DNA of 64,000 nucleotides from a virus, in IMG/VR virus record IMGVR_UViG_3300043403_000051, positions 19,055 through 83,054 of that record; one strand, 5' to 3'. This document shows, piece by piece, positions 1 to 64,000 of the stretch (within the stretch, counting starts at the first letter, position 1; each line of letters starts with the position of its first letter). A program made the translations under genes and the position numbers. The notes below the pieces were generated by a model, which worked only from the letters and a program-made list of their open reading frames with translations, had not been told where the DNA came from and did not search any database.

Positions 1-14
1 TTAACGGGGCATCT

Positions 15-87
15 GCTTTCTTAGCTCAACGGTGAGAGCAGGACGCTTATATCGTCAAGGTTACAGGTTCGAATCCTGTAGGAAGTA
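15..87 (+). tRNA. tRNA-Ile (anticodon TAT)
   Basis: Complete cloverleaf: acceptor 15-21 pairs with 80-86, D stem GCTC/GAGC, anticodon loop CTTATAT at 46-52, T arm ACAGG/CCTGT with loop TTCGAAT. The anticodon TAT would read the rare Ile codon ATA. No CCA is encoded, so a host CCA-adding enzyme is needed. First of three closely spaced tRNA genes whose promoter must lie upstream of the window. Confidence 0.85.
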
Positions 88-92
88 CATAT

Positions 93-166
93 TGAGATGT
101 AGCTCAATTGGTGAGAGCATATGACTGATACTCATAAGGTTGAAGGTTCGACCCCTTTCATCTCAA
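93..166 (+). tRNA. tRNA-Ile (anticodon GAT)
   Basis: Perfect 7-bp acceptor stem (TGAGATG/CATCTCA), D stem GCTC/GAGC, anticodon stem TATGA/TCATA around loop CTGATAC, T arm with loop TTCGACC, discriminator A, no encoded CCA. Six bases after the preceding tRNA, so it is probably processed from the same transcript. Confidence 0.93.
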
Positions 167-171
167 CACAC

Positions 172-245
172 GGGGCAATAGTTTAAGCGGCTTAAAACAA
201 TTGATTTGCAATCAGTAGTTCCGATTTCGAGTATCGGTGGCTCCA
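172..245 (+). tRNA. tRNA-Ala (anticodon TGC)
   Basis: Acceptor 172-178 pairs with 238-244, with one mismatch and a G3:U70 wobble, the hallmark of tRNA-Ala. Anticodon loop is TTTGCAA, and the T arm CCGAT/ATCGG has loop TTCGAGT. Discriminator A, no CCA. Its 3' end lies 14 bases before the start of the next protein gene. Confidence 0.85.
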
Positions 246-259
246 CACAAAGAACAACA

Positions 260-739
260 ATGGACAAATATTTTAAAACTGAGACTGGTAAAATAGTTGA
301 TATAATAGAATACACGGCCCAACAAATAAAAGACAATCCCTCTGTTAAGATATACATAGGTGCTGATAGCCAAGTCTACGGCCCTAAGATTAAGTTTATC
401 TTAGCTATTGTATATAGGGTTGGTAATAGGGGTGGGCACTGTATTCATAAGCTTATAAAGACTGAAAGACCACCCAAAGGGATTCCTGATGAAATTCAGG
501 TTAATAACAGGCTTACAGAGGAAGTTTACTTAACTATGGAGCTTGCCCAATATTTTATTGATAATAGTTCTTTTAAACTGGAGGCAGTTGAATTTGACTT
601 TAATCAAGAGGAAAGTTACCTAAGTAACAAGCTAATAAACTTATCAACAGGTTGGGCTAAAGGACTTGGTTTTAAAGCACGTACTAAGCCTGATGAACTG
701 ATAGCTTGCAAGTATGCAGACCATCTCGTAAGATTTTAA
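260..739 (+). CDS. RNase H-like protein, YkuK/DUF458 type
   Basis: A 159-residue protein resembling the RNase H-fold family of Bacillus YkuK. Near the N-terminus the strand IYIGADSQ carries the first acidic residue expected of an RNase H core. EFDFN in the middle and KPDELIACKYADHL at the C-terminus fit the later acidic positions. Activity and substrate are not known for the family; RNA or DNA processing is an inference. I chose ATG 260 because a longer in-frame start at 206 lies inside the tRNA-Ala gene. The gene sits between tRNA-Ala and a GIY-YIG nuclease that starts 2 bases after its stop, so it may share the tRNA transcript. A role in tRNA metabolism would be speculative. Confidence 0.7.
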   Translation: MDKYFKTETGKIVDIIEYTAQQIKDNPSVKIYIGADSQVYGPKIKFILAIVYRVGNRGGHCIHKLIKTERPPKGIPDEIQVNNRLTEEVYLTMELAQYFIDNSSFKLEAVEFDFNQEESYLSNKLINLSTGWAKGLGFKARTKPDELIACKYADHLVRF

Positions 740-741
740 TT

Positions 742-1338
742 ATGATTGTAATATATAAAATAGAAAATCCAAAAGGTAAAGTTTATATTGGTCAAACCAA
801 AAGACTTATTCAAAGAAAGTCTGCTTACAAAAATTTAAGATGTAAGAAACAAAGAAAACTTTATAGTTCTTTAAATAAATATGGTTGGGAAAATCATACA
901 CTTTGTGTTTTACATGAGTTACCTGATGATATAGAGCAAAGAGTAGTAGATGATTATGAAATTTTTTACTATGAACAATTTATTGCTTGTGGATTTGAAA
1001 TGCTAAACCTAAAAACATGCGGAAACGGCGGAGGATTACACTCGGAGGAAACAAAGAGATTGATAGGAAAACAAAGTAAGGAAAGATTTAAAGCTAAATC
1101 TGGAATGAAAATAGCTCAGGTAAATCTTAATTTGGAAATTATTAATTTTTGGGAGAACGGTTATACACTACAACAAGAAAGAAAGTATTACAATATATCA
1201 AGAAAATGCAGAGAATTTCCAAGTATAGCTTATGGATATTTTTGGTTATACGAAAAAGATTTACATAAATTAACGCAAATAGACAAGCTTAAAATAAAAA
1301 AAGACGGGAATGGTGTTTATAGTTATTTCAAAATGTAA
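742..1338 (+). CDS. GIY-YIG family (homing-type) endonuclease
   Basis: A 198-residue protein. The first 20 residues carry the two family signatures, here in the variant forms VIY and YIG (VYIGQT), followed by Arg-rich helix RLIQRKSAY, which can supply the catalytic arginine. A later segment, HSEETKRLIGKQSKERF, looks like a NUMOD3-type DNA-binding motif common in free-standing homing endonucleases. The start is the ATG at 742, just after the stop of the preceding gene; a longer frame from 706 would overlap that gene. It lies between two tRNA groups, a typical site for mobile nucleases in phage genomes. It probably cleaves a related phage genome to spread itself; the target is unknown. I see no sign that it interrupts another gene. 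Confidence 0.85.
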   Translation: MIVIYKIENPKGKVYIGQTKRLIQRKSAYKNLRCKKQRKLYSSLNKYGWENHTLCVLHELPDDIEQRVVDDYEIFYYEQFIACGFEMLNLKTCGNGGGLHSEETKRLIGKQSKERFKAKSGMKIAQVNLNLEIINFWENGYTLQQERKYYNISRKCREFPSIAYGYFWLYEKDLHKLTQIDKLKIKKDGNGVYSYFKM

Positions 1339-1377
1339 TAATCTCTGTAGAGTTTAGTAATTCATTAACATTATTTA

Positions 1378-1409
1378 TTTGGTAGATTAAAAAAAGATTT
1401 ATACCTTTG
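1378..1409 (+). promoter_or_regulatory. Bacteroidota-type promoter of tRNA group 2
   Basis: TTTG at 1378-1381 (extended TTTGGTAG), 20 bases of spacing, then TACCTTTG at 1402-1409, an exact match to the TAnnTTTG -7 box of the Bacteroidota housekeeping sigma factor. Expected transcription start is about 1414-1416, at or just before the ATG of leader peptide 1. The promoter of tRNA group 3 is almost the same over its whole length, so the two look like copies. Confidence 0.8.
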
Positions 1410-1415
1410 TATCCC

Positions 1416-1493
1416 ATGAAGAATTTCAACACATATTATAGTCTCTCATTGTTATCCAGCCTAACGGGTCGGGAGCTAAAGGTATGGGTATAA
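1416..1493 (+). CDS. Leader peptide 1, tRNA operon attenuator (25 aa)
   Basis: A 25-codon ORF ending in two tandem TAA codons. Its ATG is 6 bases after the -7 box, so the transcript is probably leaderless. Residues 7-16 read YYSLSLLSSL. In codons: Tyr TAT twice; Ser AGT and AGC; Ser TCA and TCC; Leu TTG and TTA; Leu CTC and CTA. This is exactly two codons for each of the five tRNAs encoded immediately downstream: Tyr-GTA, Ser-GCT, Ser-TGA, Leu-TAA, Leu-TAG. Codons 19-21 contain GGGAGCT (1471-1477), complementary to the terminator 5' arm. By analogy with trp, his and phe leaders, ribosome stalling on the control codons should favour the antiterminator and let transcription reach the tRNAs. The peptide itself probably has no other function. 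Translation is inferred, not proven. Confidence 0.75.
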   Translation: MKNFNTYYSLSLLSSLTGRELKVWV

Positions 1494-1522
1494 TAAAGAT
1501 AAACTCTTAAATCAAAACATAT

Positions 1523-1550
1523 AAAAAAGCTCCCTATTGGGGGCTTTTTT
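1523..1550 (+). terminator. Intrinsic terminator of leader 1
   Basis: GCTCCC (1529-1534) and GGGGGC (1539-1544) form a stem with one T-G wobble and loop TATT. The stem is extended by A-T pairs and followed by a run of T to 1550. It lies between the leader ORF and the first downstream tRNA (8 bases away), so read-through is needed to express the tRNAs from the leader promoter. Confidence 0.85.
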
Positions 1551-1557
1551 AGTTTAT

Positions 1558-1630
1558 GGCTCTATGACGTAATTGGAAACCGTCTTGGCTTTAGAACCCA
1601 AGTTTCCGAGTTCGAGTCTCGGTAGAGCTA
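1558..1630 (+). tRNA. tRNA-Leu (anticodon TAG), short variable loop
   Basis: Acceptor GGCTCTA/TAGAGCT with a terminal G-T pair. D stem is 3 bp (ACG/CGT) with a large D loop, as in Leu and Ser tRNAs. Anticodon loop TTTAGAA has anticodon TAG and a C-C mismatch closing the stem. The T arm CCGAG/CTCGG has loop TTCGAGT; discriminator A. The variable loop is only 4 bases, although bacterial tRNA-Leu normally has a long variable arm. The identity is taken from the anticodon. Confidence 0.72.
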
Positions 1631-1633
1631 CAT

Positions 1634-1706
1634 GCCTTTGTGATGAAACGGAATACATGTCAGACTTAAAATCTGAATTTTACGGGTTCGACTCCCGTCA
1701 GAGGTA
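1634..1706 (+). tRNA. tRNA-Leu (anticodon TAA), short variable loop
   Basis: Acceptor GCCTTTG/CAGAGGT with two wobble pairs, anticodon stem TCAGA/TCTGA perfect around loop CTTAAAA, T arm ACGGG/CCCGT with loop TTCGACT, discriminator A, no CCA. Anticodon TAA reads TTA and TTG. Like its neighbour it has a short variable loop (5 bases) instead of the usual long arm of bacterial tRNA-Leu. Confidence 0.8.
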
Positions 1707-1711
1707 CATTT

Positions 1712-1796
1712 GGAAGCACGTAAAGTTGGCGTACTTATCCGTCTTGAAAACGGTGAAGAGGTAACACTTGTGCAGGTTCGACCCCTGCTGTTTCCG
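1712..1796 (+). tRNA. tRNA-Ser (anticodon TGA)
   Basis: Acceptor GGAAGCA/TGTTTCC with one wobble, anticodon stem CCGT/ACGG with loop CTTGAAA, a long variable arm at about 1753-1771 as expected for Ser, T arm GCAGG/CCTGC with loop TTCGACC, and discriminator G as in bacterial tRNA-Ser. Confidence 0.9.
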
Positions 1797-1799
1797 CAT

Positions 1800-1883
1800 A
1801 GAGAGGTGACTGAATGGTAAGGTACTGGTTTGCTAAACCAGGGTCAGATAAAACTGGAGTGGGTTCGATACCCATCCTCTCTG
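1800..1883 (+). tRNA. tRNA-Ser (anticodon GCT)
   Basis: Acceptor AGAGAGG/CCTCTCT is perfect, anticodon stem CTGGT/ACCAG is perfect around loop TTGCTAA, long variable arm, T loop TTCGATA, discriminator G. Reads AGC and AGT. Confidence 0.9.
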
Positions 1884-1889
1884 CTAAAG

Positions 1890-1936
1890 GGTTCCTGTAT
1901 CAGGCAAAATATAACCCCCGTTGTGGTATAGGAATC
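1890..1936 (+). other. tRNA-sized-stem hairpin element between tRNA-Ser and tRNA-Tyr
   Basis: GGTTCCT (1890-1896) pairs over 7 bp with AGGAATC (1930-1936), with one G-T, enclosing 33 bases. The stem length matches a tRNA acceptor, but there is no T-loop consensus and no convincing anticodon arm. It could be a decayed tRNA, a processing signal or a small structured RNA in the tRNA transcript. No function can be assigned. Confidence 0.35.
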
Positions 1937-1944
1937 GTTTATTT

Positions 1945-2029
1945 GAGATAGCTGTCGTGATGGAGGAACGGCACTGGTCTGTAAAACCAGCACTATGAAA
2001 CACAGTAGGTTCGAATCCCACCTATCTCA
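1945..2029 (+). tRNA. tRNA-Tyr (anticodon GTA)
   Basis: Acceptor GAGATAG/CTATCTC is perfect, anticodon stem CTGGT/ACCAG around loop CTGTAAA, long variable arm typical of bacterial tRNA-Tyr, T loop TTCGAAT with one mismatch in the T stem, discriminator A. Last tRNA of the group controlled by attenuator 1. Confidence 0.92.
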
Positions 2030-2055
2030 CATTAACAATTAATTTTAATTATTTA

Positions 2056-2087
2056 TTTGGTAGTTAGATAAAAAGATACTACCTTTG
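2056..2087 (+). promoter_or_regulatory. Bacteroidota-type promoter of tRNA group 3
   Basis: TTTG at 2056-2059 (extended TTTGGTAG), 20-base spacer, TACCTTTG at 2080-2087. Same elements and spacing as the promoter at 1378-1409, with near-identical flanks. Expected start of transcription is about 2092, at the ATG of leader peptide 2. Confidence 0.8.
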
Positions 2088-2091
2088 CTTT

Positions 2092-2172
2092 ATGAATGTA
2101 ACACGTACACATACGCAACAGTTTTGGTTCCCTACAAGGGCTGGGCTTGGTATGTGTGATAATAGAGGATAA
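2092..2172 (+). CDS. Leader peptide 2, tRNA operon attenuator (26 aa)
   Basis: A 26-codon ORF with its ATG 4 bases after the -7 box, so probably leaderless. Residues 4-16 read TRTHTQQFWFPTR: every one of these 13 residues is Thr, Arg, His, Gln, Phe, Trp or Pro, and all seven occur. The tRNAs encoded just downstream are Pro, Thr, Phe, Gln, His, Arg and Trp, the same set. Gln is represented by both CAA and CAG, Phe by both TTT and TTC, Thr by ACA and ACG. Arg is coded once by CGT, which the Arg-ACG tRNA reads, and once by AGG, which it would not. The peptide is most likely a sensor of charged-tRNA supply; no other homology is recognised. Translation is inferred. Confidence 0.77.
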   Translation: MNVTRTHTQQFWFPTRAGLGMCDNRG

Positions 2173-2196
2173 ATTCCCCCAAACACTCACTCATTG

Positions 2197-2228
2197 AAAA
2201 GCCCAGGACATAAAATCCTGGGTTTTTT
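2197..2228 (+). terminator. Intrinsic terminator of leader 2
   Basis: CCCAGGA (2202-2208) and TCCTGGG (2216-2222) form a perfect 7-bp stem with loop CATAAAA. The stem is flanked by AAAA on the left and six T on the right. It ends 10 bases before tRNA-Pro. Confidence 0.88.
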
Positions 2229-2237
2229 ATTTTTAAT

Positions 2238-2311
2238 CGGGATGTGGACTAATGGCAAGTCACTTACTTTGGGAGTAAGGCATCATGGAGGTTCGAGTCC
2301 TCTCATCCCGA
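2238..2311 (+). tRNA. tRNA-Pro (anticodon TGG)
   Basis: Acceptor CGGGATG/CATCCCG is perfect with C1-G72 typical of Pro. Anticodon stem CTTAC/GTAAG around loop TTTGGGA, T loop TTCGAGT, discriminator A, no CCA. Confidence 0.93.
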
Positions 2312-2316
2312 CATTT

Positions 2317-2388
2317 GCCTCGTAAGCATATATGGTGATGCAGCGCACTTGTAATGCGCAGAATAGGTTTCGAGTACCTAACTTGGCT
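2317..2388 (+). tRNA. tRNA-Thr (anticodon TGT)
   Basis: Anticodon stem GCGCA/TGCGC is perfect around loop CTTGTAA, D stem GCAT/ATGC, T arm TAGGT/ACCTA with loop TTCGAGT. The acceptor stem GCCTCGT/ACTTGGC has two internal mismatches, so either the ends are slightly misplaced or the stem is weak. Confidence 0.8.
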
Positions 2389-2395
2389 CAGTAAT

Positions 2396-2467
2396 GGAGA
2401 TATAGCTCAGTTGGAAGAGCAACGGATTGAAGCCCCGTGAGCACCAGTTCGACTCTGGTTATCTCCA
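2396..2467 (+). tRNA. tRNA-Phe (anticodon GAA)
   Basis: Acceptor GGAGATA/TATCTCC is perfect, D stem GCTC/GAGC, anticodon loop TTGAAGC with one mismatch at the loop-closing pair, T arm ACCAG/CTGGT with loop TTCGACT, discriminator A. Confidence 0.88.
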
Positions 2468-2474
2468 CATATAT

Positions 2475-2545
2475 TCCCATTTGGCGTAACGGAAGCGTAG
2501 GACTCTTTGAAAGTCTTGGAAATTGTTCGATTCAATTAATGGGAG
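2475..2545 (+). tRNA. tRNA-Gln (anticodon TTG)
   Basis: Acceptor TCCCATT/AATGGGA is perfect with the weak T1-A72 pair typical of Gln and discriminator G. Anticodon stem GGACT/AGTCT around loop CTTTGAA; T arm AATTG/CAATT with loop TTCGATT. Confidence 0.92.
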
Positions 2546-2550
2546 CACAC

Positions 2551-2622
2551 GGGTTTATTGATGTAATGGAAGCATGGCAGTTTGTGAAGCTGCTCGTATG
2601 GGTTCGAACCCCATATCTACCC
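2551..2622 (+). tRNA. tRNA-His (anticodon GTG)
   Basis: Anticodon stem GCAGT/GCTGC around loop TTGTGAA, T arm ATGGG/CCCAT with loop TTCGAAC. An extra 5' G (2551) opposite C73 is the diagnostic tRNA-His feature. The acceptor stem has two mismatches. Confidence 0.83.
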
Positions 2623-2627
2623 CTTTT

Positions 2628-2699
2628 ATCCTCTTAGCATAATGGAAGTGCAGCAAGCTACGAACTTGCGTTGTGTGAGTTCGAGTCTCATGGAGGATT
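2628..2699 (+). tRNA. tRNA-Arg (anticodon ACG)
   Basis: Acceptor ATCCTCT/GGAGGAT with one wobble, anticodon stem GCAAG/CTTGC is perfect around loop CTACGAA, T loop TTCGAGT. Anticodon ACG (usually deaminated to ICG) reads CGT and CGC, the preferred Arg codons of the major capsid gene in this window. Confidence 0.88.
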
Positions 2700-2711
2700 C
2701 TTTTTATAACT

Positions 2712-2781
2712 GCGTATGCCTAAAGGAGTAGTAAGCGGTCTCCAAAACCGTGATTTATCAGTTCGAGTCTGGTCATGCGTG
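2712..2781 (+). tRNA. tRNA-Trp (anticodon CCA)
   Basis: Acceptor GCGTATG/CATGCGT with wobbles, anticodon stem GCGGT/ACCGT around loop CTCCAAA, T arm ATCAG/CTGGT with loop TTCGAGT, discriminator G. Last tRNA of the array. Confidence 0.88.
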
Positions 2782-2793
2782 CTTAAATAGTAT

Positions 2794-2842
2794 ACCCAAG
2801 TTAATTATTTGTTAAAAGTAATTGATTTGGGTTATTTTTTTT
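2794..2842 (+). terminator. Terminator of the tRNA array
   Basis: A 14-bp stem (2794-2807 with 2819-2832, two G-T pairs) starts ACCCAA and ends TTGGGT. Eight T follow at 2835-2842. It ends the third tRNA group, and the T run overlaps the -33 box of the next promoter. Confidence 0.85.
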
Positions 2843-2871
2843 GGTAGTGTCATAAATTCTTGTTATTTTTG
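2840..2871 (+). promoter_or_regulatory. Promoter of the packaging/head operon
   Basis: TTTG at 2840-2843 (TTTGGTAG again), 20-base spacer, TATTTTTG at 2864-2871, matching TAnnTTTG. Expected start is about 2877. It is the only clear promoter between the tRNA array and the terminase genes. Confidence 0.75.
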
Positions 2872-2886
2872 TATAAATTAATTACT

Positions 2887-3240
2887 GTGAGCAACCAAAT
2901 ACCTTTTATAAAGATTTCAAAGAACACAGACTCTAAAATAGAGATGGTTAAAAAGATTGTTTCTATCTATTGTGTGTTGTCTGATATTAAACTTTCTGAA
3001 ACTGATATTATAGTTGTTTCATATTTCATTCTATATGGAATCAATGAAAAAACTAAAAAATTAATTATTGATAGCAAACTCCTTAATAGTGATAGTATCA
3101 AAAATACAATGTCAAAATTAAGAAAAGCAGGTATAATTAAAAAATCAGAATTCAGGAGAAAAGAAGATTATCTAAATGAAAACTTAAACATACCAATTAA
3201 TAAAGTTGTTGGATTAATGATTAAAATAGATAACTCCTAA
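2887..3240 (+). CDS. Small winged-helix-like protein of unknown function
   Basis: A 117-residue, Lys/Ile-rich protein. The middle (KNTMSKLRKAGIIK) looks like the recognition helix and wing of a winged helix-turn-helix domain, so DNA binding is possible. I chose GTG 2887 because the longer frame (TTG 2860) begins inside the promoter -7 box; ATG 2944 is the alternative and would give 98 residues. First gene of the late operon. Its stop overlaps the next start (TAATG), so the two are translationally coupled. Its position just upstream of an HU-like protein and the terminase suggests a regulator or packaging accessory, but this is only inferred from context. Confidence 0.6.
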   Translation: MSNQIPFIKISKNTDSKIEMVKKIVSIYCVLSDIKLSETDIIVVSYFILYGINEKTKKLIIDSKLLNSDSIKNTMSKLRKAGIIKKSEFRRKEDYLNENLNIPINKVVGLMIKIDNS

Positions 3241-3560
3241 TGAAAAATATAGATTATGTAACCAAGAAAGTAGCAAAAGAACTACAACTTAATGAAGACA
3301 TTGTATCGAAAATTTATTATGATTTTTATTGGAAGAATGTAGTATTTCCAAAAATAAAATCTTTTGAGTATACGGCAATAACATTACCAAAGCTTGGTAC
3401 ATTATATCTATCATACTATAAACTAAGAAAAGAAATAACAGACATAATATTTAGACTTAGACGAGTTAGAGATAATGACACACTTACAGATGGAAAAAGA
3501 AAACAATTAGATGACCATTATGTAAATTATCTTAGAAAATTATTATTACGTAGAAACTAA
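3240..3560 (+). CDS. HU/IHF-like DNA-binding protein
   Basis: A 106-residue protein. The N-terminal 60 residues follow the HU/IHF pattern: helix VAKELQLNEDIVSKIYYDFY, then a strand ending in LPKLGTLYL, where HU proteins have the G-x-F/L-G-T turn. The basic C-terminal half replaces the usual DNA-clasping arms with a helical Arg/Lys-rich segment. IHF-like genes are a regular member of the head module of crAss-like phages, which supports the call. It may bend DNA during packaging or compact the genome; this is inferred. Its start overlaps the stop of the preceding gene. Confidence 0.65.
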   Translation: MKNIDYVTKKVAKELQLNEDIVSKIYYDFYWKNVVFPKIKSFEYTAITLPKLGTLYLSYYKLRKEITDIIFRLRRVRDNDTLTDGKRKQLDDHYVNYLRKLLLRRN

Positions 3561-3582
3561 TTACTTTTAAAAAAATAATAAA

Positions 3583-3930
3583 ATGTTAAATGCATTAAAA
3601 GAATATGTAAAACTTTTACCCACAGCTATTGAAAATATTGATAGTGTAGCAGAGGGATTATGGAATAAGTTAAATCATGATTCTTTAACAGACCCACAAA
3701 AAGAAGAAATCGTAAAAAGAAAACTAATTTGTTTAGAATGCCCGTATAATAGTAAGAATGCAAGTGATTTATTTAACTACATATCTTATAGAACAGACGA
3801 CCATTGTATACATTGTAGCTGTAATATTGACTTAAAAACAGAATGTTTGTCTTGTAATTGTGGAATAGAAGTTTATAATCAAAACAATCCAACAAAAAAA
3901 TTATCTCTTAACTGGGAAGCCTACAAATAA
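3583..3930 (+). CDS. Small Cys-rich zinc-binding-like protein
   Basis: A 115-residue protein with a helical N-terminal half and a Cys-rich C-terminal half: CLEC, then CIHCSC, then CLSCNC, consistent with one or two zinc knuckles or ribbons. Similar short proteins with spaced CxxC pairs occur beside terminase genes in phages of Bacteroidota, with no known function. It ends WEAYK, a common way for such proteins to end. It lies between the HU-like gene and the terminase genes on the same strand. No enzyme motif seen. Confidence 0.65.
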   Translation: MLNALKEYVKLLPTAIENIDSVAEGLWNKLNHDSLTDPQKEEIVKRKLICLECPYNSKNASDLFNYISYRTDDHCIHCSCNIDLKTECLSCNCGIEVYNQNNPTKKLSLNWEAYK

Positions 3931-3935
3931 TATAT

Positions 3936-4196
3936 ATGAACGACCAACTACAATCAAACAACGCACCGTTTAACAAATACGATGTGAGATTACAAAAACA
4001 TATTTTGTACCTACTTACGCAATCACTGGAATTATTCCCTCAGTACACAATTGCTCAACACCTTTGTCATATCCTTAGAAAAAAAGGTGATGTAAAAGAA
4101 CCTTACTTTTGGGATGACTTAACGCTATTAAAAAAAGTAGAACATTATTATGATGAATTACAAACTGAATTAGTTAACCAAATAGAAGAAGACTAA
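3936..4196 (+). CDS. Small acidic helical protein upstream of terminase
   Basis: An 86-residue protein, predicted mainly helical, with an acidic tail (VNQIEED). No recognised domain. It overlaps the next gene by one base (TAATG) in a block ending with the terminase large subunit, so a packaging or terminase-small-subunit-related role is possible but not shown. Confidence 0.6.
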   Translation: MNDQLQSNNAPFNKYDVRLQKHILYLLTQSLELFPQYTIAQHLCHILRKKGDVKEPYFWDDLTLLKKVEHYYDELQTELVNQIEED

Positions 4197-4462
4197 TGGC
4201 CGCAGCAAAAAAAGTGTCTGATAGTTTAATTGCAATTGAGTTATTAAAATTTGAGAAGAAAATTAATGAGTTCTTTGATTATCTTGATAAATCAAAATTA
4301 AACAAAATTGAGGACTTAAAGGAAATTGATACTCAAATAAAAATGATTGATGCTTTGACAAGATGGTTACCAATTCTTGAAAAGTTAAGAGAAAATGAAA
4401 TTTCTAAAAAAATGGAAACTCGTGGTGACCAAGAGGCTGGTGGAGCTTTTAAAGTATTATAA
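4196..4462 (+). CDS. Candidate terminase small subunit (by position)
   Basis: An 88-residue, strongly helical and charged protein (long Lys/Glu/Leu helices, residues 10-75) directly upstream of and overlapping (TAATG) the terminase large-subunit gene. That position and a small helical build are common for small terminase subunits, which form rings that recognise phage DNA. There is no recognisable HTH and no sequence family I can name, so this is a positional guess. Confidence 0.45.
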   Translation: MAAAKKVSDSLIAIELLKFEKKINEFFDYLDKSKLNKIEDLKEIDTQIKMIDALTRWLPILEKLRENEISKKMETRGDQEAGGAFKVL

Positions 4463-6471
4463 TGATTACATCAACAGAATTTCTTAGAAATATAAAACAA
4501 ACGCCCCCCAAAGATAGTATTGACTATGAGCAATTTTGGCAAAATGAATTAGCCAAAGTTAAGTATGGTGTAACAATAAACGGAACATATATACACGGAT
4601 GGCTTTATTGGCATAGCAACCTCTGGAATATTTACATGGATGATTTAGACCCTGTAAATAATGAGGTTGTTCGTGTTTTACAGAATCCTGATTTACGTGA
4701 TAATGAATGGATGATTGCAGAAAATTTAAAGTATGCAGAGGATGAGAAAAAAGGTTTATTTATAATCGGTGCAAGACGACTTGGTAAAACTATGTTTATT
4801 GCATCGTATATTGGTAGGTCTGCCACAATATACAAAGGTAGTGACAATATTATTGTAGGAAATAATAAGGATGACATTAACAACATTACTGCTGCTTGTG
4901 ACTTAGGATTAACCAGCATAAATCCATATTTTTACTCACCAAGAGTAGCGGATGACTGGAAAAAACATGTAAGCTTAGGGGTTAAAGAAAAAAGGACAAA
5001 TGTACGTCATATTTTTTCAAACATATATATTAGGAATACAGAAGGGGGTATTAATACAGAAGTTATTGCGGGTCTTACCCCGAAGGCTCTTGTATTTGAT
5101 GAAATTGGAAAAGGCCCTTTTTTAGAGTCATTTAACGCCGCTAAAAAATCTTTTGAATCTCCTTATGGTTGGAGATGTGTTCCTGTTCTGTTGGGGACGG
5201 GAGGTGCCTTTGATAAGGGTGCTGATGCGGAGAAGGTATTCTATGAACCACAGGTGCATAATTTATTGGCTATTGAGTTGAAAGAGGAGCCTGGTAAAAA
5301 AACATCTGTTTTTATAGGTGGTACTTATAGTTTGGAATTTCCAAAAGTAAAACAATCCCTTTCAGATTTTCTATCTGTAGAAAAAGGAACTATCCTTGAT
5401 ACAATAAATATAGGTGTATCAACCCATGAAGAAAATCGTAGAATAATAGAGGAAAAAAGAAAAATAACTGAAAAAAGTTCAGATATAAAAACTCACCTTA
5501 AAGAGATTATGTATCTACCTCTTACACCAAAAGAGGCATTCCTAAAAGATACAGAAAATGATTTCCCTGTTGAAGCTGCTCAAAAACATTTAGAGTATTT
5601 ACTCTCAAATACGGATTCTACAGGAACTGCTGTATCTTTATATAGAGATATTGATGGGTCAATCAAACACTCGTTTGAGAATACTAAAAAACCAATATTC
5701 GATTATCCCGTTGACAAGAATGTAAGTAAGGATGCTCCTATTATGATATATGAGTTTCCTATAAAAAATCCGCCTTACAATCTTTATATTGCGGGGGCTG
5801 ACCCATATAACCAATCAGAATCATCTTGGTCAGCATCGTTGGGAACAGTCTACATCTATAAAAGATTTTACGACCCCCTTGCAGGAACATATCAAAGAAG
5901 GATTGTTGCCTCTTATGCAGCAAGACCTAAAACAATGAAGGAGTGGCATGAGAATGTAGAACTCTTATTAGAGTTTTATAATGCTACGTGTATGCCTGAA
6001 AATGAAGGTGGTACATTTATTCAATATTTTGACCAGAAAAATAAAGGACATTTACTTGCAGATGGCTACAATATGTTAAAGGAAATTAGCCCTAACACAT
6101 CAATTGTTGGTAGGGTAAAAGGATTACCTGCTACACCTAAAGTAAAAGGTTACTGGATGAATCTACTTGTACAGTACACATTGGAAGACATAGTTGTAGG
6201 CCAAGACCCCGTAACAAAGGAACCAATTAAGAAACTTGGCATATATAGAATATCCGACCCTGCTTTATTAAGAGAAATGATTGCATATGATAAAGATGCA
6301 AACGTTGACCGTATCGTTGCGTTTGGTCATGCTTTAGCCTATGATGCATATCTTGAAAAGTATTTTCCTACAGTTGATGTACGACCAGAAAAAGAACAAA
6401 CTAATAAAAAGAACTTTAAAGTAAGAAGCCCTTTTGCTTTAATTAAGTCAAATCCTTTCCGCCTCAAATAA
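4462..6471 (+). CDS. terL: Terminase large subunit
   Basis: A 669-residue DNA-packaging motor and nuclease. The ATPase domain has a Walker A variant GARRLGKT at residues 103-110 and a Walker B ALVFDE at 209-214, ending with the catalytic Glu. The C-terminal RNase H-fold nuclease shows AGADPYNQ (first Asp, about residue 447), YFDQ (about 524) and GHALAYDAY (last Asp, about 628). The length and motif order are those of a full terminase. It pumps DNA through the portal encoded next and cuts genome units from concatemers. It is coupled to the upstream small gene by a one-base overlap. The spacing to the portal gene is 65 bases. The call is safe; the packaging type (cos or pac) cannot be judged. 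Confidence 0.95.
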   Translation: MITSTEFLRNIKQTPPKDSIDYEQFWQNELAKVKYGVTINGTYIHGWLYWHSNLWNIYMDDLDPVNNEVVRVLQNPDLRDNEWMIAENLKYAEDEKKGLFIIGARRLGKTMFIASYIGRSATIYKGSDNIIVGNNKDDINNITAACDLGLTSINPYFYSPRVADDWKKHVSLGVKEKRTNVRHIFSNIYIRNTEGGINTEVIAGLTPKALVFDEIGKGPFLESFNAAKKSFESPYGWRCVPVLLGTGGAFDKGADAEKVFYEPQVHNLLAIELKEEPGKKTSVFIGGTYSLEFPKVKQSLSDFLSVEKGTILDTINIGVSTHEENRRIIEEKRKITEKSSDIKTHLKEIMYLPLTPKEAFLKDTENDFPVEAAQKHLEYLLSNTDSTGTAVSLYRDIDGSIKHSFENTKKPIFDYPVDKNVSKDAPIMIYEFPIKNPPYNLYIAGADPYNQSESSWSASLGTVYIYKRFYDPLAGTYQRRIVASYAARPKTMKEWHENVELLLEFYNATCMPENEGGTFIQYFDQKNKGHLLADGYNMLKEISPNTSIVGRVKGLPATPKVKGYWMNLLVQYTLEDIVVGQDPVTKEPIKKLGIYRISDPALLREMIAYDKDANVDRIVAFGHALAYDAYLEKYFPTVDVRPEKEQTNKKNFKVRSPFALIKSNPFRLK

Positions 6472-6536
6472 CTTATTTTAGTTACTTAATGAGGAATTTT
6501 AACAAAATTCATTTACTTTTACATAAATTCTAATAA

Positions 6537-9212
6537 ATGGCATTATATAACGCTGCTGATAATTTTAATTCTTTAGTTATGCCCCCACAAATGGTATCTC
6601 TTTCTGATAAGATGAAGGATGATAGATTGTGGGGTAAAAAATGTATGGATACTCTTGAACAAGTTGCTTATACACAAATTCAAGGAAACTACAAACTTGT
6701 TGAAAACTATGAGATGGTAAAAGGTCAGTTCATACCAACACATTATTTTGGAGATGAAGGTTACCAAAGTATGTTAACCCAACTATCTTCTGAATTAGAA
6801 CTACCAAATTATCTTAGACACTATGATATTATATCACCTGTATTAAATACATTATCTGGAGAATTTCAAAAAAGACCAGACTTATTTAGAATTAAGGCAT
6901 GGGATGAGAATAATAAAAATGAGTACTTAACTAAGAAAACAGAACTTATAAAAAACTTTATTTCATCTATCATAGAGAAGCAAGTAAACGATAAATTAAT
7001 TGAGCAAGGTATTGATACCAATCAACAATTTCAGAGCCAAGAAGAGGCTGACAAGTACGAAGAATTCAAGAATACCATACGTACTGCACTCACTCCTCCT
7101 GAAATTGAGGAGTATATGACAACTGAGTTTAGAACAGCCGCAGAAATTTGGGCAGAGTGTGTATTAGATATGGATAAGGAAAGATTTTCCTTAGATGAAA
7201 AAGAGAAAGTGGAGTTCGAAGACATGATTATTTCAGATAGATGTTTTCGACATTTTTATATTACAGGTAAAGGTTACGAACAAGAAACATGGAATCCTGT
7301 AAATGTATTCTACCACAAATCTGATGAAACCATATACATCGAAGATGGTGATTATGTGGGTCGTCAATTCTATGGAACTCCCTCGGATATCATTGATAGA
7401 TATGGATTTAGAATGAAAAAGTCTCAAATTGAGATGCTTGAAAAATTTAAAGAAAACAACGATAGACGTTGGAATGAGACACCTGGCTCAGGGTATGTTT
7501 ACCAAAACTACATGTTCCCTTTTAAAGGCTATCAGGGGTGGGATATTGTAAACAAAGGAATGGGGGCAACTGACCCATCATCACCATATGGTATCCCAAA
7601 AATACCTGATAACTTCTTTGATAGCTTTGGTTCAAATATGTATTCAGAGAAACTCGGTATGTTTCTTATTACAGAGGGATATTGGATGTCACAAAAAAAA
7701 ATAGGCTTATACACATACTTTGATGAAGAACTTGGGATAGTAACAAGCACTTTAGTGGATGAAAATGTTATTCTCCCTGATGATATTATAGTTATAGATG
7801 AAATTGAAGAAGGTAGTGAGGAAGAAAATATTAATACAATTGCTTGGACATATGTAAATGAAGTTTGGCAAGGTGTTAAAATAAATGTAAGAAACGCTGA
7901 TGTGACAGATGAGCATAATACGGACGCAATCTATTTAGACTTACAACCGTTGTCTTTTCAATTTAAAGGTGATATAAATCCCTATAATGCTAAACTACCC
8001 GTGTGTGGACAAATATTTAGTGTAAGGAATTCTAAATCTGCATCTCTTGTTGATTTAATGAAACCTTACCAGATTGGTTTTAATGTAGCAATGAATCAAG
8101 TCTATCAAATGATGGAGAAAGAAATTGGTGCATTTATGGTAATGGATGTGAATATGTTTCCTGATAGTAAAGATTGGGGTGGAGAAGATGCTTGGGAGAA
8201 ATGGATGCTTATTGCCAAAAACTTAGGTATGCTTCCCGCAGATACATCACCCGCAAATACAAAAGGGGCAAGTGCCGCAGCAGGTGGTCAATTTCCAAAA
8301 ATTCTTAATCTTGACTTAGCTGCTCAATTTACATCAAGAATAAATTTAGCACAAATCTTTAAAAAGTTTGCTTTAGAGCAAATAGGATTTAACGATTATC
8401 GTCTTGGTAATTTTAATCAAAGTTCTACAGCTACGGGTATTGAAGAAGGGCAACAACGTTCTTTTGCACAAACAGAGAGTTACTTTACAAATTTTTATAA
8501 TTATTTAAAAAGATGTAAAAGAATGAATTTAGATATTGCACAGTTTGTTCAAGCTAAAGATGCTGATATAACTTTTAATTATGTTAAATCAGATTTATCT
8601 ACGGCATATATAAAAATAGCAGGAACCGATTTAATGGGTTCTGACCTACATGTATTTGTTACAAACTCTCAAGAGCATCTAAGACAATTAGAGGCAAGCA
8701 GACAACTTGGTTTACAGAACACAACACAAATGACAGAAGACAACCTTCTTGAACTTATTACATCAAACTCTTTATCATCTATTAAAAAGAAAATTAAAGA
8801 TGGTGTTAAGAAAAGACAAGAGAAAGAGCAACAAGCTTTAGATATGCAGCAACAACAAACAGAAGCAATGAAGGAAGTTGAGACAATGAAACAACAAAAA
8901 GAAGATGAACGTCTTGAAAAGAAACTTGCTTCAGCAGAGTATATTGCACAAATTCAACTTGAAGCTGCAAATGGTGGGGATATCCCTGATTCCATAAATA
9001 TGCAAAATCAGTTAAAGAACCAAGAAATGACAAATAGACAATCTTCTGAATCAACTAAAAATCAGATTGCTAATCAACAACGTATTGATAATAGGCAACT
9101 CAAAGAAAAAGAACTTGCTTTAAAAAATAAGAAAATTGACACAGATTTAGAGATTCAAAATAAAGAACTTGAAAGTGTAAAAATATTAAAAGATAAGACA
9201 GATAAAAAATAA
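6537..9212 (+). CDS. Portal protein
   Basis: An 891-residue protein placed directly after the terminase, as expected for the dodecameric portal through which DNA enters and leaves the head. The middle has the segment SSTATGIEEGQQRSFAQ (about residues 625-645), typical of crAss-like and other Bacteroidota phage portals, in the stem-helix region. The last 150 residues are a long Gln/Lys/Glu coiled coil (QEKEQQALDMQQQQTEAM and following), probably at the crown or barrel end. It is longer than most portals (500-750) because of this tail and an acidic insertion near residues 415-430. The assignment rests on position, size and this motif. Confidence 0.82.
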   Translation: MALYNAADNFNSLVMPPQMVSLSDKMKDDRLWGKKCMDTLEQVAYTQIQGNYKLVENYEMVKGQFIPTHYFGDEGYQSMLTQLSSELELPNYLRHYDIISPVLNTLSGEFQKRPDLFRIKAWDENNKNEYLTKKTELIKNFISSIIEKQVNDKLIEQGIDTNQQFQSQEEADKYEEFKNTIRTALTPPEIEEYMTTEFRTAAEIWAECVLDMDKERFSLDEKEKVEFEDMIISDRCFRHFYITGKGYEQETWNPVNVFYHKSDETIYIEDGDYVGRQFYGTPSDIIDRYGFRMKKSQIEMLEKFKENNDRRWNETPGSGYVYQNYMFPFKGYQGWDIVNKGMGATDPSSPYGIPKIPDNFFDSFGSNMYSEKLGMFLITEGYWMSQKKIGLYTYFDEELGIVTSTLVDENVILPDDIIVIDEIEEGSEEENINTIAWTYVNEVWQGVKINVRNADVTDEHNTDAIYLDLQPLSFQFKGDINPYNAKLPVCGQIFSVRNSKSASLVDLMKPYQIGFNVAMNQVYQMMEKEIGAFMVMDVNMFPDSKDWGGEDAWEKWMLIAKNLGMLPADTSPANTKGASAAAGGQFPKILNLDLAAQFTSRINLAQIFKKFALEQIGFNDYRLGNFNQSSTATGIEEGQQRSFAQTESYFTNFYNYLKRCKRMNLDIAQFVQAKDADITFNYVKSDLSTAYIKIAGTDLMGSDLHVFVTNSQEHLRQLEASRQLGLQNTTQMTEDNLLELITSNSLSSIKKKIKDGVKKRQEKEQQALDMQQQQTEAMKEVETMKQQKEDERLEKKLASAEYIAQIQLEAANGGDIPDSINMQNQLKNQEMTNRQSSESTKNQIANQQRIDNRQLKEKELALKNKKIDTDLEIQNKELESVKILKDKTDKK

Positions 9213-9287
9213 TGCTATAGAAGTCAAAAAAAATTTAACAGTTTTTTTAATTCAAAATAATTACATAACTTTACAAAACAACCAATA

Positions 9288-10496
9288 ATGGATTTTCAAT
9301 CACAAATTGCAACAATCTCACAAGAACAACTCGACAGTCTATTTAACGATACTCCAGAAACAACAGTAACGGTAAATAACTTAGAGGCAACAACTAATCC
9401 TAATGTCCGTGATGAGGATAAAAAGGAAGTATCACCAAGAATAAATATGTCAGACAGAATTGATTTTGTTGACACCGATACAATAGATGTTGATGAGGAG
9501 GAAGAAAAAGAAGAAAAAATAGAGACTCCTATTATAGAGGAGGAGCCAAAACCCAAAAAAGATAAAAAACCAAAACCCGAAGAAGAGGAAATTCCTCCTG
9601 TAACTTCTGATGATGCTAAAGCCATTCTTAAAAATACAGTAGACTTTTTAATTCAATCTGGTAATTGGTCTGATTTTGAAGGACGAGAAGATATGGAGTT
9701 TGATGATGACTCCTTTGGAAAATTAGCACTTGCCCAAGACCAATCAAGAGTTCAAAGTATGTTTAGTGAGCTTCTTGATGAAACAGGTGAATACGGTAAA
9801 GCTATTATATCACATATTAAAAATGGTGGAAATCCAGATGAAGTAATTGATATTTTCAAAGAACAAAAACAACTTGCCACAATAGACACTAATACTTTTG
9901 AAGGACGTGTTGAAAAAATAGAGGCATATTACACTGATGTAATAGGTTGGAAACCAGAAAAGATTAAAAGATATCTTGAAAGAATATCCCAAGACCAAGA
10001 TGAATTCGATACAGAATTTACAGAGGTTGAGGAAAAATATAATGAGTATTATCAGGAAAAGCTTGATGAGATTAATGAAAGAACAAATACTCAGAAAAAA
10101 GAACAAGAGCAAAAAAAACAACAATTTGTTTCTAATATAAAAAATGTTTTAGAAGCAAGAACAGATTTAACTAAAAAAGACCAAGGTCTAATAGAATCTG
10201 CTCTATTTAACTATAAATATAAACTACCTAATGGTCAGCAAGTAAACGAATTTTTTGTAAAATTTGCAGAACTTCAAAAAGACCCACAAGCTTACGTAGA
10301 CTTAGTACTTTACGTAATGGATAAAAAAAGAGTAGTTGAAAAACAAAACCAAACTATTGCAAAAAAAGAATCTATAAAACAATTCAATTTTGTAAAAGGA
10401 AACACCGCAGTTAAGAAAAAAACTACAGGTGGGATAGTTAAAGAGATAGATGATTCTAAGATAAATCGGACAGATTTTTCATCGCTATTTAAATAA
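9288..10496 (+). CDS. Acidic scaffold-like protein
   Basis: A 402-residue, highly charged protein between portal and major capsid genes, the usual place of a scaffolding protein or capsid-assembly factor. Residues 60-105 are very acidic and Pro/Lys-rich (EEEEKEEKIETP, EEEPKPKKDKKPKPEEEE), probably disordered. The middle is helical, with a coiled coil at about 245-285 (EQEQKKQQFV). A basic C-terminus could bind the capsid interior. No protease motif was seen. The sequence fits an internal scaffold that is lost during head expansion; function is inferred from position and composition. Confidence 0.65.
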   Translation: MDFQSQIATISQEQLDSLFNDTPETTVTVNNLEATTNPNVRDEDKKEVSPRINMSDRIDFVDTDTIDVDEEEEKEEKIETPIIEEEPKPKKDKKPKPEEEEIPPVTSDDAKAILKNTVDFLIQSGNWSDFEGREDMEFDDDSFGKLALAQDQSRVQSMFSELLDETGEYGKAIISHIKNGGNPDEVIDIFKEQKQLATIDTNTFEGRVEKIEAYYTDVIGWKPEKIKRYLERISQDQDEFDTEFTEVEEKYNEYYQEKLDEINERTNTQKKEQEQKKQQFVSNIKNVLEARTDLTKKDQGLIESALFNYKYKLPNGQQVNEFFVKFAELQKDPQAYVDLVLYVMDKKRVVEKQNQTIAKKESIKQFNFVKGNTAVKKKTTGGIVKEIDDSKINRTDFSSLFK

Positions 10497-10505
10497 TAAA
10501 ATAAA

Positions 10506-12182
10506 ATGACAGATTTCAAAGTACCAAGTTTGAATCAACTGAATAACGGAGTAGTTATTGGTCAATCTCGTTTTGACCCCCGTAAGTTTACAGATTTAAA
10601 CTTCCTTTACACAAACTATTCCAAAGATGCCTTTACAGTATATAAGGGTCTTCTTGCATTGTGGAATCAAAGGAGCATAATTAATACTCCATTGATTAAT
10701 AGCACATTGCTAAAAAACAACGTAATGTATGTTCCTAATCAGGAAGGTAAGTTCCGTTTTGATGTTCCTTATGAATTGGGACTTCCTTATATTGTAGAAA
10801 ATCTTGAGGTTGATACAGACAAGCCTGGTCTTGATGGTCAAAAATTCAAAATTAAACTTAATGAAGATTGTTATACTAACACTGACCGTTTGATTGCAGA
10901 CTATCGTGATGGTATTGAACTTTATATTACGGAAGATGAAATCATTCAAGAAGCTGATGGATTTGTATATACAGTAGAAATTGTAAGTAACAATCGTAGA
11001 GGTACTTTCTATCCTAAAGAATGGTTAGAGCCTGGTACACAATACATGAAACTTTCTAATATCAATGGTGAATATGATACACAAAAATCATCTATTTCAT
11101 CAGAAGGTCTTCGTACTGGTATTATGAATCTTGAAATGGAACTTGGTGGTGGTCACCGTTCCGTAACTCACTGGATTACTGGTTATGCTGATATGGCTCG
11201 TGTTGATGAAAACAAACACCCTAACTTAGCGTTTATTAACCAACGTCTTGAGAGCATGGGTTCAACAATGCTTTACTACAATACTAATCCTAAAACAGGA
11301 GCACCTCTTGCTAAAACTACTACATGGCAACCAACTGTGGAAGTATTGCTTCGTGCAGAGATGGAGATGATGACTGAAAAGGACTTAATGTGGTCTAAAG
11401 GTGGTTTTATTACAGGTTCTGGTAGAAGACAAACTCGTGTAGGCCCTGGTCTTTATGAGCAACTTCGTAATGGTAACCGTTATCAATATAATAAGATTAG
11501 TCTTACCCTTATTGAGCGTGCTGTAGCCAATCTATTCTCTAAGTCAGGTATTCCTCTTGACCAACGTCGTACAAAGATTGTAACTGGTACAGGTGGTCTT
11601 ATTCAAGTTTCGAAAGAAATTGAAGAAAAATACAAACAAGTAGTTCCATTTATGACTCAGGTTTCTGATGTTCCTGGTGGAGTACTTTATGGTGACCAAA
11701 TGAATCTTGGTTATAAGTATCGTTTTACAAAATTCTTCTCTCCAATTGCGGGTGAAATCGAATTCGAAATCAACCCTGCTCTTGATAACCTTAGTTCTAA
11801 TCGTGTACAAGATAACTTCAACGGAGAATATCCTATTGAGTCTTTCACATATATGATTCTTGACGTTACTGATAGTCGTTCTACAAATGCTGCGGCAAGA
11901 GTAAATACAACTAAGTATCGTGTACAAGACGGATTTAATTCAGACGCTAATATCGTTTTAGTTAAACCTGAAAACTACGGTGATTTATATTGGGGTTATA
12001 TTGCAGGTACTCACCACCCACTTGGGCCTTCTTACATGAAGGGAATGATGTCTGCTAACCAGTATGATGGTTATCAAATTTGGATGAAAGCGTTTGCAAA
12101 TCTTTGGGTTAAAGACGTAACACGTACACTACTTATTGAGAAAGCTCGTCCGTTCTATAATGGATTATTTGCTCAACAATAA
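10506..12182 (+). CDS. Major capsid protein
   Basis: A 558-residue protein after the scaffold-like gene. Position, size and a sequence resembling the HK97-fold capsid proteins of crAss-like phages (GGHRSVTHWITGYADM, GLYEQLRNGNRYQYNKISL) support the call. Codon use differs from its neighbours: most Arg codons are CGT and Gly is mostly GGT, while the portal and tail genes favour AGA. This marks a very highly expressed gene and matches the phage tRNA-Arg (ACG). It probably assembles the icosahedral shell. No signal of proteolytic maturation can be read. A 70-base gap follows. Confidence 0.85.
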   Translation: MTDFKVPSLNQLNNGVVIGQSRFDPRKFTDLNFLYTNYSKDAFTVYKGLLALWNQRSIINTPLINSTLLKNNVMYVPNQEGKFRFDVPYELGLPYIVENLEVDTDKPGLDGQKFKIKLNEDCYTNTDRLIADYRDGIELYITEDEIIQEADGFVYTVEIVSNNRRGTFYPKEWLEPGTQYMKLSNINGEYDTQKSSISSEGLRTGIMNLEMELGGGHRSVTHWITGYADMARVDENKHPNLAFINQRLESMGSTMLYYNTNPKTGAPLAKTTTWQPTVEVLLRAEMEMMTEKDLMWSKGGFITGSGRRQTRVGPGLYEQLRNGNRYQYNKISLTLIERAVANLFSKSGIPLDQRRTKIVTGTGGLIQVSKEIEEKYKQVVPFMTQVSDVPGGVLYGDQMNLGYKYRFTKFFSPIAGEIEFEINPALDNLSSNRVQDNFNGEYPIESFTYMILDVTDSRSTNAAARVNTTKYRVQDGFNSDANIVLVKPENYGDLYWGYIAGTHHPLGPSYMKGMMSANQYDGYQIWMKAFANLWVKDVTRTLLIEKARPFYNGLFAQQ

Positions 12183-12252
12183 TAGAAATACTAAGTTGGG
12201 TGACCAATAACTTTAAGCACAATATTTTTTAGAACAACAACAACAAAATAAT

Positions 12253-13140
12253 ATGATTGCAGAAAAAGTAATAATAAGACAGATATCTGATAAAAATGCT
12301 GAACTAACAGGTTTAGCAAAGTATAAAAGAAGTAAAATGCCTGGAACATCTGATTGGCTACAAGTAGCAGAAGGTTTAGATGGTAGGTATATTACAGGTA
12401 TTGATGAAGATTCTTACGAAATTAATTTAATTACTGACCCTTTAGAAAAAGAAAATAAACGTAATGAAATTAAACAACTTCGTGAATATCTTGAATCAAG
12501 AACAGGTAAAGACTTAAAAGCAAATAGTTCTTTTTGGGAAGAGTTTGGAGTTAGAATACAAGCTGATGAAGATTTGATTTTAAATAAATCAAACCCTATG
12601 CATCAAATTGTATATCATCTCCTTCTTGCAAATAAGTATGCGGCTCCTTCTGAAGAAGCGGCAGGTGACCCAAGATTTTTAGCTTGTAAGTATTATACCC
12701 ACGTAGCAAGTTCTATTACAAAACAAAGTGTTTCATTAAGAAAACTAAGAGATAAAGCAACTAAGAAACTTATAGAAATTTCTGAAAAAGGAAAAGAATA
12801 TATGGTTCTTATCGGACAATATCTTGATGGTAAAAAATTCCATAGTAAACTTAGTGAAGATGATTTGTATGAAATGTTTTCATCATTATATATTGATAGT
12901 AAAGATGAATCTGATATAAACAGATTTATAAAAGCTACTGATAAATCAATTGAAGAAATTCAATTTAAAATAGTAATTGATAAAGCTGTAAGAAGTAAAA
13001 TCATTAAATATGTAAATGGCTACTATCAAAGAGGTCAAGTAACAATTGGAAAGACTCTTGATAACGTATATAACAATTTACAATCACCTGAATTTGCTAC
13101 AGAATTTTTATCAATTAAAGAAGAGATTGAGACTAACTAA
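12253..13140 (+). CDS. Conserved-position head protein, unknown (295 aa)
   Basis: A 295-residue, mostly helical protein directly after the major capsid gene and coupled (TAATG) to the next. In this order, head-completion or connector proteins are expected. The sequence is rich in charged residues, with no enzymatic motif and no family I recognise. In crAss-like phages genes here encode auxiliary capsid or connector components, so a virion role is likely but not specific. The start follows an A-rich leader without a Shine-Dalgarno sequence. Confidence 0.6.
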   Translation: MIAEKVIIRQISDKNAELTGLAKYKRSKMPGTSDWLQVAEGLDGRYITGIDEDSYEINLITDPLEKENKRNEIKQLREYLESRTGKDLKANSSFWEEFGVRIQADEDLILNKSNPMHQIVYHLLLANKYAAPSEEAAGDPRFLACKYYTHVASSITKQSVSLRKLRDKATKKLIEISEKGKEYMVLIGQYLDGKKFHSKLSEDDLYEMFSSLYIDSKDESDINRFIKATDKSIEEIQFKIVIDKAVRSKIIKYVNGYYQRGQVTIGKTLDNVYNNLQSPEFATEFLSIKEEIETN

Positions 13141-13802
13141 TGACATCACTTGAAGTATATAAAAGATTTCTTTTAAAGCTTAATAAAAATGATACAAACA
13201 CTCGAATAAATATATCAAAAGGTGAATTTGTATTAGTTTTTAATGAGCAAAAAAGAATTTGGTTGAATGATGTATTGGATGAGCCATACTCATTTAAATC
13301 TCAAAATATATTATCTGACTTATATGTTCCTGATGTAGAAATTGAAAAAATAGAAGAACTAAAAGATAAAGACATTTTTAAAGTTCCTGAAAATTTTGAA
13401 GAACTAACATCGTCTTACTCAATAGCTAAACGTAGAGAGTGTATAAGAAAATTATACAACTTTCCAAAAAATCCTCGAAATAGAAATACTGTTCAACAAA
13501 ATACTAATGATAATCCATCATTTGATTTTGAAGAAACATTCACAGAGGAGTCAAAGAAAAAATTAATTGTTTACAAAACAGATTTTTCAATTGACAAACA
13601 ACTAATTAGTTATTATAGAGAACCTATTGATATTGATATAGAGGGATATATAACGATAAGTGGTGAAAAATCTAAAACAATAAATCCTGATATAAAAGAT
13701 GCATCCATAGATGATATATTAAACAGGTGTATTGTAGAAGTATCAATTAATTACGAAAATGCTGAGCAAGCACAAATGTCAGCACAAAGAATACAAAAAT
13801 AA
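13140..13802 (+). CDS. Putative structural protein (220 aa)
   Basis: A 220-residue protein overlapping the preceding stop by one base. The N-terminal half mixes strands and helices (FVLVFNEQKRIWLNDVL). A low-complexity Asn-rich linker (NPRNRNTVQQNTNDN) at about residues 113-127 separates it from a C-terminal beta-rich half. No family recognised. Position suggests a head or neck component. Confidence 0.55.
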   Translation: MTSLEVYKRFLLKLNKNDTNTRINISKGEFVLVFNEQKRIWLNDVLDEPYSFKSQNILSDLYVPDVEIEKIEELKDKDIFKVPENFEELTSSYSIAKRRECIRKLYNFPKNPRNRNTVQQNTNDNPSFDFEETFTEESKKKLIVYKTDFSIDKQLISYYREPIDIDIEGYITISGEKSKTINPDIKDASIDDILNRCIVEVSINYENAEQAQMSAQRIQK

Positions 13803-13833
13803 TTTTTAAAAACAATAAACTAAAATTTTCAAA

Positions 13834-15732
13834 ATGGGTTTAAATCAATCGTTTAGGCAAGTATTTGTTGCAAACAATACAGCCTTACTCGCGCAAGGTA
13901 AAACCGTGGAGACTATTGCTGTTGGACAACTTGGTATCCTTGATATCAGTACGTACAAGGCAGTAACCGCTCCCACTTACGCGACAACAAAAGCCTTACA
14001 ATTCGTATGGGGTACTCCTAACATCGAAGGCAGAATGAGTCTTATGTCGGGTGTGCCGAATGAGAACATCTACTCTAAACCAATTAAGGGTAGAAAAATT
14101 AAAAACTTTAGAGGTAAAGCCGCAAAACGTGGTAGAACTCAAATAGTTGTAGTTGGTAATAGTGGAGATGTTACAGACACAGACACATTATTTGCTTATC
14201 CTGGTGATGTACGTCACGTATTTCTTAATTTATCTGGTGCACCAATTGACAAGTTTTATACAAGACAAGGTCTAATGCGTCAATATTCTTATGAAGTTCC
14301 GTATACAGCAGAATGTGCAGATGATTGCGCAACTGTAAGCTGTGAAGGTATTGTTGATAATATCGTTGCACAAATCAATAGCGACCCACAAGTAAATCGT
14401 TTCGTTAAAGCATCTGTTATTAAAAGTTGCGCGCCAACTGGTGATACAGAAGATTGCTACAGATTCGAGGCACGTCTTTGTGATACTCGTGATGATAATG
14501 CATTAGGTATAGTTCAAGCACAATATCCTGACTTTACAGTTACTCGTATTGGAGTAGAAGGAGCCGTATCAGTTTATCAGATTATAAAAGATACAGATAC
14601 TCTTCCAACAGCAATTTCTAATGAAGGATTTGTAGTAATTCCAAACTGTTCTGTTTGTCCTACAGGTTATACTAAAGAAACTGGTGGTTTTGTTTATGCT
14701 GTTGTAGCAGAAGATGCTAATGCTAATATTTCTGCAACGATTGTTTCAAAAGTTAATACTGCTAATGCTTTAGCCGCTGCATATGCAGTGAAAGTATCTA
14801 ATGATAATTACATTGTAGTTTCACAAGTTGAATTTAGTATTGCTGCACTCGAAGCTGCTATTGAAGCCTCATCAGGCCCAGCAGTATCATCGGTAACATT
14901 TAAATATGAAACAAATAGAGACCTTTGTGTATTAACCTCTGCAACAACAAGTGCATGGGTAGAAGTAGAAACTTTGTTAAAGTATGCAAAAGTATTCAGA
15001 CTTACAGTAGCTGACACAGTTTGTGGTACAACAAGACTTGCTGATATTCAAGCAGCATATCCCGACCTAACTGTTAGTCTTGTAGATGCTGATGGAGACT
15101 GTGTTCACACATATGAAACTACAGTTTATTCACAATGCGTATCAGAAGGTTGTTCGTATAGCCAACTTGTATTCCCTAAACTTGACACATTTGAGCAAGT
15201 TCGTTGGATAGAAGTTCCTACTACACCTACCAATGGTTGTCTATGTGGTATTAAAATTGAAACAGCATTTGTAAATAGAATTACTAATGAATGTACTTTT
15301 GACCACTTCACTTATGAGGCTGACCCTGTACATATCACTGTTTCATGTTTTGACCCGAACTATAATAATTTACCATCAAGACAAGAATGGAATGTTAAAC
15401 AAATTCAAAGTATCCAATACCCTGCTGGACATGGTGTTGAAATTCGTAAACATGAGCAAGTATCTAAAAGCTACAATCTCAGAGAACGTTCTTTCAATCC
15501 TGTTGTAAGAGAGATTGAAGGATATGAATTTATAACAGACCCAAATAAGTTCTATGATGAGTATGTTATAGAGTTTGATTTTGATTACAAAACTGGTGGA
15601 TGGAGTGAAAAATATACAGATAGTTATCATGCGTTCTTCTACTTCCCAGAAGGAATGGGTAAAACGTTTGAGACAGCTATCAACGACTATATTGTTAGTG
15701 CTAACTTACCAATTGACCCTGTTGTTCTTTAA
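13834..15732 (+). CDS. Large structural protein with repeated Cys-containing domains
   Basis: A 632-residue protein. The first 130 residues resemble the opening of conserved virion proteins of Bacteroidota phages (RKIKNFRGKAAKRGRTQIVVVG). The middle has at least two related domains: one around residues 195-250 (QYPDFTVTRIG) and one around 390-435 (AAYPDLTVSLVD), each preceded by an FRLTV/YRFEA-like strand and Cys residues. The C-terminal 200 residues are different and contain YEFITDPNKFYDEYVIEFDFDY. Cys clusters such as CADDCATVSC could form disulfides in the mature particle. It is the last gene before a strong terminator and has CGT-rich codon use at its start, so it may be an abundant decoration or tube-like protein. 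The exact role is not known. Confidence 0.6.
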   Translation: MGLNQSFRQVFVANNTALLAQGKTVETIAVGQLGILDISTYKAVTAPTYATTKALQFVWGTPNIEGRMSLMSGVPNENIYSKPIKGRKIKNFRGKAAKRGRTQIVVVGNSGDVTDTDTLFAYPGDVRHVFLNLSGAPIDKFYTRQGLMRQYSYEVPYTAECADDCATVSCEGIVDNIVAQINSDPQVNRFVKASVIKSCAPTGDTEDCYRFEARLCDTRDDNALGIVQAQYPDFTVTRIGVEGAVSVYQIIKDTDTLPTAISNEGFVVIPNCSVCPTGYTKETGGFVYAVVAEDANANISATIVSKVNTANALAAAYAVKVSNDNYIVVSQVEFSIAALEAAIEASSGPAVSSVTFKYETNRDLCVLTSATTSAWVEVETLLKYAKVFRLTVADTVCGTTRLADIQAAYPDLTVSLVDADGDCVHTYETTVYSQCVSEGCSYSQLVFPKLDTFEQVRWIEVPTTPTNGCLCGIKIETAFVNRITNECTFDHFTYEADPVHITVSCFDPNYNNLPSRQEWNVKQIQSIQYPAGHGVEIRKHEQVSKSYNLRERSFNPVVREIEGYEFITDPNKFYDEYVIEFDFDYKTGGWSEKYTDSYHAFFYFPEGMGKTFETAINDYIVSANLPIDPVVL

Positions 15733-15747
15733 TATAAAATCCTAAAC

Positions 15748-15792
15748 AAAAAAAAAGGGTAAGTAAGTTTAATACTTACTTACCCTTTTTTT
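15748..15792 (+). terminator. Strong intrinsic terminator after the head operon
   Basis: A perfect 12-bp stem: GGGTAAGTAAGT (15757-15768) pairs with ACTTACTTACCC (15774-15785) around loop TTAAT, flanked by nine A on the left and seven T on the right. It can work in both directions and separates the head genes from the fibre/lysis block. Confidence 0.93.
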
Positions 15793-15806
15793 AATATACA
15801 TATATC

Positions 15807-16322
15807 ATGATTAAAAAAACAACACTCACATTTGATTATTTAGATGTAGATGATTTACACACAATTCCCTTATTGGATTTAAGTCAATATCATGAAAATC
15901 CTGATAGTCCTGTATTTATTGTTAAGACACCTGGAATAGAGTCTTCTGTGAAAGTTCCCTATAATCCAAACAAATTAAATATATTGAATTCTCATATTTT
16001 AGGCTTAACTTTGCATAACGGAGATTTTGCAATACTTCAAGATGGAGTATACGAAATTACACAAGCAATTTGCCCATATGAGTCTGTAAATTATACAAAA
16101 TTTATATTTAGAGATTCTACATTAAAGCAAATTTTATATAAAAATCTTGAGCAAAAAACAATATGTTGTGATTGTCCAGATTCAGCAGTAATAGAATCAA
16201 AAGTATCAAAAATTAATTTTTTATTAGCATCTGCAAAAGCAAATGCAGTTTTTGGTAAAAAAGATATAGCAACAGAACTATATCAAAAAGCATTAAAAAT
16301 TGTTAATAGTTTAACAGATTAA
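15807..16322 (+). CDS. Putative virion protein with C-terminal helical tail (171 aa)
   Basis: A 171-residue protein. The first 110 residues are beta-rich (VFIVKTPGIESSVKVPYN, GDFAILQDGVYEI), a CCDCPDS cluster follows at about residues 119-125, and a helical C-terminus ends it. Similar small proteins stand before fibre genes in other Bacteroidota phages, but I know no function. First gene after the terminator, and no clear promoter is visible in the 15-base gap, so it is either read through or uses an atypical promoter. Confidence 0.55.
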   Translation: MIKKTTLTFDYLDVDDLHTIPLLDLSQYHENPDSPVFIVKTPGIESSVKVPYNPNKLNILNSHILGLTLHNGDFAILQDGVYEITQAICPYESVNYTKFIFRDSTLKQILYKNLEQKTICCDCPDSAVIESKVSKINFLLASAKANAVFGKKDIATELYQKALKIVNSLTD

Positions 16323-16323
16323 T

Positions 16324-16599
16324 ATGTGTAGTAGTTGTGGAAAAAGTTCAACCCCTTACATTCAAACAATAGTACAACAAACTATTATAGAACCATGTAA
16401 CTATGTATTAAATGATGCAATTTTTTTCTTTAACATATTAAAGTGTATGAAAGAAAAAAGTTTAATTGATTCACAAACATTGAATTCATATAATGGTGTT
16501 TTAAAATCTGTATTTAATTCACCAACATATATATGTTCCTTTAAAAGGAATCTTGATATTATACAAAATCATATTTTAAGTTTAAACGATTGTTTATGA
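16324..16599 (+). CDS. Small Cys-containing protein (91 aa)
   Basis: A 91-residue protein starting MCSSCGKSS and containing four further Cys residues, mainly helical after residue 20. Begins one base after the preceding stop; its own stop overlaps the next ATG. No family recognised. The Cys-rich start recalls the N-termini of the two fibre proteins encoded nearby, so it may be part of the same fibre-attachment complex (inference). Confidence 0.55.
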   Translation: MCSSCGKSSTPYIQTIVQQTIIEPCNYVLNDAIFFFNILKCMKEKSLIDSQTLNSYNGVLKSVFNSPTYICSFKRNLDIIQNHILSLNDCL

Positions 16600-16754
16600 A
16601 TAATAGATTAGAAAATTTATCGGTAAACGGCAAAAAACTTTTGGATAATATAAAATATGGTTTGAAAAATAAAATTAACTATTGTTCTATTTATAAAGAT
16701 ATATATCTTGTAGAAAAAAGCAATAAACAAAAAAATAGAAAAGCATTATACTAA
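16596..16754 (+). CDS. Small basic protein (52 aa)
   Basis: A 52-residue Lys/Asn-rich protein in the gap between two larger genes. The ATG overlaps the previous stop (ATGA), and its stop overlaps the next start (TAATG). This double coupling, and the lack of any other use for the 155 bases, support it as a real gene. No motif recognised. Confidence 0.55.
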   Translation: MNNRLENLSVNGKKLLDNIKYGLKNKINYCSIYKDIYLVEKSNKQKNRKALY

Positions 16755-17218
16755 TGGAACCTTTCGTTTTTGCAAAAAATAAAAATACATGTTCTGCTGT
16801 CATATCAGCATCTTGTGTATTATGGCCTGGCTATAAGTTAGAATCTTTTGATTATACTAACGTGCAATGTGTGCTACAAGTAGATGATATTATACTAAGT
16901 ATTGATAAACTATTAAACAAAATAAATAAGGCAATTTCCACAAATGATTTAACAAGACAATGTTTAATTGTTGAAGATACTGAAAAATTAAATTCTTATG
17001 TTAAAAGTTTGGTTTCCAATTATTGTCAATTAAAAGAAGATTTTGATACTTTAAAAGAAGATTTTGATAACTTAGACGTTTTTCAAAAAGTACTAAATAT
17101 AGACTTATCATGTATTTTAGGACAATATAATTGTACTCCTGGTAATGAACATAAACTTTCATTTATTTTGTCAACTCTTGCAAAGGAAATTTGTTCACTA
17201 AAAACACAAATTAACTAA
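16754..17218 (+). CDS. Putative fibre-associated protein (154 aa)
   Basis: A 154-residue helical protein with heptad-like repeats at about residues 85-110 (LKEDFDTLKEDFDNLDVF), suggesting a coiled coil. Six Cys residues. Overlaps its neighbours by one base on both sides. Position before two fibre genes suggests an adaptor or chaperone for fibres; this is inference. Confidence 0.5.
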   Translation: MEPFVFAKNKNTCSAVISASCVLWPGYKLESFDYTNVQCVLQVDDIILSIDKLLNKINKAISTNDLTRQCLIVEDTEKLNSYVKSLVSNYCQLKEDFDTLKEDFDNLDVFQKVLNIDLSCILGQYNCTPGNEHKLSFILSTLAKEICSLKTQIN

Positions 17219-19119
17219 TGTCAACTACAAACTGTGGATGTCCTGAAACTCCATGTACTGCTACTATTGACCCTTGCACAAACAAAGGTTGTCCAATTCC
17301 GCCAACTGATGCGGAATGTATATATTTTAATTTATTTTCAGATAGTGGATTACCATGTATAGGTGTTACAGGTGGGACAAATTTAAAAACTATTTTAGAG
17401 AAAATAGATGTAAAATTATGTAGTATAAATCCATATGATTTTAGTGCTTATGATTTAAAATGTTTAGATGATACTACTACAATATTAACATTTAAAAATT
17501 TTGCAGAAGCTGTTGCAACACAATTGTGTCAGGCTAAAACAAATATTGCAACTTTAACAAATACATTATCCGCTCTATCAACAACAGTTGACGTAAATAA
17601 TGTTCCTGTTATTGCAGATAATTGTTCTATAGGGATATTACCAAATGACACAGTAAAACAAGTTCTACAAAAACTTGTAAATAAAATTTGTACGTTAACT
17701 CCAACAGATGTCAGTCCATCAATAGGTGTATCAAGTACGAATAGTATTTCATTTTTAGCGTCAGGTACAAAAAATCATAATATATCAGCAAATGTTAGAG
17801 TATCTCCAAATATTGGTAATACTTTACAAACATTAGTAAATGGATTATATGTTGCCACACCTGCGTCAGTAGCTGCACAAACATTAAGTTATAATACACT
17901 ATCAAGAGAATTAGCTATATCGGGTGGTAATTCGATAACACTTCCACCAGACTTAGATAATCAAACACTTTCGTTAAATTTATTAACAAATATATTAACT
18001 ATAAGCGGTGGTAACTCTGTTGATTTTACTCCATTATTTTCTGCAATTTCTATAACAGAAACTGATATAACAGCAAACGATAGTCAAACAATTAATTTTA
18101 CTACATCGGGAACAGCAGACCATACCTTAACAGGAAGTGTAATTGTTGACAATACTCAACCCAACGCTCTTATTGCAAATAGTAATGGTTTATATGTAGC
18201 CCCCGTTTCAGTTCCACTGCAAACAGGACAAAATGGTATTACAACAAATCTTGGATTAATTGAACTTGGCGGAAGCCTTATAAAAGATACGGTATTATCA
18301 GAAGTTACAGGAACTCATGAATTTGCGCTTGAGGCAAAAAATATTTGGTTTGGTAATGATTATCTTACATATCTAAATAATTTTGATATTACTCAATTTG
18401 GGGTTGTGTCAACAAAAAATGTTACAGATTTTTTAACATATAGTAATATGTTAAGCTCATTTGACTTAACTATAGACGGTGGATTTTCAACAGGTAAGGT
18501 ATTTACAGCAAGTAATAATGGATTAGTTTTAAATTTAGATAGTTCATCAACTGTTCCCAACTCTACAGTTGTTGGTGCAAATGTCAGTACAGTTAATCTT
18601 AAAACAAATAACGAAAATTTAACATTTTCTCAAGCTACAGATTTAGTTGGTACATCAGTAAGAGCTTTATATACATCAAGATTATCTTTTCAAATTTTAG
18701 AGGAAACAACAACATCTTCTACAATCAGTCATGCAGCAACCCTTGCTATTGGCTCTCCTTATTATGTACCTGGTGGTGTAGATTTTGCTACAATAACAAA
18801 TTACTATGGAATTTTATTAAATAGGTCTAATTCTTTTAATTTAAGTCTTATTACTAATAGATGGGGTATTTATCAAGAAGGAGAAAGTGATAATAACTAT
18901 TTTGCAGGATTTACAAGTTTTGGAAATACAACTACGCCAACCTCTCAAATAGATATTGCTACAACAAATGGTTATCAAGCCCTTCGTTTAAGAAATGATT
19001 ATACTCCAAGCGCAACAGGTGATACTAACGGAGAAATTGGTAATATTACATGGGATGATAGCTTTATTTATATAAAGACATCCGTTGGTTGGAAAAAAGC
19101 AACATTAGCAGCAATATAA
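17218..19119 (+). CDS. Fibre protein with Cys-rich N-terminal module (633 aa)
   Basis: A 633-residue beta-rich protein. Residues 1-75 form a Cys-rich head (CGCPETPC, CTNKGCP, CIYFNL, then a terminal CS) shared in pattern with the next gene, probably the virion-binding end. Repeated short strands follow (SYNTLSRELAISGGNSITL and SLNLLTNILTISGGNSVDF are two copies, about residues 225-275). The C-terminal part has LALRLRNDYTPSATGDTNGE-like fibre-tip sequence with a WGIYQEGESDNNYFAG motif. It is low in charge and high in Thr/Asn/Ser, as typical of phage fibres. Probably a tail or head fibre that contacts the host surface; no enzymatic motif. Confidence 0.65.
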   Translation: MSTTNCGCPETPCTATIDPCTNKGCPIPPTDAECIYFNLFSDSGLPCIGVTGGTNLKTILEKIDVKLCSINPYDFSAYDLKCLDDTTTILTFKNFAEAVATQLCQAKTNIATLTNTLSALSTTVDVNNVPVIADNCSIGILPNDTVKQVLQKLVNKICTLTPTDVSPSIGVSSTNSISFLASGTKNHNISANVRVSPNIGNTLQTLVNGLYVATPASVAAQTLSYNTLSRELAISGGNSITLPPDLDNQTLSLNLLTNILTISGGNSVDFTPLFSAISITETDITANDSQTINFTTSGTADHTLTGSVIVDNTQPNALIANSNGLYVAPVSVPLQTGQNGITTNLGLIELGGSLIKDTVLSEVTGTHEFALEAKNIWFGNDYLTYLNNFDITQFGVVSTKNVTDFLTYSNMLSSFDLTIDGGFSTGKVFTASNNGLVLNLDSSSTVPNSTVVGANVSTVNLKTNNENLTFSQATDLVGTSVRALYTSRLSFQILEETTTSSTISHAATLAIGSPYYVPGGVDFATITNYYGILLNRSNSFNLSLITNRWGIYQEGESDNNYFAGFTSFGNTTTPTSQIDIATTNGYQALRLRNDYTPSATGDTNGEIGNITWDDSFIYIKTSVGWKKATLAAI

Positions 19120-19130
19120 AATAATATATA

Positions 19131-20726
19131 ATGAATAATTGTGGGTGCAATAACTCAAGTTCTGTGTACAACTTAGATATAAACTGTTCACCATGTACAT
19201 CAAAAAAATGTTCGTATTTTCTTGACTCAGCATGTGTTTACTTTAAATTAGATGAACCATCTATTGCAAGGTTGTCCTGTTTAGATATTGGTGGTAACAC
19301 ATCACTTGAAGACATAATCGTTAAAATAAATACTTTATTGTGTGATGGGGTAGATGTTAATATTCTTACAAGAAATGGAATATCACAGACTGATTCATAT
19401 GTGGAACTTGGGGGTAATCTTACAAAAGATACTACTATAAACACAACAATTTATGATTTTATCATATCAGGAGAGTTATTTAAATTACCCATGTACCCAT
19501 CATCAAGAGATGACTTTGATGAAGATACCGTAAATTTTCTTTTTACTCTACCAGATGGTAATATACAATCAGGTAGTTTATCAGAACTACAAGAAACTTT
19601 TTTTAGTAGTGTTTTAACATTTAATAATGGGTTAACAAGAACAAGTAATACTATAACACTTGGGGGAAATTTAATTGAACCTACTGTTATTGATGCTGCT
19701 ACAGAAGGAGATTTAGTAACAAATACTCTTTGGATTAAGAATAATACTGCCATAGGAGGATTTAATAATACAGATGTAGCAGTATTACAAGTTGTACATT
19801 CTGCAAATGCAACAAGATTTGATGTAAATCCTTTATATGTAAATAAAGTTTATATTGATGATAGTCCTACTGTAGATAGTTATGCTATTCTTGGATTTCA
19901 GTCAATGGCCACTGATGCTACAAATACATTAGACCTAACAGGAGTTTATAATGCCAGTATATCAGGTATTATATCACAACCGTCTAATGCTAATATTGAT
20001 GGTAATATTAATTGCTTTGCAGCAAGATTAGGCGTTAATGCAGCTATAGATGGAGAAGGTGGAGATATAGAATCAGTTACATTATATAGAGCAGTATCAT
20101 CTGTTGATGCATATATACCCGAAAATTATGGGGGAACAATACCTAATATATATGGTTTCTATTGTGAAGATTTATCTACTATTGTAAATAATGATGATAC
20201 AGCAACTATAACTAATAGTTGGGGTATTTATCAAGCTGGAGCAAGTGATGTAAACTATTTTAATGGTAATACAGGATTTGGTACTACTACTCCTTCTGTA
20301 CCAGTAGAAATATATGGAGTAGTTAATACTTCTACATTTACTGGTTTAAGAGTAGTAAATAATGCTCCCTCAAGTGGAAATGCTAAAATTGAAATAGTTG
20401 GTGGAAATGCAATGAACAGAACAGTAAGTATTAATGACCAAGGAATAACTGCCAATCATGGAGCATTATTTATTGGTTCTACTGATAGAGTGTTAATTGA
20501 TAATAGATTAGGAGTAGGAGTTTCATCTTTTCAAACAACTGCCGCACTGCAAGTAGATAGTACAACTCAAGGATTTTTACCACCAAGAATGACAGCAACA
20601 CAAGGTAGTGCAATAGCAAGTCCAGCAGAAGGATTATTAATTTACGTAACGAATACAAATGGTACTTTTACTTCAAAAGGATTTTGGGGATATACAGGTG
20701 CAGCTTGGGAAAAATTAAACAATTAA
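19131..20726 (+). CDS. Second fibre protein, paralogue of the preceding one (531 aa)
   Basis: A 531-residue protein. The N-terminal 70 residues repeat the Cys-rich plan of the preceding gene (CGCNNSS, CSPCTSKKCSYF, ACVYFKL, LLCD). The shared motif WGIYQAGASDVNYFNGNTGFG occurs near residues 363-383. The C-terminus (GFLPPRMTATQGSAIASP, then GLLIYVTNTN) is a widespread tip or foldon-like ending of Bacteroidota phage tail proteins. The two genes are tandem diverged copies that may form hetero- or alternative fibres. Host-range function is inferred. Confidence 0.65.
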   Translation: MNNCGCNNSSSVYNLDINCSPCTSKKCSYFLDSACVYFKLDEPSIARLSCLDIGGNTSLEDIIVKINTLLCDGVDVNILTRNGISQTDSYVELGGNLTKDTTINTTIYDFIISGELFKLPMYPSSRDDFDEDTVNFLFTLPDGNIQSGSLSELQETFFSSVLTFNNGLTRTSNTITLGGNLIEPTVIDAATEGDLVTNTLWIKNNTAIGGFNNTDVAVLQVVHSANATRFDVNPLYVNKVYIDDSPTVDSYAILGFQSMATDATNTLDLTGVYNASISGIISQPSNANIDGNINCFAARLGVNAAIDGEGGDIESVTLYRAVSSVDAYIPENYGGTIPNIYGFYCEDLSTIVNNDDTATITNSWGIYQAGASDVNYFNGNTGFGTTTPSVPVEIYGVVNTSTFTGLRVVNNAPSSGNAKIEIVGGNAMNRTVSINDQGITANHGALFIGSTDRVLIDNRLGVGVSSFQTTAALQVDSTTQGFLPPRMTATQGSAIASPAEGLLIYVTNTNGTFTSKGFWGYTGAAWEKLNN

Positions 20727-20738
20727 AGAAGTAATAGA

Positions 20739-21329
20739 ATGGATTTTAATGCAGCAAAGGATATAGGAGAAACATTAACAATTTTAGTAATTGCTATTAG
20801 TGGTTCAATTAAGTGGTTTCAGGAGCACAAAAAGAAAAAAAATAAACCAGATTTAAATGATGATGATTATGATGATATGATAGGTGATATCATGGAAGGA
20901 ATCAAAGAAAGATTAAATTCTTATCGTTGTAGTTATTGGGCATTTAGCAATGGTAGTAAAACAGCAGATGGGTATAGTTTGAAGTATTTTAGTATTATGG
21001 CTGAACGTAATAGAGAAGATGCAGCAAGTGTATTACGTGAAATGCAAAACTTACCAGTAGCTGGATTTAAGAGAAATATGAATAGGTTAAAAGTAACTAA
21101 ACGTTTCATATTTACAGATGAAACAAAAGAAAATGACGAATTATCAAAGTTTCATTTAGCATATAATGTAAAATCTGCTTTGTTTTATAAAATAAATACT
21201 CAAGGAAAATGGAATGGTATTTTAGGTATTACATTTGATGAAGTTATCACTCTATCTGAAATAGATGAAGCGTGGCTTGAAAAACAAGTAGAGAGAATAG
21301 AGTATCAAGTTTCTAAAATGAATAAATGA
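20739..21329 (+). CDS. Membrane-anchored protein of the lysis region (196 aa)
   Basis: A 196-residue protein with one N-terminal hydrophobic segment (about residues 10-24, TLTILVIAISGSIKW), then a basic-acidic linker (HKKKKNK, DDDYDD) and a soluble domain of about 150 residues with a GAF-like alternation of strands and helices. Overlaps the following holin candidate (ATGA). Comparable proteins lie beside holins in phages of Bacteroidota. Possible roles are holin partner or membrane sensor; neither is shown by a motif. Confidence 0.5.
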   Translation: MDFNAAKDIGETLTILVIAISGSIKWFQEHKKKKNKPDLNDDDYDDMIGDIMEGIKERLNSYRCSYWAFSNGSKTADGYSLKYFSIMAERNREDAASVLREMQNLPVAGFKRNMNRLKVTKRFIFTDETKENDELSKFHLAYNVKSALFYKINTQGKWNGILGITFDEVITLSEIDEAWLEKQVERIEYQVSKMNK

Positions 21330-21619
21330 AAAAGTTTTTATTAAACCTTTTAAAACCTAATTCAGGTACAAGTAGTAGAAGATTAATAGCATTAAGTTAT
21401 TTAATTCCTTCTATTATTGGTGTTATGATAGGGTACTTTTCTAAGGATTTTAGATATTTTTTAACATCTACAATATATACCTTTTTAGTATTATTTATGG
21501 CTTATTTTTCATTAAGTTGGGAAACTATTGTAAAATTAACAACTAATATTAAAGATTTCTTTAAAAAAGAAGAATCTATTGTTGAGTCTACAACTAATCC
21601 TTTAGAACCTCCAATATGA
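21326..21619 (+). CDS. Putative holin
   Basis: A 97-residue protein with two hydrophobic helices (about 20-40, LIALSYLIPSIIGVMIGYF, and 45-66, YFLTSTIYTFLVLFMAYF) and a charged, Pro-containing tail. The small size, membrane segments and position in a block with a spanin candidate and, 9 kb on, an endolysin suggest a holin that permeabilises the inner membrane. Coupled to both neighbours by ATGA overlaps. Holins lack a conserved sequence, so the call is by topology and context. Confidence 0.55.
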   Translation: MKKFLLNLLKPNSGTSSRRLIALSYLIPSIIGVMIGYFSKDFRYFLTSTIYTFLVLFMAYFSLSWETIVKLTTNIKDFFKKEESIVESTTNPLEPPI

Positions 21620-22713
21620 GAATAAAAACAATTTCAAGCATTTTTAATAAGTGCTTAATACAATATCCTGATGCAATTTTAGTAAATGAATCAGCAGTAG
21701 TTAATATAGATATTGATTTATCATTAGATATTTATGAATTTAATTTAAGAATAATTAAAGGAATGTGTAATATCAAAGGTGGTTCAGAACAGTCTTGCTT
21801 ATGGGGATATTATGAATACTTAGAAAGATTTTATGGTTATATTTGGAAATCTCCTACTATAACAGTAAAGAATAAAACTATAGTTACTCCTCTTAGAGAT
21901 TTAAATGTTACATATGAGTTACCATATGTAATGTGTGAATGGAAGAAAGTATTAAATAAAGATGTTAGAGAATGGTTAAACATACATAGATGTATTTCAA
22001 GAAGAAATAGGGATACATTTATAGAAGTTTCCCTTCAAAAAGATTGGGCATTAGACCCAAATAACATTAATCTAATAGCAAGAGATACTAATGGAAGCCT
22101 TCAAAAAGTAAATGAAGATGGAGATTTTGTTAAGTTTCAATATGATAATCCAATATTTATTAATAAAGTAATAGAGCAATTAAGTAATATTGATTTAGAT
22201 ATATTAAACTTATTTCCTCCTGATGGTACTAATTTTGATAGCTTTTCAATCCCTGCTAAAAATACACTTTATGTTAAAAGAGGATGGTATTCTTTAACAG
22301 AATATTTTTTACAATACTATACCAAAATAGCAAATGCTATACCAAATAAAAGATTTGATATTTTAGCATATTCATCATATAAACAATTTCCTGATAAAAC
22401 AAATTTTGATGGAAGCAGGTTTAATTGTTTTTTTGTTCCAACAAATGATTATATTAATTATATAAGGTGGATGGAATCAGGATGTGATATGTATTATAGA
22501 CCTAATTATTGGAACAAGCAAATAGATACAAAAGAAGATTTTATTGCTGAAGCAGATGGTTTTAGAAAAATGAAATCAATAGGGTTTAAAGGATATGTAA
22601 TGGATGGATTTGAAAATGATTTTAACAAATATGGGTTAAGATATTATTTACATGCTCGTCAAACATATAAGAACAAAAGCATAGAAGATTTAATAAAAGA
22701 ATATGAGTCCTAG
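21616..22713 (+). CDS. DUF4838-like (alpha-glucuronidase-related) protein
   Basis: A 365-residue protein. The segment LWGYYEYLERFYGYIWKSP (about residues 55-75) matches the pattern at the N-terminal domain of DUF4838/alpha-glucuronidase-type glycosidases of Bacteroidota, where a similar G-x-x-Y-x-x-L-E-x-x-x-G-x-R/I-W-x-x-P stretch leads into a TIM barrel. Later segments, LFPPDGTNFDSF (about 200) and YYTKIANAIPNKRFDILAYSSY (about 236-257), fit the barrel of that family. Inference: a virion- or lysis-associated glycosidase acting on host capsular or matrix polysaccharide. It lies between the holin candidate and the first beta-roll fibre, overlapping the latter by 11 bases. The resemblance is by eye and catalytic residues are not assigned. 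Confidence 0.5.
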   Translation: MRIKTISSIFNKCLIQYPDAILVNESAVVNIDIDLSLDIYEFNLRIIKGMCNIKGGSEQSCLWGYYEYLERFYGYIWKSPTITVKNKTIVTPLRDLNVTYELPYVMCEWKKVLNKDVREWLNIHRCISRRNRDTFIEVSLQKDWALDPNNINLIARDTNGSLQKVNEDGDFVKFQYDNPIFINKVIEQLSNIDLDILNLFPPDGTNFDSFSIPAKNTLYVKRGWYSLTEYFLQYYTKIANAIPNKRFDILAYSSYKQFPDKTNFDGSRFNCFFVPTNDYINYIRWMESGCDMYYRPNYWNKQIDTKEDFIAEADGFRKMKSIGFKGYVMDGFENDFNKYGLRYYLHARQTYKNKSIEDLIKEYES

Positions 22714-25108
22714 AGAATTTGATATAGCAATTATGAACTTAAAGCGTAGGTTAAAATGCCTAAGCTGCGAAGACGTTGAGATAAATGCTCAAATTCAAGA
22801 TATTCTTGATAGGTTAACTATTTTAGAAGAAGGTGGAGGTGGAGATTTAACAGAAATCTTACAAAGACTTGATGATTTAGAAGCTGCTGTATCAATTATA
22901 GAAGGAGACATTACAACAATAAACTCTACCTTATTAACCAAGGCAGATTTAGTATTAGGTGTAGTTCCTTTAGCTCAACTTCCAGTTCAAACATTTACTA
23001 CATATGTAAATACATATGCTGATTTACCTGCTGCTAATACAGTAACAGGTCAGAAATATGGAGTAATAAATTCACAAGGTACAAATTGGTTGCCGGGAAC
23101 ATTAGGTGGAACATATTATAGTAAAGGATATTATTATAGTGATGGTGCAGTTTGGATATTTATGGGTTCTTTCCCTTTCCAAGCAACACAAAGCGATGTA
23201 AATGCTGGAATAATAACAGACCAATTTGTTAGTCCTGCTACATTTGAAGGTGCAAGTAAATGGAGTACACATAATCAAGCATGGAGTACAATAATAAGTA
23301 CACCAACTACATTAAGCGGTTATGGTATTACAGATGCTATTGATGGTAGTGGTACAACAAATCAATTATCTTATTGGGTTGATTCAAATACACTTGGTTC
23401 TCTTACTACTGCTACATATCCATCATTAACTGAACTATCCTATATTAAAGGACTTACATCTGCTATTCAAACTCAATTAAATAATAAATGGGGTAATACA
23501 GGAAATGCAGGAACAATAGCAGGTGCAAACTTTATTGGTACAATAGATGATATAGATTTTGTAATAAAAAGAAATAATCAAAGTGCTGCTAGGTTTTATG
23601 AAAATTCACTTAGTTTAATTGCAGCAGGTACAGCACCTTATGGTTCATTTTTTTTAGGTTCTAACTCAGGTAGTGCTGCAACAAATGCTTTATATTCAAA
23701 CTTTTTAGGTTCTAACTCAGGTAATGCTGCAACAAATGCTTCTAATTCAAATCTTTTTGGTTTTAATAGCGGTTATCAAGCAACAAATGCTTCATATTCA
23801 AATTTTATTGGAGCAAATACAGGATTCCAAGCAACAAATGCTTCATATTCAAATCTTTTTGGTTATCAAGTAGGTTATAGTTTTATTTCTAATAACATTG
23901 GTTCTAACAACATTATTATTGGTACAAATATTTCTTTACCTAATGCTACTGCAAATGCTATAAATTTAGGAGGAGTGCTATTTGGTACAGGAACATATGC
24001 AACTACAACAGGTAATCCATCTATTATAGGTAGTAGTGGTGGAAAAATTGGCATTCTTACACCTACTCCCACTTCTACATTTTCTGTAGGAGCATCATCT
24101 CAATTCCAAGTAGATTCTTTAGGGGCTATTGCAGCAGCATTATCTCTTACTTTAACAGGTAATATTTCATCTACAGCATGGACAACTAATGGTATAAGAA
24201 TAAGAGGAATATCCTCAACGTTCACTGACACAAGTTCAAGTGGTACTGTAGCAACAGCATATACAAATGTATTAGGTGGAAACACAATTGCAGCAAGTAA
24301 TTCAACAACCTTTACAAATTATATAACAACTTTTTTAAGAGACCCTGTAGCAGGTTCTTTAGTAACATTTACAAATAAATATGCATTAGGTGCAGAGAGT
24401 GCAATATTTGGAACAAGTAATCAAGTAGCTATATCAAATGCAGGTATAATTACAGCAAACTCTTTAACAGCATCATTATTAATAGCAACAGATGCAAGTA
24501 AGAATTTAGTATCTTTAGCAACAGCTACATATCCTTCTCTAACTGAATTAAGTTATGTTAAGGGTGTTACAAGTGCAATTCAAACTCAATTAAATACAAA
24601 AGCTGCTACATTAAGTGGAACAAATAATGAAATAGCATATTTCAATAGTTCATCTACAATAGCATCTCTTGCAGTTTCTACATATCCAAATTTAACAGAA
24701 CTTTCATATGTAAAAGGTGTAACTTCAGCAATTCAAACACAAATTAACGCATTACCAGCAGCAAGTAGTACAACTACATTTACTAATAAAAGAATAACAA
24801 AAAGAACAGGAACTACAACATCTTCTGCTACACCAACTATAAATACAGATAATGTTGATATGTATTTAATAACTGCTCAAACAGCAGATATTACTTCTTT
24901 CACAACAAATCTTTCAGGAACACCAACTGAAGGCCAAACATTATGGATAGTTATAACTGGTACAGCAGCAAGAGCAATTACATGGGGTACTTCATTTGAA
25001 GCTTCAACAATAGCTTTACCAACAACGACTGTAAGTACTAATAGATTAGATATAGGTTTTGTTTGGAATTCAGTAACATCAAAATGGAGATGTATAGCTT
25101 CAGCATAA
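22703..25108 (+). CDS. Fibre with beta-roll repeats (801 aa)
   Basis: An 801-residue protein. The N-terminal 70 residues are helical with a Gly-rich hinge (LEEGGGGDLTEILQRLDDLE), a trimeric coiled-coil-like start. Residues 115-155 are a carbohydrate-module-like strand region (WLPGTLGGTYYSKGYYYSDG). The phrase YPSLTELSYIKGLTSAIQTQ occurs in three versions. About residues 315-392 hold five copies of a 16-17 residue repeat, S-N-F-I/L-G-x-N-x-G-x-x-A-T-N-A-S, like the beta-roll of trimeric adhesin heads. The C-terminus is a Thr-rich tip. Probably a receptor-binding fibre. A segment after the repeats is shared with the 916-residue fibre encoded at 27891. Confidence 0.7.
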   Translation: MSPREFDIAIMNLKRRLKCLSCEDVEINAQIQDILDRLTILEEGGGGDLTEILQRLDDLEAAVSIIEGDITTINSTLLTKADLVLGVVPLAQLPVQTFTTYVNTYADLPAANTVTGQKYGVINSQGTNWLPGTLGGTYYSKGYYYSDGAVWIFMGSFPFQATQSDVNAGIITDQFVSPATFEGASKWSTHNQAWSTIISTPTTLSGYGITDAIDGSGTTNQLSYWVDSNTLGSLTTATYPSLTELSYIKGLTSAIQTQLNNKWGNTGNAGTIAGANFIGTIDDIDFVIKRNNQSAARFYENSLSLIAAGTAPYGSFFLGSNSGSAATNALYSNFLGSNSGNAATNASNSNLFGFNSGYQATNASYSNFIGANTGFQATNASYSNLFGYQVGYSFISNNIGSNNIIIGTNISLPNATANAINLGGVLFGTGTYATTTGNPSIIGSSGGKIGILTPTPTSTFSVGASSQFQVDSLGAIAAALSLTLTGNISSTAWTTNGIRIRGISSTFTDTSSSGTVATAYTNVLGGNTIAASNSTTFTNYITTFLRDPVAGSLVTFTNKYALGAESAIFGTSNQVAISNAGIITANSLTASLLIATDASKNLVSLATATYPSLTELSYVKGVTSAIQTQLNTKAATLSGTNNEIAYFNSSSTIASLAVSTYPNLTELSYVKGVTSAIQTQINALPAASSTTTFTNKRITKRTGTTTSSATPTINTDNVDMYLITAQTADITSFTTNLSGTPTEGQTLWIVITGTAARAITWGTSFEASTIALPTTTVSTNRLDIGFVWNSVTSKWRCIASA
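23645..23877 (+). repeat. Five tandem ~51-base fibre repeats
   Basis: Coding repeats of 16-17 codons inside the 801-residue fibre. Each encodes SNFIG-like, then ATNASY-like sequence, and the DNA copies stay similar (repeated acaaatgcttcatattcaaa). They are in frame throughout, so they are protein repeats rather than a non-coding array. Confidence 0.85.
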
Positions 25109-25115
25109 TAAAATC

Positions 25116-25802
25116 ATGGCAGTAGAAACATTTACATCAAGTACATCATGGGTATGCCCCGCAGGAGTAACATCTGTTACTGTTGAATTATGGGGAGGTG
25201 GTGGTGGTGGTGCGGGGTCAGGTGCTACCACTAATAGAGGTGGTGGTGGTGGAGCAGGTGGTGCTTATTCAATAAAAGTGATTTCTGTAACTCCAGGGAA
25301 TAGTTATACTATTACTATTGGAGCAGGAGGTAGTGCAGGAGGTGCTAATACAAGTGGGGCAGTAGGAGGAGATAGTTGGTTTTCAGCCGTAGGAACTGCA
25401 TTTGCTCAAGGTGGAGCGTTTGGTGTGGTTGGTTCAGGAACTCAATTGGGTGGAGTAGGTTCATCAGCTTCTTCAATTGGAGACACCGTTTATAAAGGTG
25501 GAGATGGTGCAAATGGAACAAGTGCGTTATCAGGTGGTGGCGGTGGCGGTGCTGGTTCAACAGGTATTGGTAATAGTGCATCTGGTATAACAGCAGGAGC
25601 AGCTAAATCATTAAATGGTGGAGGCGGTGGTAATGGTAGAAATACTCAAGCCGCTGGTATAGCAGGAAATATATATGGTGGAGGCGGTGGAGCAGGATTC
25701 AATGTATCAGCTTCAAGAGGTGGAGCAGCAGGAGCACAAGGTTTTTGCCAATTAACTTATTTTTCAAGTGCAGCTAATAGTAACTTTTTTCAATTTATGT
25801 AA
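25116..25802 (+). CDS. Glycine-rich tail tip/adhesin-like protein
   Basis: A 228-residue protein. WVCPAGVTSVTVELWGGGGGGAG opens a Gly-rich domain also found at the tips of phage fibres and in T-even gp38-like adhesins, where polyglycine loops contact the receptor. Gly blocks recur at about residues 45-53, 140-150 and 172-195. The last residues (FCQLTYFSS) repeat the ending of such domains. Located directly after the first beta-roll fibre, so it may cap it. The high Gly content rules out an enzyme; receptor binding is inferred. Confidence 0.65.
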   Translation: MAVETFTSSTSWVCPAGVTSVTVELWGGGGGGAGSGATTNRGGGGGAGGAYSIKVISVTPGNSYTITIGAGGSAGGANTSGAVGGDSWFSAVGTAFAQGGAFGVVGSGTQLGGVGSSASSIGDTVYKGGDGANGTSALSGGGGGGAGSTGIGNSASGITAGAAKSLNGGGGGNGRNTQAAGIAGNIYGGGGGAGFNVSASRGGAAGAQGFCQLTYFSSAANSNFFQFM

Positions 25803-25978
25803 TGAGAATAGCATTAATTAAAAATAAAATCGTAGAAAATATTATCATTTGTGATAGTATAGATTTTGCAAAGGTAATATTACCAGATTATGAATATGTA
25901 GATGTAACTAATCTATATGTATCAACTGAATTTATATATGAAAACAACAAATTTACAAATCCTAATGAAGAAGTATAA
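25802..25978 (+). CDS. Small fibre-associated protein (58 aa)
   Basis: A 58-residue protein whose ATG overlaps the preceding stop (TAATG). The pattern (M-R-I-A-L-I-x-N-x-I-V-E-N-I-I-I-C-D near the start, FIYENNKFTNPNEEV at the end) is that of small phage tail-fibre proteins or fibre-assembly domains, which often start VxNIIVaD and end with a F-x-x-P segment. Possibly an accessory or chaperone of the Gly-rich tip. The next gene starts 14 bases before its end. Confidence 0.55.
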   Translation: MRIALIKNKIVENIIICDSIDFAKVILPDYEYVDVTNLYVSTEFIYENNKFTNPNEEV

Positions 25979-26636
25979 ATACATAATATATAGTATCTTA
26001 GTACTATTTTTACTAAATATAGTAAATAAGTGCAATAAAGAGAAATATACAGAACTTGAAGATAAATATAAACTTACACAAATTGATAAACAAAAACTTG
26101 ATTCTATTGTAAACAAACAAGGAGAAGTTATAAAAACTCAAGAAGTTACTATTTTAAGAGATAAGGAATCATTAAAAGAATACACGGATACAATCTTCAA
26201 TCTTAAAAACAAACAGGAAAGAAAGATTAAGGAAGTAATTGCATATTATAATAATAAAACAAGAGTGCAATTAGATAGCTTCTTTGTATATGAAGTGGAT
26301 AGTATTCCATATCCATATGTTATTACAGAGCAATATATTAGTGATTCTATGATAAATGTACCTCGTACATATAGAGTAGATTCTCCTTATTTTAAGTTTG
26401 ATGCTACAGTATTAAAGAAAGGAATGGTAATTAATTCATTAATTCTTCCTGATACAACATATGGAAGATTTATAGAATTAAAGCATGGAAAAATACAATA
26501 TCAAATATTCAATAAAAATCCGTATATTAAGATTGAGAACAGTAATTCAGCAATATACAAACCTAAAAAGAAAAGGCTAAAGTGGTTAATTCCATTGGGA
26601 ATTGGAATTGCAACAGGTATAATAATAGCAAAATGA
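25965..26636 (+). CDS. Spanin-like membrane and coiled-coil protein
   Basis: A 223-residue protein. Residues 5-22 are a transmembrane anchor (YIIYSILVLFLLNIVNK), residues about 30-95 a charged coiled coil, then a beta region, and a C-terminal hydrophobic segment (LIPLGIGIATGIIIA). Membrane anchor plus periplasmic coiled coil is the plan of Rz-type spanins, and its place between lysis and fibre genes fits. The start at 25965 is chosen because the longer frame lies inside the upstream gene and would push the membrane segment inwards. The second hydrophobic segment is unusual for a classic i-spanin; a single-protein u-spanin-like arrangement is possible. Confidence 0.5.
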   Translation: MKKYKYIIYSILVLFLLNIVNKCNKEKYTELEDKYKLTQIDKQKLDSIVNKQGEVIKTQEVTILRDKESLKEYTDTIFNLKNKQERKIKEVIAYYNNKTRVQLDSFFVYEVDSIPYPYVITEQYISDSMINVPRTYRVDSPYFKFDATVLKKGMVINSLILPDTTYGRFIELKHGKIQYQIFNKNPYIKIENSNSAIYKPKKKRLKWLIPLGIGIATGIIIAK

Positions 26637-26968
26637 GAGCAGCTAATATAACAGTTGACATATACGAATGCTCTGTAGAATTACATATATTTAATACAGA
26701 AAATGAAATTAAAGATTTTGCTATATCCTTATGTAAAAAATATAAATTGGATTCATCTATTATAGTGGATGCCAGTGGATGGACTATAAAAGGTTTAAAT
26801 AAATATTTTATACTTTTGCATAATTACCAAATATGTAATACTTTCTTTCATGAATTATTTCATACAACAAATAGAATATGTAATGATAGAGGTATTCATA
26901 ATGAAGAAGCAAAATGTTGGCTACATGGATATCTTGGTGAAAAATTAATAAAATTTATTAACACATGA
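26633..26968 (+). CDS. Small zincin-like metalloprotein (HExxH)
   Basis: A 111-residue protein with FFHELFHTTNRI at about residues 77-88, a HExxH zinc-protease signature, and a later EEAKCWLHGYLGEK (about 95-108) in which an acidic residue could be the third zinc ligand. Small zincins with this HELxH...EEAxxWLxGYL layout occur in phages of Bacteroidota; targets are not known. ATG 26633 overlaps the previous stop (ATGA). Set among lysis and fibre genes, so it may cut a host-surface protein or process a virion protein. This is inferred; the ligands are seen. Confidence 0.6.
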   Translation: MRAANITVDIYECSVELHIFNTENEIKDFAISLCKKYKLDSSIIVDASGWTIKGLNKYFILLHNYQICNTFFHELFHTTNRICNDRGIHNEEAKCWLHGYLGEKLIKFINT

Positions 26969-27891
26969 ATTTAACATATATCAATCAAGTATTAAATAAA
27001 ATACTTTGTGACATAAAAGATTTACAAGTAATCAAAAAACTTCGTATCTTATCGGAAGGGATTATTATTGAAGAGGATACTAAATCTATTAATTTTACAG
27101 GTAATGTAGAGGTATCTACTGATATAAGTGGGAACACTACTGTGAATATTCCACCTAATGATTTTGATGCAAATAGAGTTATCACAAGAGATGTAATAGG
27201 ACTCTTAGGAGAAAATCTTGGTACACAAGGAGTTATTGATACATTAGAACAATTATTATATCCTTACTTGGCCCCAAGTATAGTTTTATCAGCACCTTCT
27301 AATAGCGTATTCGAAAAAACAACAGGGTCAACAAATATTACAATAACAGGAACATCAACAAAAAATAGTTTAAATATTACTGAATTTTTATTCTTGTTAA
27401 ATGATATAGAAATTAGTGATGTTGCTCCTGTTGATATAGGTGGAGAAACTGCTTCATATATTCATTCTACACCTAATACAGATAATACTTCAACAACACC
27501 AATATTACAAACCTTTAGTACAAGTGTATCAGATGGGACTACTACAATAGAATCAAACACAAGAATAAGAACATTAGTATATCCTTATTATCGTGGAGTA
27601 GGAACAGCAGCATTAAATGAAGCTGGTATAAAAGGATTAACAAAACTTGTTCAGACAAGTGGAGATAAAACTGCTACTTTCTCACCTTCAAATCAAAAGA
27701 TATACTTTGCATATCCATCTACATATGGAGCATTAACGCAAATAGATGATGGAGCATTCAATGTTACATCAGCATTCAGTTTAACTACTCCTACATTTAC
27801 AATGTTAGATGGACAAAGTGTACAATATAATGTATATGAATCAAACAATCTACTTACTGTAAGTGGATATATATTAAACTTTATTTTATAA
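26965..27891 (+). CDS. Putative tail fibre / adaptor protein (308 aa)
   Basis: A 308-residue protein. A short helical start is followed by immunoglobulin-like beta sandwich sequence (residues about 105-205, IVLSAPSNSVFEKTTGSTN) and a C-terminal domain with PYYRGVGT and KIYFAYPSTYGALTQIDDGA, a conserved pattern of Bacteroidota phage tail proteins. Overlaps both neighbours (ATGA, TAATG). Likely a baseplate-to-fibre adaptor or short fibre; no catalytic motif. Confidence 0.6.
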   Translation: MNLTYINQVLNKILCDIKDLQVIKKLRILSEGIIIEEDTKSINFTGNVEVSTDISGNTTVNIPPNDFDANRVITRDVIGLLGENLGTQGVIDTLEQLLYPYLAPSIVLSAPSNSVFEKTTGSTNITITGTSTKNSLNITEFLFLLNDIEISDVAPVDIGGETASYIHSTPNTDNTSTTPILQTFSTSVSDGTTTIESNTRIRTLVYPYYRGVGTAALNEAGIKGLTKLVQTSGDKTATFSPSNQKIYFAYPSTYGALTQIDDGAFNVTSAFSLTTPTFTMLDGQSVQYNVYESNNLLTVSGYILNFIL

Positions 27892-30641
27892 TGGCAATAC
27901 CAATAATAGATAGTCTTGAAGTAGTTACTAATAAACCCATAGAAACAAAAATGCAAGTTGCTACACTTGCAGAAAGAGATGCTATTCCATTAAATGAAAG
28001 ATGGGAAGGCATGTCAACTTATGTTTTGGAAGATTCTACTACTTATACATTAGTAAGTGGAATTACAAATGGAAACTGGGCTACACAAGGAGGTGGAAAT
28101 GCTTCTCTATGGTCTACTTTTCCAGCAATACAAGATGTTGATATAAATGATGAAGACATAAATAATATCAATAATGCTACTATAAAAGGTAGTTTATATA
28201 TTGGTAGATATGGGGAAGGTGACCCTGCCAATATAACATTTGACAGAGCAGATACCAAAATATATGTTGGTATGGGATTCCATATTCGTAGTGGAGAAGG
28301 AGTTGTATTAGAAGCACCTGATTTAACTGACCCTGAAGCTCCACTTGAAAGAGGTTTAATTTTTGGTACAGATGCTATAATGGGTGTTTATAATGATAGT
28401 GGTTTATTAGGAACAATTGATTTAGGAGGAGATGGTGGTTCAGTATTGCTTAAATCAGGTGGTACAATGGATTTAAATGCTGCCATAGCATTTAATAATG
28501 GTAGTAGTATTCATCAAGGAACTACAGATGCAGGATATGGTGGTAATGGAGGTATTGAATTAGAATGTAGTGTAGGATATAAGTTGAAATGGGATGCAGG
28601 TAGATTATTTACTATGCAACAAGATGGTTTTACTATACGAGAAGTTGCACACCAAGCTATAGCACCTACTTCAACAGATGATGATACAAAAGGATATGTA
28701 GTAGGTTCAAGATGGATAACTGATGCAGGGGAAACTTATAATTGTATAGATGCTACTACAAGTGCAGCAGTTTGGGAACTTTTTATTCTAAGCTTATCAG
28801 GATGGGATTTAAATGGTAATAATGGAACAGACCCCGATATTAATAGTGCAGGTACTAATGATAATGTAGGATTTAGTATAAAAACAAATGATATCGAAAG
28901 AATATATATTTCCGAAGGTGGTAAAGTTGGAATTGGTAATAGGAATAATACTTTTAATTTAGATGTTGGTGAAGTAGTTAGTGAAGATACTATTGAAGTA
29001 GTTACTGATATTGCTGCTCCTTATTTTGAAGCATATATAGCACCACTTGACGATGCAACTATAGATTTTAGTACACACACTTTTACACCAGATTCATATA
29101 TAAACTATGATTTTAATATTTCCTCTCTTTCACCAGATACAATTAATTGGACAGATTATACTAATTCTGGTTCATTTATCATTACCCCAAATGTTCCTCA
29201 ATTATTAAGTAATGGAGTTAAAGTAACTTTTGCTAACGATACTGGTCATGGCGGTGATGAATATTGGTCATTTGGTATTTCTATTTATAATAATACTATT
29301 ACCACAACAACTCGTGTTAATGGTGTAATAAATGCTACTAATGAGTATAGAATAAATGGTGATTTTTTTGCAACTCAAAAGAATAATTCTCTTTTTATTA
29401 ATAATGAAAATGGAGCTTTATCAAATAATACTACCTATTCAAATTTCATTGGAATAAATGCAGGGAATCTTGCAACAGCAGCAAGTAGTTCTAATTTTAT
29501 TGGTACAGATAGCGGAAATGGTGCAACTAATGCAAATAATTCAAACTTTATAGGAAAAAATACTGGTGTAAGTGCAACTAATGCATATAATTCAGTTTTT
29601 ATAGGCTCTGATGCAGGAAATGGAGCAACTAATGCAGACCATTCACATTTTATTGGAGGAGGTGCAGGTTATTTAGCAACAGGTGCAAATGATTCACAAT
29701 TTATTGGACATCAGACAGGAGCCTATTCAACTAATGCTCACCAATCTCAATTTATAGGAAATGGAGCAGGTGGTGCTGCAACAGAAGCAAATAGTTCAGT
29801 TTTTATTGGTACAGATAGCGGAAATGGTGCAACTAATGCAAGTAATTCAGTTTTTATTGGGGCTGTTTCAGGAACATACGCTACTAATGCTTCATATTCA
29901 AACTTTATAGGTGCATATGCAGCATACGGATTAGATGGATTTGGTAATCAATCAACTAATGCTCATCATTCTAATTTCTTTGGATATTGGTCAGGTGGTT
30001 CTGCAATAGAAGCAAACAACTCTAATTTCTTTGGAAGCCAAACAGGGAATCGAGCAACAAATGCTTCATTTTCAAATTTTATTGGTTCAAGTGCAGGAGA
30101 ATACGCTACTAATGCTAATAACTCAAACTTTATAGGGGCTGGAGTTACTGGAATATATGGAACTGGTTATTTAGCAGTTAATGCAAGTTATTCAAACTTT
30201 ATTGGTTATTCGGCAGGACAAGGAGCGACTAATGCAAGCTATTCAAATCTTATTGGATATAAGGCAGGTATATATAATTATACTAATGCTCATACTATTG
30301 GTTCTAATAATATAATTATTGGTACAAATATTTCCCTTCCTAACACAAGAGCAAATGGTATTAATATTGGAAGTATTATTTTTGGAATAAATACTTATGC
30401 AACTACAACAGGTGACCCTTCAATAGCAGGTACAGCTACAGGTCGTATAGGAATAGGAACTGTAACTCCAACAGCAGTATTAGATTTAAGAGCAAGTACA
30501 ACAGCAGATGCAGCATTAAGATTAAGAGTAGGTTCTGCTCCAACAAGTCCTAATGATGGTGATATTTGGCTAGAATCAAATACAAATACAGGATTAAAAA
30601 TAAGAATTAATGGTGTAACAAAAACAATAACATTAATATAA
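27891..30641 (+). CDS. Large fibre with 16 beta-roll repeats (916 aa)
   Basis: A 916-residue protein. The first 60 residues resemble a virion-attachment start (KMQVATLAERDAIPLNERWE). A beta-rich shaft follows to about residue 515. Residues about 517-801 hold 16 tandem copies of a 16-17 residue repeat (S-N-F-I-G-x-x-A-G-x-x-A-T-N-A), two of them with insertions. The following segment (IGSNNIIIGTNISLPN, YATTTG, P-SI-G-) is almost the same as in the 801-residue fibre at 22703, and the C-terminus is a tip (LDLRASTTADAALRLRVG). Probable receptor-binding fibre with a long rod; trimeric state inferred from adhesin homologues. Confidence 0.7.
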   Translation: MAIPIIDSLEVVTNKPIETKMQVATLAERDAIPLNERWEGMSTYVLEDSTTYTLVSGITNGNWATQGGGNASLWSTFPAIQDVDINDEDINNINNATIKGSLYIGRYGEGDPANITFDRADTKIYVGMGFHIRSGEGVVLEAPDLTDPEAPLERGLIFGTDAIMGVYNDSGLLGTIDLGGDGGSVLLKSGGTMDLNAAIAFNNGSSIHQGTTDAGYGGNGGIELECSVGYKLKWDAGRLFTMQQDGFTIREVAHQAIAPTSTDDDTKGYVVGSRWITDAGETYNCIDATTSAAVWELFILSLSGWDLNGNNGTDPDINSAGTNDNVGFSIKTNDIERIYISEGGKVGIGNRNNTFNLDVGEVVSEDTIEVVTDIAAPYFEAYIAPLDDATIDFSTHTFTPDSYINYDFNISSLSPDTINWTDYTNSGSFIITPNVPQLLSNGVKVTFANDTGHGGDEYWSFGISIYNNTITTTTRVNGVINATNEYRINGDFFATQKNNSLFINNENGALSNNTTYSNFIGINAGNLATAASSSNFIGTDSGNGATNANNSNFIGKNTGVSATNAYNSVFIGSDAGNGATNADHSHFIGGGAGYLATGANDSQFIGHQTGAYSTNAHQSQFIGNGAGGAATEANSSVFIGTDSGNGATNASNSVFIGAVSGTYATNASYSNFIGAYAAYGLDGFGNQSTNAHHSNFFGYWSGGSAIEANNSNFFGSQTGNRATNASFSNFIGSSAGEYATNANNSNFIGAGVTGIYGTGYLAVNASYSNFIGYSAGQGATNASYSNLIGYKAGIYNYTNAHTIGSNNIIIGTNISLPNTRANGINIGSIIFGINTYATTTGDPSIAGTATGRIGIGTVTPTAVLDLRASTTADAALRLRVGSAPTSPNDGDIWLESNTNTGLKIRINGVTKTITLI
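29439..30293 (+). repeat. Sixteen tandem fibre repeats of 16-17 codons
   Basis: In-frame DNA repeats of 48-51 bases coding for the SNFIG...ATNA beta-roll. Copies 1-9, 11-13 and 15-16 are regular; copies 10 and 14 carry extra residues. The related array in the fibre gene at 22703 has five copies, so the copy number has changed between the two genes. Confidence 0.85.
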
Positions 30642-30677
30642 AACTTCAACAGGAGTATTAATGATAAAATATTAATT

Positions 30678-31262
30678 ATGAATTTACTTAACTTACCAGT
30701 ACCACTTAGTATAAAAGAGGAATTACCCTTTGTAATGAAAACATTTGGTATTAACACAGAATTAAGATTAGCTCATTTTTTAGCACAATGCGCACATGAA
30801 TCAGGCAACTTTAGAATGTTTACAGAAAATCTAAATTACTCTGAACAAGGCTTATTAAATATTTTTAAAAAGTATTTTACACCTGCACAGGCTAAACAAT
30901 ACGCTCGTAAACCTGTAGCAATAGGTAGTAGAGTATATGCTAATAGAATGGGTAATGGAAACGAAGAAAGTAAAGATGGATTTAATTATAGAGGTAGGGG
31001 ATGTATTCAACTAACAGGTAAATCTAATTATGCTGCTTTCAGTAAGTTTGTTCCTGATAATGTAGTAATAAGTCCTGATTTAGTATCAACTAAATACCCA
31101 CTTAGTTCAGCAGGTTGGTTTTGGAGTATTAACAATATTAATGCTCTTGCTGATAAAGATGATATAATTTCAGTTACAAAAAGAATTAATGGTGGAACAA
31201 ATGGAATAGAAGACAGAAAAAAATATTTAGCAATTTATAAAAAACATTTTAATATAAACTAA
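30678..31262 (+). CDS. Endolysin, GH19 (chitinase-type lysozyme) family
   Basis: A 194-residue cytoplasmic muramidase-type enzyme that cleaves the glycan strands of peptidoglycan at lysis. The GH19 signature is plain: AHFLAQCAHESGNFRMF near the N-terminus (catalytic Glu about residue 41), then the NYRGRGCIQLTGKSNY block (about 104-119) and GWFWS (about 149-153). Length fits the single-domain phage type, with no cell-wall binding module. No signal peptide, so a holin (candidate at 21326) is needed for export. It follows the large fibre gene by 36 bases. The call is safe. Confidence 0.9.
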   Translation: MNLLNLPVPLSIKEELPFVMKTFGINTELRLAHFLAQCAHESGNFRMFTENLNYSEQGLLNIFKKYFTPAQAKQYARKPVAIGSRVYANRMGNGNEESKDGFNYRGRGCIQLTGKSNYAAFSKFVPDNVVISPDLVSTKYPLSSAGWFWSINNINALADKDDIISVTKRINGGTNGIEDRKKYLAIYKKHFNIN

Positions 31263-31300
31263 AGCTTGTCCTATTGGCTTACAAATAGGTCATTAAAATT

Positions 31301-31852
31301 ATGAGAGATACAGTAATTCAAAAACACTTAGTAGAAACCGCAGAGGTAGATACTAAAAAATCAGCAAAATTTAACCTTACTAAATGGTTACGTGATTCTT
31401 TTAATAAAAGATTGAATGTTCCTTTTTATGATAAGTGTTGTCCCACATCAAGTCTCAGCCTACCAGTAAAAGCTGTTGTTGCAGACAATGTAGCCACATT
31501 AAAGTATTTTGATTCAACCACAGAAGATTGGGAAGAAGTTTCACCAGTTGTGGCAGCAGTTACAGCTACACAAATAACTTCTAAAACTACAGCCGTAGTA
31601 GCAAATGGTGTTAAAGGAGTAATTACAACAGTTGCTCTTACTGACGCATTAGACACCGCATTTACATTTACACTTACTAATAGTAAAATTGTTAGTACTT
31701 CTGTGATACAACTTACCGCATTAAACAGTGGTAATGGTATTGCGCATGTATCTATTGTATCAATAGCAACAGGTAGTGCAGTAATTAGGGTTAGTAATGT
31801 TGGAGTAGCTGCATTTAATAGTTTGTTAAAAATACACTTTAATATTACTTAA
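31301..31852 (+). CDS. Putative virion surface protein (183 aa)
   Basis: A 183-residue protein. A charged helical start (residues 1-45) ends in CCPTSS. A Val/Thr/Ala-rich beta domain follows, ending FTFTLTNSKIV, then VIRVSNVGVAAFNSLLKIHF. This C-terminal pattern recurs in virion proteins of Bacteroidota phages; function not known. Last gene before a 390-base non-coding stretch. A 6-bp hairpin (CCTATT/AATAGG, about 31270-31289) precedes its ATG. Confidence 0.5.
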   Translation: MRDTVIQKHLVETAEVDTKKSAKFNLTKWLRDSFNKRLNVPFYDKCCPTSSLSLPVKAVVADNVATLKYFDSTTEDWEEVSPVVAAVTATQITSKTTAVVANGVKGVITTVALTDALDTAFTFTLTNSKIVSTSVIQLTALNSGNGIAHVSIVSIATGSAVIRVSNVGVAAFNSLLKIHFNIT

Positions 31853-32203
31853 TTTATTTTGTAGCCATATATAAAAAAGAGGTTATTATATTTGATACAT
31901 TATTTAGTATACTATAGTATGTAAATCACAGATTAATAATTTATTTTTATATCAGGCTACTAAATAATTTGTCGAGCTTATTAATTTGTTGGTTACTATT
32001 TTAGTAGTTATATTTTGTATAGCTTCCTTTGGAACTCAAAGTTACGATTTTTTTCGCACATTTCCAAATTTATAAACTATACTTAATGTTAAGATTATCT
32101 TAAAACAAGAAATTTGTTGGTTGTTCTATATAAACCTTACTATTCTTAGTAGGGTTTTTATTTTTTTTAACAAAAAAAATTTCGCCATATCAAATAATAG
32201 TTG
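31853..32203 (+). other. Non-coding intergenic region
   Basis: About 350 bases without a credible gene. Contents: a perfect 12-bp palindrome ATACTATAGTAT at 31909-31920 overlapping a second palindrome AGTATACT; a TATATTTG box at 31887-31894 (a -7 match but with a 25-base spacer to the nearest TTTG); a 12-base direct repeat AATTTGTTGGTT at 31983-31994 and 32111-32122; and a terminator at 32133-32161. A short untranslated RNA could start here; this is not shown. Confidence 0.45.
32133..32161 (+). terminator. Intrinsic terminator of the fibre/lysis block
   Basis: AACCTTACTA (32133-32142) pairs with TAGTAGGGTT (32147-32156), with one T-G, followed by a T-rich tail. It ends transcription entering from the endolysin side, just before the promoter of the HTH gene. 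Confidence 0.8.
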
Positions 32204-32211
32204 TATCTTTG
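32180..32211 (+). promoter_or_regulatory. Promoter of the HTH/metallophosphoesterase genes
   Basis: TATCTTTG (32204-32211) is a full -7 box. TTTC at 32180-32183 is one base off the TTTG -33 box and lies at the correct 20-base spacing. The ATG of the 55-residue HTH gene is 33 bases downstream. Confidence 0.7.
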
Positions 32212-32243
32212 TATTCTATTATTAACAATCAAAAAAATCTGTC

Positions 32244-32411
32244 ATGAAAAAAACATCAATTAGTGCTTTTTTAAAAGCAAATCCTTCATATTTAAAGTGG
32301 GGTGCAGAAAGATTAGCTAACAAATTTAATGTTGAATTGGAAACAATTGAAAGAATTTGTAAGCGTTTACGTAATGTTAAACGTGACTATATAGCAAGTC
32401 TCTCTGCGTAA
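32244..32411 (+). CDS. Small HTH protein (55 aa)
   Basis: A 55-residue basic protein made of a single helix-turn-helix unit: SAFLKANPSYLKWGAERLAN, then FNVELETIERICKRLRNVK. This unit parallels residues 8-50 of the metallophosphoesterase encoded next (LISNP..., AEKFGVSTEKIRSIYKRLRK), so it looks like a free copy of that domain. A good promoter stands just upstream. Possible roles are a transcription regulator of the late genes or a DNA-binding partner of the phosphoesterase; neither is proven. Confidence 0.65.
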   Translation: MKKTSISAFLKANPSYLKWGAERLANKFNVELETIERICKRLRNVKRDYIASLSA

Positions 32412-32463
32412 GAGATTTGACTATGGGTGGGTGGGTCGGTTAATTTAAAAACTACAATAATAT

Positions 32464-33729
32464 ATGAATTCAATACAAGAAATAAAAGATTATTTAATTA
32501 GTAATCCTATTGATAGAAGTAAACAATTCTGTTATAAGGATACTGCTGAAAAGTTTGGGGTTTCTACTGAAAAGATTAGGTCTATATATAAAAGATTGAG
32601 AAAGGCTAACTTGGTAGAAACTTCAATTAATTATCATCAAGTTCTTCCAATAGACCATATTCCTTACACTTATACTACAAGTAGTACTGATAATACAATG
32701 ACTATTACTACTGGCACGGATGAAGAGGTACGGAGTCTTGAAGACCTTATCCGAGTTTGTGATATAGATGTTGAAGAGTGGATTATAAAAGGATGGGAGT
32801 GTTCAAACTCAAATGGTAGATATAGGGTATGTGCTAAACTAATTAAACGTGGTATTGATACAGACGCATATGCTCAAAAGAATGAGTTAATTAAGGAGTT
32901 ATATGCAAAATCTCCAAAAGCAGAAAAGATAGATAGAGTTAAATCTACTTCTCCAAAACTTTTGGAAATATCAATTCCTGATATTCACTTTGGTAAAATG
33001 TCACATAGGGATGAAACAGGAGAGGATTATGATTTAAAAATTGCAGAAGCAAGATTTAAAACAGCTATAGATTCTTTACTTGAAAATATTAATATTGCAA
33101 ATGTTGATAGAATTTTATTCCCAATAGGAAATGATTTAATTAACTTTGATAATAAAAATAATACAACTACACAAGGAACTCCACAAGATTCTGATTCAAG
33201 ATTTCATAAAGTTGTAAAAACTGTTAAAAGAATCTTAATTGAAACAATTGATTATCTTTCACAACTTGCACCTGTTGATATTGTAATAGTACCAGGTAAT
33301 CATGATGAAACTATAACTTTTACAATTGGAGAAATATTGGATGCTTACTATCATAACAATGATAATGTACGCATTGATAATTCTGCTAAACTTAGAAAAT
33401 ATTACTGTTACTATAATGTTGGTATACAGTTGACGCACGGTGATAAGGAAGCTCACTCAATGCTTGGTTTAATATTTGCAACAGAGAAGCCTCAAATATG
33501 GGGTTCAACAATTCACAGATATTGTCAACTTGGGCACTTCCATAAAACCAAAAAACTGAATTTTGTATCTGTGGATGAATATCCTGGATTTCAAATTCAA
33601 ATCATTCCTTCTTTATCAGGTACTGATGCATGGCATTATGGTAAAGGATACATGTCAAAGAAAACAGCAAAAGCTTTCTTATTTGACAAGAAGAACGGTC
33701 TTATTGCTGAGTTTAACCACAACATTTAA
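32464..33729 (+). CDS. HTH-metallophosphoesterase (calcineurin-like) fusion
   Basis: A 421-residue protein. Residues 1-55 are a helix-turn-helix (AEKFGVSTEKIRSIYKRLRK); residues about 165-400 form a calcineurin-like two-metal phosphoesterase: DIHFGK (about 173), GNDLIN where GD is usual (about 225), PGNHDE (about 277), LTHGDKE (about 325) and GHFHK (about 358). All motifs are present in order, so it should be active on a phosphodiester or phosphomonoester, perhaps nucleic acid given the HTH. A terminator follows directly. It stands alone between the HTH gene and the ring genes, away from replication genes, which is odd for a DNA-repair enzyme. Confidence 0.85.
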   Translation: MNSIQEIKDYLISNPIDRSKQFCYKDTAEKFGVSTEKIRSIYKRLRKANLVETSINYHQVLPIDHIPYTYTTSSTDNTMTITTGTDEEVRSLEDLIRVCDIDVEEWIIKGWECSNSNGRYRVCAKLIKRGIDTDAYAQKNELIKELYAKSPKAEKIDRVKSTSPKLLEISIPDIHFGKMSHRDETGEDYDLKIAEARFKTAIDSLLENINIANVDRILFPIGNDLINFDNKNNTTTQGTPQDSDSRFHKVVKTVKRILIETIDYLSQLAPVDIVIVPGNHDETITFTIGEILDAYYHNNDNVRIDNSAKLRKYYCYYNVGIQLTHGDKEAHSMLGLIFATEKPQIWGSTIHRYCQLGHFHKTKKLNFVSVDEYPGFQIQIIPSLSGTDAWHYGKGYMSKKTAKAFLFDKKNGLIAEFNHNI

Positions 33730-33754
33730 AATTTTCATATTCGTAGTTTTTAAG

Positions 33755-33779
33755 CCCCTGTGTTTTCACAGGGGTTTTT
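33755..33779 (+). terminator. Terminator after the metallophosphoesterase gene
   Basis: A perfect 8-bp stem CCCCTGTG/CACAGGGG around loop TTTT, followed by TTTTTA. Confidence 0.92.
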
Positions 33780-33798
33780 AATTGTAAAGAATTACTGT

Positions 33799-33830
33799 TT
33801 TTTATATTTTAACTTTTATGTTTATCTTTG
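33799..33830 (+). promoter_or_regulatory. Promoter of the neck/tail operon
   Basis: TATCTTTG at 33823-33830 is a full -7 box. The -33 region at 33799-33802 is TTTT instead of TTTG at 20-base spacing. ATG of the first gene is at 33854. Confidence 0.65.
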
Positions 33831-33853
33831 CGTATATTTAATTAAGTTTGATT

Positions 33854-34516
33854 ATGCAAACATATAGAGAAGTGATAAGTGATATTGTATCGGAATTAAA
33901 AGCTGTAAATCTTGATGATAGATATAGCTATAGATTTCTATGCAATAAACTACAAGATGCTGCAAATCAGTTTCTAAAAATTGATTCTGAGTATAGAAAA
34001 ATATTTAAAAATAATTCATTCTTCTATAAAATAGATTGTTTCCCTCTTACCGAAATCCCTTTAATAGACTGTGGGTGTGACCTTAATTACATAGGAAAGG
34101 TAATGAAATCATGTAAACCTTTACCTGTAACATTCGAATCAACTTATGGTAATATTGTCAAAATTTTAACATTAGACTTTTCAAAAGAGTTTACAAAGAT
34201 TGAACCATTTACATATAAGGATTTTAAGAATAGAAAATATGGCCCTAAAAATTTTTATTGGATTATAGATAATTATGTTTATATCCCTGATTCTGAGATT
34301 GAGGATGTTTATGTTCTTGGAGCATTTAAATATAAAAACGATGTTGATGTACTTAATGGTGTGTCAAATGAATGTTTTTCTTTTTTAGATTCTCCTTTTA
34401 ATTTTCCTGATTACATGGTATCATTAATAAAAAATGAAACTATTAAAACTTTAGTTGCTGCAAATAAACAAATTATCGAAGACGTAAAACCTAATCTTAA
34501 TCAAAACGATAAATAA
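33854..34516 (+). CDS. Neck/ring protein, tail-stabilisation type
   Basis: A 220-residue protein. The start YREVISDIVSELKAVNLDDRYSYRFLCNKLQDAANQFLK, read as segments, is the helical opening of P22 gp4-like tail-accessory (ring) proteins found in crAss-like phages, which bind below the portal and seal the head. A beta region follows (residues about 60-160) and a helical tail. It is the first gene of the operon leading to the nozzle-like protein, which is the order seen in crAss-like genomes. I chose ATG 33854 over the TTG at 33848, as no other gene here needs a TTG. Confidence 0.65.
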   Translation: MQTYREVISDIVSELKAVNLDDRYSYRFLCNKLQDAANQFLKIDSEYRKIFKNNSFFYKIDCFPLTEIPLIDCGCDLNYIGKVMKSCKPLPVTFESTYGNIVKILTLDFSKEFTKIEPFTYKDFKNRKYGPKNFYWIIDNYVYIPDSEIEDVYVLGAFKYKNDVDVLNGVSNECFSFLDSPFNFPDYMVSLIKNETIKTLVAANKQIIEDVKPNLNQNDK

Positions 34517-34519
34517 TTT

Positions 34520-35011
34520 ATGCCAGCTAAAGGAAGTAAACTAAAAATAAATAATCGAGAATCAACTATATCAAAAGAAATTTATTCTCAATATGTAGAA
34601 AAGTATGGAGACCTTGTAGATTATAAGACCTTTAAAAAAATAATACAAACTTGCAATTTAGAAATTACAAATTGTGTATTAGATGATATATCAGGGTTTA
34701 AACTTCCTTTTAATCTTGGATATATAGTTGTTACAAAGTTTAAAGGTCGTTATACAAAACCCGATTATAAAAATAGTAAAATATATAATAAGACTATTCC
34801 TTTATTGAATCTACATTCTTTTGGTTTTATTTTTAATATTAAATGGTTTAAAACAACAAATGCAAAAGGTATATATAGTAACTCTAAACTATATCCTTAT
34901 AAATTTAATTTTCATAGAGAGTTCAAAAGAGCATTAGCAAAAAAAATAAAGAGTGGGAAAGTTTATGATTCTTGGGTTGCTTCTGATTTTTACTCAAAAA
35001 ATAGATTATAA
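34520..35011 (+). CDS. Possible IHF-like or neck-associated protein (163 aa)
   Basis: A 163-residue basic protein (many Lys). The stretch YKTFKKIIQTCNLEITNCV, then FKLPFNLGYIVVTKFKG is weakly like the helix plus G-turn strand of HU/IHF proteins, and crAss-like head modules carry IHF-like genes near the ring proteins. DNA binding is therefore possible. Its position between two ring-like genes also allows a structural role. Start ATG is 3 bases after the previous stop. Confidence 0.45.
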   Translation: MPAKGSKLKINNRESTISKEIYSQYVEKYGDLVDYKTFKKIIQTCNLEITNCVLDDISGFKLPFNLGYIVVTKFKGRYTKPDYKNSKIYNKTIPLLNLHSFGFIFNIKWFKTTNAKGIYSNSKLYPYKFNFHREFKRALAKKIKSGKVYDSWVASDFYSKNRL

Positions 35012-35013
35012 TA

Positions 35014-35895
35014 ATGTCTGTAATTAGTGGTGAACATATTGAATTTGTTTCAGCAACACCTATATTTTCAAAAGTTAAAAGATTTTTGAAATCATACGCT
35101 GGTACAAATATGCTTGATGAGGGTGAATTTCCTACATATTTATATGAGGTTTTAAGTACAATTGGTATAAACGTAATGGATGAAAGTGAAGCTATTATCC
35201 CAATTAATAATTATAAAGGATGTTTACCCAATGATTTTGTACAATTGTATTGTGCTTATAAATGTAAGCCAACACTTTCTACAAAGGGGGAACAACAACT
35301 TCAAAACGTGAGTTCTGTATATTATGAATTATCTAAAGAGTGTTATCTTGCTGAAAAAAATTGTCAACTTAACTGTGACGCAACTGACCCTCTTTGTAAA
35401 TGGACAATGACTACATACGTTAATGAGCTACCTATAACTCATCATTTAGAAAATCCTACACTATTAAGGCTTAGTCCAAATGTAAAAGAGAAAAGCAGTA
35501 AAGACTGTTTAAATCTTTTACATTCATCTCCTTATGAAATGAGATTTTCAGGTAGAGATATACTTGTTAATTTTACAGATGATTGTGTTTACATGAAGTA
35601 TTACTCTATACCTGTAGATGAGGATAACATTCCATTAGTTCCTGATATTATACAATTACATAAAGCAATAGAGTGGTATATAATATATCAAATAAGTTTA
35701 TCTTGGTGGATGAATAATGAAGCACCTGATATACAATCAAAATGGCAAAAAGCTGAACAAGAGTATTATGATGCTTTAGGTGGCATAAGACATAATAGAA
35801 AGCTACCAAGTTTCAGCAGACTTATTAATTACATCAGAAATAAAAGGAAATACAATATGGTATCTGTATTTTCTTCATCGGATAAATTTAGATAA
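35014..35895 (+). CDS. Ring/adaptor protein of the neck (293 aa)
   Basis: A 293-residue protein. Helical segments at the N-terminus (FLKSYAGTNMLDEGEFPTYLYEVLSTIG), a beta middle (ILVNFTDDCVYMKYYSIPVD) and a helical C-terminal third with HKAIEWYIIYQISLSWWMN match the general architecture of crAss-like ring protein 1 and T7 gp11-like adaptors. Overlaps the nozzle-like gene by one base (TAATG), as expected for parts made in fixed ratio. Two Cys clusters (CQLNCDATDPLC) are unusual. Function inferred from order and architecture. Confidence 0.6.
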   Translation: MSVISGEHIEFVSATPIFSKVKRFLKSYAGTNMLDEGEFPTYLYEVLSTIGINVMDESEAIIPINNYKGCLPNDFVQLYCAYKCKPTLSTKGEQQLQNVSSVYYELSKECYLAEKNCQLNCDATDPLCKWTMTTYVNELPITHHLENPTLLRLSPNVKEKSSKDCLNLLHSSPYEMRFSGRDILVNFTDDCVYMKYYSIPVDEDNIPLVPDIIQLHKAIEWYIIYQISLSWWMNNEAPDIQSKWQKAEQEYYDALGGIRHNRKLPSFSRLINYIRNKRKYNMVSVFSSSDKFR

Positions 35896-38800
35896 TGGCT
35901 CAAAATAATCAAATCGTTTCTGTAAGTAAAGGAATGGTTGATGATTTGCATAGTGTACTTACACCAGAATCAAATCCAACTTATGTCTTAAACGGGAATG
36001 TATCTAATTTTAATGGTAATGAATTTTTTATTCAAAACGAACCTTCTAACATTTTAAAAACAAAAATGGAAGAAGGCTTTAAAGTTATTGGCTTTATTGA
36101 AATTCATGAACAAAAAAGAGTAGTTTATTTTCTTGTTAATCCTTTAACAAATGATTCTGAGATAGGTGAAATTAGAGAATGTTTATATAATGACATAACT
36201 GATAAAGAATACATTAGTGGTTGTGAAGATTGCACGGATGTTTATAACTATGAGGCCACACCTTTAGAGGAAAAAGAACAAGTTCCTTTTTGTTCATACA
36301 GAACAATTATTTCAGAAAAATGTTTAAATTTTAATATTAATAACCCTATTGATATTGAATATGAATTAAAAGCGTGTACTGTAAATTTATATTTTACTGA
36401 TAATTTAAGTCAAAGAAGACATATTAGATTTACATATGAAAATAATATTCCTTCAAATGATTTAGAATTAGATATCTATTACAAAAATGTAATCGGTTTT
36501 GTTGATGACGCATGTCGAGAACCTATATACGGTGACTCATTAGATTGTAATAAATTAAATTATCATCCAGATTTTAAAAAACCGTGTATTGATTTAGTAG
36601 GTATAACTACAGGTGGTGCATTAAAAGCAGGAACCTATCAATTTCTTATTTCTTATTGCGATGAAAAGGGTAATGAATTAACTCAATACTTTCCTGCTTC
36701 TCAAAATATACCCATTAAAACAAAAAATGTAACAGTTGCCACAAACTATGTTACAGATTCTTCTATTAATATATTAATAAACAATATTGAAAATGTTGTT
36801 TATGAATATTTCAATATGGTGGTTGCTGAAACAGTTGATGGTATTACTTCTTTTAAACTTATAGGTACTTACTCAACACAATTAGCTGATACAAATAATA
36901 CAATTACTTTTACATATAATGGTATAAACTTCATAAGAGATTATTCTATTACTGATGTAATATACAAAAGACCTTATTACGATACTGCTGCGTCAATTAC
37001 AAAAAGTAATGATTATTTATTCTTTTCAAATTTAAAAGAATTTCCCCAACCAAATCTTCAAAGAGTTGCTAATAACATTAAACTATATTGGCAAACTATA
37101 GCTATTCCTGAATCAGTTTATAATAATCCTAATAACGTATATAAGTATAGAACTTATCAAAGAGATGAGGTTTATGGATTTGGAATAGTATTTGAAACAA
37201 CTCATGGTGAGGATACTTGCGCATTCCATATTCCTAACAGGGAACCTGTGGATAGTGACTTACAATATGTAACAGGTGATGATGTATTTAAAGAGAATGG
37301 TTGTGAAACAGAAACAATTCACGGCATCCCTGTAAATTCAAAACCACGTTGGGAAATTTATAATACTGCATCAGTTCTTGGTCAACCACATAACATATTT
37401 GAAGATTGTAAAGATAATTCTTGTTGGGAGTGGGGTGACTTTGCATATTGGCATTCTTCTGAAAAATATCCAAATGAACCAGAAGTTTGGGGAGACCTTT
37501 GTGGAAAAAATATAAAGTTACATAAATTTCCTGATTCTTGTGTATCTCACATTCATGATGGATTTAATGGTACAAAAGATTATTCTGATGGAAATATTGT
37601 TTATCCTATTGGGGTTAAAGTAGACCATTTAAGTATCACAAACGCTTTAGATTTAGCTGTTCAACAAACTGTTATAACTCAATCACAAAGAGATTCTATA
37701 AAAGGTTATCGTATAGTTAGACTAAATAGATATGGACAAAAGTCTGTTATTGCTAAAGGTCTCTTATATGATATGTGGAAGTATGACAGAAGTGGTAGTG
37801 GTTATTACTATGCTAACTATCCGTTTAATGATTTACGTCCTGATAAGTTTATTTCTACAACAGATAAAACTTATGGTGATAGTACAACATCTGACCCAAG
37901 ACCTATAAGTTTTGTGAAATCAGGTAGATATACATTCCACTCACCCGATACACATTTTAATAGTCCTTCTTTAGGTTCTTATTTAAAACTTGAAACTGAA
38001 GAGTATGGTAAATCTGAAGGTTTCTTTAACTATGCAGAAGAGCAAGCTAAGTACAAAAGACCTTCTACAACAGCAGTAACTATTGCTTTAGGCATTGCAT
38101 TGGCATCGGCTCTCTCACAAGAAAAACATAAAGAATGTAAAACAGTTGTTATTAAATCAGAAACAACCGTTGGTCTTACTGCTGGTACAACAGCAGGAAC
38201 TATCGTTGACCCAATTAATCCATCTTTATACGAAAAAAATACAGGACTACCTATAAGATTTCAACCATTGGTTGGGGAGGTTCATAAAAATACATGTACA
38301 GGTACTCCATACCATATGTCAAGTTTAGCTTCTGCTATACCAGGAACTCCAAACTTTGACCCTTTAATGGCTGCTTTTAAAATAGTATCTGGTGTATTTA
38401 ATCAGATTACTTATTTATTATCTATAGTTCTTAGAGAGCTTGATAGATGGATGAAGTTTTTTGAATCATTAATTCCATATAAAAATTATGCTGCCCAATA
38501 TCAAGCAGTAGGTAAATACAATAATTATAAGTGTGTATCAAATAATCAAGGTATTAAAATTAGAAGACTTGATAGAAGTGCATATCTTGAACCAATAATT
38601 CAGAATGTTGATGAAACAATTCAATCATCTGGTTTATTTTCAACAGTTAATATTAATAATTGGAATAGAGAATCTTCTGTATATTTAAAAACAGACTCTA
38701 AAAAATCATTATTACCAAATACATCAGTGGTAGATAATAGTAGAATTTTAATGAGTGATGTTGGTATAAAAGAAACCGACTCTGATAAATTTACAAAAAA

Positions 38801-40832
38801 ACTTTATAGAGATATATCATCATTTTATGGTTCAATAAAAAGAAATATACCAAATCAATATGGTTCCGTTAATGGATTTGAATATCTTGAAACTGATGGT
38901 TGTGTAACATTATTATCTTCTAATCCATCAGAGTGTACAACTTATTTTGGTGGGGATACTTTTATAAATAGATTTGCATTAAAAAGAAAAATGCCTTTCT
39001 TCTTAGAAACAAGGTTTAGATTTTCAAATGATGCTGATGTTATTTATTCAGAACTTGGTAATGTAGGATATCCTAACTTCTACATGAATACAGAAGAACC
39101 ACTATTCCAAAGACTCGAAGATTTAAATGGGGGTCTTGGTTCAATTTATCAAAAGTTGATTGGTGTTGATAGAGGTCGTCTTGATGGAAGAACATCAAAA
39201 CTGTTTTATCAAAATGGATTTATTCATTTATACAATTATGGAATCCCTTATTTCTTGGTTGAGTCTGATTATAATGTTGATTATCGTCATGCAGAAAACT
39301 TAAAAGAAAAAAGTTATTATCCCTTATCATCTGATATAAAAGAATGGTTACAAGAAAAGAATGTTCCTATTAGTTTTGATAATACATATATTTATAATAA
39401 TACATATTCAAGACAAAATAAAGAAAGCTTTATTTGTACACCCTCATATAATATAAATAGTTTTAAAGATTGTGTTGCAAAATTACCAAATCGTCTTATA
39501 TATTCGGAACCAAATAAATTCTTAGTATTTAAAGCTAACAGTTTTAAAAACTTTGATTTAACAAATGGAACACTTATAAGTGCCGACGGCATAGAATCTG
39601 ATAAAGTACTTGTACGTTTTGAAAATACATCAAAAATATTTAATGCTTACAATACTATTCAAACAAGTTCTGAAACTTTACAAGTAGGTACTGGCGGTAT
39701 GTTCCAATCAAGACCACAAGATTTTTCTACAACTGACCTTGGATATGCAGGAACTCAACATAGAGATATTTTAAAAACAGAGTACGGCCATATTTGGGTT
39801 GATGCAGAAAGAGGTCAAGTATTTAATTTACAAACAGGTGGTGAAGGATTAGATGAACTTACTAAAGAAGGTATGCGTCATTGGTTTAAAAATAATTTGC
39901 CATTTGAAATTAAAAAACACTTTCCTCAAATAGCAAGCGAGGATTTGGATAATAACTTTAAAGGCATAGGTCTTCACCTCGGTTTTGATAAACGGTATGC
40001 AAGATTCTTTATTACTAAACTTGATTATAAACCAATTATAACAGGTATAGTCTATGACACACAAGTAAAAGAATTTTACTATAACAAAGAAAGAATATTT
40101 GTACATGACACAAAATATTTTTGTAATAAATCTTGGACAGTATCGTATAGTTTTTTCCTAAAAGGTTGGTTGAGTTACTATAGTTTTAAACCTAACTTCT
40201 ATGTTGAAAATATAGATAATTTTGAAACAGGTATCCAACAAGACACTTGCTCAATCTGGTCACACGATTTAACTAATAAATCATATCAGGTATTCTACGG
40301 AAAGCTTGAACCATTTACTGTTGAGTATGTAACTAAGTTTAACGCAGCAAATAACTTTGTAAATTCAATTGAATATTTAGTTGATGTAATTCGTTACCAT
40401 AATGATAATGATTATTTTTATAATACTAACATAACATTTAATAAGGGTATAGTATATAACGAGAATCAATCATCTGGTTTATTGGAATTTGTAAAAGAAA
40501 ATCCTGACGACCTTTCACAATTTGTTGAATACCCAATAGCTAAAAAAGATTCTACAGAGATACTAACAAGTAATTCTGAGAATATGTGGAGATTTAATGA
40601 TTTCTATAATATTTGTAAATCTGAAATTAATAATGTTCCTTTATTTTTAAATACTTGCGCAAACGACAATAAATTTATAAATGAAAAATCTGTTAACTAC
40701 TACACATCTGACTTTAATAAAAGTAGAATTCGTTCACGCCAAACAAGAGTACGTTTAACAAATGATAAACATTCTAACTATAAATTCATTTTCCTTCTTA
40801 GTTTACTCAATCAAAATATTAGTTTTAGATAA
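35895..40832 (+). CDS. Tail nozzle (muzzle)-like protein
   Basis: A 1645-residue protein, almost all beta-rich, with N-terminal NQIVSVSKGMVDDLHSVLTP, the usual start of nozzle proteins in podoviruses of Bacteroidota and crAss-like muzzle proteins. Position after two ring-like genes agrees. Segments such as LVRFENTSKIFNAYNTIQTS and YGHIWVDAERGQVFNLQTGG look like propeller blades near residues 1230-1320. A hydrophobic helix stands at about 725-742 (TVAITIALGIALASAL-like). Probably forms the tail tube through which DNA and cargo proteins leave. No RNA polymerase-type DxDGD motif is seen in it. Confidence 0.7.
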   Translation: MAQNNQIVSVSKGMVDDLHSVLTPESNPTYVLNGNVSNFNGNEFFIQNEPSNILKTKMEEGFKVIGFIEIHEQKRVVYFLVNPLTNDSEIGEIRECLYNDITDKEYISGCEDCTDVYNYEATPLEEKEQVPFCSYRTIISEKCLNFNINNPIDIEYELKACTVNLYFTDNLSQRRHIRFTYENNIPSNDLELDIYYKNVIGFVDDACREPIYGDSLDCNKLNYHPDFKKPCIDLVGITTGGALKAGTYQFLISYCDEKGNELTQYFPASQNIPIKTKNVTVATNYVTDSSINILINNIENVVYEYFNMVVAETVDGITSFKLIGTYSTQLADTNNTITFTYNGINFIRDYSITDVIYKRPYYDTAASITKSNDYLFFSNLKEFPQPNLQRVANNIKLYWQTIAIPESVYNNPNNVYKYRTYQRDEVYGFGIVFETTHGEDTCAFHIPNREPVDSDLQYVTGDDVFKENGCETETIHGIPVNSKPRWEIYNTASVLGQPHNIFEDCKDNSCWEWGDFAYWHSSEKYPNEPEVWGDLCGKNIKLHKFPDSCVSHIHDGFNGTKDYSDGNIVYPIGVKVDHLSITNALDLAVQQTVITQSQRDSIKGYRIVRLNRYGQKSVIAKGLLYDMWKYDRSGSGYYYANYPFNDLRPDKFISTTDKTYGDSTTSDPRPISFVKSGRYTFHSPDTHFNSPSLGSYLKLETEEYGKSEGFFNYAEEQAKYKRPSTTAVTIALGIALASALSQEKHKECKTVVIKSETTVGLTAGTTAGTIVDPINPSLYEKNTGLPIRFQPLVGEVHKNTCTGTPYHMSSLASAIPGTPNFDPLMAAFKIVSGVFNQITYLLSIVLRELDRWMKFFESLIPYKNYAAQYQAVGKYNNYKCVSNNQGIKIRRLDRSAYLEPIIQNVDETIQSSGLFSTVNINNWNRESSVYLKTDSKKSLLPNTSVVDNSRILMSDVGIKETDSDKFTKKLYRDISSFYGSIKRNIPNQYGSVNGFEYLETDGCVTLLSSNPSECTTYFGGDTFINRFALKRKMPFFLETRFRFSNDADVIYSELGNVGYPNFYMNTEEPLFQRLEDLNGGLGSIYQKLIGVDRGRLDGRTSKLFYQNGFIHLYNYGIPYFLVESDYNVDYRHAENLKEKSYYPLSSDIKEWLQEKNVPISFDNTYIYNNTYSRQNKESFICTPSYNINSFKDCVAKLPNRLIYSEPNKFLVFKANSFKNFDLTNGTLISADGIESDKVLVRFENTSKIFNAYNTIQTSSETLQVGTGGMFQSRPQDFSTTDLGYAGTQHRDILKTEYGHIWVDAERGQVFNLQTGGEGLDELTKEGMRHWFKNNLPFEIKKHFPQIASEDLDNNFKGIGLHLGFDKRYARFFITKLDYKPIITGIVYDTQVKEFYYNKERIFVHDTKYFCNKSWTVSYSFFLKGWLSYYSFKPNFYVENIDNFETGIQQDTCSIWSHDLTNKSYQVFYGKLEPFTVEYVTKFNAANNFVNSIEYLVDVIRYHNDNDYFYNTNITFNKGIVYNENQSSGLLEFVKENPDDLSQFVEYPIAKKDSTEILTSNSENMWRFNDFYNICKSEINNVPLFLNTCANDNKFINEKSVNYYTSDFNKSRIRSRQTRVRLTNDKHSNYKFIFLLSLLNQNISFR

Positions 40833-41638
40833 TGGCAAAGTATAAAATATATCCAGAAGGTGGTTATGTTCAAAATGATGAGTGGCAGAATTACGACCAC
40901 ACATCTCCTTATATGGATATTTTAAATTCATTACAAGAACAAAACTCAATTGACCCTTATGAACAACAGGCTTATTATAACCAGCAAGTTCCTTCACAAG
41001 AACAGGCTGATGAATATAATTATAATGATACTCGGTATGAAGAGTTACAAGACCAAATAAAAGATTTAGAGAGTAGATTAAGTGAATCTTATCAAAGTTC
41101 TGATACTCAAAATTCTGATGAATTAATGGATTATATTCTTGGTGGTTCAGAACCTGGACAACCTATTGATTGGTCAAATATTCAATCAATGATTCCTACA
41201 TCACAAGTACAAAGTAGTGAACCTATATCAAATCCTGCTAAGCATGCTTACCAGTTTTTTATAAATAAAGGATACACTCCTGCACAAGCAGCAGGTATTG
41301 TAGGGAATATAAAACATGAATCATCATTTAATACTTCTATAAAAGGTGATAATGGTCAAGCACAAGGTCTTGTTCAATGGCATCCTGATAGACGTAATAG
41401 AGTTTTCTCTTACTTAGAGAGTAGGGGTTTAAATCCAAATGATTTCAATTCACAACTCGAAGGTATAGATTATGAATTAAATACATCTGAACAAAGTGCA
41501 TTATCAAAATTAAAGACAGCACGAACTCCCGCAGAAGCTGCACGACTATTTGATAAACATTATGAAAGAAGTGCAGGTAAAACAACAGGGTCAAGAGAGG
41601 CATACGCAGAAAAGTTATATAATGAATTAAATGGTTAA
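40832..41638 (+). CDS. Virion-associated lysozyme (phage tail lysozyme type)
   Basis: A 268-residue protein. The first 130 residues are Gln/Tyr/Asp-rich and probably disordered or for packaging. Residues about 135-265 are a phage-tail lysozyme domain: FFINKGYTPAQAAGIVGNI, then KHESSF with the likely catalytic Glu, GLVQWHPDRRNRV, and a YELNTSEQSAL helix. It probably opens the cell wall during entry. Distinct from the GH19 endolysin at 30678, so the phage carries entry and exit enzymes. Starts in the stop of the nozzle gene (TAATG). Confidence 0.82.
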   Translation: MAKYKIYPEGGYVQNDEWQNYDHTSPYMDILNSLQEQNSIDPYEQQAYYNQQVPSQEQADEYNYNDTRYEELQDQIKDLESRLSESYQSSDTQNSDELMDYILGGSEPGQPIDWSNIQSMIPTSQVQSSEPISNPAKHAYQFFINKGYTPAQAAGIVGNIKHESSFNTSIKGDNGQAQGLVQWHPDRRNRVFSYLESRGLNPNDFNSQLEGIDYELNTSEQSALSKLKTARTPAEAARLFDKHYERSAGKTTGSREAYAEKLYNELNG

Positions 41639-41639
41639 A

Positions 41640-43562
41640 ATGAAACGTAGAATAAAAAAATATCAAACCGCAGGTGATAATAATCCTCCATCAAGTGACT
41701 TAGAAAAACTTGTTCGTAGTATAATGGAAGAGTATAAGATTGACCCCAAGAATAAAATTCCTGGTGTTTCACAAACTGAAGCTCCTGATGGTGCATTGTT
41801 AAAATACAACTTTGACAATTCTCTTAACAGGCAATCAAGAAGACAAGGTGGGCCAGAATTTGATAACTTACTTTACTACGGTAACGATAAAAACACAGGC
41901 TCTGATATTTTTAGTTACGACGTAACAACAACAACAAAAGGAGATTATGGTAGTGGAAATATAGGACAAGCTGTTGACGCTATTAGTCCGTTAATTGATG
42001 CAACAACCTTTACTGCAAACAGTATTACTGATATGAAAAATAGAAAACAAAACATGAATAAAAGGTACGAACTTGCACGTACTAATTCACAATACTCACA
42101 AAATGAAAGTGGGTTAAACAACATACCTGCTTATTTTAAAAAAGGTGGTAAAAATAAAAAAGAACCACAGGCTGATGAAACAAACTTCTATGATTGGAAA
42201 AGACCTGGAAATGTAAATAAGGGAACTTGGCAATACGAAGTTGGTAAAATGCCTAATGCAACAGAGGGAAGTTTTGGACAGCAATTAAACATGTTGCAAG
42301 ATATGTATGGAATTAGTGAAAACGATGCGGGTTTTAGAGGTCTTGTTAATGCACAAACATTTGCAGGAACAGATTACGCTAAAGACCCTTACGCACCAGT
42401 TATGACTGCTGACGCACAAGGTAATCAGAAATATAGACCTGTTACAAGAACTATTGATTTCCATAACGCCGACGAAGACATTCAAGAGTATATCAGGCAA
42501 TCAACAGCAGCAAGACTTGGCACTAACAGTAACACAACAGGATTTAGTAAAGTAGGGGAATACAGCAATGGTCAACCTATTGACATGTCACAGTTTGATT
42601 TAAGCAATCAATACTACCTAAGAGATTACGCAGAAAATCCTGATTATAATATGCCTGACCTTTCAGCAGGTATGCCTCTTGATGGTATTACCGATAGATA
42701 TCAACCTATTGATATTCCTTTACACCGTCCTAAAGTACCTATTAAACAAAGAGTACCTGTTCCTCGTAAGCCCACAACACCTGAAAAAACAGCTTCTCCA
42801 ATGAATGTGGATAACGGTTTAATGCCGCCTAACTTACCAACACGAGACAATACGCTAAATAGAGGAAGTGACCTTTACGCTCCAGATGGTTCACTGATTC
42901 CAAAAGAACTTTTAGCAATGGGTAAATATAAAAATGACCCTTCTACATATAATACGGAAATTATGAAACCTGTTTACGATGAAAAAACAGGTGAGGTTAT
43001 TGATATGAAGCCAACTAAAGTATGGAATGGTCAATACAAACAAGATAGATTGAACTGGGGAGATGATTCTGCTCCTTGGCGTGATAAGGACTCAGAAGGA
43101 ATGGCTGTTGATATTGCTTTACTTATTGCAACAGGTGGTATTATGAGTGGCTTAGCTCGTTTGAGTGCAGCAGGTATTCGTGGTGCCGAAGCTGCAAATC
43201 TAATGCAAAAAGCAAAATCTATAAAACTATCAAAAAAGGTAATTGATAACTATTCTAAAATGTCAAAAGGAAGTAAAGTTTGGAAAAGTGGAATCAATGA
43301 ATTAAAAAAATTACCAAGTGAAATAAAAAATATAGCCCCAAAAGTTCCAATAAAACAAATAGGAAATGGTAGAATAATACCAACACCTACACCTATTGGT
43401 AATCTACCTATAGCTAATCCTCAAAAAGGACAATGGATACTTGATAGATTAGGTGTATCAGGTTATCAACAAGGTGGTCATAATATTGGAGATACTATTG
43501 ATGTTTCACCAGATGATATTGCTTATTTAATAGAACAAGGGTACGATTTTGAAATAGACTAA
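41640..43562 (+). CDS. Probable virion cargo protein with N-terminal basic tag (640 aa)
   Basis: A 640-residue protein, Asn/Pro/Asp-rich, largely without predicted globular motif. It begins MKRRIKKYQTAG, a short basic tag also seen in altered form at the start of the two neighbouring genes (MAKYKIYPEGGY and MRIRITAIPKAQMG). This suggests a shared packaging or targeting signal. A hydrophobic helix lies at about residue 488-510 (VDIALLIATGGIMSGLARLS). It ends with ISPDDIAYLIEQGYDFEID, a short motif of crAss-like cargo proteins. ATG 41640 is preferred; ATG 41631, inside the previous gene, is possible. Role in ejection inferred. Confidence 0.55.
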   Translation: MKRRIKKYQTAGDNNPPSSDLEKLVRSIMEEYKIDPKNKIPGVSQTEAPDGALLKYNFDNSLNRQSRRQGGPEFDNLLYYGNDKNTGSDIFSYDVTTTTKGDYGSGNIGQAVDAISPLIDATTFTANSITDMKNRKQNMNKRYELARTNSQYSQNESGLNNIPAYFKKGGKNKKEPQADETNFYDWKRPGNVNKGTWQYEVGKMPNATEGSFGQQLNMLQDMYGISENDAGFRGLVNAQTFAGTDYAKDPYAPVMTADAQGNQKYRPVTRTIDFHNADEDIQEYIRQSTAARLGTNSNTTGFSKVGEYSNGQPIDMSQFDLSNQYYLRDYAENPDYNMPDLSAGMPLDGITDRYQPIDIPLHRPKVPIKQRVPVPRKPTTPEKTASPMNVDNGLMPPNLPTRDNTLNRGSDLYAPDGSLIPKELLAMGKYKNDPSTYNTEIMKPVYDEKTGEVIDMKPTKVWNGQYKQDRLNWGDDSAPWRDKDSEGMAVDIALLIATGGIMSGLARLSAAGIRGAEAANLMQKAKSIKLSKKVIDNYSKMSKGSKVWKSGINELKKLPSEIKNIAPKVPIKQIGNGRIIPTPTPIGNLPIANPQKGQWILDRLGVSGYQQGGHNIGDTIDVSPDDIAYLIEQGYDFEID

Positions 43563-43572
43563 TTTAATTAAA

Positions 43573-44931
43573 ATGAGGATAAGAATTACTGCAATACCAA
43601 AAGCTCAAATGGGATTAGATAATCAAGGAGTTCCACCTGCTGAATTAGAGGCAGGTGAAATCTATTCATCTACGGAAGGAACTATTAACAAAATTTCTGA
43701 TAAGGGGAATACCCATGAAGATGGTGGAGAGATTGTGCTTGATGCAGATAGAATTTTAGAGGATACTTCTGATAAAAGAACGGATGTGGCATCTAAAAAT
43801 TTAAAAGTATTACCAGAAGAACTTAAAGATTCTTTTGGAGTAACTGTTAAAAAACCAGTAACCCATTCAAAAGCATTTGAAATTGTTTCTGCATACTATG
43901 AAAAGAAAGCAAAAAAGATTGAAAATGTTTTAAAGAAAAATAAAAAATCAATAAATTGGAATGATAAATATGCAGAGAATAGCTTAAATATAAATGCAAA
44001 AAATCTACAATCTATCCCAACAGACCAAAGTATTTTTGATACATTGTTTGAAATACAAGAGGCTAAAAAAGCACCTGTTAGTCAAGAAGGTATGCCTATG
44101 GCTCAATATGGTTGGAATAACAAAGTTCTTAATAGTGCTGTTGACTATGCAAAGAAACATCCAAAAGGTGTTGGTATGCAACCATCTTATCAAGCACCCC
44201 CTCCAATATTAAATGACTATAACGCAGATTTGCAATGGTTTAATACTGCTGGCCCATTAATGGGTATTATGGATTCTGCAAGACGTGGGTCTACTCAATA
44301 TTTTGGACAGGAGTCATCCCCCTACACACCGAAGTACGCAACAGCAGAACCTTATCTGCAACGCAATCAATCTGACTATAACGCAGCTATGCAGGGTCTT
44401 GATGGAACAGGTATAGGTAACGCTAACAGAGCAAATTTATATGCTCAAAAATGGTTAGCTAATCAGCAAGCTTTTGGACAAGTTGACCAAATGAATACCT
44501 CTATTGGTAATACTGCTGCCGCAGCAGAAGCTACTCGTAGAACAAATCAATCTGTAAATAACCGTATTAATATGGGTGATTTTGATAATAGATTCCTTAG
44601 TTCTATTGAGGCACAAAGATTACAAAAGAATACATCATGGGATAATCTTTTCTCAACTATTGGCGCACATAATAAGCATCTTACAGAAGGAGATTTGATA
44701 ATGTCAATGTACCAATACTTTAACCAACAAGGTGACTATAATGGAAATCAAGTAAGGTTTAATAATGGTTTTGGTAAATCTAATAAGTCATCTTCTGACG
44801 TAGAGACAATCCCTATAAGAAGTAAATACAATGCATTAGATGCCTATGTAACAACTTTACGTGACCAAAGAGGTAATAGACGAGCAATTCGTACAGAGCA
44901 ACCCCCTAAAAAAACAGCTACTTTTAGATAA
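43573..44931 (+). CDS. Probable virion cargo/assembly protein (452 aa)
   Basis: A 452-residue protein. Residues 25-85 hold a conserved pattern (AELEAGEIYSSTEGTINKI, then THEDGGEIVLDADRILEDTSDKR) known to me from structural genes of Bacteroidota phages and crAss-like genomes. The second half is Asn/Gln/Ala-rich and helical. Begins with the same kind of short basic tag as its upstream neighbour. A promoter follows its stop, so it ends this operon. Probably an ejected or inner-head protein; no enzyme motif. Confidence 0.55.
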   Translation: MRIRITAIPKAQMGLDNQGVPPAELEAGEIYSSTEGTINKISDKGNTHEDGGEIVLDADRILEDTSDKRTDVASKNLKVLPEELKDSFGVTVKKPVTHSKAFEIVSAYYEKKAKKIENVLKKNKKSINWNDKYAENSLNINAKNLQSIPTDQSIFDTLFEIQEAKKAPVSQEGMPMAQYGWNNKVLNSAVDYAKKHPKGVGMQPSYQAPPPILNDYNADLQWFNTAGPLMGIMDSARRGSTQYFGQESSPYTPKYATAEPYLQRNQSDYNAAMQGLDGTGIGNANRANLYAQKWLANQQAFGQVDQMNTSIGNTAAAAEATRRTNQSVNNRINMGDFDNRFLSSIEAQRLQKNTSWDNLFSTIGAHNKHLTEGDLIMSMYQYFNQQGDYNGNQVRFNNGFGKSNKSSSDVETIPIRSKYNALDAYVTTLRDQRGNRRAIRTEQPPKKTATFR

Positions 44932-44949
44932 TCATATCTCATTATCTCT

Positions 44950-44980
44950 TTTGCATTCATTTTAATTATCCGTATCTTTG
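44950..44980 (+). promoter_or_regulatory. Promoter of the giant cargo genes
   Basis: TTTG (44950-44953), 19-base spacer, TATCTTTG (44973-44980). ATG of the 839-residue protein is 21 bases downstream. Confidence 0.75.
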
Positions 44981-45001
44981 CATTAATTATTTTCAATTAT
45001 T

Positions 45002-47521
45002 ATGATTTCTAACGTATCACAAGTATATAAATCAAATCCTTATATTCCACCAGTAGATTTAAATCTATTAAACTCTGTGTTGGCAATTAAGGAAAACTCA
45101 TTCAAAACAAATGCTGCACAAATACAGCAAGATATTGATACGTTTTCTGGTCTTGACGTTATAAGGGATGTTGATAAAGAATATTTATCTAAAAAAGTTA
45201 ATAATGTTGTATCACAAATTAATGGTCTTGGGGGTGTAGATTTATCAAATGCTGCTGTATCTTCACAGCTATCTTCAATGGCATCTACAATAGGACAAGA
45301 TTCTAATATCATTAATGCATCAACTTCCACTAAACTTATAAGAGGTCTTACTACAGCTTATGATAAAATGAAGACTGACCCTAAGATGAAAGGGATATAT
45401 AGTGATGTTAATTATCAATATGATATGCAAAATGTAAATTCTTATTTACAAAGCACAGATATAAATGCTTCATATAATGGCACATCTACACCAACTCCTT
45501 ATACTGATATTGATAAGAAAATAGCGGCTGAATTAAAAAGCATGAAAGCTAACCTTGTAAAAGATATTAGTAATCCTGGAATGTATATTGAAACAACTAC
45601 AAACAAAAGACTTTCATATGATGACGTTTTTGAGGCTGCAAAACAAAGAGTTCTTACTGACCCCGCATCATTAGGACAAGCGCAAAGAAACGCTTGGTTC
45701 TTTGGTAAAGATAGAGACCCTCAACAAGTTGTCGGAGAATTATATCAGGTTGGTGACCAAAAAATACAAAGAGCAGAAGAACAACTAAAAATATTTCAAC
45801 AAAGAAAAGCATTATCTGTTAATGACCCTACTACACAAAAAGATGCAGAAGAATCAATAACAAAATTAAACTCCTTTATTAAAAACCAAAAACTTTATTT
45901 AGAGGATTTAAAAACAAATGGTATAAAGAAATATCAAGAAGCTCCTGAACAATATCACATGGATGCTTACTTAAATAATTTTGCTGATGGTATGGCTCGT
46001 TTATATTCTTTTAACGAAAGTTCAAGAGATGTTAAAGCTGATACTGCAAAACTAATGCAAGGTAGACTGATGATGGAAGGTTTAAAAAGCGGATACGCTG
46101 TAAACTTTGACCCTATAAGTGGTTTACCTGTATTTACATTTGACCCGAAATTAAAAGCACAAGCTGGTAAAGGTTCAGGTGATGGTAAAGGTGGAGCAGG
46201 GAATACAGGATATATTGATACAACAATATCTAATTATGGATATGATATATCATCTGACCCCGAAGGTACATTTAGAGTAACCCCTGAAAAACTTGCAGAA
46301 GAAACAAGCATGCTTGCTACAAAAAAACAAGATTTAATAACAACATACTTAAAAGAAATAAGTAATTACCGCCCTGAATTAAAAGATATGTTTACCAAAG
46401 ACCTAATTGACAAACTTGTTAATTATGGTAAAGGTAAAAATTCAAATGATACCTCACTGGGAGTAGAAGATTTGGAGATGATAAATGACCCTTCTGCTAA
46501 AGGATTAACTGAAGCACAAAGAACATTTGTTAAGACTGCATGGGAAGGATGGAAGACAAAAGCTCTTGGGGGAGTAGGGGGTGTTAAAAATCTACCCGAA
46601 GGTATGAATGAAGTATTCGACCAAATACAAGAGATTGATAACAGGCAAAACTTAAATACTGTTGTAATTAAAAAAGGTGTTAATGAACTTGGTTCAAAAA
46701 TTGGATTAACAAAAGAAGAACAAAAAGCATATGAAGACTTTTTAGTTACTCGTCCTGACGCATGGGAAATATCGGCAGGTAGAGCATTAGGTGAAGCTAA
46801 CTTTGATTTTTTAGCAAGTATATTTACAGGACTTTCTCCAAGAGTTTCAGCAAATTTGCAAAATGTATTTGAGAAGTTGGATAAATCTAAAAAAGAAGAT
46901 AAAGAAGAATTTTGGAACAACCTATCGAAAAGAATGATTCCTAAATCAGCATCAGTTGTTAATTTAGAAAATGACCAAGGCTTTCAAGATTATATAATTT
47001 CACAATATACAAAAGAAAAAGGTAACGAAGCATTTCCTGGAACACCAGGCCAAATCAAAAGTGGGCAATTAATAAAAAATTATGCAGGAAAACCTGGTGG
47101 AGAGTGGATGTTTGTTTTTACACTACCTGTTGGTAAAAAAGGTGAACAATCTACAAGTGCTCCAATATATGTTCCTGTTAGTAATGAAACAGCAAAAAGA
47201 TTTGGTATGCAAACATTAAGTCCTAAATATGAAAATATAGAGAGGGAAATTGATTATAATGAAGGAGTATCTTTTGATAGAGTTCTTTCAAATTCAAGAG
47301 GATTCTCTGGGACATTCAGAGTTGCACGAAGACCAGGAGTAGGTGGATATGATGTTCAGGTAAAATACCTTGACAGTTCAGGAAAACCCGCTACAAGGGT
47401 ACTCGTAAGCTCATTACAAACACCCTCTGATGCATTATCAACAGCCGAGAAGTTTGTTTATGAATTTCAAGGAACAAGAGAACAACTTTTAGAAGAGTTA
47501 AATAAGAAGTTAAATCAATAA
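45002..47521 (+). CDS. Large helical probable virion cargo protein (839 aa)
   Basis: An 839-residue protein, mainly helical in its first 380 residues (SQVYKSNPYIPPVDLNLLN and following), with a Gly-rich linker at about 385-405 (KGSGDGKGGAGNTGY) and a C-terminal beta-rich third. No enzymatic motif. It is the first of three genes coupled by TAATG or nearly so, with 1511 and 2757 residue partners. In crAss-like phages such sets are cargo proteins stored in the head or tail and ejected into the host. That role is inferred from position and size. Confidence 0.6.
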   Translation: MISNVSQVYKSNPYIPPVDLNLLNSVLAIKENSFKTNAAQIQQDIDTFSGLDVIRDVDKEYLSKKVNNVVSQINGLGGVDLSNAAVSSQLSSMASTIGQDSNIINASTSTKLIRGLTTAYDKMKTDPKMKGIYSDVNYQYDMQNVNSYLQSTDINASYNGTSTPTPYTDIDKKIAAELKSMKANLVKDISNPGMYIETTTNKRLSYDDVFEAAKQRVLTDPASLGQAQRNAWFFGKDRDPQQVVGELYQVGDQKIQRAEEQLKIFQQRKALSVNDPTTQKDAEESITKLNSFIKNQKLYLEDLKTNGIKKYQEAPEQYHMDAYLNNFADGMARLYSFNESSRDVKADTAKLMQGRLMMEGLKSGYAVNFDPISGLPVFTFDPKLKAQAGKGSGDGKGGAGNTGYIDTTISNYGYDISSDPEGTFRVTPEKLAEETSMLATKKQDLITTYLKEISNYRPELKDMFTKDLIDKLVNYGKGKNSNDTSLGVEDLEMINDPSAKGLTEAQRTFVKTAWEGWKTKALGGVGGVKNLPEGMNEVFDQIQEIDNRQNLNTVVIKKGVNELGSKIGLTKEEQKAYEDFLVTRPDAWEISAGRALGEANFDFLASIFTGLSPRVSANLQNVFEKLDKSKKEDKEEFWNNLSKRMIPKSASVVNLENDQGFQDYIISQYTKEKGNEAFPGTPGQIKSGQLIKNYAGKPGGEWMFVFTLPVGKKGEQSTSAPIYVPVSNETAKRFGMQTLSPKYENIEREIDYNEGVSFDRVLSNSRGFSGTFRVARRPGVGGYDVQVKYLDSSGKPATRVLVSSLQTPSDALSTAEKFVYEFQGTREQLLEELNKKLNQ

Positions 47522-50500
47522 TGGCATATCAACCACAATATCCAAATACGGTAGAACCAAGTGTATCAAACATTAATCTACCACAAGCTCCAAGTCAACC
47601 AACCAGTTTGGTTGATTCTGCATTAAATAAAGCCTTGTATGCTACAGGGCAGGATATGTCCTTATCTACAAATAGATTTCTTCAACCTTTAAAAGTTGAT
47701 TTAATCCCCACATTAAGATATGATAGCGCAGACATAGGTTATAATCCATTTGACCAAAACCTTGAGAATAAATATGCCGAAGAACAAGGCGTAATTAAAT
47801 ACGTGGGTTCAAACCTTGCAAAGACAGTAGGTGATTTTGGTGGTGCATTTATTAATTCAATTGCATTTATTCCAACAGCAGTTGGTTCACTTGCAACAGG
47901 TAATGGTTTGGATTGGTTAAAAGATAATGAATTAAGCAATTCAATAAATGACTGGAGTGACTCGCTTGACCAAATGCTTCCCACATATAAAACGCATTAC
48001 CAAGAAGATAATCCTTTCTTGTCAACTTTTACTTCGTTTAGAGGGTTTAGTGATTTTACAAGAATTATAGGTTATACAGCAGGTGCACTTGTCGGAGCAT
48101 CTGTGGCTGCAAGTTTAACAGGTGGGGCAGGTCTTACTTCTCTTGCACAAGTACCTTTAAATATATCAAGAATCGCATCATCATCAGGTAGATTTTTATC
48201 AGGTGGTTCTAAAGCATTAAATTTATTTAATGAATCTGTGGCAGCAGGTAAAACCTTACCAAAAGCTATATTGGATGGAGCTAAGGCCATTAAAGCAATA
48301 GATAAACTTAAATATGAGTTTATTATGTTTAACTCGGCAGGTGCTGAGGCTATGATGGAAACTACTCGTGGGTATGGTTCTACAATGTCAAGGCTTAAAG
48401 AAGACTATAGGAATAAATATAACTTAGAGCCAACAAAAGCAGAGATAGAGCAAATGGAAGAACTTGCTCAAAGTGCTCACAATGCACAGTTCCTTGGAAA
48501 CATGGCTTTACTCTACACAACAAATAAATTAACATTTGGTGAATTCTTTAAACCAACATCTGTTGTAAAAAATGAAATCACTAAAGATATAGGTGGAAAG
48601 CTATCATTAAAAGTTTCAAAAGAAAATCTTAACTTAGTAGAAGCAGTTGTTAAAGAACCTAAGACAGGGTTTAAAGGATTTATTCAAAAAGGTAGAGGTG
48701 TTACACAAACTGTTGGAAAAGCTTTGTGGAAGAACGCACCAGAAGCTATTGAGGAAGGTGTACAGTATGGTTTGGAAACAGGTGTAACTGATTACGCTAC
48801 TCGCAAGTACAATAAAGATGATATATTATTTGTAGATAATTTATGGAAGTCATCTGCAACTGGTGTTAAAAGTGCCCTCTTTACAGAAGAGGGTCAACAA
48901 GGAATGTTCTATGGATTATTACTTGGTGGTGTTGTTGGTGGATTAAAGAGTATGCGTAGAAGAAAATCGGGTGCTGCTAATGATGCACAAATAGCTGCAC
49001 AAACAGTAAGTGAATTAAATGCTTATAATCCTGCAAGTTTATTTAATATTAAACACGAAGAAGCTGTTGTAGGTACATCATTAAAGAATTCTATGAGGGA
49101 TGCTTTAGAGAATGATGATATGTTTAGATATAGAAACTTGAAACACCAAGCTTTATTTAATTATGTTAACGCAGGGTTAAAATCTGGTCACTTTGATTTA
49201 CAACAAGATAGATTAAAGATGGCAAAAGAGTTGGAGGGTGAAGCTTTCCAAGAAATGTTTGGATATGAGTTTACAAATTCTAATAGAAGAACAGCTAACG
49301 AGTATATAGATAAAATTGTTGCTGAAACAGAGATTATTAAAACTAATATTGAAAATGTAGATACAATATTTAAAAATCCCCACAATCCTAATAAAGAACC
49401 GATAAAATATAAAATATACGAAGATTATAAAGATTCGTTAAAACTTTCCTTATCAGAAATAAAAGATAAGAAGAAAAGAATAGACCAACTTAAATCAGAA
49501 CTATCTGATACCTATCCAAATCTATCTCCTAATGATGCTTTACATTTTACAAATAATGTTGGGTATCTTACAAAGATGCAGGAAATAAGTGATAGAATAT
49601 CTGAGTTAAAAGAGTTAGAACGTGAAACATCTACATCAAAAATACTATCAAAAGATTTTGAAACAGAGAGAGAGTTTTTAGAAAAACAATGGGAGTTACT
49701 TAATGAAGGTAAAGAAAAACCTGAACCTAAGCACCTAAAAGATATTTTTAATTACTACACCAATGGTAAAAAAGTTCCACAATCAGGACTTGAATCTTTA
49801 AATGATGATGATATTTCAAATATTTATAATACTGCTTATGATATAGAAAAGTTATCTATTGGCGCAGAGCTTGGCACAGTGGCTTATAACTATCTTCGTA
49901 ATGGAGAATCTTATCTTGACTTTCAGGATAAGATTATGTCAAGAATGAATAGTCTTGATAAATCTGTTAAAGAACTTCCTGATGGAACTATGGTTGTTGA
50001 TGATGATGAAAAAATCAAACAGCAAGATAAGGAAGTAAGAGAAGCAATTAAAGAAAAAAAGATTATTGCTGAAGCTGAAAATTTAATAGAAGCGATAGAG
50101 AGCGACCCTACTTTGAAAAAAGAAGGTACTACAAAAGCTGATATTGAGAAACTTATTCAAATTGCTAAAAAAGAAGAAGCAGGTACTCCCTTAACAGAGG
50201 AAGAAAAAGATGTAAAAGAAGAAAAACCTAAATCTTATGAGGCTGTAAAAGTAGCTAAGGATATAGTTGAGGAAGAGGATACAAAAAAAGCAGATAAAAA
50301 AGCAGCAGACGAGGAAGATATTAATACTCCTACAGAGGAAGAATTAAAAGCTCAAGAGGATTTATTTGAAGATATTAGAAGTACAGGCCCACAACAAAAA
50401 GGAAATATTGAAAATCCTGTAAGTATTAATCCTGATACAAATACAAATATTAAAGGGGGTGAGCTTGATATCAGAACGGTGCTTACAAAAGCATATACTG

Positions 50501-52056
50501 CTGCATGGGATAATCAAACTGAAAATCTTTGGGATTATATGTTTAAAAGACAAAGACGTGGATTTGCAGATACTATTAAAATAGGTGTATCTAAATCAAC
50601 TAAGGGTCGTTCAGAAAAAGATAAAAATCCAATTGTACCTGGAAAAAATATATATAAATCTGGCTATGCAACAGACGTAGTTATTTATGATGGAACTAAG
50701 CCAATGGGTTACATGGTTCCTGCAAATTCCTTATTCTTTAAAAGGGGAACAGAACTATTACCATTTATACAAATAACTGAAGAAGAATTTTTAGAATCTT
50801 TTCCAAACACTGATTACAATTCTTTTATGGCTACTTTAAATAGCTATACTACAATGTGGAATGAGTTAATGAATAAAGTTGATAAAGATATATATGAGGG
50901 AGAAAAAGAAACTTTATTTACTGGTAAATCCCTGCAACCACTTTTTAGGATAAAACCTATATATGGTTCACAACATACTCATACTGATAATACAATTACA
51001 AATACTATTGGTGATTTAAAATATCAGAATAGAGGTTCTGCAATTATATCTATACCAGGTGGGTGGGATTTTAAATCACAAAAACCAATTCGTATAGGTA
51101 CACCTTTTGTAGTTGAGGAATCACGTTATACAAAAGATGAATTAAATGATATTTATAATCATATAAATAGTCCATCTTTTCAAAAATTATCAAATATATT
51201 AAATAGTAGATATTTATATCTTGATAAGTTACCAAATGGTAAGTTTACTATTTTTAGAGCAAGACCTATTACACAAATAGAGGGTGATAAGAAAAAAATA
51301 TTTGAAGTTTTAAAAACAGGAACACCCGCTGAGTTTATGACTCTTATGGGTTCTACTTATATTACTGATAGTAGGAAAACTCACTCTGGTACTTCTATAA
51401 AGTTTAGTATGATAGAAGATGGTTCAACCCTTCAATTAAAAGTAATTAATAGTACAGTACGTGCTAATCCTGTGTATTTTGATATATTTATCAGTAGAGA
51501 TGAGATAGGGGAGATGGGTAATCTTAATGATTTAGTAGCTGTTGTAAATCAAAAAATAAATGAAATTAAGCAAGATAAATTAAATAGTCAAGCTGTGGCT
51601 GCTACTTTATTAAATGTAAGATTACAAGAATCTGATTTTAGAGTAAATATTTTAAATGACGATTCTGCTAAATTTGATAAGTTAAAAACACAACTAACTG
51701 TACCTACATATAAATATCAGTATCGTTATTTTGGTATGGAGATTGTTCCAACAAATTCTGGTAATATCACTCCTGATACAAACAATGATGTTGAACAAAC
51801 AGAGGAAACCGAAGAACCAAAAGCTCCCACAGAAGCTTTTACCGCTACAAAGATTATGGAATACATGGAAGTTATAAATAAGTTAAAATCTATGAACACT
51901 AAAGATAGTCTAAAGAAAGCAAAAGAACTTGATGAAAGATTAGATAAGACAACAGATGAATATAAGAAGGCTGAATTCATCCATAAGAAATTTGATAATA
52001 TTATAGAACAACTAAAAGGACTTGGGTCAAATGGCCAAGTACAAGTAAAATGTTAA
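47521..52056 (+). CDS. Giant probable cargo/ejection protein with membrane segments (1511 aa)
   Basis: A 1511-residue protein. Residues 75-240 are hydrophobic and glycine/alanine-rich (AGALVGASVAASLTGGAG at about 187-205), likely membrane-active on ejection. A further hydrophobic stretch (FYGLLLGGVVGGLKSM) lies near 460-475. Residues about 810-980 are very acidic and Lys-rich (EEAGTPLTEEEKDVKEEK), possibly disordered and near a coiled coil. The C-terminal third is mixed. No DxDGD polymerase motif or HExxH is seen. Overlaps the previous stop (TAATG). The start (PQYPNTVEPSVSNINLPQ) is low-complexity. Analogous giant proteins of crAss-like phages include virion RNA polymerase chains; this one cannot be assigned to that role from its sequence. 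Confidence 0.6.
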   Translation: MAYQPQYPNTVEPSVSNINLPQAPSQPTSLVDSALNKALYATGQDMSLSTNRFLQPLKVDLIPTLRYDSADIGYNPFDQNLENKYAEEQGVIKYVGSNLAKTVGDFGGAFINSIAFIPTAVGSLATGNGLDWLKDNELSNSINDWSDSLDQMLPTYKTHYQEDNPFLSTFTSFRGFSDFTRIIGYTAGALVGASVAASLTGGAGLTSLAQVPLNISRIASSSGRFLSGGSKALNLFNESVAAGKTLPKAILDGAKAIKAIDKLKYEFIMFNSAGAEAMMETTRGYGSTMSRLKEDYRNKYNLEPTKAEIEQMEELAQSAHNAQFLGNMALLYTTNKLTFGEFFKPTSVVKNEITKDIGGKLSLKVSKENLNLVEAVVKEPKTGFKGFIQKGRGVTQTVGKALWKNAPEAIEEGVQYGLETGVTDYATRKYNKDDILFVDNLWKSSATGVKSALFTEEGQQGMFYGLLLGGVVGGLKSMRRRKSGAANDAQIAAQTVSELNAYNPASLFNIKHEEAVVGTSLKNSMRDALENDDMFRYRNLKHQALFNYVNAGLKSGHFDLQQDRLKMAKELEGEAFQEMFGYEFTNSNRRTANEYIDKIVAETEIIKTNIENVDTIFKNPHNPNKEPIKYKIYEDYKDSLKLSLSEIKDKKKRIDQLKSELSDTYPNLSPNDALHFTNNVGYLTKMQEISDRISELKELERETSTSKILSKDFETEREFLEKQWELLNEGKEKPEPKHLKDIFNYYTNGKKVPQSGLESLNDDDISNIYNTAYDIEKLSIGAELGTVAYNYLRNGESYLDFQDKIMSRMNSLDKSVKELPDGTMVVDDDEKIKQQDKEVREAIKEKKIIAEAENLIEAIESDPTLKKEGTTKADIEKLIQIAKKEEAGTPLTEEEKDVKEEKPKSYEAVKVAKDIVEEEDTKKADKKAADEEDINTPTEEELKAQEDLFEDIRSTGPQQKGNIENPVSINPDTNTNIKGGELDIRTVLTKAYTAAWDNQTENLWDYMFKRQRRGFADTIKIGVSKSTKGRSEKDKNPIVPGKNIYKSGYATDVVIYDGTKPMGYMVPANSLFFKRGTELLPFIQITEEEFLESFPNTDYNSFMATLNSYTTMWNELMNKVDKDIYEGEKETLFTGKSLQPLFRIKPIYGSQHTHTDNTITNTIGDLKYQNRGSAIISIPGGWDFKSQKPIRIGTPFVVEESRYTKDELNDIYNHINSPSFQKLSNILNSRYLYLDKLPNGKFTIFRARPITQIEGDKKKIFEVLKTGTPAEFMTLMGSTYITDSRKTHSGTSIKFSMIEDGSTLQLKVINSTVRANPVYFDIFISRDEIGEMGNLNDLVAVVNQKINEIKQDKLNSQAVAATLLNVRLQESDFRVNILNDDSAKFDKLKTQLTVPTYKYQYRYFGMEIVPTNSGNITPDTNNDVEQTEETEEPKAPTEAFTATKIMEYMEVINKLKSMNTKDSLKKAKELDERLDKTTDEYKKAEFIHKKFDNIIEQLKGLGSNGQVQVKC

Positions 52057-52057
52057 T

Positions 52058-55000
52058 ATGGCAAGCTGCGTTTTTACATACAACGAAAAAAATTATTCAG
52101 AGCAAGAGTTTAAAAATCTACTTGCTAATGGTTTATTAGAAACTTTAGAAGGAGCAAGACAGCTTAAAACTAAAGATAGATTACCTGTAACTGTATCCAA
52201 TAAAGAGGATGTAGAGCAAGTGATGAAAGATATCTTTTTGCTTGAACCAGAAATGGCAAATGCTGTAGCAGGTATTTATGATGCTATGGGTAATGCGTGG
52301 GTTAAAGATGCAGGAGAAGGTGCTACTAAAGAAGACTATTATAAGACTATGGGTTTTGATAGAGCAATGCTTGAGGACTTATCAAAGAAATCTGGTTTTT
52401 TACTACAAGACCCTTTTGTGAGAATGAGTATTGCCATAGGATATGCTTTTAAAGAAAATACTGGAAAGGTAGCAAGGGAATTATATGACATAAAGAACTT
52501 AAAAATGTTAAGCATTAAAGGTTCTGATAGAGATGTATATGATTTAGAGAATGGTAAAGTTTTAAAAATTGCAAAGCACCCAAGAGGTTTAATGCAAAAT
52601 ATGCACGAGGGTTATGCAGAACTTGTCGAACAAAATCTTTTACCTAAAGTATATGAGAGAGGATTAAATTATGTTGTAGTAGATAAAGCAGAAAAATTAG
52701 ATATTATTAAACATAAATGGCTACTTGATAAATTATCTGCGATGTATAACAATATTAATGAGTTACACGACGCATATGCAAATAACGATTTAGATAGAGT
52801 TGATAAAACAACAGCAAGTTTAATAGAGCAGTTAATAGGTGCAAGTTTTGGTACCTATTCAGAGTATGATATATTATGGGGTGACATAGTTAAAGAGGAT
52901 AGTTGGGGTGTAGACTCAAAAGGTAATGTAATGCTTGTTGATGCAGGTGTTCTTGCTGGCCCCGCTGCGTTTGAAAAGTTTGATGGGGTTAATACATTAG
53001 ATGATGCCGAATTTGTAAAAATAAAAACACGCTCAGATGCAGCCGCTGCAAAATATGGTGATGTTCTTACTTTACCAAGAACTCTTATGTATCAAAATAG
53101 TCAACTTGATAGAACTATTAATTACTTTAAACTACAACCAAAACAAGTAGGTGTAAACATAACTGGTTACACAACTAAAGCTGACAAACCTACACCAGAA
53201 TTCATCAATCGAATTCATACATGGCTACAAGAACAAAAGATAAACGACATAGGTGTAAGACTTGACATGACCCACAAGGTCATTAAGTTCTACCCTAAAC
53301 CAAATCAAAACAATTTACTGTTTCAAGATAATTTTGAAAGACTTTTTGATGCTGCATTTATTTTAGCAGACATGGATACGAGTAAACTTAGTGGAAATTT
53401 AAAATTTGTAGATTTAATTAGTGCACTACATAAAACAAATGAATGGATTGATAAATATGTAGGTTTTAGAAAGTATTATAATATTGTTACTGATATAGAA
53501 ACAATGATTGGCACTTACGGTAAAGTAAAAAATGAAGAAGGTTATACACAATCCGAGTCAGTATTACAAGAACTTCTTAAATTAGCTAAAACTTATTTAA
53601 ATGAAAGTTCTTTATACAACCAAGGACCAAAAGCAGCTATACAACTTGGTGATACATTTGATATTATCTATGCATTAACAAATCCAAACGTAAGTTCCCC
53701 TATACACGAATTAGCACATAAATGGGAAAGAAACTTAACAAAGGATGAGAGGAAGATTGTAATGGATTGGGCTGAGGATAAGAAGTGGACAAGAGAAACT
53801 TCTGAAAAATTTGCAAGAGGTTTTGAAAAATACTTGGCGGAAGGTAAAGCACCGTTCCCTGAGCTACAAGCTATCTTTGAAAAGTTTAAAGAGTGGCTTA
53901 CACAAATATATAATGGTATTACAGGTTCAGATATTGATGTTGAACTTAATGATACTATGAGGCAAGTTTATGCCCGTATGTTGGGTGCAGAAGCAAAACA
54001 AGCTATTAAAGAAAAAGTTACAAGACCTTTACAGTTTCTTGTACCAAATCCTAAAGCTAAAAATTATATTCCTCATAAAATGGCTATTACTTCCTTTTAT
54101 AAGAAAGGTGGATATGAGGAAGCTCTACAAAACTATGAGATTCAACCAGATGAAGTAAGAGCAATCTTAAAACAACTTGGTTATAATACTATACAAATTG
54201 AGGCAGTTATATGGAGAGGTGATGCGGATAATCTTGCATCTCTACAAGATATTTCTACATGGGCAGCAGTACCATTAGAGATGAACGACTATGCATTTAT
54301 GGCAGCAGTTGACCAAGCTGAGAAAACAGGCTTACTTGAGGAAGCTATTGTAAATGACATGATTGACCCCGCAACTGTTAAAGACATTAACGAATACTTA
54401 AAGAAACACAATAATTCTTTAGATGGCCTTACTATGCTTACGGCTAACCAAAAAATAGCAGAAAACATAGAATTAGATGACAATCAGTTAGAGGTAGCTG
54501 AACAATTAATTAACGAAGAAATTCAAAAAGAGGAACAAAATGAAGAAGAAAGGCAAGAAGAAGGGTTGTTAGAAGAAACACCCTCAGAAGAAACACAGGA
54601 AGAGCCTAAACAGGAACCAACAGAAGAAAGAGCTCCTGTTGAGGTTCGTCCCAAACCTATACGTAAAACTGTAAATAAAAAAGAAGCAGTAAAACAAGAT
54701 AAAGAGGAAAAAGAACTTGAAGTTCGTGAAAGAGCTTCTGATAAATTTAAAAAATCAGTTACTTATGGTAATGTTTATGCAGAGGATATTATTAAATTCT
54801 TTAAAACAAAATTAAAGATAAATAAAAGTAATGGTGATAAACCATATTTACTTTCTTATTGGGTTGATGAAACTTATGCGAGCACACCAAAGGCTGAAAG
54901 ATTCAATGAAATGTTTAAAGACTTTTCAGAGAAAAATAAAAATGACGAGGATGTAGTAAACTTTGAGGATATATATGCAGAGGCATCTGCTGAACTATAC

Positions 55001-58000
55001 AATATGCTTAGTACAACTGTATCAAATCCTACAGAGTTTGAGGTTGCTTTTAGAGATATGATTGAACTTTCCGACCTTGTTGATAAAGTTGACACTCTTA
55101 TTACGTATGAGGGGCTTGACTCTGCAAAACAAAACATTGATAAAGCAGCTACAAAAAAAGAAGAAAAGGTTAAAGAACTAAAACAAAAAGCTATTGCCGC
55201 AGAAAAAGCAGCAGACGAAGAAAAAGTAAAAAGACAAACCCTTGCTGAACAAGAGGCTGAAACTACAAAAGAACCTATTGAAAAAGATTTAATTAATGAG
55301 TTTGATGAAATTGAATTTGTTAAAGGAGATGACGTTAAGTTTGAGAACAAGAAGTATCAAATTGAAGATATCAGTGTTACAGGTAGAGTAACGCTTACTC
55401 CCATATATCCAAATGGTAATCATGGATTTGTTAGTAAAAACGAAGCAGAGTTTGTATACACTATAGAATCTAAATTAAAGAAAGTTCCCAAACCAAGAAC
55501 TTATCAAGAGCATCTTGTAGGTATAGCAGAAAGAATGCAACAAATATTCCCTAATATTCCTTTTGAAATAGGTAACTTTAAGGGTGATTTTATCGGTAGA
55601 TTCTACCAAGGTAAAGTATATATTAATAATAGAACTGCTGATGCTGAAACTCCAATCCATGAATTTTTACACCCTTTTGTGTACATACTTGATAAAGATA
55701 ATCCTACACTTTATAATAACTTAATGGATGAACTTCAGTCAGTTAAACTTGGTCAAACTATTATTAATGAAGTTAAGAGTGATAAAAGTTATAATGACTT
55801 GGATGAAAAAGAACAAATGAATGAGGCTTTGACAAGATATTTATCAAAATTGATTAAAGAAGTATTTGATACTAATGGTAAAATAATTGCAGAAAAACTT
55901 GAAGAGAAAAGACAAACTCTAAAAGATTTCATTTCATATTGGTGGAATAAGCTTCGTGACTTTATATTTGGAGAGAAAACTGGAGCTACATTAGATTCTT
56001 TTGTTAAAAAGTTGCAAGACTCTGAACTTGGTTCAAAATATAAATTTAATATTATTGATACATTAAAAGATGATAAAGTTTTTACATTAGACCAAAATGG
56101 TGTTAAAAATATATTTTTTAATAAATCTAAATTTAAAAAAGATAAAGCTGGTCGTGCATCATTAATTGACACTACTCCGGAAATTTTATTTGAACCAATA
56201 AAAGATGACTTGGACGTAGAATCAAAAGAGTTTGTAAAAACAAAACTTGCTGATTACACCCAATCTACAACATCTACAAATTCTTTAACAGATGATGAGA
56301 AAACTGTTCTTTTTGATTTTAAAGATAGTGCATTAGAGATTGAAGATATCAAACCTGATATGGTTGTAGAGGTAAAAAATAAAAAAGGTGAAGTTGTTAA
56401 TAAAGGTGTGTTTATTAGATTTTCAGTTGAGGGCGGTAGAGATACTTATGTTATTGTTCCAGAGGGAAAGAAGGATGAGAAAAAATATATGTATAATTTT
56501 GTTACTCTTCATGATACTTTAGACAATCATATTTTTGCAAAATACTATCCTGTTGGAGATAAAATTCAAACAACATATGCTTATGATAGAATAGAATTTA
56601 AAAATAAAATTTCTAATGAGATAGAGGGATATCTTTATGATTATAAATTACCAAATGGTAATAAAAAATATACATTTCTTGATTTAAAAAATCAAATATA
56701 TGAAAATTATAACAGTAAAGATACTGCAATAAATTCATTTTTGGATATAAGGAGTACAGAAGTTTCTGTTAACGATTATAACAAACTTATTACTGTTGCA
56801 TCAAATGAAGCCAAAGGTAGAAATAATATTAAAGCTACTGTATCAGAATATACTCAAATTAATTATCAACCTGATAATAATAAGTTAATATTTAAAAAAC
56901 CAAAACTTGGTAGCAAAGTTTCTTCTGAAAAAACTATCTCTAATGTAACACAAGACAATCTTGCTTCTTACGTTGGAGAAACTCATGCTGCGCTTATTAA
57001 TGATGAAATTAAAAAAGGAATATTCAGTGAAGCAAATACAACAGTTAACGGTCAACCCATTATAATAAAATATATAACTATTCCTATTAATCATAAGGCT
57101 TTAACTGCGGAAGGGCTTAGTGATAGAGAGAAGGGAAAAATGTATATTAGTTCTTTTCCTGCTAACATGGGCTTACAAGGACTTGCTGACTTTATAATCA
57201 CTATGGAGAATGTTGCTTACTCGACTGAGGGACATGACGCAGCATTTAAAAAAATGGATTTATTTCTTAAAGCAGCATCTATAAATAAAGTGGATGTAAA
57301 ATCATGGATGGAGAGAGAGGCTAAAAAAGCTAAAGTAATGAAGGATACTGGTGAACGTAGAGTTGCTGGTGGTTCAGGTTTTTTAATTAACGAGGCTAAG
57401 GATATTCTTGAAAACATATTTGATAGATATGAGAAAAAAGAAATAGATGAAGCTACTGCGGTATTGGAATATATTCGTGGGGCTATGGTTGCTTTGAGAC
57501 AAGCTAACTCAATTCTACGTACAGAAGTTCAAACTAAACTTGGAAAAACTCTTACTCCATTAGAGGTAAAAGAAATGAATACTAAGTTTTTTGAGATTAG
57601 TACTTTATACTCTCACTACGCAAGTATTGGAACACTTATCAATAAACACTCTGATTTAATAAGATTGGATGAAAAAAATAAATTTAAATTAGTTATTGCT
57701 GAAGTTGCAACATTAAAAGCTGAAATGAATGGAATGGCTTTAAGTTTAGTTACTGAATGGTTATATCCTAAGTATGAGCAACAGATGAGAGGTTTTGAAA
57801 AATCTGAAAACTTTAAAGAAGGAGATATTCTTACTAAAGATGATTTTAAAAATAAACTTAAAAGCGGGGATGAAGATTCTTCAATATTTACTTATTGGAT
57901 GGGAGCTACTATAAATACTCGTGACCCTATTGCAGCTATTTCTAAACTTGCAATGGTTGATGCTATACAGGAAAATCATAGAAAAGATGATGAAACCATG

Positions 58001-60331
58001 TATAAGATTAATGTGGCTTATTCTAACTTCTTATCATCTAAGGGAATTGCTAATGAAAGAAAAGCACTTGAAGAATACTACAAGGCTAACTACATGCGTA
58101 AAGCATTCTCATACGAGCAAGTTGATTATGATGAAACTAAGAAAGAAATCATATATGACTTTGTTGAGAGATGGGCTTTCCATACTGAATACCTTGATGA
58201 TGTAAGAGCTAAAGAAAGAATTGAGTACTATAAATCAAAAGTATCACAAGCTAACTCAGCAGATAGAAGTGCCTTAATGGATATGTGGGATAAAAAAAAT
58301 CCTTTAAGTTCACCAAAGTATAAGAACTCTAAATTTGATGCATTAAAATCTGATAGTTATTTTAATTTACTTTATACTAACTACAAAGATTCAAATGATA
58401 AATTTGGTGAACGTAAGTTAAAATTTGGTATTATTCCACAAGCTAAAAAGAATAATGTATGGGTATCTGATTTGAAAAAAAGAGTTACTACTTTGAAAGA
58501 TAAAATAAAGAACTCTAAAAAATCTACAGGTAATAGTTTTAAAGATATTATATATAACGCAAAAGAGAAAGGTATTGTAATTGCTGATGAATTACTTGGG
58601 GCTGATTATTATGACCGTTCTTTAATTAACTTAACAAATACAGAATACTATAATATTCGTACAAGTTTTGTTATGCCTATTGAGGAATCAGATTTAGACT
58701 TTACTTTAAATGAAACTATTGTAGCTTTTTCTGCTGATGCTAATTCTTATTATACATTACGTTCAAATCAATCTTCCGCAGAAAATTTAAAATTACTTAT
58801 ACAAGGTAACCCATCACTAAATATAAATGCTCGTACTATTGTAAAGAAAAACAAAGGAGAAATCATTTGGGATTCAGTTTATAAGATGCCTAAAGTTAAA
58901 AGAGGTATTGATGCAAAAGTAAACAAACAAATCATACAAGACTTAAATGATATTTTTTATGGGGAATCTGAGTTCCAATCAGATAATATAGGCCCCATAA
59001 ATATAAATTTAAATAAACTTGCTAATAAAGTTGGTTTTTTTACTGCTATTAATAACATGACTCTTAACATTCCTGCATTCTTTAGGAATATGGGTATTGG
59101 TAATATAAATAATTTAGGAGCAGCTATTGGGGGTAGATATTGGACACCTACTGATTGGAAGAATGGATTAGCCGAATATAATAAATCTTTATTAAGAGGA
59201 GATTTTTTCAAAGATATGGCTACTGTAAGAAAAAGTAAAATAACTCAAATGGCTATGAGGTATGACGCTATTCAAGGTGAATATCGTGATGACTTAGGTC
59301 GTAAGGTTGTTGGTGGTTTTACAGATAAACTTTATAGTAAAGGTTCTTTATTCTTTTTACAACATGCTGCCGAACACCAAATTCAAATTACAGGTATGCT
59401 TTCCTTAATGAAAAATACAAAAGTAGATATTATTAAGAATGGTAAAACTGTTGACCAAGTAAGTTTATTTGATGCATACGTTGAGGATAAAGATGGTACA
59501 TATAAACTACGTGGAGATGTAATGTGGACACAAGAGCAAGATTTAAGGTTTACTAACCGCTTGCATAACATCTCTCGTGAGTTAAACGGTAACTACTCAC
59601 CTTTACATAAATCAGTTGCTCAAAGATACGCTCTTGGTAAACTTATGTTGCAATACCGTAAGTACATGTACGAACAGTTTAGAGCAAGATATGGTAGTAG
59701 AAGATTGGATTATGAACTTGGTGATGTTAAGGTAGGATACTATAGAAGATTCTTTAAGAAACTTACTGAGGAATTTAAAGATGGTTACTTTACTAACTTT
59801 ACTAAAAATTATAATAATGAATGGACAACTGTGGATAAAGATGCCGTTAAAAAAACAGCATACGAATTTGCAGTAATTGCAGGAACGGCTGTACTTGCCG
59901 TAATGATTGCCTCAATGGAGGATGATGATGACGATGACCTAATTCAGGACTACTCGCTTCTATTGCTTGTGGGAGCATATTCAGATATGTCCATGTATAG
60001 TTTTAATATTGGGCCTGAAATGTACAGACAGTTTAACAATCCTACAGCTTCATTGTTTACTATAAAGAAATCAATGGATGTAATGTTCCAATTGTTTACT
60101 TCCCCAGGTGAAGAATACGACCAGAGCGGATTTGGTTATGAAGCAGGAGAAAATAAACTATTAGTTAAATCAAGAAAACTAATACCTATTTATAATCAGT
60201 TACATAGGGCTATGAGTCCTGAACAAGTTTTAAAATTCTATGCATTAACTAAGAAAACTCCTTTGGACTCAAAGGATGAAACAAGTTTCACAGAAAGAAT
60301 TGTTGAAGGAATGTTTAAGGCAGATAATTAA
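52058..60331 (+). CDS. Giant multidomain polyvalent protein with kinase-like region and two HExxH motifs (2757 aa)
   Basis: A 2757-residue protein. Residues about 150-305 look like an APH/protein-kinase fold: GSDRDVYDLENGKVLKIAK (ATP-loop and Lys, about 155-173), YVVVDKAE as hinge, and WGVDSKGNVMLVDAG as catalytic/metal segment (about 285-300). A HELAH motif at 550-554 and HEFLH at 1201-1205 are zinc-protease signatures. Acidic repeats (EEQNEEERQEEG) lie near 830-870. The last 250 residues resemble Bacteroidota polyvalent proteins (KLMLQYRKYMYEQFRARYG), with a hydrophobic helix and a run of six Asp at about 2625-2633. Polyvalent proteins of phages and conjugative elements are injected and act on the host. 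Enzyme activity is inferred; catalytic residues outside the motifs were not checked. Confidence 0.65.
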   Translation: MASCVFTYNEKNYSEQEFKNLLANGLLETLEGARQLKTKDRLPVTVSNKEDVEQVMKDIFLLEPEMANAVAGIYDAMGNAWVKDAGEGATKEDYYKTMGFDRAMLEDLSKKSGFLLQDPFVRMSIAIGYAFKENTGKVARELYDIKNLKMLSIKGSDRDVYDLENGKVLKIAKHPRGLMQNMHEGYAELVEQNLLPKVYERGLNYVVVDKAEKLDIIKHKWLLDKLSAMYNNINELHDAYANNDLDRVDKTTASLIEQLIGASFGTYSEYDILWGDIVKEDSWGVDSKGNVMLVDAGVLAGPAAFEKFDGVNTLDDAEFVKIKTRSDAAAAKYGDVLTLPRTLMYQNSQLDRTINYFKLQPKQVGVNITGYTTKADKPTPEFINRIHTWLQEQKINDIGVRLDMTHKVIKFYPKPNQNNLLFQDNFERLFDAAFILADMDTSKLSGNLKFVDLISALHKTNEWIDKYVGFRKYYNIVTDIETMIGTYGKVKNEEGYTQSESVLQELLKLAKTYLNESSLYNQGPKAAIQLGDTFDIIYALTNPNVSSPIHELAHKWERNLTKDERKIVMDWAEDKKWTRETSEKFARGFEKYLAEGKAPFPELQAIFEKFKEWLTQIYNGITGSDIDVELNDTMRQVYARMLGAEAKQAIKEKVTRPLQFLVPNPKAKNYIPHKMAITSFYKKGGYEEALQNYEIQPDEVRAILKQLGYNTIQIEAVIWRGDADNLASLQDISTWAAVPLEMNDYAFMAAVDQAEKTGLLEEAIVNDMIDPATVKDINEYLKKHNNSLDGLTMLTANQKIAENIELDDNQLEVAEQLINEEIQKEEQNEEERQEEGLLEETPSEETQEEPKQEPTEERAPVEVRPKPIRKTVNKKEAVKQDKEEKELEVRERASDKFKKSVTYGNVYAEDIIKFFKTKLKINKSNGDKPYLLSYWVDETYASTPKAERFNEMFKDFSEKNKNDEDVVNFEDIYAEASAELYNMLSTTVSNPTEFEVAFRDMIELSDLVDKVDTLITYEGLDSAKQNIDKAATKKEEKVKELKQKAIAAEKAADEEKVKRQTLAEQEAETTKEPIEKDLINEFDEIEFVKGDDVKFENKKYQIEDISVTGRVTLTPIYPNGNHGFVSKNEAEFVYTIESKLKKVPKPRTYQEHLVGIAERMQQIFPNIPFEIGNFKGDFIGRFYQGKVYINNRTADAETPIHEFLHPFVYILDKDNPTLYNNLMDELQSVKLGQTIINEVKSDKSYNDLDEKEQMNEALTRYLSKLIKEVFDTNGKIIAEKLEEKRQTLKDFISYWWNKLRDFIFGEKTGATLDSFVKKLQDSELGSKYKFNIIDTLKDDKVFTLDQNGVKNIFFNKSKFKKDKAGRASLIDTTPEILFEPIKDDLDVESKEFVKTKLADYTQSTTSTNSLTDDEKTVLFDFKDSALEIEDIKPDMVVEVKNKKGEVVNKGVFIRFSVEGGRDTYVIVPEGKKDEKKYMYNFVTLHDTLDNHIFAKYYPVGDKIQTTYAYDRIEFKNKISNEIEGYLYDYKLPNGNKKYTFLDLKNQIYENYNSKDTAINSFLDIRSTEVSVNDYNKLITVASNEAKGRNNIKATVSEYTQINYQPDNNKLIFKKPKLGSKVSSEKTISNVTQDNLASYVGETHAALINDEIKKGIFSEANTTVNGQPIIIKYITIPINHKALTAEGLSDREKGKMYISSFPANMGLQGLADFIITMENVAYSTEGHDAAFKKMDLFLKAASINKVDVKSWMEREAKKAKVMKDTGERRVAGGSGFLINEAKDILENIFDRYEKKEIDEATAVLEYIRGAMVALRQANSILRTEVQTKLGKTLTPLEVKEMNTKFFEISTLYSHYASIGTLINKHSDLIRLDEKNKFKLVIAEVATLKAEMNGMALSLVTEWLYPKYEQQMRGFEKSENFKEGDILTKDDFKNKLKSGDEDSSIFTYWMGATINTRDPIAAISKLAMVDAIQENHRKDDETMYKINVAYSNFLSSKGIANERKALEEYYKANYMRKAFSYEQVDYDETKKEIIYDFVERWAFHTEYLDDVRAKERIEYYKSKVSQANSADRSALMDMWDKKNPLSSPKYKNSKFDALKSDSYFNLLYTNYKDSNDKFGERKLKFGIIPQAKKNNVWVSDLKKRVTTLKDKIKNSKKSTGNSFKDIIYNAKEKGIVIADELLGADYYDRSLINLTNTEYYNIRTSFVMPIEESDLDFTLNETIVAFSADANSYYTLRSNQSSAENLKLLIQGNPSLNINARTIVKKNKGEIIWDSVYKMPKVKRGIDAKVNKQIIQDLNDIFYGESEFQSDNIGPININLNKLANKVGFFTAINNMTLNIPAFFRNMGIGNINNLGAAIGGRYWTPTDWKNGLAEYNKSLLRGDFFKDMATVRKSKITQMAMRYDAIQGEYRDDLGRKVVGGFTDKLYSKGSLFFLQHAAEHQIQITGMLSLMKNTKVDIIKNGKTVDQVSLFDAYVEDKDGTYKLRGDVMWTQEQDLRFTNRLHNISRELNGNYSPLHKSVAQRYALGKLMLQYRKYMYEQFRARYGSRRLDYELGDVKVGYYRRFFKKLTEEFKDGYFTNFTKNYNNEWTTVDKDAVKKTAYEFAVIAGTAVLAVMIASMEDDDDDDLIQDYSLLLLVGAYSDMSMYSFNIGPEMYRQFNNPTASLFTIKKSMDVMFQLFTSPGEEYDQSGFGYEAGENKLLVKSRKLIPIYNQLHRAMSPEQVLKFYALTKKTPLDSKDETSFTERIVEGMFKADN

Positions 60332-60334
60332 AAT

Positions 60335-60364
60335 AAAAAAAGGGGGATTAATTTCCCCCTTTTC
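60335..60364. terminator. Bidirectional terminator between convergent operons
   Basis: AAAAGGGGGA pairs with TTCCCCCTTTT around loop TTAA (stem GGGGG 60342-60346, CCCCC 60355-60359). It is symmetrical, with an A run on one side and a T run on the other, so it can end both the late plus-strand operon and the minus-strand operon. Confidence 0.9.
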
Positions 60365-60371
60365 TTTTAGT

Positions 60372-60599
60372 TTATGTAGGTATTTCTACTTTTTTAGGTT
60401 GTGGTCTAATTGCATCAGGATTTTGTTTTGGTGCTTCTGCTTTTGGTTGTAACTGTTCATTAATTTGAGCAGTTATTTTTGTTAATAGGGGGTGCATTGT
60501 TTGGTAAGGTACACCAGTAGTTGTCATTAACACACTAACCAATAGGTTAATTTCATTTTCATTTAGAGTTACTCCGAACTCCCGTAATTGTTTTTCCAT
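60372..60599 (-). CDS. Small protein of unknown function (75 aa)
   Basis: A 75-residue protein: a helical first 50 residues (LNENEINLLVSVLMTTTGV) and a Pro/Lys-rich disordered tail (PKAEAPKQNPDAIRPQP). Last gene of the minus-strand operon, directly after the UVR-like gene and 8 bases before the terminator. No homology recognised. Confidence 0.6.
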   Translation of the reverse strand: MEKQLREFGVTLNENEINLLVSVLMTTTGVPYQTMHPLLTKITAQINEQLQPKAEAPKQNPDAIRPQPKKVEIPT

Positions 60600-60600
60600 T

Positions 60601-60897
60601 TTATTTAGTATTTTTAAGTTTTATAATTTCAGCAGCTTCTTCATAATCTTCACGCTCAACAGCATCTTTCAGAGAATCCTCTAACCCATGCTCAATCATC
60701 AGTGTAAAGTCAGTAGGTATAATTTGTGAATAACTTATTACATGGAGCATATCCATTGACGTAAAATTAAGTGTTTTCACAATGATACCTTCATCGGGTT
60801 TTTCATCTATGTTTATTTCTACAATACCTTCTGTAGAAAACTTCTCTAACAAGGCATCATTAATTTCTGGTAATTTCGTAACTAATTGTTCTATCAT
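60601..60897 (-). CDS. Small protein with C-terminal UVR-like motif (98 aa)
   Basis: A 98-residue protein. Residues about 72-94 read LEDSLKDAVEREDYEEAAE followed by a basic helix, matching the UVR domain consensus (L-x-x-A-V-x-x-E-D-Y-E-x-A-A) found in UvrB, UvrC, McsA and ClpC-type proteins, where it mediates protein contacts. The first 65 residues are a mixed domain (IVEINIDEKPDEGIIVKTL). No nuclease or helicase part is present. Possibly an adaptor for a host UVR partner. The leader (TTAAAATAATAAATATG) is the same as that of the RecA gene. Confidence 0.6.
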   Translation of the reverse strand: MIEQLVTKLPEINDALLEKFSTEGIVEINIDEKPDEGIIVKTLNFTSMDMLHVISYSQIIPTDFTLMIEHGLEDSLKDAVEREDYEEAAEIIKLKNTK

Positions 60898-60902
60898 ATT
60901 TA

Positions 60903-61247
60903 TTATTTTAATTGTTTTGTAAATGGTGTAATAAACTCATTACCTGTTGTTTGAAAAGGTATAACTTCCATCAATTCATCTTCAACTTCAAAGAACACAT
61001 CTGATTCTCTAATCATAAAGTATGACTCTCCTTTATACATCACTCCCATCGGTTGTCTATCGTTAAACGCTATTATAGCCCCTTCCTGAACTGTTGTATC
61101 AGGCCCTGCACAGATTACTTGACCATACCCTGTATCCCGCTTATCAGCCTCTGCTGTGTGCGTACCAAGGATAATTCCTCCTTGTGTCTTTGCTTGGATG
61201 TCTACTTTCTTAAATAGAATCCTGTTTTGTTTCATTTTAAATTCCAT
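60903..61247 (-). CDS. GroES-like co-chaperonin
   Basis: A 114-residue protein. Key Cpn10 features: N-terminal beta strand RILFKKVD (9-16), mobile-loop-type QAKTQGGIILG (19-28), GYGQVICAGPD (40-50) and SYFMIRESDVFFEVE (75-89), matching the conserved E-E-Y-L-I-L-R-E-S-D-I-L-A ending of GroES. A phage GroES-like protein replaces host GroES so that the host GroEL chamber fits the phage capsid, as T4 gp31 does. No GroEL gene is in the window. It stands in the early operon, so it is ready before capsid synthesis. Start with ATG 61247. Confidence 0.8.
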   Translation of the reverse strand: MEFKMKQNRILFKKVDIQAKTQGGIILGTHTAEADKRDTGYGQVICAGPDTTVQEGAIIAFNDRQPMGVMYKGESYFMIRESDVFFEVEDELMEVIPFQTTGNEFITPFTKQLK

Positions 61248-61270
61248 ACTATTTTTATTTTAATTGTTAA

Positions 61271-61711
61271 TTACTTTCCTGTCGAGCCAAAGCCCCCTGT
61301 TCCACGCTCAGTTTCACTTAATTTATCAACTTCACTAAAGCTAAATCTTGGGGCATATTTAATAAGAAGTTGTGCAACTCTGTCCCCAACCTCATACATA
61401 GTATTATGACTTATTTTAGAATGTCCTCCCTGAATGGTTTTAAATTTTAAAATAATTTCTCCCCTGTATCCACTATCAATAGTACCAGGAGAATTAACCA
61501 ACATTAACTCATACTTGGATATAGAACTTCTTGGTCTAATTTCTCCCTCAAAACCATCAGGTATTTCTATTGCAATATCTGTACCATAACACACATTACC
61601 ATAGTCATCATAAAACATGCGTGTTGCTACCAAATCCATTCCTGCGTCCCCTTCCTTACCATACGCAGGAATTACTCCGCTTTCTGATAATCTTTTAATT
61701 TTTACATCCAT
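61271..61711 (-). CDS. dut: dUTP diphosphatase (dUTPase)
   Basis: A 146-residue trimeric-type dUTPase that hydrolyses dUTP to dUMP and pyrophosphate, keeping uracil out of phage DNA and supplying dTMP synthesis. Motifs: DAGMDL (22-27), RPRSS (59-63), PGTIDSGYRG (75-84), GDRVAQLLI (109-117) and the flexible C-terminal RGTGGFGSTG (136-145), all five in order. Length is typical. Its start overlaps the stop of the 82-residue gene upstream by 10 bases, so the two are coupled. Confidence 0.95.
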   Translation of the reverse strand: MDVKIKRLSESGVIPAYGKEGDAGMDLVATRMFYDDYGNVCYGTDIAIEIPDGFEGEIRPRSSISKYELMLVNSPGTIDSGYRGEIILKFKTIQGGHSKISHNTMYEVGDRVAQLLIKYAPRFSFSEVDKLSETERGTGGFGSTGK

Positions 61712-61950
61712 TTTTTAATTACATTTTTATATTGTGATTCAATTTCTTTTTGGTCATACACCAAACTTTCCCATAAACTTGATACGTCTGTAGGGTTTCT
61801 GTCAAATAATAGTTGTATGTATTCATAGACTGCTAATTTACTTGCAGCCTTAGCATCAAAGTAACTTAATACTTCAAACGCTTCTTTTCCCATTACGGGT
61901 AAGTCAAATGAATGCCCATCAATGTAGGCTTGTGTTTTATTTAGTTCCAT
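61702..61950 (-). CDS. Small protein upstream of dUTPase (82 aa)
   Basis: An 82-residue protein of mixed helix, rich in Tyr and Glu (FEVLSYFDAKAASKLAVYEY). No family recognised. Its 3' end overlaps the dUTPase start. A small ORF upstream overlaps its start. Confidence 0.6.
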   Translation of the reverse strand: MELNKTQAYIDGHSFDLPVMGKEAFEVLSYFDAKAASKLAVYEYIQLLFDRNPTDVSSLWESLVYDQKEIESQYKNVIKKWM

Positions 61951-62077
61951 AATTAATATTTTTGTTTTTAGCTAATAAGAAACATTTCAAATACTCTTTA
62001 TCTATAATTTTTATTAATGGGTTATTTTTCTTTATCTCTTTTTTCCATTTTCGTGGAATTCTTAATTTATTTTCCAT
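61937..62077 (-). CDS. Possible small basic protein (46 aa)
   Basis: A 46-residue ORF, Lys/Ile-rich (PRKWKKEIKKNN), with its ATG overlapping the end of the 113-residue gene by 11 bases and its end overlapping the 82-residue gene by 14 bases. It fills the only gap in this tight operon, which supports it, but there is no homology evidence. Confidence 0.45.
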   Translation of the reverse strand: MENKLRIPRKWKKEIKKNNPLIKIIDKEYLKCFLLAKNKNINYGTK

Positions 62078-62408
62078 AATTTATATATTGTTTAAATTTT
62101 TCTACTTGTTCATCAATATTATGCGCACTAAGAGTCATTATCTGAAGATGTCCTGCTCTATCTTCTCTATCTGATAAAGTGAGAAGAGCATAAGGAATAT
62201 CGTTAATATGGTCATCAATTGATATCCATATTCCTTTATAAGGATACAACTTTCCTACACCTTCTAAAAGATGTATAAAATGGTCAGTTGATATTATGTT
62301 ACCTTTAAAGGCTATTTCAAACTTTGGTGACTCTTGAATTATTAAAAGTTCTGAATCATCTTTAGACACTATGGCAAGGGCATATCTTGTTAATATATTA
62401 TTTTCCAT
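62067..62408 (-). CDS. Unknown protein (113 aa)
   Basis: A 113-residue protein with alternating strands and helices (ALAIVSKDDSELLII, IAFKGNIISTDHFIHLLEG). No recognised family. Overlaps the HNH gene by 11 bases upstream, in the same operon as RecA and dUTPase. Confidence 0.55.
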   Translation of the reverse strand: MENNILTRYALAIVSKDDSELLIIQESPKFEIAFKGNIISTDHFIHLLEGVGKLYPYKGIWISIDDHINDIPYALLTLSDREDRAGHLQIMTLSAHNIDEQVEKFKQYINYGK

Positions 62409-62838
62409 ATTTTTCTTTTATGTGTAAATATTTTGTGTAGGTGTTTGGCATTAACATTTCTCTACGTTTATCTGTTAAGTGATGCCACAGACTGTGTTGT
62501 TCTAATGTAAGAAGTACGCAATTATCAATATCAAAAGCTGCTTCGGGGTGTTTGTCTTTTTCTAATAGGTGGTGTATATGCCACTTATGAAAGGTGTATA
62601 ATTTTTCACCACTCTCCCAACAAACTTTGTTTTGAGAATCCCATACCTCTTTATAGAATTTATTTAATCTATTATAATCTAAAGCTTTTCCTTCCTTAAC
62701 TTTCTTTTCCATGCGTAATTTTGATTGATTAACTAATCGAATAGTGTTACATCGTGGACATAACTTTTTACTTTTATTATAGATTATCTTTGTTTCTCCA
62801 CAACCTGCACAAATTCCTTCTTTATATTTAATTATCAT
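62398..62838 (-). CDS. HNH endonuclease
   Basis: A 146-residue protein. A zinc ribbon (C10, C13, C27, C30) is followed by a basic linker and an HNH core: HIHHLLEK (87-94), DNCVLLTLEQHSLWHH (105-120) with the Asn and later His residues. The HNH domain with a Cys-ribbon is common in phage nucleases that act in DNA processing, homing or packaging. It sits between RecA (overlapping by 11 bases) and an unknown gene. Not clearly a mobile intruder, since it is coupled to both sides. Confidence 0.85.
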   Translation of the reverse strand: MIIKYKEGICAGCGETKIIYNKSKKLCPRCNTIRLVNQSKLRMEKKVKEGKALDYNRLNKFYKEVWDSQNKVCWESGEKLYTFHKWHIHHLLEKDKHPEAAFDIDNCVLLTLEQHSLWHHLTDKRREMLMPNTYTKYLHIKEKYGK

Positions 62839-63820
62839 TTGCTAAGCTTTGTAAAACAAGTTCTTTAATTTCCTCTCTTAGTTCAGGATTTGTATTCATT
62901 AACTCTTGAAATTTAGGAGAACCTTGTATCTTCAAATCTTTGTAAGCAAGCCATGCACCACCTTTATGCACGATATCTCTTTCAATAGCAATCTCTAAAA
63001 TTTCACCATCTTGGTCAATACCTCTACCGAAGTAAATATCAAACTCTGCTGATTTAAATGGCCTACCTACTTTATTTTTACGAACAGATACTTTAACCTT
63101 AATACCCACAGCTTCATCTTTTACTTTAAGAACATCTTTCCTGCGAATATCAAGACGAACTGATGCTGCAAACTTTAACGCATTACCACCTGGAGTTGTT
63201 TCAGGACTACCATACATTACCCCAAGTTTATCCCGTAATTGATTCACATATATAACCAAAGTATTAGATGCTGCTGCATAGGGAACAATCTTACGTAACC
63301 CTTGCCCCATAAGCCTTGCATTAACACCCATTTTAGAGGCACCAACCTCATCGTCAAGCTCCTCTTGTGGCACCAAAGCAGCTACAGAGTCTATAACTAT
63401 AACATCAAAGGCATTACTCTTTAAAAGCTCAATAACAATGTTCAAAACTTCTTGTGTACTATTGGGTTGTGCTAAGTGAAGCTCATCTATATTAACACCT
63501 AATGTTGTTGCATATTCAGAATCAATACTGTGTTCAACATCAATATACGCACAGATACCGTCGCGCTTCTGCGATTCAGCTATAATGTGTTGGCAAAGGG
63601 TAGATTTTCCACTTGATTCAGACCCATATATCTCAACAATCCTGCCTTTTGGTAATCCGCCAATACCAAGAGCAATATCTAAACCAAGAGAACCTGTTGG
63701 GATAGCCTCATATTTACCAAAGTTATTTTTAGACATATCAATTATACTACCCTCACCATGCGTCTTTCTTACCGTAGCTACCGCAGCATTTGCTTTTTTT
63801 AATTTCTCTTCTTTTGTCAT
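62828..63820 (-). CDS. recA: RecA recombinase
   Basis: A 330-residue RecA-family ATPase that forms filaments on single-stranded DNA and drives homologous recombination and repair. Motifs: Walker A GSESSGKST (66-74), Walker B VIVIDSVAAL, L1 loop region and YGSPETTPGGNALKFAASVR (L2, about 197-216). Close in layout to bacterial RecA, not to the distant UvsX type, and slightly shorter at the C-terminus. Probably taken from a bacterial host in the past. It is the first complete gene of the minus-strand block; upstream is a partial gene. The leader is TTTAAATAATAAATATG. Confidence 0.95.
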   Translation of the reverse strand: MTKEEKLKKANAAVATVRKTHGEGSIIDMSKNNFGKYEAIPTGSLGLDIALGIGGLPKGRIVEIYGSESSGKSTLCQHIIAESQKRDGICAYIDVEHSIDSEYATTLGVNIDELHLAQPNSTQEVLNIVIELLKSNAFDVIVIDSVAALVPQEELDDEVGASKMGVNARLMGQGLRKIVPYAAASNTLVIYVNQLRDKLGVMYGSPETTPGGNALKFAASVRLDIRRKDVLKVKDEAVGIKVKVSVRKNKVGRPFKSAEFDIYFGRGIDQDGEILEIAIERDIVHKGGAWLAYKDLKIQGSPKFQELMNTNPELREEIKELVLQSLANDN

Positions 63821-63825
63821 ATTTA

Positions 63826-64000
63826 TTATTTAAAGTTTTTCTTCCAATTAATAATTTTACGTAAATCACCTTGGTTGAGGATAATTATTTCCTCTAACAC
63901 TTGATGAGAAACTCCTTTTAAAATAGCTTCATTTTCTATATCAGAAAACAGCTTAAAATAATTATCTCTATTTGTAGCTAAATAATTATCATTAAGAGGG
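63826..64000 (-). CDS. C-terminal part of a protein, possibly AAA+ clamp-loader type (partial)
   Basis: Minus-strand frame of 57 codons plus stop (63826-63828) running out of the window. The end, LEEIIILNQGDLRKIINW followed by KKNFK, has the GDLRK-IN pattern of the last AAA+ helical segment of RFC-type clamp loaders. With only this fragment the call is weak, though a replication enzyme fits the operon. Just before RecA in transcription order. Confidence 0.4.
   Translation of the reverse strand, partial: PLNDNYLATNRDNYFKLFSDIENEAILKGVSHQVLEEIIILNQGDLRKIINWKKNFK

What the first reader, a model, noticed from the sequence alone, without database searches (positions are those of the whole stretch)
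1378..2781. Phage tRNA operons controlled by leader-peptide attenuation that senses the same tRNAs
Two tRNA groups each follow the unit promoter, short leader ORF, antiterminator, terminator, tRNA genes. In each unit the amino acids in the leader run are the set of downstream tRNAs: {Tyr, Ser, Leu} in unit 1 and {Thr, Arg, His, Gln, Phe, Trp, Pro} in unit 2, with no tRNA of either group missing. Leader ORF and antiterminator share bases, and the antiterminator is exactly complementary to the terminator arm. Translation-coupled attenuation is known for amino-acid biosynthesis operons (trp, his, phe) and aminoacyl-tRNA synthetases (pheST). Sequence-level feedback of phage tRNA genes on the supply of those same charged tRNAs is, as far as I know, not described. 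The biology is sensible: when a tRNA becomes limiting in an infected cell, the ribosome stalls and the replacement tRNAs are switched on together.
Basis: partly seen in the sequence, partly recalled or inferred. Interest (0 to 1): 0.95.

Follow-up and report, generated by a model that had tools for sequence, protein, structure and literature searches.

The report
Phage tRNA genes under codon-sensing switches
Phages of Bacteroidota bacteria keep their many tRNA genes behind transcription stop signals preceded by a tiny gene whose codons are the ones read by those same tRNAs, so that shortage of any of these tRNAs should stall a ribosome there and release the replacement tRNAs; this regulatory logic for tRNA genes appears to be undescribed.

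Summary
Both units in the window have a Bacteroidota-type promoter, a 25-26 aa ORF, a 7-8 bp antiterminator strand inside the ORF, a terminator, then tRNA genes. YYSLSLLSSL precedes Leu, Leu, Ser, Ser, Tyr; TRTHTQQFWFPTR precedes Pro, Thr, Phe, Gln, His, Arg, Trp. A third unit just upstream of the window completes all 20 amino acids. About 35 such leaders occur in crAss-like phages and in unrelated Bacteroidota phages, including cultured phi38:1, phi4:1 and Panino. Phages that split the 20 amino acids differently have leaders split to match. In 11 multi-unit genomes the true leader-to-tRNA pairing is always the best one. Arg codons (AGA or CGN) follow the Arg anticodon. Antiterminators match their own terminators, not swapped ones. 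The codon run typically ends 1-4 codons before the antiterminator. Missing tRNAs predicted from leaders were then found. Best explanation: ribosome-stalling (trp-type) attenuation releasing tRNA genes when their own aminoacyl-tRNAs run short. No RNA or translation data were examined. No prior report was found in the open-access library. I rate it a new variant of a known kind, of high interest.

The parts
1379..1409 (+). Promoter of unit 1: TTGG (-33 region) and TACCTTTG (-7 region, 1402-1409), Bacteroidota type
   Evidence: Sequence; conserved in alignment with Lbo-JY46 unit B; similar elements before most other leaders. Promoter class from general knowledge, not tested.
1416..1493 (+). Leader ORF 1, MKNFNTYYSLSLLSSLTGRELKVWV; ATG 6 nt after the -7 element, so almost leaderless
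1434..1463 (+). Control codons YYSLSLLSSL = TAT TAT AGT CTC TCA TTG TTA TCC AGC CTA: both Leu boxes, both Ser boxes and Tyr
1471..1477 (+). Antiterminator strand GGGAGCT, pairs with 1528-1534
   Evidence: matching change in Lbo-JY46
1523..1550 (+). Terminator 1 (AAAAAAGCTCCC TATT GGGGGCTTTTTT)
1558..1631 (+). tRNA-Leu(tag)
1634..1707 (+). tRNA-Leu(taa)
1712..1797 (+). tRNA-Ser(tga)
   Evidence: ARAGORN at lowered threshold (L005 4267-4352); not found at default threshold
1800..1884 (+). tRNA-Ser(gct)
1945..2030 (+). tRNA-Tyr(gta)
2057..2087 (+). Promoter of unit 2: TTGG and TACCTTTG (2080-2087)
   Evidence: alignment with Lbo-JY46; same element found upstream at G000 17496-17546
2092..2172 (+). 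Leader ORF 2, MNVTRTHTQQFWFPTRAGLGMCDNRG; ATG 4 nt after the -7 element
   Evidence: in-frame 3-nt indel against Lbo-JY46
2101..2139 (+). Control codons TRTHTQQFWFPTR (Arg codon CGT, matching tRNA-Arg(acg); the last codon, AGG, is outside that box)
2141..2148 (+). Antiterminator strand CTGGGCTT, pairs with 2199-2206
2195..2229 (+). Terminator 2
2238..2782 (+). tRNA-Pro(tgg), Thr(tgt), Phe(gaa), Gln(ttg), His(gtg), Arg(acg), Trp(cca)
2794..2832 (+). Terminator closing unit 2
15..246 (+). Last tRNAs of unit 0: Ile(tat), Ile(gat), Ala(tgc). Its promoter, leader and terminator lie upstream of the window (leader G000:17565-17669)

Best explanation
Each tRNA group is an operon controlled by ribosome-mediated transcription attenuation. 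Transcription starts a few bases before a short leader ORF. The ribosome follows RNA polymerase through a run of codons read by the tRNAs encoded downstream. If all those aminoacyl-tRNAs are available, the ribosome moves on over the antiterminator strand (about codons 17-21). The terminator forms and only a short leader RNA is made. If any of them is scarce, the ribosome stalls inside the run. The antiterminator strand, just beyond the ribosome, captures the 5' arm of the terminator; polymerase reads through and the whole tRNA group is made. Two or three such units together cover nearly the whole genetic code. Shown by sequence and comparison: the parts, the match of codons to tRNAs, its covariation, the complementarity and the spacing. 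Inferred: transcription, translation, stalling, kinetic antitermination. The likeliest input is loss of host tRNAs during infection (for example by tRNA-cutting defences or host shut-off) rather than simple amino-acid starvation; this last step is a conjecture.
For: Codon-tRNA match: 33 tabulated leaders hold on average 98% of the amino acids of their own tRNA set, against 46% for unlike sets. The own pairing is the unique best of 20,736 within-genome permutations for 8 genomes, and the best in each of 11 multi-unit genomes. Codon-box match: where an Arg tRNA is in the set, the Arg codons in the run are AGA with anticodon tct and CGN with acg, and both with both. Predictions met: leader 1 of G002 (L047) called for Ser, and Ser(tga) and Ser(gct) were found when more of the record was read; the Gundel_1 leader called for Tyr and Cys, found by eye; a second G002 leader, TTTRQHIEITIGCQGQ, matches its tRNAs 16 of 16. 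Antiterminator: mean pairing score with own terminator arm 18.6 against 13.3 for swapped arms, 0 of 20,000 permutations reach the sum. Geometry: the codon run ends a median of 2 codons before the antiterminator, Spearman 0.80. Folding model: antiterminator probability 0.94 with the ribosome at codons 4-12, 0.15 from codon 18 on. The same mechanism is reported for amino-acid operons in Flavobacterium psychrophilum (PMC9723704).
Against: At equilibrium the terminator wins in most units whatever the ribosome position; only about seven units switch. In most units the antiterminator also forms with no ribosome, so a protector hairpin as in trp is often missing. A few leaders carry codons without a tRNA detected (L124: R, L, T; L023: S, T). 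crAss001 has a rich tRNA array without a leader. Leader candidates were picked partly by eye, as the ORF plus terminator before an array. Lowered ARAGORN thresholds were used to complete the sets. There are no RNA or ribosome data.
Confidence: 0.88

Rival explanations
1. Same attenuator, but the physiological input is amino-acid starvation (uncharged tRNA) in general, and tRNA synthesis is a by-product or a way of raising charging capacity.
For: Leader attenuators elsewhere sense amino-acid supply; flavobacteria use them for biosynthesis operons (PMC9723704).
Against: Extra tRNA does not relieve lack of an amino acid. Groups mix up to a dozen unrelated amino acids. Arg isoacceptors with different anticodons are sensed by different units, which fits sensing of tRNA species rather than amino acid.
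Confidence: 0.25
2. Opposite polarity: translation of the leader is needed for read-through, and stalling switches the tRNAs off.
For: In most units equilibrium folding favours the terminator at any ribosome position.
Against: The stop codon lies about 15-45 nt before the terminator arm, so a ribosome at the stop should not cover it. The antiterminator is free mainly while the ribosome is inside the run.
Confidence: 0.05
3. Direct tRNA sensing by the leader RNA (T-box-like), the ORF being incidental.
For: Output and ligand are tRNAs.
Against: The Rfam scan of all arrays finds only tRNA, no T-box. The match is spread over 10-20 consecutive in-frame codons, with an in-frame indel between relatives.
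Confidence: 0.01
4. Ordinary intergenic terminators and chance short ORFs.
For: Short ORFs are common, and a terminator between genes is ordinary.
Against: Rank 1 of 319 ORFs for both runs; repeated in unrelated phages; absent from three non-Bacteroidota tRNA-rich phages and from a host's tRNA loci.
Confidence: 0.005

Closest known systems
Ribosome-mediated (leader-peptide) transcription attenuation: trp, his, phe, leu, thr, ilv, pheST operons
   Same: Promoter, short ORF with control codons, antiterminator overlapping the leader, intrinsic terminator before the regulated genes.
   Different: Regulated genes are phage tRNAs; one leader senses up to about a dozen amino acids; units together cover the code; control codons follow the tRNA gene content; many lack the trp-type protector hairpin; near-leaderless start with no Shine-Dalgarno seen.
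Leader-peptide attenuators of amino-acid operons in Flavobacterium psychrophilum (PMC9723704)
   Same: Same host phylum and proposed mechanism.
   Different: Chromosomal biosynthesis operons, not tRNA genes or phages.
T-box riboswitches
   Same: Antitermination responding to tRNA charging.
   Different: Bind tRNA directly, one specifier codon, no ORF; not detected here.
Phage tRNAs countering tRNA-cleaving defences (PMC10264068, PMC11555353)
   Same: Phage-encoded replacement tRNAs supply lost host tRNAs.
   Different: A search inside these papers found no mention of leaders or attenuation; SP15 tRNA-Tyr is described as driven by a strong promoter.

Membership tests
Ribosome-mediated (leader-peptide) transcription attenuator | Short leader ORF between promoter and terminator | tested here: met
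   Window units 1 and 2 plus more than 30 other leaders; the promoter element was not recognised before about a third of them
Ribosome-mediated (leader-peptide) transcription attenuator | ORF rich in control codons related to the regulated genes | tested here: met
Ribosome-mediated (leader-peptide) transcription attenuator | Mutually exclusive antiterminator and terminator | tested here: met
   own against swapped arms, 0 of 20,000
Ribosome-mediated (leader-peptide) transcription attenuator | Ribosome position decides which structure forms | tested here: inconclusive
   Model of the nascent RNA supports it; equilibrium folding switches in only about seven units
trp-type attenuator in the narrow sense | Protector 1:2 hairpin giving termination without translation | tested here: not met
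   Antiterminator is predicted without a ribosome in most units; six or seven units look protected. Not taken here as defining of the wider attenuator class
Ribosome-mediated (leader-peptide) transcription attenuator | Leader translated; read-through induced by shortage of the aminoacyl-tRNA | not testable with these tools
   Needs Ribo-seq, Term-seq or reporters
T-box riboswitch | Conserved T-box and specifier-loop RNA structure | tested here: not met
   Rfam gathering scan of arrays finds only RF00005
Rfam leader families (Trp, His, Leu, Thr, Phe leaders) | Match to the covariance model | tested here: not met
   No match at gathering score

The most novel reading that the evidence does not exclude
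Bacteroidota phages carry a code-wide tRNA surveillance system: two or three leader attenuators that between them test nearly every sense-codon family and release exactly the replacement tRNAs for the group in which one has run out, serving as an inducible counter-measure to tRNA-destroying host defences.
Probability: 0.5. Interest if true: 0.96.

Novelty: new variant of a known kind. Interest (0 to 1): 0.93.

Why it matters
Why phages carry tRNA genes, and when they are used, is a long-open question. These leaders record in their own sequence which shortages the phage responds to, so they turn the question into testable predictions: expression on depletion of a given isoacceptor, not constitutively. 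It would be the first case I know of in which tRNA genes are controlled by leader-peptide attenuation keyed to the same tRNAs, the widest OR-logic attenuators known to me (up to about 12 amino acids), and a code-wide sensor. Cultured systems (phi38:1, phi4:1 and phi17:2 with Cellulophaga baltica; Panino with Maribacter) make it testable now. The rule also predicts missed tRNA genes from leader codons.

Tried and rejected
Single-sequence terminase and RNase H-like protein scans of IMG/VR, and a degenerate DNA pattern of leader 1, found nothing; a terminase alignment worked. Equilibrium folding as a test of the switch was mostly uninformative, since the terminator usually wins, so a nascent-RNA model was used. 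csAssE-Sib and crAss001 arrays have no leader. Non-Bacteroidota tRNA-rich phages Pseudomonas EM, Mycobacterium Ewok and Vibrio pv27 show no matching leader. Tested Chitinophaga chromosomal tRNA loci show none. T-box and known leader families were rejected by Rfam. The automatic antiterminator caller misplaced a few helices and was replaced. Isolated single tRNAs in other relatives had no matching leader. Literature searches for a prior report found none; the library holds open-licence papers only.
Full report
WHAT IS THERE. The window is part of an 83-kb IMG/VR virus record (G000; window = 19055-83054). Its terminase matches crAss-like phages, is 75% identical to that of Leptolyngbya phage Lbo-JY46 and 32% to Cellulophaga phages phi4:1 and phi17:2; PHROG matches give terminase, portal and head proteins. 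Upstream of the terminase lie 24 tRNA genes (23 by default ARAGORN plus Ser(tga)) in three groups. Each group has the same parts in the same order: a TTTGG...TAnnTTTG promoter, a short ORF, a terminator, tRNAs. Unit 0 starts upstream of the window (leader G000:17565-17669) and ends inside it at 246.

MATCH OF LEADER TO tRNAs. Unit 0: V-I-D-N-I-R-N-A-E-G-C-K-K-A, tRNAs K, C, V, R(tct), N, M, G, E, D, I, I, A. Unit 1: YYSLSLLSSL, tRNAs L, L, S, S, Y. Unit 2: TRTHTQQFWFPTR, tRNAs P, T, F, Q, H, R(acg), W. Together the tRNAs of the three units cover all 20 amino acids; in the unit 0 leader Met appears only as the start codon. In the window the two runs are the longest of 319 ORFs of 18-45 aa (10 and 13 residues; next longest 7 and 7). 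The match reaches codon level: unit 1 holds both Leu boxes and both Ser boxes, unit 0 uses AGA for Arg(tct) and ATA and ATT for the two Ile tRNAs, unit 2 uses CGT for Arg(acg).

COMPARATIVE TEST. Lbo-JY46 has the same three units with diverged leaders. Its unit C differs from window unit 2 by an in-frame 3-nt indel, and unit B shows matching changes in antiterminator and terminator (GGGAGC with GCTCCC becomes AGGAG with CTCCT). phi4:1 and phi17:2 split the tRNAs differently, and their leaders follow: MKIQRLHLQELEQP for P, E, Q, H, L, L, R(acg); MQLTKTGITVIDKTKGARA for A, K, I, G, M, D, T, V, R(tct), M; MKTNYCTYNNSNWSFSY for Y, S, S, N, W, F, C. A terminase-alignment scan of IMG/VR gave further arrays: L009, L011, L012, L013, L023, L047, L051, L056, L078, and L124 from a Lacinutrix MAG found in the genome collection. 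In L012, Asn and Asp moved to the third unit and Arg(acg) to the first, and the leaders moved with them. Phages of other families have the units too: phi38:1 and Calle_1 (Pervagoviridae), Maribacter phage Panino and its IMG/VR relatives L136 and L137, Tenacibaculum phage Gundel_1 (Pachyviridae). Over the 20 leaders of 8 multi-unit genomes, the own pairing is the unique best of 20,736 within-genome permutations. Over 33 leaders, own coverage is 98% against 46% for unlike sets, and the own pairing is best in each of 11 genomes.

PREDICTIONS MET. In L047 the leader held Ser codons but no Ser tRNA was in the fetched stretch. Reading further showed Ser(tga) and Ser(gct), and a second leader TTTRQHIEITIGCQGQ before Thr, Cys, Gln, Ile, Gly, His, Glu, Arg(tct), Met. 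These two tRNA groups split the 20 amino acids almost without overlap. In Gundel_1 the leader's Tyr and Cys are matched by tRNAs that the default search misses.

THE SWITCH. All 25 units examined have a terminator. Most carry a 6-10 bp antiterminator, usually at codons 17-21. Pairing with the own arm is much better than with swapped arms (18.6 against 13.3, 0 of 20,000 permutations), although the sequences differ between phages. The run of matching codons ends a median of 2 codons before the antiterminator (Spearman 0.80), where the front of a ribosome would begin to cover it. In a model of the nascent RNA up to the loop of the terminator, the antiterminator forms with probability 0.94 when the ribosome is at codons 4-12 and 0.15 from codon 18 on. 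At equilibrium the complete terminator beats the antiterminator in most units, and only about seven switch, so the decision must be made during transcription. In most units the untranslated leader is also predicted to antiterminate, unlike trp; this would make the tRNAs default-on when translation fails altogether.

WHAT IS NOT SHOWN. Promoter use, leader translation, termination, read-through and its induction are all inferred. The biological input is a conjecture. Loss of host tRNAs fits best, because extra tRNA helps only then and because isoacceptors of Arg are sensed apart; tRNA-cutting defences and phage tRNAs that counter them are documented (PMC10264068, PMC11555353).

LIMITS. Candidates were taken as ORF plus terminator before an array, partly by eye. 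Some tRNAs come from lowered thresholds. phi4:1, phi38:1 and Panino share a partition, so the cases are not all independent. L124 and L023 are partial fits; L013 is a short set. crAss001 and csAssE-Sib have arrays without leaders. Only three non-Bacteroidota phages and one host genome were used as negative controls.

KNOWN OR NEW. The mechanism class is classical. Leader attenuators occur in flavobacterial amino-acid operons (PMC9723704). Rfam finds no leader or T-box family here. Ten literature searches found no report of leader attenuation of tRNA genes, in phages or otherwise, in the open-licence library; subscription papers and most preprints were not searched. Hence: new variant of a known kind.

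Noticed in passing
L003 (Leptolyngbya phage Lbo-JY46, PP438436): Recorded host is a cyanobacterium, but the phage has Bacteroidota-type promoters and its closest relatives are Bacteroidota phages; the true host is probably a Bacteroidota contaminant of the culture.
   Followed up: no
L126 (phi38:1), L007 (phi4:1), L008 (phi17:2), L128 (Panino): Database annotation misses or misplaces the leaders: phi38:1 gp067 is on the opposite strand of leader 2, phi4:1 gp075 and phi17:2 gp077 are leader 2 with an upstream start, Panino CDS0063 is leader 1 with an upstream start.
   Followed up: partly
phi4:1, phi38:1, Panino, L136: Phages of different families share the same split of tRNAs and similar leaders, which suggests that leader-tRNA cassettes are exchanged between phage families.
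   Followed up: no
L125 (crAss001) 1640-1690: Promoter with TATCTTTG directly before a large tRNA array, a three-codon ORF and no terminator: an unattenuated array, a natural contrast.
   Followed up: partly
window 742-1338: GIY-YIG-type homing endonuclease gene inserted between the tRNAs of unit 0 and the promoter of unit 1 (PHROG 314 and others).
   Followed up: partly
window 260-739: Conserved protein (phrog_11311, unknown function, 60% identical in Lbo-JY46) directly behind tRNA-Ala, inside the tRNA region; distant relatives in jumbo phages.
   Followed up: partly
L004 18073-18405: Small protein with an RlpA-like look (GTASFYHSKFEGRKTANGEVF) between tRNA-Arg and tRNA-Asn of unit 0, also in Lbo-JY46; not checked against family libraries.
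   Followed up: no
L004 about 17040-17135; L003 about 1205-1275: tRNA-like sequence with a T-arm but no ARAGORN call upstream of unit 0 in both phages; possibly a degenerate tRNA.
   Followed up: no
L003 2168-2241: tRNA-Cys with anticodon aca beside a normal Cys(gca) tRNA; call doubtful.
   Followed up: no
L124 4817-4915 (minus-strand coordinates): Leader keeps Arg, Leu and Thr codons although no such tRNAs were found downstream; perhaps recent tRNA loss or undetected genes.
   Followed up: partly
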